IMG/VR virus record: IMGVR_UViG_3300046011_001449
Location: 1 to 21,404 of that record
Source of the DNA: a virus
Length of the DNA stretch: 21,404 nt
Direction: 5' to 3' (one strand)
Shown here piece by piece: positions 1-21,404 of this stretch. The notes beneath the pieces are model-generated. The model worked only from the letters and a program-made list of their open reading frames with translations. It was not told where the DNA came from and did no database searches. A program made the translations under genes and the position numbers. Each line of letters begins with the position of its first letter. The first letter of the stretch is position 1.

Positions 1-231
1 GAAAGAGAAGTCTATTCCCAAGATGGCAGCGAGGGAGAAGCTGAATTTGGCGGAAGTTTTACCGAACGCTGGGGATGGTATCAATCCTTTATCACAATTA
101 GCCGAGAACTTAAAATTAGAATTTCAGACGTTGGAAAAGAACCTCTTTTTGAATCACTCACGTTATTATCTTACCTAATTGATGAGAGCAAAGAGGAAGC
201 ACGTAGAATAAAACAAACACAACAGAAATGA
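1..231 (+). CDS. WGWY-motif phage protein, C-terminal part (5' end outside window)
   Basis: The reading frame is open from the first base and ends at TGA 229-231, giving the last 76 residues of a protein whose start lies to the left. It contains the tryptophan-rich stretch ERWGWYQSF followed by a mostly helical, charged end (ESLTLLSYLIDESKEEARRIK). Small proteins with a WGWY motif followed by a helical tail are familiar from Bacteroidota phage tail modules, upstream of tail genes, where tail assembly chaperones usually sit. That role is an inference. The stop overlaps the next start as ATGA, so the two are probably translationally coupled. Confidence 0.7.
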   Translation, partial: EREVYSQDGSEGEAEFGGSFTERWGWYQSFITISRELKIRISDVGKEPLFESLTLLSYLIDESKEEARRIKQTQQK

Positions 232-689
232 ACCAATATTACACTTGTTTAAACTTCATCCGAGATAGCATAAAAGGCGCGCCATTCGTTAACACGATCA
301 CGCAGGGAACAGATATAATCGATAACGTCAAAAAGAATATATTTCCACTTGCACATATTAATATTTTAAACGCATCGGCACCCGGACAAAGCAATACTTT
401 TACGTTTGAGATTGCGGTCCTAGATATTCGAAACGTGTCAAAGGTAAAATCAAATAATAAGTTTCTGGGGAACGATAATGAGATTGACAATTTGAACACT
501 TGCCACGCCATTATAAATTATGCATTAACCAAAATGCAGTTAAGTAGAAATCAGTTTGATATTGAAATCGAAAACGTTTCAGATTTAACTCCGATCCTTT
601 TAGAATTTACAAATATGTTGGATGGATGGAAAGTAGATTTAACGCTTTCAATTCCGAACAACGCAATGAGTGTTTGTTGTGAAGATTGA
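228..689 (+). CDS. Tail terminator/completion-like protein
   Basis: A 153-residue protein starting at ATG 228 in an ATGA overlap with the previous stop. It starts with MNQYYTCLNFIRDSI and then alternates predicted strands and helices (FPLAHINI, TFTFEIAVLDI, a helix with NTCHAIINYAL, and the ending GWKVDLTLSIPN). This pattern, namely a short N-terminal helix, a beta core with FPLAHI and a final strand with a WxxxLxLxxPN-type motif, recurs in Bacteroidota phage proteins placed between a chaperone-like gene and a gp10-like gene. Size and position match tail terminator proteins that cap the tail tube. The role is inferred from layout and fold pattern; no catalytic motif is expected or seen. Confidence 0.55.
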   Translation: MNQYYTCLNFIRDSIKGAPFVNTITQGTDIIDNVKKNIFPLAHINILNASAPGQSNTFTFEIAVLDIRNVSKVKSNNKFLGNDNEIDNLNTCHAIINYALTKMQLSRNQFDIEIENVSDLTPILLEFTNMLDGWKVDLTLSIPNNAMSVCCED

Positions 690-1224
690 GAACGTACAAG
701 CAGCGTTAAACGAGTTCGGAAAACTTGTTATTGATCGAGCGAAGTCTAACTTAAAGAAAGGAGGCAAATACGGTTCACACAATACAAGTAACAAGTTGAC
801 CAACTCGTTAAGGTTTGAAACAAAGGAAAGTGCTAGAAGTATTGCTTTTGATTTTTACGCTGAGGATTATTGGAAGTTTTTAGACCAAGGAGTTAAGGGT
901 AAAATTTCAAGCGCACTAGCACCAAACTCAGATTTTAAATTTGGTAGCGGAACTGGAAAAAAAGGCGGGTTACGTGCTGCCATCGATAAATGGGTTGTAA
1001 GGAAAGGATTGGCAGGAACGAGGGGAAAGGATGGTAAATTTATTACAAGGAAGCAAATGGTTTCTAAAATAAGCCGAAGTATATACTTAAAGGGTACACC
1101 CGAAACAAAGTTTTTTACAGAAGCCTTTGAAACTACGTACAAAAGTTTAGATGAAAATATAGTTGAAAAATACGGTTTGGATTTAGAAACGTTTTTGAAA
1201 TTCACGTTAAAAGAAATAAAATAA
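670..1224 (+). CDS. HK97 gp10-like head-tail/tail completion protein
   Basis: A 184-residue protein with no in-frame ATG near its beginning; GTG 670 and GTG 679 are both possible starts, overlapping the previous gene by 20 or 11 nt. The longer form is given. Features typical of HK97 gp10-like neck proteins are visible: an N-terminal helix (VQAALNEFGKLVIDRAKSNL), a 'GSHNTSNKLTNSLRFE' turn-strand, then AEDYWKFLDQGVKG, which matches the Y-x-x-[FY]-x-[DE]-x-G signature of the family. The C-terminal half is basic and helical. The likely role is joining the connector to the tail terminator. The gene ends in a TAATG overlap with the next one. Confidence 0.65.
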   Translation: MFVVKIENVQAALNEFGKLVIDRAKSNLKKGGKYGSHNTSNKLTNSLRFETKESARSIAFDFYAEDYWKFLDQGVKGKISSALAPNSDFKFGSGTGKKGGLRAAIDKWVVRKGLAGTRGKDGKFITRKQMVSKISRSIYLKGTPETKFFTEAFETTYKSLDENIVEKYGLDLETFLKFTLKEIK

Positions 1225-2309
1225 TGAAAGTAATATTTGTTCGAAGTCCTTATAAAATTCTAGTTGATGAAGCTACGCAGGTTTATACTAAATGCGTGGT
1301 TGATATAATTGACCCTGCTGGAGTGCTACCAAATAAAACCGTAACACTAGAAAAGCAAATACCTGATACAGTTAATCGGGATTGCTGGTTTAATATTTCG
1401 CCTTACATAAAAGACGAAATAGAAAACATCGCACCGAGTGCAATTACGCCAACGGATGAAGACGCAAATATGTGGCGCAAGGTTGAAGTTACAACGTATT
1501 GGAAAGTAGATATAAACGATGAATGGACAGAGTTAGAAGTACAAGAGTTTGTTGCAGTAAATGGGTACAACAATTATCAAGGTGGTTACAATCAATCAAT
1601 CACTTCGGATGTTGTTTTATTAACCAATCCTGATGTAAAAATTTACCGCTCCGATAATAACCAATATTTTAATTTACTGATTGATTTTACAACTGGAACT
1701 TATGATTTAATTTACAGATATAGAAATTTTGCGGGTACAACGATTGAAAATGTAGTTGTTATTGGTAGTGGTTATGAAAGTGGAATTTATATGTACAAAG
1801 TTCCTTATCGAACTGCAACTGCTGGACTTGAAAACGGTAATACTGTACAGGTTAGATACAATACTTCAGGAAGTGTACCTGCACAACCTTTTATTTACTT
1901 CTTAAATGGAGACGATTGCCTTTACACACCGATTAAATGCGCGTTTATAAACTCAAAAGGTGGGTGGCAATACCTAACATTCTTTAAAGCACGAACCGAC
2001 AGCTACGAAGTAAAGAGCAAAGGTTTTAATTTATTAGCTGATGCGGTTGATTATAACCCATTAAGAGGGCAACGCAAAGAATTTAATTTTGATTTAAAGC
2101 AAAGTGTTAAATTGAATACGGGTTGGGTAGATGAAAACACAATCGAGTTACTTGTAGAGTTAATGACTAGCGAAACTATTTTACTAGATAACGAGCCAGC
2201 AACACTAAAAGACAAATCTTTACAAAAGAAAACAAGGTTGAAAGATAAAATGATTAATTACGAAATGAATTTTGAGTACTCGTTTAACTTAATAAACGAT
2301 GTAGACTAA
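1224..2309 (+). CDS. Phage tail-tip/baseplate structural protein
   Basis: A 361-residue protein starting in a TAATG overlap and stopping in another. It is beta-rich with few charged helices. Near the N terminus is a section on substitution of a polypeptide bound to proline-rich strands (FVRSPYKI, CWFNISPYIKDEI), and residues around 240-270 carry the motif INSKGGWQYLTFF, typical of Bacteroidota phage virion proteins in which an N-x-x-G-x-W-x-x-L-x-F strand precedes a long beta domain. It lies between the neck proteins and a 798-residue tail protein, as expected for a distal-tail or baseplate component. I do not recognise a more specific family, and function beyond virion structure is inferred. 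Confidence 0.5.
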   Translation: MKVIFVRSPYKILVDEATQVYTKCVVDIIDPAGVLPNKTVTLEKQIPDTVNRDCWFNISPYIKDEIENIAPSAITPTDEDANMWRKVEVTTYWKVDINDEWTELEVQEFVAVNGYNNYQGGYNQSITSDVVLLTNPDVKIYRSDNNQYFNLLIDFTTGTYDLIYRYRNFAGTTIENVVVIGSGYESGIYMYKVPYRTATAGLENGNTVQVRYNTSGSVPAQPFIYFLNGDDCLYTPIKCAFINSKGGWQYLTFFKARTDSYEVKSKGFNLLADAVDYNPLRGQRKEFNFDLKQSVKLNTGWVDENTIELLVELMTSETILLDNEPATLKDKSLQKKTRLKDKMINYEMNFEYSFNLINDVD

Positions 2310-4705
2310 TGGTAGGAATTTACATTTATATCGATGAATTAATTGACGATGTACTCACGCCAATTTCAAGACGAATAGAATTATTTGCTGATGAAACAAT
2401 TACTATCACATCATCAATTCAGAATTTCAACGATTTAGGAAAAATATTTACAGACTACTCCAAATCGTTTACAGTACCAGCGAGTGCGGTTAATAATAAA
2501 ATCTTTTCGCATTGGTATGAAAATTCAGTTAGTGATGGTTTTGACCAAAGAAAAAAATACTTTGGTAGAATAGAGATTGACGATATACCTTTTCGGTTTG
2601 GCAAATTTCAGTTAGAGAAAGCCGACAAAAAAGATAATATGATTGAAAGCTATACTATCAATTTTACAGGCAATTTAACGCAACTAAAAGACAGTTTCAA
2701 AGATGACAAGTTAAATAGTTTAGATTATAGTCAATTAAACTTTAATTACACTCAAGCAAATGTTAGTATTATTTTAAACGGAGTTGTAGGTATTTCTGAA
2801 AACCTTGCATTCCCTTTAATTGGAAGTGATAGGCGTTTTGAGTGTGGAACTGGCAGCGGTTCAGATATTACAACAACAGCAGGAACTATTGATGCAAGAG
2901 ATTTATTTCCTGCTATTCCAGTTTACAAAATATTTAATTTTATTCAAACAAGATATAACCTTACTTTTAGCGGTGTATTTTTAGAAAGTATATTGTTTAA
3001 AAAACTATGGTTATATTTAAAAAATGCGGAAAAGTTTACTGCTAAAACAGAACCTTTAAAAATTAATTTTACCTCAAGAGATTCTGACTTTAACAACACT
3101 ACAAGGGGTTATTTAGACTTGACGACTGATGAATTAATTTTTAGATTTAATGATTTACCACCAGCAAATCCTTTTGCCAATGTTAGACTTGAATCTTGGA
3201 TTAAAATATTTCCGACAGACTCTAGTATTCAATACACAGTTGAAATTTATGATAATGATATTCTTTACTTAACCTATGAAAATCTTTTTGGAAATACTGA
3301 CCAATGTTATTTCTCAAAATTACGAGTAGATGAAGCTAAAGTAAATGGAGAATATCCTTTACATAAATTTTCTTTTAAAATAGTATCAAATTTACCGATG
3401 ACTTTTACGTCAACTATTCAGTATAAAAGAAATTACAATATACCTCCTCTTACTGCTTTTACAGATATGTTTGGTAGTTCAAGCGCACAAACAACAACAA
3501 CAAAATTAAACATACAAAATTACGTTCCAGACATTACAATAGAAGCTTTTATAATAGGAATTATGAAAGCGCACAATTTAATGATTATTCCATTAAGCGA
3601 AACATCTTTTGAGTTTGTTACAATGGATGTTTATTTTGAGCGTGGTACAATTTTAGATTTAACAGAATATTGCGGTACAGATCAAGAACAAATTAGTAAA
3701 CCGAAAATATTTAAGTCAATTAAATTTGCTTATGAAAAGTCAGAAAACATACTTAATAATGCTTTTCGTGGATTGTTCAACCGAGAATATGGAGATTTAA
3801 ATTACACAAACGAAAATATTACAAGTACTGAAGTTTACGATGTAAAATTACCATTTGAGGATATACTTTACGAGCGTTACATTCCACCAATTACAAGCGG
3901 AACGACTGTAACAAATTTTGTAACTGCTACGCTATGGAATAAAGACCAACAACCTTATACTCCTAAACCAGTATTGATGTACTTAAATAGCCGAGTTCCT
4001 TTATTAATAGATGGAGTAAATACACCAATTAAATACGACTTTGGCGGCACACTTTTTAATTTACCTAATTATAGGTTATTTACAAATGAAATATCAATAG
4101 GAGCAACCGATCAAGCCTATTTATACTCTTTAAATTTTGGCGATGAGTTTGGAGTGGTAAATACTGACCTAGCACCGCCAAAGGGTTTATTTACTACTTA
4201 TTATTCAAAATATGTGGAAAATCTGTACAATATTAGAACTCGAAAAGTAACGGTAAAAGCGATGCTAAATACTTTAATTGTAAATAGCATTCAGTTATAC
4301 GATAGAATTATTTTAAAAAATAAACGATATACGATTAACACGATGACCGTTGATTTAACGACAAAGGAAACAACCTTTGAATTGTTAAGCGATTTTAGAC
4401 AGTTTAGCGATGTAAATTTAGGGCTTCGTAATACAAACATTCAAAATTTAGTTATAGACAATACAGCGCAAGAAATAGAGGTGCAAGTATTTTTAAATGA
4501 TAACGATTTTTGGGAATCAAAAGCCGCAGCTGGTTTTCTAGGGGGAACTTATTCAAGCGGTGGCAACGTTTACAAAGATGGACTTTTAAATGTTTCAGTT
4601 CCAGCAAATACAACTGGCGTTAATCGAACTGACAATGTATTATTAGACTACTTTAAAGGCGCATCATCAATACAAATTTCAATACCAGTATTACAAAATG
4701 CTTAA
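2309..4705 (+). CDS. Large tail-tip/baseplate hub-like protein
   Basis: A 798-residue protein starting at ATG 2309 inside TAATG. The N terminus has a characteristic strand pattern (RIELFADETITITSSIQNF) followed by FTDYSKSFTVPAS and YFGRIEIDD, a pattern I associate with Bacteroidota phage tail proteins in which an N-terminal beta domain precedes a hub-like region. The middle has KIFNFIQTRYNLTFSG and later MKAHNLMIIPL, matching helix-strand units found in hub-like proteins. The C-terminal part (SIQLYDRIILKNKRYTINTM) resembles the repeated 'd.iiingkrY.I' strand of baseplate hub barrels. Placement next to the tape measure gene supports a role at the tail tip. No peptidase motif was seen. Confidence 0.5.
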   Translation: MVGIYIYIDELIDDVLTPISRRIELFADETITITSSIQNFNDLGKIFTDYSKSFTVPASAVNNKIFSHWYENSVSDGFDQRKKYFGRIEIDDIPFRFGKFQLEKADKKDNMIESYTINFTGNLTQLKDSFKDDKLNSLDYSQLNFNYTQANVSIILNGVVGISENLAFPLIGSDRRFECGTGSGSDITTTAGTIDARDLFPAIPVYKIFNFIQTRYNLTFSGVFLESILFKKLWLYLKNAEKFTAKTEPLKINFTSRDSDFNNTTRGYLDLTTDELIFRFNDLPPANPFANVRLESWIKIFPTDSSIQYTVEIYDNDILYLTYENLFGNTDQCYFSKLRVDEAKVNGEYPLHKFSFKIVSNLPMTFTSTIQYKRNYNIPPLTAFTDMFGSSSAQTTTTKLNIQNYVPDITIEAFIIGIMKAHNLMIIPLSETSFEFVTMDVYFERGTILDLTEYCGTDQEQISKPKIFKSIKFAYEKSENILNNAFRGLFNREYGDLNYTNENITSTEVYDVKLPFEDILYERYIPPITSGTTVTNFVTATLWNKDQQPYTPKPVLMYLNSRVPLLIDGVNTPIKYDFGGTLFNLPNYRLFTNEISIGATDQAYLYSLNFGDEFGVVNTDLAPPKGLFTTYYSKYVENLYNIRTRKVTVKAMLNTLIVNSIQLYDRIILKNKRYTINTMTVDLTTKETTFELLSDFRQFSDVNLGLRNTNIQNLVIDNTAQEIEVQVFLNDNDFWESKAAAGFLGGTYSSGGNVYKDGLLNVSVPANTTGVNRTDNVLLDYFKGASSIQISIPVLQNA

Positions 4706-4832
4706 TCAAATACTAGAAATGCTACAAATAGCAGAGGACTATAAAGGCAACGAGATAATCGAAACCGCAAAGGGAAAATATCAATATACAAATAACTGGG
4801 AATTATTTAAAAAAGCAGCGAAATGGCAATAG
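4698..4832 (+). CDS. Small hypothetical protein between hub and tape measure genes
   Basis: A 44-residue ORF, starting MLNQILEMLQIAEDYKGN and ending WELFKKAAKWQ. Its ATG lies 8 nt inside the end of the preceding gene and its TAG overlaps the start of the tape measure gene by 10 nt, so it exactly bridges the two. The compact, overlapping arrangement and the amphipathic helical sequence make it likely to be translated. Small proteins directly before a tape measure can be chaperones, but nothing in the sequence proves this. Confidence 0.5.
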   Translation: MLNQILEMLQIAEDYKGNEIIETAKGKYQYTNNWELFKKAAKWQ

Positions 4833-6829
4833 AGAAAGTAATTGATATAAAAGTACAAGGCAACGCGGATGAGGCGGTTGGTTCATTACGTTCGCAATTA
4901 AGAGCAGCGCAGGCGGATGTAGCTGCATTATCTGAAAAGTTTGGAGTTACGTCGCAACAAGCAGTCGAGGCAGCTAAAAAAGCGGGAGAATTAAAAGATA
5001 GGATTGGCGATGCAAAAGCGTTAACAGATGCGTTTAACCCCGATGCGAAGTTTAAGGCGTTGAGCAGTTCCCTAGCAGGAGTTGCTGGTGGATTTGCTGC
5101 GGTGCAAGGTGGGATGGCTTTGTTTGGTGCGCAATCGGAGGAAGTTGAAAAGACACTTTTGAAAGTTCAAGCCGCAATGGCACTATCGCAAGGTTTACAA
5201 GCTATTGGAGAGAGTGTTGATAGTTTCAAACAATTAAGCGCAGTAATTCAAAGCACTACAACTTTTAAAAAATTAGATACTTTAGCAACCGCAGCGGCAA
5301 CGGTAGCGCAAAGATTATTTTCTAGCGCAGTAACTACAACCGCAGTATCATTTAACGCTTTAAAAACCGCTATTGTTAGTACTGGTATAGGTGCTTTAGT
5401 AGTTGGACTTGGTTATTTAGTAGCGAAAATGAATGAAAGTTCAGATGCAACTGAAGAATTGACTGATAAGCAAAAAGGACTTAACAGACAATTAGAATAC
5501 GGTAAAGAATTAGCCGATTTTAACGCCAAAGGAATAGATTATAATACTCAAATTGAATTAGCTGCGGCAAAACAAAGAGGCGCAAGTGATAAGGAGCTAA
5601 CACAAATTAAACTTGATGGCGTTAATGCTAGAAGAAATGCCAATTATGAAGAAATTAAATCTATTGCAGCCACTCAAAAAGAGGGTTATAATTTAACAAA
5701 AGAACAAAATAAAAGAATACAAGAATTAACGGCAGAAAATTTAGATTTAGAAAGGAAAGGCAGATTAGAAATTGCCAATTTTAATGCAGAACAAGCTGAA
5801 AAAGAAAGAGAAGCCGAAAAGAAAAGCGGTGAGGAAAAAACAGCAAATACAGAAAAAAATAAAAAAGAAGAAGCCGCTGCATTAAAAGCAATAGCGGATA
5901 AAAAATTGGCTGATGATATGAAGTCAGCACAAGATGCAATTAACATATTAAATACATTAAGCCAAAATAATGAAACTCCAGCAGAAAAAGCGGAGCGAGA
6001 ATATAAAGATAGAAAAGCAGTTTTAGAGGCTAACAATTTATCGACTGAAGAATTAACAAGGCAACATTTAAAAAATTTAGCAAATATTGAACTTGATATA
6101 GCCGCTAAAAAAATTGAAAAAGAAGATTCTGAATTTCTAAGATTACAAGAGTTAACACTTGAAAAAGATGATTATGATAAGCTAGTTTTAACTCAAAAAT
6201 ATGAATCTGAATATTTAGCGGCAGAGGGTAATGCTGAATTGCAAAAGCAACTTAAAATAAAATTAGATAAGGATATTATAGCAGTAGATGTAGCGACTGC
6301 CGCAACACAAGATGAAATAGAAAAGAAAAAACAACAAGCTAGACAGGTTGCCCTTTCGGCTTATTCATCATCACTAAAAACAGCTGCAAGTTTATTGGGA
6401 GAAAGCACAGATGCTGGTAAGGCAGCGGCAATAGCAGCTACAACAATAGATACTATTCAGTCGGGAGTTTCGGCTTTTAAAGGAATGGTGAGCGCAGTGC
6501 CTGGACCTGTTGGTATTGCGTTAGGGGCAGTTGCGGCAGCTGGTGCATTAGCTTCTGGTTACGCATCGGTTAAAAAGATTTTAGCAGTTAAAACTCCTAA
6601 AGGTGGCGGAGGTGGAGGCGGAGGTGCAGCACCAACAATGAGCGGTGGCGGTGCAGCAGGTGGAGCAGCACCACAATTCAACGTAGTAGGTAATAGCGGA
6701 GTTAATCAATTAGCAAACGTGATGAGCACTCAACAACAAACACCTGTTAAGGCTTACGTAGTTCCGAGCGATGTTACAACGGGGCAATCACTAGACCGCA
6801 ACATCATACGAAATGCGAGTTTAGGATAA
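4823..6829 (+). CDS. Tape measure protein
   Basis: A 668-residue protein that sets tail length and is threaded through the tail tube. It begins MAIEKVIDIKVQGNADEAVGS, the usual strand followed by long helices of tape measure proteins. Hydrophobic helices lie near residues 75-100 (SSLAGVAGGFAAVQGGMALF) and 187-203 (GIGALVVGLGYLVAKM). Residues about 220-500 are a long, highly charged coiled-coil rich in K and E. Then comes an Ala/Gly-rich hydrophobic region (VPGPVGIALGAVAAAGALASG) and a glycine run at about 593-600, before a polar C terminus. Using about 0.15 nm per residue, a tail near 100 nm is predicted. Minus-strand open frames inside it are by-products of its biased codon use. Confidence 0.88.
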   Translation: MAIEKVIDIKVQGNADEAVGSLRSQLRAAQADVAALSEKFGVTSQQAVEAAKKAGELKDRIGDAKALTDAFNPDAKFKALSSSLAGVAGGFAAVQGGMALFGAQSEEVEKTLLKVQAAMALSQGLQAIGESVDSFKQLSAVIQSTTTFKKLDTLATAAATVAQRLFSSAVTTTAVSFNALKTAIVSTGIGALVVGLGYLVAKMNESSDATEELTDKQKGLNRQLEYGKELADFNAKGIDYNTQIELAAAKQRGASDKELTQIKLDGVNARRNANYEEIKSIAATQKEGYNLTKEQNKRIQELTAENLDLERKGRLEIANFNAEQAEKEREAEKKSGEEKTANTEKNKKEEAAALKAIADKKLADDMKSAQDAINILNTLSQNNETPAEKAEREYKDRKAVLEANNLSTEELTRQHLKNLANIELDIAAKKIEKEDSEFLRLQELTLEKDDYDKLVLTQKYESEYLAAEGNAELQKQLKIKLDKDIIAVDVATAATQDEIEKKKQQARQVALSAYSSSLKTAASLLGESTDAGKAAAIAATTIDTIQSGVSAFKGMVSAVPGPVGIALGAVAAAGALASGYASVKKILAVKTPKGGGGGGGGAAPTMSGGGAAGGAAPQFNVVGNSGVNQLANVMSTQQQTPVKAYVVPSDVTTGQSLDRNIIRNASLG

Positions 6830-6867
6830 AAGTTTATAACAAAATAATTAAATTCAGTCTTAAAGAT

Positions 6868-7959
6868 ATGCAAACTTACAAAGTGGTTTTAAACGAAAAT
6901 GATGAAAGCGGAATTTACGCAATTTCTTTAGTGGATGATCCAGCCACAAAGGAGTTATTTATATCACTTTCAGCAGAGCAAACCGATATACAACTTGCAA
7001 CGGTAAACGAGGAAAAGAGGATAGTAGTTGGAGCGGTTTTAATTCCAAACCAACTAATAATGAGAAACGATCCCGATGGAGGGGAGCCTTTTAACATTAT
7101 GTTCGAGGCAGAAACAATAAAAGAAATCCACGAAAAGTTTATTAAAAACGGATTTCAAAACAATTCAACTATCGAACACGATGGGAAATTTATAGAAGAT
7201 GTAACCTTTACAGAAACGTGGATAAAGGAGGATGACGTACACGATAAGTCGGTTTTATACGGATTTAAGCACCCGATTGGAACTTTGTACGGGATGCAGA
7301 AAATAAACAATGACGAGGTTTGGAATGACTATATAAAAACTGGAAAAGTGAAAGGCTTTTCAATCGATGGTACAAAATTCGGATTAGAGAAAATTAATTT
7401 AAATACTAACTATATGAATCTAGAAGCGATTGCAAATGCAATTAAAGAGGGGTTTGCTGCGATAAAATTATCGAGCGATAACCCAGCACCCGAAGTGGTG
7501 GATGTAAAATTGGCACAAATGAAACTTAGCGATGGAGTTACAGTTTTAGAAGCGGCAAGTTTTGAAGCTGGTCAAGAAGTAAACATCGTAGCTGAAGATG
7601 GCACGACTACTCCTGCTCCAGTTGGCGAACACGAATTGGAAGATGGCAACATCTTAATAATTACAGAAGCGGGAATTATCGCTGAAATCAGAGTTAAAGA
7701 AATGGAAGCTGAAGAAGTGGAAATGAGTAACGATGGAAAATTTGAGGCGTTAATCAAAACAATCGTAATGAATTTGTCTAGCGAAGTGGCTAAGCAAATG
7801 AACGATCTTAAAGTTGAATTGAAAGCGGAAATTTCAGAGGCAAAAGAAATTCAATTAAGCGCAAGCACAAAAGCAAAACCAGAAGTTAAAGATGCAAAAC
7901 CTTTCGAGGCAATGACAGCTTTGGAACGACACAGAGAAATCAAAAAACAATTAAAATAA
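6868..7959 (+). CDS. XkdF-like prohead protease with C-terminal scaffold-like region
   Basis: A 363-residue protein. Residues 48-175 match the XkdF-type phage serine protease pattern: RIVVGAVLIPN, then FNIMFEAETIKEI, EHDGKFIEDV (His104), ESWI-like TETWIKED, GFKHPIGTLYG and KGFSIDG (Ser165). His104 and Ser165 are the likely catalytic pair. Residues 180-363 are acidic to mixed-charge, low in aromatics and helical at the end (SSEVAKQMNDLKVELKAEI), as in scaffolding domains that are fused to or encoded within protease genes. It lies 19 nt before the capsid gene, which fits head maturation: the protease cuts scaffold during assembly. The fusion reading is inference; the protease domain is well supported. 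Confidence 0.82.
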   Translation: MQTYKVVLNENDESGIYAISLVDDPATKELFISLSAEQTDIQLATVNEEKRIVVGAVLIPNQLIMRNDPDGGEPFNIMFEAETIKEIHEKFIKNGFQNNSTIEHDGKFIEDVTFTETWIKEDDVHDKSVLYGFKHPIGTLYGMQKINNDEVWNDYIKTGKVKGFSIDGTKFGLEKINLNTNYMNLEAIANAIKEGFAAIKLSSDNPAPEVVDVKLAQMKLSDGVTVLEAASFEAGQEVNIVAEDGTTTPAPVGEHELEDGNILIITEAGIIAEIRVKEMEAEEVEMSNDGKFEALIKTIVMNLSSEVAKQMNDLKVELKAEISEAKEIQLSASTKAKPEVKDAKPFEAMTALERHREIKKQLK

Positions 7960-7978
7960 CAACTAAAAACTAAAAAAA

Positions 7979-8998
7979 ATGGCAATAAGCTATACACCAG
8001 TAGACATTAGAGGGGTTGCAGTAGAACCAATCCTTGAGGAAGTATTATTCGCAAATAAAACTATTAGCGATGGATACGTAACATTTAACGACAACATCAA
8101 AGCCGGTACAATCTTTACAGAGGCTGGAGTTGACGTAACTGCACAACTATACACAGGTAGTGCTTTGAGTTCAAGCGGAAGTATTAACATTACAGACCGT
8201 ACAATTACACCTACAAAACTAGAGTACAAGCAAACATTCTTACAAGAGGCTTTACGTTCATCTAGATTTAACCGTTCAATGAATCCGGGAGCGTTCAACA
8301 TTGAATCAAGCGAGTTCGCTTCAACTGTTTTGGCAATGGTTGGACCAAACGTTTCACAAGATGCAGAAAACATTTTTTGGGGTGGTATTACAAGCGGAAC
8401 AAAAACTGCAATCGCTGCATTAACTCCGGGATCTGCACAAGGTTCGATGACTGCTGCAACACAAACTGCGGTTGCTGCTTTAACTGCTGGACTTGTTGAT
8501 GGAGTATTTGCAAAAGTACTTTATGATAACGCTGCAATTGGTGGTTATATCAAAGTAACTGGAACAACTGTAACTGCTGCGAACATCGCTGCGGAAGTTG
8601 GTAAAATCTTTGCTGCAATACCAGCGGAAAACTTACTCGATACAGTTTCTCCAACAGTTATCTATTGCCCACGTTCTTGGAAGCAATTATGCTACAACGC
8701 TAACAATGCGGTTGGTGCTGCTCAACAAATCAACTTTGTAATAACTGGAGATAACTTTAACAATTCTCAAGTGTTTTACAACGGAATTGAATTGTTGTTC
8801 GTTCCTGCTCCAAATGCTTTGATGGCTTACGCTCAAAGAAAAGCGGCAGTATCTTGGAATACAGATTTACTTGACGATGTAAACAGATTTGAAGTAGGTA
8901 AATTGGTTAACGATGGCGATGTTCAATTTGTACGTTCAATCTACACATTGGCAGCGAATGTAGGTCAAGCTACAAAAGGAGTACTTTACGGAGGATAA
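7979..8998 (+). CDS. Major capsid protein (HK97-fold, predicted)
   Basis: A 339-residue protein preceded by an A-rich leader (aactaaaaactaaaaaaa) that is typical of well-translated Bacteroidota genes. It begins MAISYTPVDIRGVAVEPILEE, has an E-loop-like beta section (FNDNIKAGTIFTEAGVDVTAQ), the stretch RTITPTKLEYKQTFLQEALR, a spine-helix region and a P-domain with TVIYCPRSWKQLCYNANN, and a final strand region (GIELLFVPAPNALMAYAQRKAAVSWNTDLLDD). Position directly after the protease/scaffold gene and before a terminator is decisive. An internal repeat lies at residues 141-151 and 161-171 (TKTAIAALTPG, TQTAVAALTAG). Confidence 0.85.
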   Translation: MAISYTPVDIRGVAVEPILEEVLFANKTISDGYVTFNDNIKAGTIFTEAGVDVTAQLYTGSALSSSGSINITDRTITPTKLEYKQTFLQEALRSSRFNRSMNPGAFNIESSEFASTVLAMVGPNVSQDAENIFWGGITSGTKTAIAALTPGSAQGSMTAATQTAVAALTAGLVDGVFAKVLYDNAAIGGYIKVTGTTVTAANIAAEVGKIFAAIPAENLLDTVSPTVIYCPRSWKQLCYNANNAVGAAQQINFVITGDNFNNSQVFYNGIELLFVPAPNALMAYAQRKAAVSWNTDLLDDVNRFEVGKLVNDGDVQFVRSIYTLAANVGQATKGVLYGG

Positions 8999-9007
8999 GA
9001 AGTAACT

Positions 9008-9030
9008 AAGGGGGATTAGTTTCCCCCTTT
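9008..9030 (+). terminator. Intrinsic terminator after the capsid gene
   Basis: An 8-bp perfect stem, AAGGGGGA (9008-9015) with TCCCCCTT (9022-9029), closes a 6-nt loop and is followed by a T-rich stretch. It lies 10 bases after the capsid stop codon. It probably lets only part of transcription through, so capsid mRNA is enriched. Confidence 0.8.
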
Positions 9031-9048
9031 ATTTTAAATAAAAATATT

Positions 9049-9579
9049 ATGGCATATTGTCCAATAACTGCGGGTAGACTTTTGAATAATTGTAAAAATC
9101 AAAGAGGAGGTATTAAAAACCTTTACTTTGCGAATTACGATTCTTACGGTTTTGTAGTAGCAGCGCAAGCGGTTACCGATTTGGGAACTTTAGACGAAGT
9201 TTTTAAATACGAAGTAAAAGCTACAACAAACGCACTAACAGAAACGGGTACAAGTTCTGAAGATAACGGAACTTATTTAGTGGCTCAATCTTTGGCGGTT
9301 ACACTTCCAAAATTGGCGGCAGATTTACAAGCGCAAGTACAATTAATTTGTCAGGGCAGACCTTTTGTATTTGTAGAAGATTACAACGGTAATATTATGC
9401 TTTTAGGAGCAACAAATGGCACAATGAGCAACTGTACCAAAGCGAGTGGCGCAGCGGGAGGCGACCTCTCAGGATTTACACTTACCATCACTGCCGAGGA
9501 AGGTTCATTATCTCCTTTCTTAGATAACACTACAAAAGCTGAATTGTTAACTTTTGTATCTGCAACGGTTGTTTCTTAA
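9049..9579 (+). CDS. Probable major tail tube protein
   Basis: A 176-residue beta-rich protein. It begins MAYCPITAGRLLNNCKNQRGGI, continues with NLYFANYDSYGF and a threonine-rich strand (EVKATTNALTETGTSSEDNGTY), and has a late section FVFVEDYNGNIMLLGATNG followed by GDLSGFTLTITAEEGSLSPFL. A glycine-rich 'sGAAGGDlSGftlTitaeE' strand near the C terminus is the pattern seen in tail tube proteins with the common tube fold. The gene stands alone between two strong terminators, as expected for an abundant structural protein. It has no other strong tail tube rival in the window, which supports the call, but homology was not tested. Confidence 0.6.
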   Translation: MAYCPITAGRLLNNCKNQRGGIKNLYFANYDSYGFVVAAQAVTDLGTLDEVFKYEVKATTNALTETGTSSEDNGTYLVAQSLAVTLPKLAADLQAQVQLICQGRPFVFVEDYNGNIMLLGATNGTMSNCTKASGAAGGDLSGFTLTITAEEGSLSPFLDNTTKAELLTFVSATVVS

Positions 9580-9602
9580 ATTTTAGCTTAACTTACTACT
9601 TA

Positions 9603-9628
9603 AACCCATCTTAATTGATGGGTTTTTT
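9603..9628 (+). terminator. Intrinsic terminator after the tail-tube-like gene
   Basis: Perfect 8-bp stem AACCCATC (9603-9610) with GATGGGTT (9617-9624), 6-nt loop, then a run of T through 9628. It lies 23 nt after the stop at 9579. Confidence 0.88.
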
Positions 9629-9660
9629 GTTACAAATCGATATATTTTAGTCTTATAAAT

Positions 9661-9969
9661 ATGATAGTCTTTTCAGTAGCAACAAATCACACGTTTAAAT
9701 GTATCCCAGCTAGCTATAATGGTGGCGAAATTGTGTTAAATTTACGTGATGAACTTAAAAATATTACCTATTCGATTGAATATGATAATGTTTTTTACCA
9801 AAACTTTCAATTAATAATCACATTTTCGGATTTTCAGACCATCGAGGGGCAAAGTTTTGAGTGTGTAGTACTCGAAAATGACGCAATTACGTACAGAGGC
9901 AAGGCTTATGTTACTGCTCAAACAGATCTAGAAAACTACGAAATGAACAACGGCATTCTAAAAGTATAA
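9661..9969 (+). CDS. Small beta-rich phage structural protein, unknown function
   Basis: A 102-residue protein that begins MIVFSVATNHTFKCIPASYN and ends ENYEMNNGILKV. It is almost all predicted beta strands (FQLIITFSDFQTIEGQSFECVVL, TYRGKAYVTAQ), consistent with a small Ig-like or minor virion protein. The motif of an 'EGQ.fec.vl....itYrGkayvT.q' strand is also seen in small Bacteroidota phage structural proteins near portals. The start is 3 bases from the next gene on its other side, which is tightly coupled. There is no close family I can name, so the role is open. Confidence 0.55.
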   Translation: MIVFSVATNHTFKCIPASYNGGEIVLNLRDELKNITYSIEYDNVFYQNFQLIITFSDFQTIEGQSFECVVLENDAITYRGKAYVTAQTDLENYEMNNGILKV

Positions 9970-9971
9970 AA

Positions 9972-11711
9972 ATGGCTAATAAACCACAACAAAGAGTATT
10001 CGAAATTCAATTATCAAACTACATCCGCCCAGAAATTAAAGAGGTGCAGGGTAAAAAGTGGGTATTGAATGGGCGAAATAACGAATTTTACAAAACGATT
10101 ATTGATGCTTATAACGGATCAACTACAAATAGTGCAATAATTGATAGTTACGCCAATTTCATTTACGGTAAAGGGATTAACTCCAACGAGAAGTTAACCA
10201 AGCCAAAAGAGTGGAGCGCATTAAACACCATATTTGATAAAAAGGAATTAAGAAAAATTTGCAAAGATTTTGAAATGTTTGGAGAGGCTTCGGTTGAAGT
10301 GAAATATTTGAATAATGAAGTACGAAAAGTTTACCATATTGCAAAAGAAAGGGTTGCTCCCGAAGTAGCCAACGAGGATGGCGATATTACGGGATATTGG
10401 TATAGTTATGATTTTTCAAATGTTCAAAAATATAAGCCCGAGCGTTATGATGCTTTCGGATTTGGTAGTGGAGGCGGAGAGCGTTCAGAAATTTATATTA
10501 TTAGAGATTACCAAGTCGGACAATTTTACTATTCTAACCCTAGTTATGTAAGTGGTTTAAGTTGGGCAAAATTTGAGGAGGAGTTTCAAAACTATTGTAT
10601 TAAGCATATTCAAAATGGACTATCTTTTGGGTACATTATAAATATGAACGCTGGAGTTCAAGCGAGTGAGATTGAAATAATGGAAAGCACTCGCAGAATT
10701 CGTGAGAATTTAACCGGATCAAATAAAGCTGGGAATTTCTTTTTAAATTGGAACGACAACAAAGATAGTGAGATTACAATTACTGCCTTAGAAGTTAGCG
10801 AAGCGCATAAACAATATGAATACTTAACTGCTGAAGCTAGGCAACAACTTTGCACCGCTCACAAACTTACTTCACCGATGTTGGTAGGTATAAAAGAGGC
10901 GAGCGGATTTAGTTCAAACGCTGACGAAATAAAAGTCGGATTTGCGGAGTTGATGATAAATGTAATTACTCCAAAGCAAGAAATTATTTTGGATGGCTTA
11001 ATGGAAATATTATCGGCAAACGGTATTAGTTTGGATTTGCAGTTTTTAAGTTTAAGAAGTGAGGCCCCAACAATTACACCAACTGAAACAATAGTAACAC
11101 CAATTCAAATGGCTGCGGATGATTTTTCAGACTTAGGAGAGGAAATAGATTTGAACGAGTGGGAGTTAATTAGTGCCGATCCAGTTGACTACGACAAAGA
11201 AGAGGAGAGAGATGCGGAGTTGGAGAGGTTAAACTCTACAACCGTTAAATTAATGAATGTTGCTTTGGCAGATGTAAAGACTGGAACTGCAAGACCAAAC
11301 GCAAGGAGTTCACAAGATGGCGTTATATTTAAAAGCCGATATAGATACAGCGGGAACCCAAACCCGGAACGTGAGTTTTGCAAAGCAATGATGAGCGCAA
11401 ATAAATTGTATAGAAGAGAGGATATTGCTTTAATGAGTGAGCGAAATGTTAATCCTGGATTTGGAATGCGACCAAACCCAAACAAGCCTTATGATATATT
11501 TTTATGGAAAGGTGGCGGATTGCTTTCAGAGGCTTTCCCTTTTGGAACTTGTAAGCATTTTTGGGTGCGTGAAACGTACAGATTAAGAGCCGATGTAAAC
11601 AATCCTTTAGCTGAAAAAATTACACCTGCAAAAGCAAGAAAAGAGGGCGAAATTTTACCAGCATTAAAACCAAGTGAATCAAAAGCATATATCGCGCCTC
11701 ACGATATGTAA
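9972..11711 (+). CDS. Portal protein with extra C-terminal MuF-like domain
   Basis: A 579-residue protein, two bases after the previous stop. Residues 1-360 are portal-like: YKTIIDAYNGSTTNSAIIDSYANFIYGKG near the start, a wing region, then the helix QEIILDGLMEILSANG near 335-350. The portal forms the dodecameric DNA gate of the capsid. After an acidic linker (residues about 380-430) comes a separate domain with YRYSGNPNPEREFCKAMM (Cys470), VNPGFG, YDIFLWKGGG and GTCKHFWVRETY (Cys527, His529). The spacing of these Cys/His residues recalls the minor head protein (MuF/SPP1 gp7) domain, though not its exact motifs. A fused minor-head domain fits, because no separate MuF gene is seen here. Portal confidence is high; the C-terminal assignment is inferred. 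Confidence 0.78.
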   Translation: MANKPQQRVFEIQLSNYIRPEIKEVQGKKWVLNGRNNEFYKTIIDAYNGSTTNSAIIDSYANFIYGKGINSNEKLTKPKEWSALNTIFDKKELRKICKDFEMFGEASVEVKYLNNEVRKVYHIAKERVAPEVANEDGDITGYWYSYDFSNVQKYKPERYDAFGFGSGGGERSEIYIIRDYQVGQFYYSNPSYVSGLSWAKFEEEFQNYCIKHIQNGLSFGYIINMNAGVQASEIEIMESTRRIRENLTGSNKAGNFFLNWNDNKDSEITITALEVSEAHKQYEYLTAEARQQLCTAHKLTSPMLVGIKEASGFSSNADEIKVGFAELMINVITPKQEIILDGLMEILSANGISLDLQFLSLRSEAPTITPTETIVTPIQMAADDFSDLGEEIDLNEWELISADPVDYDKEEERDAELERLNSTTVKLMNVALADVKTGTARPNARSSQDGVIFKSRYRYSGNPNPEREFCKAMMSANKLYRREDIALMSERNVNPGFGMRPNPNKPYDIFLWKGGGLLSEAFPFGTCKHFWVRETYRLRADVNNPLAEKITPAKARKEGEILPALKPSESKAYIAPHDM

Positions 11712-11729
11712 CCTACAAAAAAAAGTATT

Positions 11730-12248
11730 ATGAATATTTGGCTAAGAGAAAACGAACTTACAAAAAACACCCTACTAGGTGGCAATATAGATATTGATTT
11801 ATATATCCCTTGCATTGCAGACGCACAAAGAACAAGACTTGAGGAAATTCTAGGGGAAACGCTATTTAATAAAATTGATGTTGACTTCGGAAACGATGAT
11901 TTAAGCGGTTTATATCTTACTTTGTTTGATGATTACATTAAGCCATTTTTAATACACCAGAGCGCAGTAGAATATCTTTTGGTGGGTGCTTATAAGATAA
12001 CGAATAATGGGATTTATAAAACACAACCCGAAAACACCGCAGCAGTTGATAAAACCGAAGTTGATTATTTAGTAAATAACCAAAGATTAAAAGCGGAAAT
12101 GTATCAAGGGCGTTTAGAGCGTTGGTTAATGCTAAACGAATTACCAGAATATTTAAGTGCAGATAGTCAAATTGTGCCTCCAGTTTACAACAAAAGTAGT
12201 ATTTTAAATAGATGGTACTTTTTAGATCCGAATAACAACTATTTTTAA
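11730..12248 (+). CDS. Head-tail connector/adaptor protein
   Basis: A 172-residue, mainly helical protein directly downstream of the portal gene. The pattern IADAQRTRLEEILGETLFNKI, then YLTLFDDYIKPFLIHQSAVEYLLVGAY, NNGIYKTQ and a long helix RLKAEMYQGRLERWLMLN followed by PEYL, matches the head-tail connector family common in Bacteroidota phages (DUF6712-like; named from memory of the family pattern). It would form the ring that joins the portal to the tail. The ending DPNNNYF is polar and aromatic. Confidence 0.65.
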   Translation: MNIWLRENELTKNTLLGGNIDIDLYIPCIADAQRTRLEEILGETLFNKIDVDFGNDDLSGLYLTLFDDYIKPFLIHQSAVEYLLVGAYKITNNGIYKTQPENTAAVDKTEVDYLVNNQRLKAEMYQGRLERWLMLNELPEYLSADSQIVPPVYNKSSILNRWYFLDPNNNYF

Positions 12249-12249
12249 A

Positions 12250-12384
12250 ATGAGAAAAGTAGACAAAAGAACAGAGGACAATATAAAAAAATTACAAAAG
12301 TATTTATCAAATGAAAACAGTAAATTTCACGCACAAACGAGGGGATACATTTTACGCGACACTATTCAACGTAAAAGTAAATAA
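12250..12384 (+). CDS. Possible small ORF overlapping the BppU-like gene
   Basis: A 44-residue ORF beginning MRKVDKRTEDNIKKLQKYLSN, one base after the previous stop. Its last 74 nt overlap the next gene in another frame. The first 20 residues look like a normal amphipathic helix and the position right after a stop is typical of coupled genes; the rest may be a mere consequence of the overlap. It fills an otherwise empty 62-nt gap. Confidence 0.3.
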   Translation: MRKVDKRTEDNIKKLQKYLSNENSKFHAQTRGYILRDTIQRKSK

Positions 12385-12631
12385 TGTTGATCTCGATTTA
12401 ACCGATGCAGTTATTTTAATGCAACTTCGAAAAGAGGCTGGAGGCGTTATTGCATTAACTCCCGATTTAACCATTACCGATGCCGTTGGTGGGGATTTTC
12501 AAATTGATGAGCAAATTATAAATATTCCTGCGTGTACTTATCAATACGATATACAAATAACTTTAGCGGATGATACGGTTGTAACGTGGATTAGTGGATT
12601 GTTTATTATTAACGACGATATTTCAAGATAA
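12311..12631 (+). CDS. BppU N-terminal-like baseplate/fibre-anchor protein
   Basis: A 106-residue beta-sandwich protein. It has the signature HKRGDTFYATLF followed by DLDLTDAVILMQLRKEAGG and ends with DDTVVTWISGLFIINDDISR. The '[KR]RGDTF... dLTga.i..qlR' pattern is the N-terminal domain of BppU-type baseplate proteins that hold receptor-binding proteins. Here it stands alone and directly precedes the fibre gene, in a TAATG overlap, so it is likely the anchor or collar of the fibre. Confidence 0.7.
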   Translation: MKTVNFTHKRGDTFYATLFNVKVNNVDLDLTDAVILMQLRKEAGGVIALTPDLTITDAVGGDFQIDEQIINIPACTYQYDIQITLADDTVVTWISGLFIINDDISR

Positions 12632-14847
12632 TGGCAGTAGATATAACGATTAACGAAACGATTGATGTTGTTGATATTACGGTAAACCCTAATATAATAG
12701 AGGTTAATGTAACTAGGACCAGCGGAGGCGGAGGCGGTTCTCAAACACTAGCACAAACTTTAGATTTAGGCAATCAAACTGGTGGCGAAAATATACTCGT
12801 TAATAATGCCGATGCGATTGAACTAGAGAATACTTCTTTACTAAAAAAAGGAACGTATGATTTTGGCGGTAATGGTGGTATATCTCGTATTTGCTCAAAT
12901 CAGTACGAGGATATGTGGCAGAATGGATTTAGACACGTATTTGACCAAAGCGGATTTATAAGAAATTCAAGTAATGGATTTGATTTAGTTCCTGATTCTA
13001 GCTTTGATGTTACTTTGCGTTTTAAAGTTGGTTCATTTTGGACTTTAGATAATGGCACTACTTACATTTGTACAGATGCAACAGAGGGCGCAGCAGAATG
13101 GGAAATTTATCATAATTTTATTCCTACACTTCAACAAGTAGTTAATGAAGATGGGCAACTAACAGATTCAGCAATTGCATTTGATTCTGTTGGAAATCCT
13201 AATTTAACAAGTGCAGTTAGCATAGATGGTTTATCATTTGTAGAAAATGATGGTATTGATGAAGAAACAACTGTATACGCATCAAATGGTATTCAAAGAA
13301 ACTTAAACGCAAATGGCACTTTGCTTAATTTTGAAACACCTACAAATCCTGATAACGTAGTATTAGTTCCAAACGGAAGTGGAACACTAGCTTTTACTTC
13401 TGATATTCCAGCCGCAGGAGTTCCTTACACAGGCGCGACTGCTGATGTTAATTTAGGTGAGTTTGGTTTACTTACTGGAAACATAGAGTTTGACAATACA
13501 CCGACAAACATTCCAACGGGTGCTGGTTCATTAGTTTGGAACGATACAGATGGAACTTTAGATTTGAAATTAAAAGGCGGGAATGTTACATTACAAGTAG
13601 GTCAAGAAAATGTTATTCGAGTAGTAAACAAAACCGCAACTAACGTAAATCTATTAGAAGCCAATTACCAAGCGGTAAGAGTTACTGGCGCACAAGGTCA
13701 AAGATTAAAAGTTGATTTAGCACAAGCCACAACAGATGCTTTATCGGCTGAAACAATAGGACTTGTAACAGAAACAATAAATAACAATCAAGAGGGTTTT
13801 ATCACTACAAGCGGACTGATAAGAAACGTAAATACAACGGGTTCTTTACAATCTGAAACGTGGGCAGATGGCGATATTTTATATTTATCTCCAACAACTG
13901 CGGGTAGAGTTACAAAAGTAAAACCAACTGCACCAAATCATTTAGTTATTATCGGTTATGTTGTAAGCGCACACGCTACGCAAGGTTCAATCTTTGTAAA
14001 AGTAGATAACGGTTATGAATTAAACGAACTTCATAACGTTAAAATAACTAGCGAAACAAACAATCAATTATTAGCGTACACTTCTGCAACAGATATTTGG
14101 CAAAATAAAAATTTAATTGATATAGTTGAAGATTTTAATAAAACTAAAGGAATTATATTTTTTGATGACTTTTTAGGAACTAATGATAACGCTGGAATTG
14201 CAACATCAACTGGAGTTACAATGTCTGGGGTTGGTACTGGTTCAATTACTAGAATAACTGGCGTTTATCCTAATAGAACAAATCAACAAGGAGTTATTCA
14301 ATTAGCTACTGGAACTTTGATTACTGGAAATGCGAGTTATAGATTAGGTTCGGTAAATACGCCTACGTTTTTTATTGGTAGTGGTGCTATTTCTTACGAG
14401 GTTTTAATCAATATAGAAACACTTTCAACTTTAGCCAATAGGTTTGTAAATGTATTCGGATTTTATACTGGTTCAAGCATAACAACGAGTAACAATTTAA
14501 TTAGTTTTATTTACGATGAGGGCGGAGTTTTTGCGAGTGGTGGTATTGGTGCATCACCTAATTGGAAATGTGTAACAGGAAATGCGGGTACAAGAACTTC
14601 AACTGATTCAACTGTTGCGGTAACTGCGAGTGCGTGGACAAAATTAAGAATAGAAATAAACGCAAATGCAACATCCGTAGGGTTTTACATAAACGATACT
14701 TTAGTGGCAACGAACGCTAGTAATATTCCAGCTACAACAACTGCTATGTATTTTTTAAATGGTATGCAAAAAACAACGGGATTGACTTCTGTTAATATGT
14801 ACGCTGATTATTTATCCTTTAAACAAACATTCACAACTGCAAGATGA
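12631..14847 (+). CDS. Tail fibre / receptor-binding protein
   Basis: A 738-residue protein. It begins with a short strand-rich head, a Gly/Ser linker and then QTLAQTLDLGNQTGG, the 'tL.q.LdlGN.t' motif of phage fibres. A similar TLQQVVNEDGQLTDSAI follows around residue 170. Residues about 330-470 carry the widespread fibre domain with QENVIRVVNKTATNVNLLEAN, IGLVTETINNNQEGFITTSGLI, GDILYLSP and TAPNHLVIIGYV. The C-terminal 220 residues (from IIFFDDFLGTN) look like a jelly-roll receptor-binding domain, ending TFTTAR. It is expected to bind a host surface glycan or protein. No reverse transcriptase or variable repeat is near, so it is not part of a diversity-generating system. Confidence 0.8.
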   Translation: MAVDITINETIDVVDITVNPNIIEVNVTRTSGGGGGSQTLAQTLDLGNQTGGENILVNNADAIELENTSLLKKGTYDFGGNGGISRICSNQYEDMWQNGFRHVFDQSGFIRNSSNGFDLVPDSSFDVTLRFKVGSFWTLDNGTTYICTDATEGAAEWEIYHNFIPTLQQVVNEDGQLTDSAIAFDSVGNPNLTSAVSIDGLSFVENDGIDEETTVYASNGIQRNLNANGTLLNFETPTNPDNVVLVPNGSGTLAFTSDIPAAGVPYTGATADVNLGEFGLLTGNIEFDNTPTNIPTGAGSLVWNDTDGTLDLKLKGGNVTLQVGQENVIRVVNKTATNVNLLEANYQAVRVTGAQGQRLKVDLAQATTDALSAETIGLVTETINNNQEGFITTSGLIRNVNTTGSLQSETWADGDILYLSPTTAGRVTKVKPTAPNHLVIIGYVVSAHATQGSIFVKVDNGYELNELHNVKITSETNNQLLAYTSATDIWQNKNLIDIVEDFNKTKGIIFFDDFLGTNDNAGIATSTGVTMSGVGTGSITRITGVYPNRTNQQGVIQLATGTLITGNASYRLGSVNTPTFFIGSGAISYEVLINIETLSTLANRFVNVFGFYTGSSITTSNNLISFIYDEGGVFASGGIGASPNWKCVTGNAGTRTSTDSTVAVTASAWTKLRIEINANATSVGFYINDTLVATNASNIPATTTAMYFLNGMQKTTGLTSVNMYADYLSFKQTFTTAR

Positions 14848-15074
14848 TAAAATATAAATACACACTAGGAAACCAAACTATTGAAACTTTAAACTTAAAT
14901 GATATTCCTGATGGACTTTCATTTGAAACAATAGAGTTTGAAATAGAAGTTGAACAAGAAGCGACTGCACCAAGTTTAACAGTAAACGAAGTTATTATCG
15001 ATTTAGTTACAAGACAAGTTCAAGTAATGAGCGATGAGGAAAAAAGCGAATTGTTAAATTTACTAAATGCCTAA
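14844..15074 (+). CDS. Small acidic hypothetical protein downstream of the fibre
   Basis: A 76-residue protein starting in an ATGA overlap with the fibre gene and ending in a TAATG overlap with the membrane protein gene. It starts MIKYKYTLGNQTIETLNLN, has an acidic middle (FEIEVEQE) and a helical end (VMSDEEKSELLNLLNA). The position resembles fibre chaperone or XkdX-like genes, but no motif supports either. Function unknown. Confidence 0.55.
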   Translation: MIKYKYTLGNQTIETLNLNDIPDGLSFETIEFEIEVEQEATAPSLTVNEVIIDLVTRQVQVMSDEEKSELLNLLNA

Positions 15075-15412
15075 TGAAAAAGATATTTAAGTCGATTTTA
15101 AGAGATATAAAGAGTTTAGATATGATAATACTCAACCGTTGGCATTTACACGCACCAATAGCGTTTATTGTGGGTTGTTTATTGTATTTTGCGATTCGCG
15201 AATCAATTACCGATACATACGTTGCAACGGAAATAGCTTTTAAAATATTTGTTCCTAGTTTTATAGGATTTATTTTCTTATTTTCTTTTGAATCATTCCA
15301 ACAAAGCGGCAGAATTATTGGCGAATTAGAAAAATTTGAAAGCGACAAGGATTTATGGGTTGGCGAAATATTTTTAATTATAGGGGTAATATTAACACAT
15401 TTGTTATGGTAA
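15074..15412 (+). CDS. Three-helix membrane protein, holin candidate
   Basis: A 112-residue protein. It has a basic start (MKKIFKSILRDIKSLD) and three hydrophobic segments: about residues 28-45 (APIAFIVGCLLYFAIRE), 55-73 (IAFKIFVPSFIGFIFLFSF) and 96-112 (VGEIFLIIGVILTHLLW). It lies two genes before an endolysin, in the usual place for a holin. Three membrane helices would match a class I holin. The next gene also has an N-terminal membrane helix, so which of them makes the hole, or whether they act together, is open. Confidence 0.55.
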   Translation: MKKIFKSILRDIKSLDMIILNRWHLHAPIAFIVGCLLYFAIRESITDTYVATEIAFKIFVPSFIGFIFLFSFESFQQSGRIIGELEKFESDKDLWVGEIFLIIGVILTHLLW

Positions 15413-15756
15413 ATTTTTTTAGTGAATATTGGGAGGCAATTTTAGCAGCATTAAGCGCACCAGTTGCGTGGTTTTTTGGAGGCAGAGCAAAGCAAAGACA
15501 AGATGCGGTTAGCACGATGAAAACGATGTACGATGATTTTTTAATTGTTTACCAATCACGAATGAATGAAGTGATGCAAGAGGTTACCGATTTGAAGAAG
15601 CACAATCTTACCTTGCAAAGAGAATTTAATGATATTCAAAAACTACACGCAAAAGAATTACAAAAATCTCAAAAGTTGGCTAAAGACTATGAGCAGTTAA
15701 AAGGGTTATATGACCGCTTAAAAACTGATTTCGATAATTACAAAAAATTAAAGTAA
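15406..15756 (+). CDS. Membrane-anchored coiled-coil protein, holin or lysis accessory
   Basis: A 116-residue protein. A longer open frame goes back to 15355, but ATG 15406 gives a 7-nt overlap with the upstream stop, whereas the longer start would cut 58 nt into the membrane gene; 15406 is preferred. It begins MVNFFSEYWEAILAALSA, has a single hydrophobic segment (AILAALSAPVAWFFGG) then a long charged coiled coil (MKTMYDDFLIVYQSRMNEVM onward) ending NYKKLK. Proteins of this form occur next to endolysins in Bacteroidota phages. It could be a holin, a holin regulator or a cell-wall spacer. Confidence 0.5.
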   Translation: MVNFFSEYWEAILAALSAPVAWFFGGRAKQRQDAVSTMKTMYDDFLIVYQSRMNEVMQEVTDLKKHNLTLQREFNDIQKLHAKELQKSQKLAKDYEQLKGLYDRLKTDFDNYKKLK

Positions 15757-16202
15757 TGAGCAAAGTAGTAGAAATTGCAAAAAAAGAAATAGGACAAGGC
15801 GAAGTACCTTTAAACAGCAATAAAACAAAATACGGCAAATGGTTTGGATTTGATGGCGTAGCTTGGTGCGGTATGTTTGTGAGTTGGTGTTATGATCAAG
15901 CTGGTGCGCCTCTTGGGAATATTGGTTTTAAAAAAGGATTTGCAGGTTGTCAAACCGCAGTAGCGCATTATCGTAAAACAAATAGAATTACAACTAATCC
16001 AGTTGCAGGAAATATTGTTTTCTTTGATTGGAATAAAGATGGTAGACACGACCATACTGGGATATTTGTGCGATGGATAGAAGTAAATAAAACCTTTGAA
16101 GCGATTGAGGGCAATACGGCAGTAGGGAACGATTCAAATGGCGGCAATGTAATGCTCCGAACTAGGAAAAATATAAACGTATTATTTGTAGATCCGTTTT
16201 AA
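15756..16202 (+). CDS. CHAP-domain endolysin
   Basis: A 148-residue enzyme starting in a TAATG overlap. It has the CHAP pattern: Cys38 in VAWCGMFVSWCY as nucleophile, and His100 in GRHDHTGIF, with EGNT (118-121) as the third polar site. It would cut peptidoglycan (amide or peptide bonds) at the end of infection. There is no signal peptide, so it should need a holin. The whole protein is one domain with no wall-binding part, as usual for phages of Gram-negative hosts. Confidence 0.82.
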   Translation: MSKVVEIAKKEIGQGEVPLNSNKTKYGKWFGFDGVAWCGMFVSWCYDQAGAPLGNIGFKKGFAGCQTAVAHYRKTNRITTNPVAGNIVFFDWNKDGRHDHTGIFVRWIEVNKTFEAIEGNTAVGNDSNGGNVMLRTRKNINVLFVDPF

Positions 16203-16214
16203 AATTATAAATTC

Positions 16215-16222
16215 TACATTTG
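16215..16222 (+). promoter_or_regulatory. Bacteroidota-type promoter -7 box upstream of the metallophosphoesterase gene
   Basis: TACATTTG matches TAnnTTTG, in the 40-bp gap before the ATG at 16243. No good TTG is seen about 19 bases upstream, so strength is uncertain. It would start a transcript 10-15 nt before the gene. Confidence 0.5.
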
Positions 16223-16242
16223 TTTAACTAAAAAAGAAAACT

Positions 16243-17394
16243 ATGTTATCAAAATGGAGTATCTATGACAATAACATACTTGAAATAGTAAACAATTCAA
16301 ATAGAGATTTAAAAAAAATTGACATTATCAGGGAAATAGATGATAATTTAAATGGAGCAGACAAAAAATCTTTTAGTAAATATTTAGAACGCAACCTTAA
16401 AAGAATTTGCGACGATCACGAGGGTATTTACAACGCTACAAATAGTCTAGATATAGCCAATACAACCGTTAAACATATGTGGGTAAAAAATAAAGAGGCG
16501 TCTTTATTTGTAAAAAATCCTAATTATGTTGAGCAAGTTACGCAAGACTTACAAGAACTCAGAACAAAGTTAATTGATAACTTAAAAGATTACACTCCAA
16601 AATACCCACAGATTAAACGTTCTAAAAATTTAAAGAAAAGACTATTTGTATTTTCTCCAGCCGATATTCATATTGGAAAACTATGTAACGCATTTGAAAG
16701 CGGAGAAGATTATAACAATCAAATAGCGGTTAAACGTGTTTTAGATGGTTGTAACGGACTATTAAGCGAACTTCCAGCAGATAGCATAGATAAAATATTA
16801 TTCGTTATTGGAAACGATATTTTACACATAGATAATACAAAAAGAACAACGACAAGCGGAACGCCACAAGATACCGATGGAATGTGGTTTGAGAATTTCT
16901 TAATTGCCAAACAACTTTATGTAGATATTATTGAAATTATGATGTCGGTTGCAGATGTTCACCTTGTTTTCAATCCTAGCAATCACGATTATACAAATGG
17001 ATTCTTTTTGGCGCAAGTTATTGAGGCACATTTTAAAGATTGTAAAAATGTTACTTTTGATTGTAGCATTTCACATCGGAAATATTACCAATATGGGAAC
17101 AATTTAATAGGTACTACTCACGGAGATGGTGCAAAGGAAAGCGATTTGGCTTTATTAATGGCGCACGAAAGTAAGCAATGGCACGAAAGCAAACATCGTT
17201 ATTTTTATATCCATCATTTCCATCATAAAATAAGCAAAGATTATATGAGTGTATGTGTTGAGGCTTTACGTTCTCCTAGTGGTACAGATAGCTGGCATCA
17301 TCGTAATGGCTATCAACATTCTCCAAAAGCGGTTGAGGGGTTTATACACGATTTTGAACACGGTCAGACAAGTAGATTAACGCATTTATTTTAA
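16243..17394 (+). CDS. Calcineurin-like metallophosphoesterase with N-terminal helical domain
   Basis: A 383-residue protein. The C-terminal domain carries the full metal-binding set: SPADIHIGK (Asp141, His143), IGNDILHID (Asn191, Asp192), NPSNHDY (Asn247, His248, Asp249), TTHGDG (His293) and a His-rich HHFHH (about 324-328). These residues bind two metal ions and hydrolyse phosphoesters. The N-terminal 120 residues (NRDLKKIDIIREIDDNLNGAD, SKYLERNLKRI) look like a small winged-helix or helical DNA-binding domain. Phage proteins of this layout are usually treated as nucleases or phosphatases acting on DNA. The substrate is unknown. Its position next to lysis genes is unusual for a DNA enzyme. 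Confidence 0.78.
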   Translation: MLSKWSIYDNNILEIVNNSNRDLKKIDIIREIDDNLNGADKKSFSKYLERNLKRICDDHEGIYNATNSLDIANTTVKHMWVKNKEASLFVKNPNYVEQVTQDLQELRTKLIDNLKDYTPKYPQIKRSKNLKKRLFVFSPADIHIGKLCNAFESGEDYNNQIAVKRVLDGCNGLLSELPADSIDKILFVIGNDILHIDNTKRTTTSGTPQDTDGMWFENFLIAKQLYVDIIEIMMSVADVHLVFNPSNHDYTNGFFLAQVIEAHFKDCKNVTFDCSISHRKYYQYGNNLIGTTHGDGAKESDLALLMAHESKQWHESKHRYFYIHHFHHKISKDYMSVCVEALRSPSGTDSWHHRNGYQHSPKAVEGFIHDFEHGQTSRLTHLF

Positions 17395-17395
17395 T

Positions 17396-17515
17396 ATGAG
17401 CCAAACACACTACCAACGGATTAAAAGAGTAATGCAATTTTATTACAAAAGAGGGCAAAACCGAGAAAACGTAAACGAGGTATATCGTAATATAATTAAA
17501 AAAAAATTAAAATGA
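17396..17515 (+). CDS. Small basic protein
   Basis: A 39-residue, strongly basic ORF (MSQTHYQRIKRVMQFYYKRG, ending NIIKKKLK). It starts one base after the previous stop and overlaps the next start as ATGA, so it is in a coupled row of genes. No family recognised. Confidence 0.5.
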   Translation: MSQTHYQRIKRVMQFYYKRGQNRENVNEVYRNIIKKKLK

Positions 17516-18003
17516 AAATGAAATATTTAATACTTGCATTGTTCATTATTTCTTGCGGTTCACGTAAAATGAACAAAGAAGAAAAAAAAACCGACAGCAT
17601 CGCCAAAACTATCGCAGTTACCAAAACCGATTCTATTTCAACCGATAGCACTTCAATAAAATTCGATGTTGTGAGTGAGGAAATAATTATCGAGGCAGTT
17701 GATAGCACCAAACCAATCGAGATTATAAATAATGAGGGTAAAGTAACTAAATACAAAAACGCCCGTATAAGCAAGAAAAAAAGAAAAGACAATACAATAG
17801 TAGTAAGTGAAAAGATAGTGGCTAAAATCGTAGTTGATTCACTCACTAACGAGATTGAAGTCAACAAAGTTGAAAGCACAAAGATTGTTTATAAGGAGCA
17901 ATTCAACTGGAGTACTTTTATACTTCAACTCTGGTGGTTGTGGCTCTTGATTATACTAGCTATTTACCTAGCCTATCGATATTATAAAAGACTTTTGTTT
18001 TGA
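17512..18003 (+). CDS. Predicted unimolecular spanin (u-spanin)
   Basis: A 163-residue protein with an N-terminal lipoprotein signal (LILALFIISCGSR; Cys15 follows the lipobox IIS) and a strong membrane helix near the C terminus (FILQLWWLWLLIILAIYLAY), then basic residues (RYYKRLLF). The middle is polar, Lys/Ser/Thr/Glu-rich and probably spans the periplasm. An outer-membrane lipoprotein end plus an inner-membrane helix in one chain is the design of unimolecular spanins such as T1 gp11, which fuse the two membranes in the last step of lysis. It lies two genes after an endolysin. The start could be ATG 17512 or 17518. The call rests on topology, not on sequence identity. Confidence 0.72.
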   Translation: MKMKYLILALFIISCGSRKMNKEEKKTDSIAKTIAVTKTDSISTDSTSIKFDVVSEEIIIEAVDSTKPIEIINNEGKVTKYKNARISKKKRKDNTIVVSEKIVAKIVVDSLTNEIEVNKVESTKIVYKEQFNWSTFILQLWWLWLLIILAIYLAYRYYKRLLF

Positions 18004-18119
18004 TTCCACAATACGAATGGATAAAAAAGGGGATTGATTGGGTAAGAGTTGAAAAGCCAGTCAACAAATGGAAAGGTATTCCTCCGATTGAAGATGAAAT
18101 AAAAAAGCCGCTAGATTAA
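18000..18119 (+). CDS. Small ORF with probable TTG start
   Basis: A 39-residue frame with no ATG at its beginning; TTG 18000 overlaps the spanin stop as TTGA. It reads IPQYEWIKKGIDWVRVEKPV then NKWKGIPPIEDEIKKPLD, a normal-looking Trp-rich sequence. Its stop codon lies in the loop of the following terminator. Translation is plausible through coupling but unproven. Confidence 0.4.
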   Translation: MIPQYEWIKKGIDWVRVEKPVNKWKGIPPIEDEIKKPLD

Positions 18120-18130
18120 TAGCGGCTTTT
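18103..18130 (+). terminator. Intrinsic, probably bidirectional terminator
   Basis: An 11-bp stem, AAAAGCCGCTA (18103-18113) with TAGCGGCTTTT (18120-18130), around a 6-nt loop. A-tract and T-tract on the two sides let it work from both directions. It separates the + strand lysis genes from the convergent - strand genes that start at 18582. Confidence 0.9.
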
Positions 18131-18180
18131 CTAATTATCAAACCAAAACATTATGAAAGGCAAATGTATAAATTATTTAT

Positions 18181-18264
18181 TTACCAACAAACTAAAAAGC
18201 CATAAGTTATCGCTAGTAAAAGCATAACTATTAAAATCACAATATCCTCGTTATTTTCTTTCAT
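18181..18264 (-). CDS. Tiny single-helix membrane peptide
   Basis: A 27-residue ORF on the - strand (MKENNEDIVILIVMLLLAIT, ending YGFLVCW). It is a short polar head plus one hydrophobic helix. Its start overlaps the end of the upstream - strand gene by 14 nt. Such peptides may be toxins or membrane modulators, but nothing further is visible. Confidence 0.4.
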   Translation of the reverse strand: MKENNEDIVILIVMLLLAITYGFLVCW

Positions 18265-18400
18265 TGTATCTTTTGGTTAAATATTCATAAGCCAATCGGT
18301 TACATTCTTTTGTACCTCCGATCACTTCGATTTTATACTTTTCAAGTTTTCCGTTATACGGTTCTCTTTTCTCTATTCCTTTTTTTGGTCTTCCTGCCAT
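18251..18400 (-). CDS. Small basic protein with MAGRPKK N terminus
   Basis: A 49-residue ORF on the - strand, beginning MAGRPKKGIEKREPYNGKLE and ending YLTKRYNERK. The GRPKK start resembles AT-hook or the arms of small DNA-binding proteins. The start overlaps the end of the 69-residue gene by 28 nt. A DNA-binding role is inferred from charge only. Confidence 0.5.
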   Translation of the reverse strand: MAGRPKKGIEKREPYNGKLEKYKIEVIGGTKECNRLAYEYLTKRYNERK

Positions 18401-18582
18401 ACTATATTATTTGTTTGTTTATATTCCTTTGGTATTTTTTCGATCATTCGCACACGCCAACAACCTATCGCATTTTCTTCCCTTACTTTAAAATTGCTCG
18501 GTAAAGTTACAATAGAATTATTATATTGCCTCACTATAATAAATTTAGGATTTTGGATTGTATTAATGTGGGATATTTTCAT
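18373..18582 (-). CDS. Small hypothetical protein, first gene of the minus-strand trio
   Basis: A 69-residue ORF on the - strand. It begins MKISHINTIQNPKFIIVRQY and has a basic, strand-rich middle (NAIGCWRVRMIEKIP). Its stop lies inside the next - strand gene. The + strand frame covering the same bases (18310-18504) is hydrophobic nonsense, so the - strand is the coding one. Function unknown. Confidence 0.5.
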   Translation of the reverse strand: MKISHINTIQNPKFIIVRQYNNSIVTLPSNFKVREENAIGCWRVRMIEKIPKEYKQTNNIVWQEDQKKE

Positions 18583-18586
18583 TTCG

Positions 18587-18594
18587 CAAACCTA
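18587..18594 (-). promoter_or_regulatory. Possible minus-strand promoter -7 box
   Basis: Read on the - strand this is TAGGTTTG, a match to TAnnTTTG, ending only four bases before the ATG at 18582. If used, the message would be nearly leaderless, which is unusual; the weaker TTTATTTG at 18595-18602 is an alternative. Confidence 0.3.
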
Positions 18595-18641
18595 CAAATA
18601 AACTTTTATATAAAAAAATTTTTTTATTCCAATTTAGATTC

Positions 18642-18649
18642 TATATTTG
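18642..18649 (+). promoter_or_regulatory. Promoter -7 box for the small-gene train
   Basis: TATATTTG followed by C, a perfect TAnnTTTG box, 27 bases before the ATG at 18677. T-rich sequence occupies the -33 region, with no clear TTG. It is back to back with the minus-strand genes. Confidence 0.65.
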
Positions 18650-18676
18650 CCTCATCAAACTTTAAATAATAAAATT

Positions 18677-18847
18677 ATGTTGAACGTAATTATTACAAAA
18701 AAAGAAGCTCTAAAAATAGGTTCAAAACAATACGGTATTACTAGCGGTAAAAAAGACATGAACGGAAATAGAGATACAATATACTTTTGTTCTAATTTAG
18801 TATTTATGCAAAATTTTAACCGAGAAAAACAATTTATAACTATTTAA
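18677..18847 (+). CDS. Small hypothetical protein
   Basis: A 56-residue protein, MLNVIITKKEALKIGSKQYG to EKQFITI. An open frame extends to a TTG at 18647, but that TTG lies inside the promoter -7 box, so the ATG at 18677 is the real start. It contains KKEALKIGSKQYGITSGKKD, a basic helix-turn pattern, and ends with strands. No family recognised. It is the first gene after the 18642 promoter. Confidence 0.55.
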   Translation: MLNVIITKKEALKIGSKQYGITSGKKDMNGNRDTIYFCSNLVFMQNFNREKQFITI

Positions 18848-18861
18848 CACAAACAAACATT

Positions 18862-18951
18862 ATGAACAGATTTCAAAAAAACGATTGGCAGTATTTAATT
18901 GCGTTTGGCGCAGCAGTATGGTTTCTAACTCAAATAATATTTAGATACTAA
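18862..18951 (+). CDS. Tiny membrane peptide
   Basis: A 29-residue ORF: MNRFQKNDWQYLIAFGAAVW then FLTQIIFRY. Polar head and one hydrophobic helix. Behind a short A-rich leader. Confidence 0.4.
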   Translation: MNRFQKNDWQYLIAFGAAVWFLTQIIFRY

Positions 18952-18982
18952 TGATTAAGAGATTAAATTTCTAGCGGATGGA

Positions 18983-19042
18983 ATGTACGACAATAACGGA
19001 TTAGCAACAATAATATCAAACCTTTTAAAAGACGTAGAATAA
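18983..19042 (+). CDS. Very short ORF, possibly the remnant of a frameshifted small gene
   Basis: The ATG at 18983 gives 19 residues, MYDNNGLATIISNLLKDVE, and overlaps the next start as TAATG. In the same frame the codons upstream (EIKFLADG) look coding, back to a TAA at 18956. An ATG at 18951, placed right on the previous stop, reads only MIKRLNF before stopping; removal of one base near 18957 would join both into one ORF of about 30 residues. Either a broken gene or the real start is unusual. Confidence 0.3.
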   Translation: MYDNNGLATIISNLLKDVE

Positions 19043-19287
19043 TGGAAGATTTAATAAGATTTCAAGCAGAACAATTAAACGCAGTACGAAAAGAAAATGA
19101 GCGTTTAAACAACGAACTAAGACAAATTAAAGAGTTAATGCAAGCACTTATAAACGAGTGGGAGGTGCAAGATGCGGAAGTTTTAAACTTCCCTCAACTG
19201 GATCAAGCAACGAAATTATTTGACGAGGCTTTTCAAAACCCGATTGAACAACTTAATACTTTGACAGATGGATTTTATAGAAGATAA
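19042..19287 (+). CDS. Small coiled-coil protein
   Basis: An 81-residue protein: MEDLIRFQAEQLNAVRKENE then RLNNELRQIKELMQALINEW, a clear heptad coiled coil, followed by a polar end. Start in a TAATG overlap. It could act as an oligomer scaffold or anti-host factor; function unknown. Confidence 0.55.
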   Translation: MEDLIRFQAEQLNAVRKENERLNNELRQIKELMQALINEWEVQDAEVLNFPQLDQATKLFDEAFQNPIEQLNTLTDGFYRR

Positions 19288-19402
19288 TATAGTACTTTGT
19301 AGCTTTATAGCGATTTACGTTTTAATGATGGTAATATTTTTAACTTGCATCTTGTTTTTTCCAAAAGAAATAGTACAAGATTTTAATGAGGACTGGGACT
19401 AA
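19268..19402 (+). CDS. Small single-helix membrane protein
   Basis: A 44-residue ORF (MDFIEDNIVLCSFIAIYVLM, then a hydrophobic run to FLTCILFFPKEIVQ and an acidic end NEDWD). It overlaps the coiled-coil gene by 20 nt and the next gene by TAATG, so it exactly fills the gap between two accepted genes. Confidence 0.5.
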   Translation: MDFIEDNIVLCSFIAIYVLMMVIFLTCILFFPKEIVQDFNEDWD

Positions 19403-19608
19403 TGGACAGAAGAAAAGATTACAGTAGGTTTAAAATAACCATCATCGAATTATGGTTTAGATTTGAATACTTTGGGCGACAAACATTTATTAATAGGATG
19501 AGTATTAGTTCCAAAAAGATTAATAGAATTTTAGACGAGTGGCACGAAAACGATGAGTGCATTTTAGTTGAAAGTAAATTAAATTATACGCCAAAGAGTT
19601 ATTTATAG
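19402..19608 (+). CDS. Small helix-turn-helix-like protein
   Basis: A 68-residue basic protein. The segment FINRMSISSKKINRILDEWH has the shape of a helix-turn-helix (hydrophobic-x-x-M-S-I-S...R-I-L-x-x-W), followed by a strand (ECILVESKLNYTPK), as in winged-helix domains. It is the last gene before the promoter at 19621 and may be a regulator. The DNA-binding call is inference. Confidence 0.5.
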   Translation: MDRRKDYSRFKITIIELWFRFEYFGRQTFINRMSISSKKINRILDEWHENDECILVESKLNYTPKSYL

Positions 19609-19620
19609 AAAAAAAGTTTT

Positions 19621-19628
19621 TATATTTG
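19621..19628 (+). promoter_or_regulatory. Promoter -7 box directly before structured leader 1
   Basis: TATATTTG, a perfect TAnnTTTG box. Nineteen bases upstream there is TTA instead of TTG. The expected transcription start, about 7 nt downstream of the box, falls next to base 19638, where the structured leader begins. Confidence 0.65.
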
Positions 19629-19637
19629 CAAAACAAT

Positions 19638-19712
19638 CTGGTCAGAGATTGAAACAAAACTATAATCGATCCTAATTTTGCCTACTCTGACCAGTAGGAT
19701 TTAAGTTAGGAT
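19638..19712 (+). promoter_or_regulatory. Structured 5' leader RNA 1 (hairpin with loop-tail pseudoknot)
   Basis: Three helices can form. S2: ATCCTAATTT (19669-19678) with AAGTTAGGAT (19703-19712), 10 bp with one G-U. P3, nested inside it: CCTAC (19681-19685) with GTAGG (19694-19698), leaving the 8-nt loop TCTGACCA (19686-19693). S1: the 5' end strand CTGGTCAGAG (19638-19647) is complementary to CTCTGACCAG (19685-19694), which contains that loop. S1 and S2 are interleaved, so together they make a pseudoknot. A T-run (19712-19717) follows S2, so the hairpin can also be read as a terminator. TAGGAT at 19695-19700 is a second partner for ATCCTA at 19669-19674, an alternative fold. The element ends 16 nt before the ATG at 19729. 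Confidence 0.7.
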
Positions 19713-19728
19713 TTTTTAATTAAACATT

Positions 19729-20172
19729 ATGAGTAAAGATTTATTCCAGTTAATGCGACAACAAGAAATTGACACGCAAAATTTCCTCCCAAACAAACTA
19801 GAGATCCAGCTATCTGCAAAAACATTTATCAAAGAAGTGTTAGATGCTGGAGAGATTGACAAAATTGAACTACTAGCGCAAGCCAAACGAATGGGCGAAG
19901 CGTTAGATGTTATTAACGCTGAACTTATAAAAGTTCTCCCACAAGAGAACTTTGAGGGTTACGGACTAAAAGGCACATTCCGAAGCGGAGGGGAAACTAT
20001 CAACTTCAAAGATTGCGAAGTTTGGAGTGATATTAACAGAGAACTAAAAGAACGTGAGGACTTATTAAAGTTAGCTTTGAAATCGCAAAACGAAATATAC
20101 GATGCGGCTGGAGTTCAAGTTCCAAAAGTTAGTACAACGCCACGCAAAAGTAGTATGGCTATATCATTTTAA
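19729..20172 (+). CDS. Early/replication-region protein of unknown function
   Basis: A 147-residue, mostly helical protein: MSKDLFQLMRQQEIDTQNFL, KLEIQLSAKTFIKEVLDAGE, QAKRMGEALDVINAELIKVL, then a beta hairpin (YGLKGTFRSGGETINFKDC) and a long helix (DINRELKEREDLLKLALKSQ), ending with a flexible STTPRKSSMAISF. I do not recognise a family. It lies between a structured leader and an SSB-like gene and is followed by a VirE-N-like gene, suggesting a role in phage DNA replication or recombination, perhaps as a partner of the SSB-like protein. Confidence 0.65.
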   Translation: MSKDLFQLMRQQEIDTQNFLPNKLEIQLSAKTFIKEVLDAGEIDKIELLAQAKRMGEALDVINAELIKVLPQENFEGYGLKGTFRSGGETINFKDCEVWSDINRELKEREDLLKLALKSQNEIYDAAGVQVPKVSTTPRKSSMAISF

Positions 20173-20177
20173 TTTAA

Positions 20178-20251
20178 TATATTTACATTTCATAATTAAC
20201 CGATGCAAGGTTTGGGCATCTTAACTCCGATCCATAAACAAATATATTATT
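20178..20251 (+). promoter_or_regulatory. Promoter-like box and possible small pseudoknot leader before the SSB-like gene
   Basis: TATATTTA (20178-20185) is one base off the promoter box. Downstream, GATGC (20202-20206) pairs with GCATC (20216-20220); the enclosed GGTTTGG (20209-20215) can pair with CCGATCC (20227-20233), with one U-U mismatch and one G-U. The arrangement is an H-type pseudoknot with loops of 2, 0 and 6 nt that ends 18 nt before the ATG. It differs in design from leaders 1 and 2 and could arise by chance. TTAACCGAT (20196-20204) is partly repeated as TTAACTCCGAT (20221-20231). Confidence 0.35.
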
Positions 20252-20953
20252 ATGAGTACTTCAAACAGACGTGCAGCATTTGCACAACCACAAAGCAATC
20301 CAGCCACTAAGTTTATTGAGTGGAAATCAAACGACAAGTGTTTCAACTATTATGACAAGGATGCACAAAAGAACGTAGAAATACCTTTGCCTTTTAAGTT
20401 CTTAGTCTTAGATGAATTGCACACTATTAAAGGTTGGAATGATGCATCTGGAAGCAACATTTACTCCAACGAAGTGAAATTCATTTCAAAAGAAGTAATG
20501 ACAGTTAAACCTTTCAAGGGTAACGAAATTGCCAAAGGTTATTACAAAGACATTAAGGATAAAGTTGTAGCTGCTGGAGGACATTACACCAAGTCTATTT
20601 ATGTAATGCTTGAGGATGGTTCACTTGCTAATATATCACTAAAAGGATCTGGAGTTCAAAAGTGGGGCGACTTCACACAGAAAACACGCAATAGACTTGC
20701 AGATGAGTGGGTAATTGTAGCAAAAGCAGAAGATGGTAAAAAAGGAGCAGTTAAGTTCTCAACGCCAAGTTTCTCTTTTGCAAACTCTATATCTGATGAG
20801 GAAGCTAATATGGCAGACGAAGCGTTTAACATATTAGAATCATACCTTAAAACATACTTAGCAAAAGCAGACATTGATGTTGTATTAAATGGAGATATAG
20901 CAAATGACTTTAATGATATGCAGGATGCCGATGACGATGGATTAGACTTCTAA
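20252..20953 (+). CDS. Probable single-stranded DNA-binding protein
   Basis: A 233-residue protein. It begins MSTSNRRAAFAQPQSNPATK, a flexible basic start, then a beta-rich core (FIEWKSNDKCFNYYDKDAQK; LPFKFLVLDELHTIKGWND; VKPFKGNEIAKGYYKDI). The aromatic- and lysine-rich strands fit an OB-fold-like nucleic-acid binder. The last residues, MQDADDDGLDF, form an acidic tail with a final Phe, matching the tail that bacterial SSBs use to recruit partner enzymes. It lies between a small replication-region gene and a VirE-N-like gene. The fold is inferred; the tail is directly visible. Ends 20 bases before a strong terminator. Confidence 0.65.
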   Translation: MSTSNRRAAFAQPQSNPATKFIEWKSNDKCFNYYDKDAQKNVEIPLPFKFLVLDELHTIKGWNDASGSNIYSNEVKFISKEVMTVKPFKGNEIAKGYYKDIKDKVVAAGGHYTKSIYVMLEDGSLANISLKGSGVQKWGDFTQKTRNRLADEWVIVAKAEDGKKGAVKFSTPSFSFANSISDEEANMADEAFNILESYLKTYLAKADIDVVLNGDIANDFNDMQDADDDGLDF

Positions 20954-20972
20954 ACAAACAACACAACTAATT

Positions 20973-20998
20973 AAACCGCTATAACTAGCGGTTTTTTT
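20973..20998 (+). terminator. Strong intrinsic terminator after the SSB-like gene
   Basis: Perfect 9-bp stem AAACCGCTA (20973-20981) with TAGCGGTTT (20986-20994), 4-nt loop taac, then seven T in a row (20992-20998). Confidence 0.92.
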
Positions 20999-21226
20999 AT
21001 TGATGCAAAGTAAACATTTTGCGTTTTCTATACCCCCTTAGAAAACAGACTTGTAAAAAGTTATAGGGGGGTATCAAAAAAGTAAAACAATGTTTACTAT
21101 GTTTACTTTAAATTTGTAAGTACTTGATATTGTTATATTTAAAAATGTAGGTTCAAAAACGTTAACATAATATTAACACTTTTGTAGTGTTTTAATCTTT
21201 ACTATTAAAAAAAATGTTTACTATTG
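20999..21226. repeat. Repeat-rich non-coding region (TGTTTAC motifs and palindromes)
   Basis: No gene is seen between the terminator and the promoter at 21227-21256. The 7-mer TGTTTAC occurs at 21091-21097, 21100-21106 and 21215-21221, and inverted (GTAAACA) at 21010-21016. Longer matches: GTAAACATTTT (21010-21020) is the exact inverse of AAAATGTTTAC (21211-21221); AAAGTAAACA (21007-21016) is the inverse of TGTTTACTTT (21100-21109); ATGTTTACTAT is repeated at 21090-21100 and 21214-21224. A near-palindrome GTTAACATAATATTAAC lies at 21161-21177 and a 6-bp hairpin at 21175-21191. Such clusters fit iterons of an origin or operators of a regulator. Confidence 0.6.
21023..21073. other. C-run/G-run pseudoknot-forming element
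   Basis: GTTTTCTA (21023-21030) pairs with TAGAAAAC (21039-21046) around the 8-nt loop TACCCCCT. That loop (21031-21038) is complementary to GGGGGGTA (21066-21073). The two helices are interleaved with a 19-nt connecting loop: classic H-type geometry. ATACCCCC could alternatively pair with GGGGGTAT as a plain hairpin. Whether it acts as RNA or as DNA is unknown; it lies just after a terminator and before the next promoter. Confidence 0.5.
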
Positions 21227-21256
21227 TTGTTTATATTAATATAATTTCTATATTTG
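21227..21256 (+). promoter_or_regulatory. Promoter for the VirE-N-like gene
   Basis: TTG at 21227-21229, a 19-base spacer, then TATATTTG at 21249-21256. This is the best match in the window to the Bacteroidota consensus (TTG, about 19 bases, TAnnTTTG). The predicted transcript starts near 21263, a few bases before structured leader 2. Confidence 0.8.
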
Positions 21257-21266
21257 CATTTGTAGT

Positions 21267-21334
21267 CTGGAAGCTATTGAGAAAATCTTATCAATGCCAC
21301 TCTTTCACGACTTCCAGCGTGTTTGAGTGGCATT
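21267..21334 (+). promoter_or_regulatory. Structured 5' leader RNA 2 (same architecture as leader 1)
   Basis: S2: AATGCCACTC (21293-21302) with GAGTGGCATT (21325-21334), 10 bp perfect. P3 nested inside: CACG (21306-21309) with CGTG (21318-21321), leaving an 8-nt loop ACTTCCAG (21310-21317). S1: CTGGAAG (21267-21273) at the 5' end is complementary to CTTCCAG (21311-21317), which lies in that loop. S1 and S2 are interleaved. Internal loops of three T on each side separate S2 and P3. The element ends 16 nt before the ATG at 21351. Confidence 0.75.
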
Positions 21335-21350
21335 AACCTTTTATGTACTT

Positions 21351-21404
21351 ATGGAATATAAAATTTCAGTTTTTAAAGACCTTTTAAAATCTAAAGATGT
21401 ACCC
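21351..21404 (+). CDS. VirE-N-like primase/replication protein, N-terminal start (3' end outside window)
   Basis: Eighteen codons are visible: MEYKISVFKDLLKSKDVP. The 'ISVFK.....k.vp' beginning is familiar from Bacteroidota phage and island proteins with a VirE N-terminal (BT4734-like) domain, usually joined to primase or helicase regions. ATG 21351 is chosen over ATG 21343, whose frame closes after 13 residues. With so few residues the family is a guess supported by the SSB-like neighbour. Confidence 0.5.
   Translation, partial: MEYKISVFKDLLKSKDVP

Follow-up and report, generated by a model that had tools for sequence, protein, structure and literature searches.

Phage early transcription units carry a large family of RNA leaders that is defined by its architecture and not by its sequence. 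In most families the pseudoknot of the leader is an intramolecular kissing-loop complex, because its 5′ strand is usually exposed in the loop of a separate hairpin (P1). The common layout, from 5′ to 3′, is a TAnnTTTG promoter, the hairpin P1, its loop about 8 nt long, an A-rich connector, the stem S2 capped by the hairpin P3, a U-tract and the ATG. Two such leaders are found in the window, i.e., the whole stretch of DNA that was analysed, an IMG/VR virus record of 21,404 bases in which all features given below lie on the plus strand. Leader 1 follows a promoter −7 box, TATATTTG, of the TAnnTTTG type of Bacteroidota (19621–19628, read from the sequence). Its P1 hairpin (19634–19651), which pairs CAATC 19634–19638 with GATTG 19647–19651 around the loop TGGTCAGA, is the 5′ half of the kiss. 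Next come the A-rich, 16-nt connector AAACAAAACTATAATC (19652–19667), the 5′ strand of S2 (GATCCTAATTT, 19668–19678), the P3 hairpin (19681–19698; CCTAC 19681–19685 with GTAGG 19694–19698 around TCTGACCA), whose loop is complementary to that of P1, and the 3′ strand of S2 (AAGTTAGGATT, 19703–19713). Directly after S2 the U-tract TTTTTT (19712–19717) gives the leader an intrinsic-terminator-like end, with a terminator score of +7 for the leader 1 family, and the ATG follows at 19729. In the unconstrained MFE fold of leader 1, P1 (6 bp) has the loop GGUCAG and P3 the loop CUGACC, which are exact complements over 6 nt.

Leader 2 repeats this plan behind a second TATATTTG box (21249–21256, again read from the sequence). 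Its P1 (21262–21277; GTAG 21262–21265 with CTAT 21274–21277 around TCTGGAAG) is weaker, having 4 bp with one G-U among them. The 5′ strand of S2 (AATGCCACTC, 21293–21302), the P3 hairpin (21306–21321; CACG 21306–21309 with CGTG 21318–21321 around ACTTCCAG) and the 3′ strand of S2 (GAGTGGCATT, 21325–21334) follow, the P3 loop being complementary to CTGGAAG; AACCTTTT comes next and the ATG is at 21351. In the leader 2 family the T-run is displaced, leaving no U-tract directly adjoining S2. In both leaders the S2 strands were placed by structural parse and folding. Measured against dinucleotide shuffles, the nested parts alone of leaders 1 and 2 fold with z-scores of −4.4 and −3.1, and their S2/P3 hairpins with −5.1 and −6.4. 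A first-pass annotation of this DNA had located both leaders properly and had counted 9–10 nt between the box and its helix S1, in agreement with the sequence. It had also described a 5′-end strand complementary to the apical loop; the pairing stands, while the strand is not free, as it is presented by the loop of P1, which had been overlooked. The CTGG/CCAG that it regarded as kept in S1 is a coincidence, S1 being unrelated in other families.

Leader 1 heads gene 1 (19729–20172, 147 aa), whose structure model is mostly helical and of low confidence and for which no family match was obtained. The gene 1 protein shares 56% identity with proteins from cultured Flavobacterium phages that belong to Muminvirus and Lillamyvirus, two phage genera, and a search of bacterial genomes returned no homologue. 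Leader 2 stands in front of gene 3 (21351–21404), which is cut by the window end and encodes a BT4734/VirE-type primase-helicase, as identified through the orthologue L005:6070-8427 with its PF08800, PriCT_1 and DUF5906 matches. Across the family, leaders head a wide variety of genes, including gene 1, VirE-type primases, NUMOD4/HNH and GIY-YIG homing endonucleases, a helicase, an AAA protein, an MT-A70 methyltransferase and a DUF6291 protein, among others. Unrelated genes can be found behind one leader family, and unrelated leaders before one gene family. For example, the gene 1 upstream regions of about 35 related contigs contain at least 4 unrelated leader sequences with one architecture, sometimes preceding gene 1 proteins that are >95% identical. 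Leader types and genes thus reassort, so the module is generic and portable and is not bound to one product. Autoregulation of each gene by its own product was rejected on the grounds of this reassortment. A Type III toxin–antitoxin RNA, in which tandem pseudoknot repeats precede a toxin, was likewise rejected, as each leader has a single copy and the downstream genes are primases, helicases, homing endonucleases and others.

The extent of the family was assessed with a strict descriptor scan of 2.1 Mb of related phage contigs, in which neither promoter nor start codon was required. Of 43 unique matches, 39 have a TAnnTTTG box in front and an ATG behind; when these 2.1 Mb were Markov-shuffled three times, 2, 1 and 6 matches were obtained, none with promoter and ATG. 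A looser scan gave 120 unique candidate leaders, about 106 of them credible, in 47 clusters; 33 of these clusters were kept as credible families (75% identity cut), single matches without a plausible gene being dropped. In ten phage genomes the knot is present in 25 of 95 promoter-proximal leaders, compared with 1 of 475 shuffles, and whole-record searches place 1–4 leaders in most phages. Across the 33 families the kiss has a median of 7 bp (6–9), a duplex energy of about −10 kcal/mol and a distance of 10 nt from TTTG, and S2 has a median of 10 Watson–Crick pairs (7–13). The distance from S2 to the ATG, given as exactly 16 nt in the first-pass annotation, has that value in both window leaders and is not a constant (median 16 nt, range 9–26). 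P1 typically starts 4–9 nt past TTTG. Departures from the type include a longer second loop (L002, L031 and L114) and the ACCGCCAA family, which is without a clear P1. Among cultured phages, tooticki6-1 has two kissing-loop leaders and lillamy9-7 has one, and the leader is also found in distant relatives, on contigs binned as Bacteroidota MAGs (L128, L137, L208 and L141). In the cultured relatives gene 1 lacks a leader of this kind, which is therefore not essential there. The model search gave nothing in cultured Polaribacter phage Leef_1 or Cellulophaga phage phi46:1, and no true copy of the leader in 150 Flavobacterium genomes. A host origin was considered and rejected: the seven model matches in these genomes, read singly, look like ordinary terminators without the promoter–P1–kiss context. 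The leader is therefore a phage feature as far as sampled.

Unrelated leaders could not be aligned by MAFFT and were instead aligned by structural blocks, N-padded and trimmed, so the resulting covariance model, R1, is approximate. In 30 diverse leaders all 26 pairs, including those of the kiss, show double changes. Standard pairs fill 91.2% of pair cells, compared with 50.4% in shuffled and 35–47% in slid controls, and the covariation score is 0.993 as against 0.231 when shuffled; neither score nor pairing was reached by any shuffle. No column is invariant in the 30 leaders, and no sequence is common to different leader families. Since this set had been found partly by pairing, two tests free of this bias were added. 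Among BLAST homologues of the founders, changed kiss pairs comprise 31 Watson–Crick pairs versus 2 G-U, 3 A-C and 6 others, and changes in S2 comprise 47 compensated, 31 G-U, 10 A-C and 16 others. G-U is three times as frequent as A-C in S2, and this excess points to an RNA of this strand. With the kiss omitted, a covariance model recovered 7 new families, all with a kiss of 6–10 nt (combined p ~1e-6). Between S2 and P3, seven clusters have AGUAG...CGAAA (shuffled rate 0.1%), which can form an internal loop of the loop E or sarcin–ricin type and, judging by these letters, may adopt that fold. The kissing 7-mers were also considered as the fastest-evolving part of the leader, in the manner of incompatibility loops; the pairwise rates are against this. 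In close pairs the 5′ kiss is the least changed block (1.9%), and no diversifying selection is therefore claimed.

Searches of Rfam release 15 gave 0 matches at the gathering score in the window or in nine other leader-bearing loci, and up to E = 1 nothing on any of the three RNAs of the window (the third is described below). Neither a description of the leader family nor expression data for any of these phages turned up in the literature searched, outside of which many subscription papers lie. The RNA family is almost certainly real and new to the resources searched. The first-pass annotation had argued for covariation from the two window leaders, and had called for homologues, a covariation test and a covariance-model search of related phages. 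Two hand-picked sequences are insufficient alone, and the wider data agree with its conclusion: homologous leaders retain the pairings, the 30 diverse leaders score far above their shuffles, and every new family recovered by the kiss-blind model has the loop–loop complement. Its impression that no named family has this layout is borne out by Rfam. Its proposal of a real regulatory RNA family is strengthened by homologues that show more than a matching pair, with the regulatory function still putative.

Between the two leaders lies a third RNA that the first-pass annotation had overlooked, an H-type pseudoknot in the leader of gene 2 (20202–20233). Downstream of a promoter-like box, TATATTTA (20178–20185, read from the sequence; TATATTTAC or TATATTTGC in homologues), stem 1 (20202–20220) pairs GATGC 20202–20206 with GCATC 20216–20220, enclosing AAGGTTTGG, and shows covariation. 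Stem 2 (20209–20233) pairs GGTTTGG 20209–20215 with CCGATCC 20227–20233, with one U-U mismatch in the window copy. The order of elements is GATGC-AA-GGTTTGG-GCATC-6 nt-CCGATCC, and an A/U-rich spacer of 18 nt leads to the ATG at 20252. Homologues of this leader were chosen by protein and not by structure. In 23 distinct copies 98.6% of cells are paired, compared with 74.2% when shuffled, and covariation is 0.690 compared with 0.180; 19 cells are G-U and 0 are A-C. A score of at least 10 is reached by 54 of 70 gene 2 leaders and by 31 of 350 shuffles. Homologues with as little as 31% protein identity still have the pseudoknot, which one sub-lineage (L063–L083) lacks; in homologues that bear it, one low-scoring chance match apart, the spacer to the ATG is 13–21 nt. 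Gene 2 itself (20252–20953, 233 aa, phrog_6706) is a candidate for an SSB-like protein: its C-terminal acidic tail ends DDDGLDF, as in SSBs, and its model is beta-rich (pLDDT 83). Comparison with solved structures in the PDB, by sequence or fold, gave no match, SSBs included, and its fold relatives are uncharacterised phage proteins. The gene 2 leader has the layout of the T4 gene 32 type, i.e., an H-type pseudoknot upstream followed by an unstructured, A/U-rich ribosome site. By analogy, we hypothesise that gene 2 may be autoregulated through a pseudoknot operator of this type.

The 3′ half of the kissing-loop leaders resembles a terminator. Runs of at least four U are found in 94% of the 33 families and in 21% of 284 control ORFs from the same phages, and runs of at least five in 79% and 12%, respectively. 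The third base past the last G-C pair of S2 is T in all representatives, and the foot of S2 is richer in G-C than its top. Most families thus have the stable hairpin, G-C foot and U-tract of an intrinsic terminator or attenuator, the leader 2 family being the exception. When scored with an E. coli-calibrated terminator score with approximate coefficients, 15 of the 33 families pass (>0) and the median lies just under the threshold. The false matches of our covariance model in the 150 host genomes also resemble ordinary intrinsic terminators. No alternative antiterminator pairing was evident. Because the leader has the parts of an intrinsic terminator ahead of the gene, and a hairpin that is made earlier engages the apical loop of this terminator, we favour an attenuator-type switch. 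The leader could be a portable, co-transcriptionally folding switch of this kind for early genes, a reading drawn from sequence that we hold tentatively. In such a switch P1, near the 5′ end of the RNA, would form first, and its loop would capture the P3 loop on its exit from RNA polymerase. The kiss would then set whether, or how fast, the S2/U-tract hairpin closes before polymerase has passed, and this closure would set the amount of early mRNA; the kiss might promote or prevent termination. Against attenuation count the borderline terminator scores, the displaced T-run of the leader 2 family, the failure to see an antiterminator pairing and the missing leader of gene 1 in the cultured relatives; U-rich start regions could serve translation instead. 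More tentative again is a broader picture, in which a sequence-free, shape-coded module (a 5′-terminal kissing-loop complex plus an intrinsic terminator) would be an interchangeable switch of early units, carried along by homing endonuclease genes, and beside it would stand a second SSB pseudoknot operator, similar in kind to that of T4 gene 32 and independently evolved. The kissing-loop terminator might represent a new class of switch.

Other readings of the leaders must be weighed against attenuation. The fold could be a structural cap, occupying all of the leader between the start site and the border of the ribosome site, shielding the 5′ end from decay and freeing the start region with no switching. 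P1 typically lies 4–9 nt after TTTG, so that transcripts would begin nearly within a helix, and the shape is kept while the sequence is free. The end of S2, a median of 16 nt ahead of the ATG, fits the low-structure zone from −20 to +20 in F. johnsoniae (PMC6847099), and an A at −3, a known positive determinant, is found in 76% of representatives. A cap leaves unexplained, however, both the coupling of the U-tract to S2 and the need for more than a simple hairpin, and we consider it rather unlikely. Less likely still is an operator, in which a phage or host protein would read the knotted shape and the U/A-rich spacer and regulate how the early regulon is translated, much as T4 gp32 acts on its own mRNA; a candidate reader is the SSB-like protein encoded by gene 2. 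In T4 gene 32 the ribosome site lies in A+U-rich RNA that comes after a pseudoknot (PMC3014915), spacers such as UUUUUUAAUUAAACAUU fit, and gene 2 of the same phage has its own pseudoknot and A/U-rich spacer. However, the fold of the gene 2 pseudoknot differs from that of the leaders and its spacer is A-rich, and ssDNA binding by gene 2 is only putative. The loop sequences are moreover wholly different, so only the shape could be read, and the reassortment of leaders and genes makes regulation by each gene's own product unlikely.

Two further readings have little in their favour. With two hairpins directly past promoters, in several units per phage, the leader might be a cis antitermination element that is read by RNA polymerase, like HK022 put, and acts on terminators downstream; yet it has no conserved unpaired sequence for polymerase to recognise and has a terminator-like U-tract of its own, making this highly improbable. 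Weak inverted repeats are abundant in AT-rich DNA, and some matches of the relaxed scan are spurious, so that chance pairing, or DNA-level repeats such as operator or origin sites, might have been mistaken for RNA. The shuffle controls, interleaved pairing, covariation, excess of G-U over A-C and fixed place between promoter and ATG leave this scarcely credible.

Next to nothing is known of early-gene regulation in Bacteroidota phages, whose hosts have no Shine-Dalgarno and an unusual promoter. With 33 or more versions of a single tertiary fold, unrelated to one another in sequence, the family provides naturally occurring compensatory mutants in which kissing loops and co-transcriptional folding can be studied. 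Cultured phages make both the gene 2 pseudoknot and the kissing-loop leaders open to testing, the latter in tooticki6-1 and lillamy9-7. Among known systems, the T4/RB69 gene 32 operator is similar, as it too is a pseudoknot in a phage leader, with an A/U-rich single strand behind it that covers the start region (PMC3014915). In T4, as putatively for gene 2, the operator lies ahead of an SSB-like protein (PMC3014915). The T4 operator is 67 nt upstream of the start codon (PMC3014915), whereas 18 nt separate the gene 2 pseudoknot from its ATG, and the host group has no Shine-Dalgarno. The T4 gene 32 pseudoknot has been described in a review as possibly the only viral case of its kind (PMC3014915), a remark on which the gene 2 pseudoknot bears. 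Unlike that operator, the early-gene leaders are kissing hairpins, precede many different genes and end in a U-tract. They share with attenuators and intrinsic terminators a hairpin and U-tract between promoter and first gene; unlike in attenuators, the terminator loop is engaged by the loop of a 5′ hairpin, and neither a leader peptide nor a ligand domain nor an alternative antiterminator helix was seen. HK022 put is a sequence-conserved, two-hairpin RNA directly past early phage promoters and, to our knowledge, has neither a kiss nor a built-in U-tract. The leaders likewise place two hairpins right after early promoters but, unlike put, their families have no conserved sequence. Kissing-loop complexes are known from ColE1 RNA I/RNA II and HIV TAR-TAR*, in which loops of 6–8 nt are largely or fully complementary and form about 7 bp. 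Unlike in these complexes, both loops of the phage leaders belong to one molecule, within an mRNA leader.

Some of the kissing-loop leaders, early-gene 5' RNAs in which the loop of hairpin P1 pairs with that of P3, share motifs in their internal loops. An AGUA/GAA internal loop is found at the junction of stem S2 and P3 in leaders of several contigs (L056, L013, L062, L105, L098, L033, L035, and L208) and, judged by sequence, would be of the loop E or sarcin-ricin type. A separate subgroup (L015:4580, L113:6775, L029:3765, L117:6386, and L122:517) conserves the internal-loop strands UGAAAC...GUGGAU, which flank the kissing loop. One phage, L034, contains two near-identical leaders (L034:8325 and L034:10195), each heading a putative endonuclease gene, and their kisses differ by a single compensated base pair (GTGGTCG/CGACCAC versus GTGGTAG/CTACCAC).

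An intrinsic terminator of ordinary type lies 3' of gene 2, at window 20973-20994. In the interval between gene 2 and leader 2 (window 21006-21225), which adjoins the primase gene, ATGTTTACT recurs at 21090, 21099, and 21214 and is also present in inverted orientation at 21006-21018. The interval further holds a palindrome, 21017-21043/21061-21087, with CCCCC/GGGGG in its arms, and is possibly a replication origin with iterons. Different short repeats, such as GTTGTCACGG (L131) and GACCGTCAT (L134), are found upstream of the same primase in distant relatives.

The gene 2 protein (phrog_6706, window 20252-20953) has clear fold relatives in phages of many hosts, nearly all of them uncharacterised, and together these proteins may constitute an unrecognised phage SSB family. 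A covarying H-type pseudoknot precedes gene 2 (window 20202-20233) and also lies upstream of homologues of this gene at ~55 loci, where it is kept down to 31% protein identity. Its layout is like that of the T4 gene 32 operator, and gene 2 is itself SSB-like.

Follow-up and report, generated by a model that had tools for sequence, protein, structure and literature searches.

Can a phage protein that resembles an SSB repress its own translation through a pseudoknot in the leader of its mRNA? The question is raised by a single gene in the 21,404 nucleotides of viral DNA analyzed here (IMG/VR record IMGVR_UViG_3300046011_001449, hereafter the window). The accepted model for phage T4 is that gp32 nucleates on a leader pseudoknot and from there covers a region rich in UUAAA/UAAA as far as the ribosome-binding site (PMC535899; PMC3014915); what allows an SSB to discriminate between a pseudoknot and ordinary RNA is called unclear in PMC535899. 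The original prediction for this locus, made from the letters of the window, had proposed a possible gp32-like autoregulation of the SSB-like gene and, beyond this, that one SSB might govern several leaders.

Results

Organization of the SSB-like gene and its leader

The SSB-like gene appears to be a one-gene unit, composed of a promoter box, a pseudoknot, a spacer, the ORF and a terminator-like hairpin (Table 1). The -7 promoter consensus of Bacteroidota is TAnnTTTG. An H-type pseudoknot can be drawn at 20202-20233, and its last base lies exactly 18 nt 5' of the ATG, at the place where a small pseudoknot had been anticipated. Stem S2 contains one U.U mismatch and one G.U pair, and the finder score is 23.5; among 600 dinucleotide shuffles made from leaders of this kind, 9 reach a score of 23. 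Nested folding of the window leader is no better than that of shuffles (z -0.62). Judged from the window sequence by itself, the pseudoknot is weak to marginal. It becomes certain because of the comparison with relatives, namely through covariation, specificity and conservation.

Table 1. Position of the features of the SSB-like gene unit and of the neighboring leader pseudoknots in the window.
Feature	Position	Strand	Basis
Promoter-like box TATATTTA, Bacteroidota -7 type	20178-20185	+	sequence; -7 consensus
CATAAT, complement of the start-codon context 20249-20254; possible clamp	20191-20196	+	suggestive
Pseudoknot S1, 5' strand GATGC	20202-20206	+	drawn fold and covariation
Pseudoknot loop 1, AA	20207-20208	+	
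Pseudoknot S2, 5' strand GGTTTGG	20209-20215	+	drawn fold and covariation
Pseudoknot S1, 3' strand GCATC	20216-20220	+	drawn fold and covariation
Pseudoknot loop 3, TTAACT	20221-20226	+	
Pseudoknot S2, 3' strand CCGATCC	20227-20233	+	drawn fold and covariation
A/U-rich spacer with UAAA, 18 nt, up to the start codon	20234-20251	+	
Gene of the SSB-like protein, 233 aa, phrog_6706, acidic tail	20252-20953	+	
Terminator-like hairpin with T tail, 3' of the SSB-like gene	20973-20994	+	
Neighbor leader pseudoknot, before the ORF at 19729	19638-19712		
Neighbor leader pseudoknot, before the ORF from 21351	21267-21334		

Conservation and covariation of the leader pseudoknot

Relatives were taken from IMG/VR and GTDB contigs, of which the best 80 of 240 and the best 80 of 97 were kept. 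For 145 distinct leaders the upstream sequence was long enough to be used. Loci truncated close to the gene start, or lacking a start codon (L024, L055, L059, L073, L115, L206 and L254 among them), were left out, and L212, with only 36 nt upstream, was not counted. The same H-type pseudoknot (score of at least 22) was found in 128 of these leaders, ending 13-21 nt 5' of the ATG. It has an S1 of 4-7 bp, a loop 1 of 1-3 nt, an S2 of 7-8 bp and a loop 3 of 3-7 nt, and the 128 leaders represent 81 distinct cores, whose stems use 31 different sequences for the S1 strand and 46 for the S2 strand. Distant lineages, whose proteins share about 42-60% identity with that of the window, have the same geometry in unrelated sequence, with stems such as GCCG and GCGTTCA, GTAGG and TGCTTACA, or TCGG and GCTTATTT.

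The 40 distinct cores of the main clade could be aligned without gaps (one row for each, L078 and L079 being left out). Among the 480 cells of this alignment 98.3% are paired, compared with 31-53% when the partner is slid by 1-3 columns; changes on both sides were seen in 10 of the 12 base pairs, and double-change cells number 80 against 11.9 in shuffles. None of 500 shuffles reached any of the five measures. Across the 128 leaders, 888 pairs are Watson-Crick, 85 are G.U, none is A.C and 8 are other; the frequency of G.U together with the lack of A.C points to sense RNA, in a count that is biased because the finder scores G.U above A.C. Promoter-like boxes ending 15 or 16 nt before S1 (68 matches over the 128 leaders) suggest that the pseudoknot probably lies near the 5' end of the mRNA.

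Specificity for the SSB-like gene, and exceptions

A score of at least 25 combined with a distance of 12-24 nt to the ATG was found in 124 of 145 SSB leaders, whereas among 756 leaders of other ORFs at these loci only 5 qualified. When both strands of 1.04 Mb of DNA from related phages (123 loci) were scanned strictly, 99 matches resulted, and 96 of them lie 0-40 nt upstream of the SSB-like gene; the 3 matches elsewhere are similar to the shuffled rate (4 in a block-shuffled copy). The SSB-type pseudoknot also stays with the SSB-like gene across differing upstream neighborhoods. A chance origin is ruled out by the covariation and by the control leaders and scans. Comparison among relatives thus establishes, at the level of sequence, a real pseudoknot in the sense RNA that is fixed in place and restricted to the SSB-like gene.

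The pseudoknot is missing in 17 of the 145 leaders, when a near miss (L149) and a weak case (L214) are counted as lacking it. The other 15 form one group (L060-L080), in which the SSB-like gene begins a few nucleotides after the upstream stop codon. The five representatives of this group in the tree cluster as a single clade (100/100 support) amid lineages that have the pseudoknot, a position that suggests loss in a tree whose root is unsure because the branch of mycobacteriophage Gaia is very long. In Gaia itself the SSB-like gene overlaps the preceding gene and has no leader.

The SSB-like protein

The 233-aa protein encoded by the ORF ends in DADDDGLDF. The acidic tail to which the original prediction had drawn attention is widely kept: 140 of 159 distinct complete relatives end in such a tail with F or Y as one of the final two residues, and so do 44 of the 702 other ORFs at these loci; by this comparison of sequences the tail can be called SSB-like. 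In five relatives the tip reads DIPF or DLPF, which resembles the tip of bacterial SSB. The window protein belongs to phrog_6706 (E 1e-31), as do all 10 diverse members that were compared; the PHROGs entry lists the function as unknown and names no leader. Searches against Pfam and NCBIfam returned nothing meaningful for the SSB-like protein, and PF00436 was unmatched by the window protein and the 10 diverse members. A sequence search of solved structures gave only marginal matches to unrelated proteins. Among viral structure predictions (BFVD), 36 matches at E of 0.001 or below are all unnamed or uncharacterized phage proteins except one, which carries the name of a Rho termination factor domain; a phage recombination directionality factor (RDF) is present among the viral matches at rank 47.

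Two AlphaFold models (pLDDT 82 and 86) have a core rich in beta strands and a long C-terminal helix; their acidic tail is disordered, with low pLDDT from residue 207 or 210 onward. In VIA-align, where a Z under 8 may reflect only a common arrangement, the top structure for both models is the RDF of PhiC31 (9teh_I, Z 7.1-7.2), followed by the core of RB69 gp32 (Z 6.6 with both models, over 135 and 146 residues) and that of T4 gp32 (Z 5.3, second model); RPA70, BRCA2, POT1, Rim1 and other OB proteins rank lower at Z 3-5. Among SSBs, the RB69 and T4 gp32 proteins are thus the nearest structures. Foldseek against the PDB gave, for both models, no match with E below 0.001. The structure prediction that had been proposed as a check for an OB fold yielded an OB-like model, but one whose similarity to RB69 and T4 gp32 stays below the level of certainty by both programs. 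PhiC31-type RDFs and the SSB-like family may share ancestry, 9teh_I being the nearest solved structure.

The gene context is that of replication. In L002 the gene 3' of the SSB-like gene matches a PrimPol model below its curated cut-off, and it shares the start MEYKIS with the window ORF from 21351; in mycobacteriophage Gaia the SSB-like gene adjoins a DNA polymerase/primase gene. A canonical SSB was found in none of 42 related records, which may be fragments, and the DnaB family in none of the 42 above the cut-off, with one weak match. Taken together, an OB fold and an SSB function of the 233-aa protein are supported but not proven.

The leaders of neighboring genes

The two neighbors of the SSB-like gene do carry the strong pseudoknot leaders that had been ascribed to them (Table 1), and their architecture differs from the SSB type. 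This second class has an S1 of 7-10 bp, a long loop 1 and an S2 of 7-12 bp, often with a T-run after the last strand. A scan for stems of at least 7 bp with a longer first loop detected it in 60 of 1598 leaders and in none of 1598 shuffled ones. It precedes PrimPol-like genes, the small ORF 5' of the SSB-like gene, HNH-like and GIY-YIG-like nuclease genes (names that rest on our reading of the sequences) and others; sites were seen in L010 (~6875), L026 (~6434), L031 (~9409 and ~11280), L037 (~4309), L059 (~4687) and L096 (~4140). S2 with its T-run resembles a terminator that holds the 3' strand of S1 in its loop, so that attenuation is possible for these leaders. The 147-aa protein encoded at 19729-20172, which adjoins the SSB-like gene behind a second-class leader, has no assigned family, and in L198 a relative of it sits downstream of the SSB-like gene.

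The presence of pseudoknots of another class on other genes implies that a pseudoknot leader need not mean an SSB. The idea that one SSB controls a set of leaders is not supported: the strict matches concentrate at the SSB-like gene, the neighbors belong to the other class, and control of several leaders through a shared architecture is ruled out by the strict scan and the second-class survey.

A possible start-codon clamp

Main-clade mRNAs contain CATAAT at the 5' end, which is complementary to the start context ATTATG. The mean score for pairing between the 5' segment and the start is 13.46 for matched leaders and 12.48 (sd 0.19) for swapped ones, with none of 200 swaps as high, and shuffled 5' segments fall far below (mean 9.83). 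Among 110 leaders, 61 possess the 5' element together with the matching start context, 24 have neither, 22 have the start context only and 3 the 5' element only. The two segments apparently co-vary in relatives, and the relatedness of the leaders may account for part of the association.

Discussion

A candidate autogenous operator and its alternatives

The leader pseudoknot probably serves a gp32-like autogenous repression of translation by the encoded SSB. According to this model, the 233-aa protein would be the replication SSB of the phage, made from a one-gene mRNA with its own promoter. Upstream of the AUG this mRNA would hold a coaxial H-type pseudoknot (S1 of about 5 bp, a loop of about 2 nt, S2 of about 7 bp, no gap, a loop of about 6 nt) and then an A/U-rich spacer free of structure. 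SSB in excess of free single-stranded phage DNA would bind the pseudoknot first and then spread along the spacer across the start codon, by which the 30S subunit would be blocked. What the relatives provide is an SSB-like protein with a gene-specific, covarying pseudoknot close to the geometry of gene 32, and to this extent the proposed autoregulation is supported, its extension to several leaders excepted; binding of the SSB to the leader, cooperativity and repression are steps that we infer.

It might be argued that the pseudoknot has a structural role at the 5' end of the mRNA, conferring stability against RNases or a fixed rate of translation with no binding of SSB. Its location some ten nucleotides after the predicted start of transcription would fit such a role, and the same phages place pseudoknots of the other class on many other leaders. 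However, one would look for a general stabilizer on further strongly expressed phage genes as well, whereas 96 of the 99 strict matches to the SSB type lie at this one gene, and the constant S2 of 7-8 bp with short loops seems to resemble a geometry made for recognition, so we regard this explanation as unlikely. It is rather improbable that the pseudoknot is the target of another factor, be it some other protein of the phage, one of the host, or a small ligand as in a riboswitch. Small H-type pseudoknots do bind ligands in known riboswitches, and the protein partner assumed here is one that we infer; but the element matches no Rfam family, shows hardly any invariant unpaired base across lineages, unlike a ligand pocket, and accompanies the SSB-like gene through different upstream neighborhoods.

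The identity of the protein can be questioned too. With the PhiC31 RDF as its best structural neighbor and the phage RDF at rank 47 of the viral matches, it could be another OB-like DNA-binding protein, such as an RDF or an annealing accessory protein, that represses its own mRNA via the pseudoknot. The widely kept acidic tip, the adjacent PrimPol-like gene and the lack of a canonical SSB in the 42 records make this very unlikely. The gene of a probable ssDNA-binding protein adjoins replication genes, and for the STAXI motif a reading as DNA has been considered (PMC2864571); an action of the element as single-stranded DNA, for instance as a signal for SSB loading or replication beside the gene, is nevertheless hardly credible in view of the frequent G.U and absent A.C pairs and the narrow spacing to both the promoter box and the start codon. 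We therefore retain autogenous repression by the SSB as the preferred explanation.

A wider conclusion can be offered only tentatively: phrog_6706 may represent a second family of phage SSBs with no sequence relation to gp32, in which a gp32-like pseudoknot operator is kept in most lineages, far more widely than in the T4-like phages examined, with its bases turning over completely at constant geometry, and in whose main clade the mRNA 5' end possibly pairs with the start codon and clamps the leader around the pseudoknot. If true, a so far unannotated phage protein family would gain a function, and 81 natural operator variants would be at hand for studying how an SSB chooses a pseudoknot over ordinary RNA. 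It would also suggest that SSB feedback through pseudoknots is very old or of more than one origin, and would show how such a switch works in hosts without Shine-Dalgarno sequences.

Comparison with known systems

Among the papers listed in literature searches for pseudoknot-based autoregulation of SSBs, those on the subject were of the T4 type, and a search for Flavobacterium phages together with pseudoknots gave no paper. The STAXI motif (RF01728) is a repeated pseudoknot of Enterobacteriales found near several kinds of DNA genes, Ssb included (PMC2864571). The element described here is likewise a pseudoknot near an SSB-like gene; unlike STAXI, it has no match in Rfam, where RF01728 is included among the families that the SSB-type pseudoknot does not match.

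Profile comparison revealed no sequence kinship with gp32: hhalign against ten gp32 proteins gave probabilities of 0.15 and 0.2. The zinc site of gp32 is built from one His and three Cys; the SSB-like family has no Cys at any invariant or nearly invariant position. The hosts differ as well, being here probably Bacteroidota (a phylum assigned from two GTDB contigs), which do not use Shine-Dalgarno sequences (PMC6847099). When ten gp32 leaders were run through the same finder, eight stayed below a score of 25, and only those of T4 and Klebsiella phage KPN6 reached it, compared with a pseudoknot in 128 of 145 leaders here. In T4 gene 32 the finder gave S1 of 4 bp, 1 nt, S2 of 7 bp, no gap and 5 nt, with the ATG 39 nt away, and in KPN6 a pseudoknot of nearly the same geometry lies 30 nt before the ATG; the spacer of 13-21 nt in the present family is shorter. 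TAAA occurs in 122 of the 128 spacers between pseudoknot and start, and is a weak point of the comparison because A/T-rich leaders often have it (345 of 635 leaders of other ORFs contain it within their final 18 nt). The likeness to gene 32 of T4 and RB69 lies in the overall plan: a pseudoknot 5' of the start of an SSB or SSB-like gene, a short S1 and a 7-bp S2 with no gap between them, a loop 1 of 1-2 nt, a loop 3 of about 5-6 nt, and an A/U-rich spacer with UAAA.
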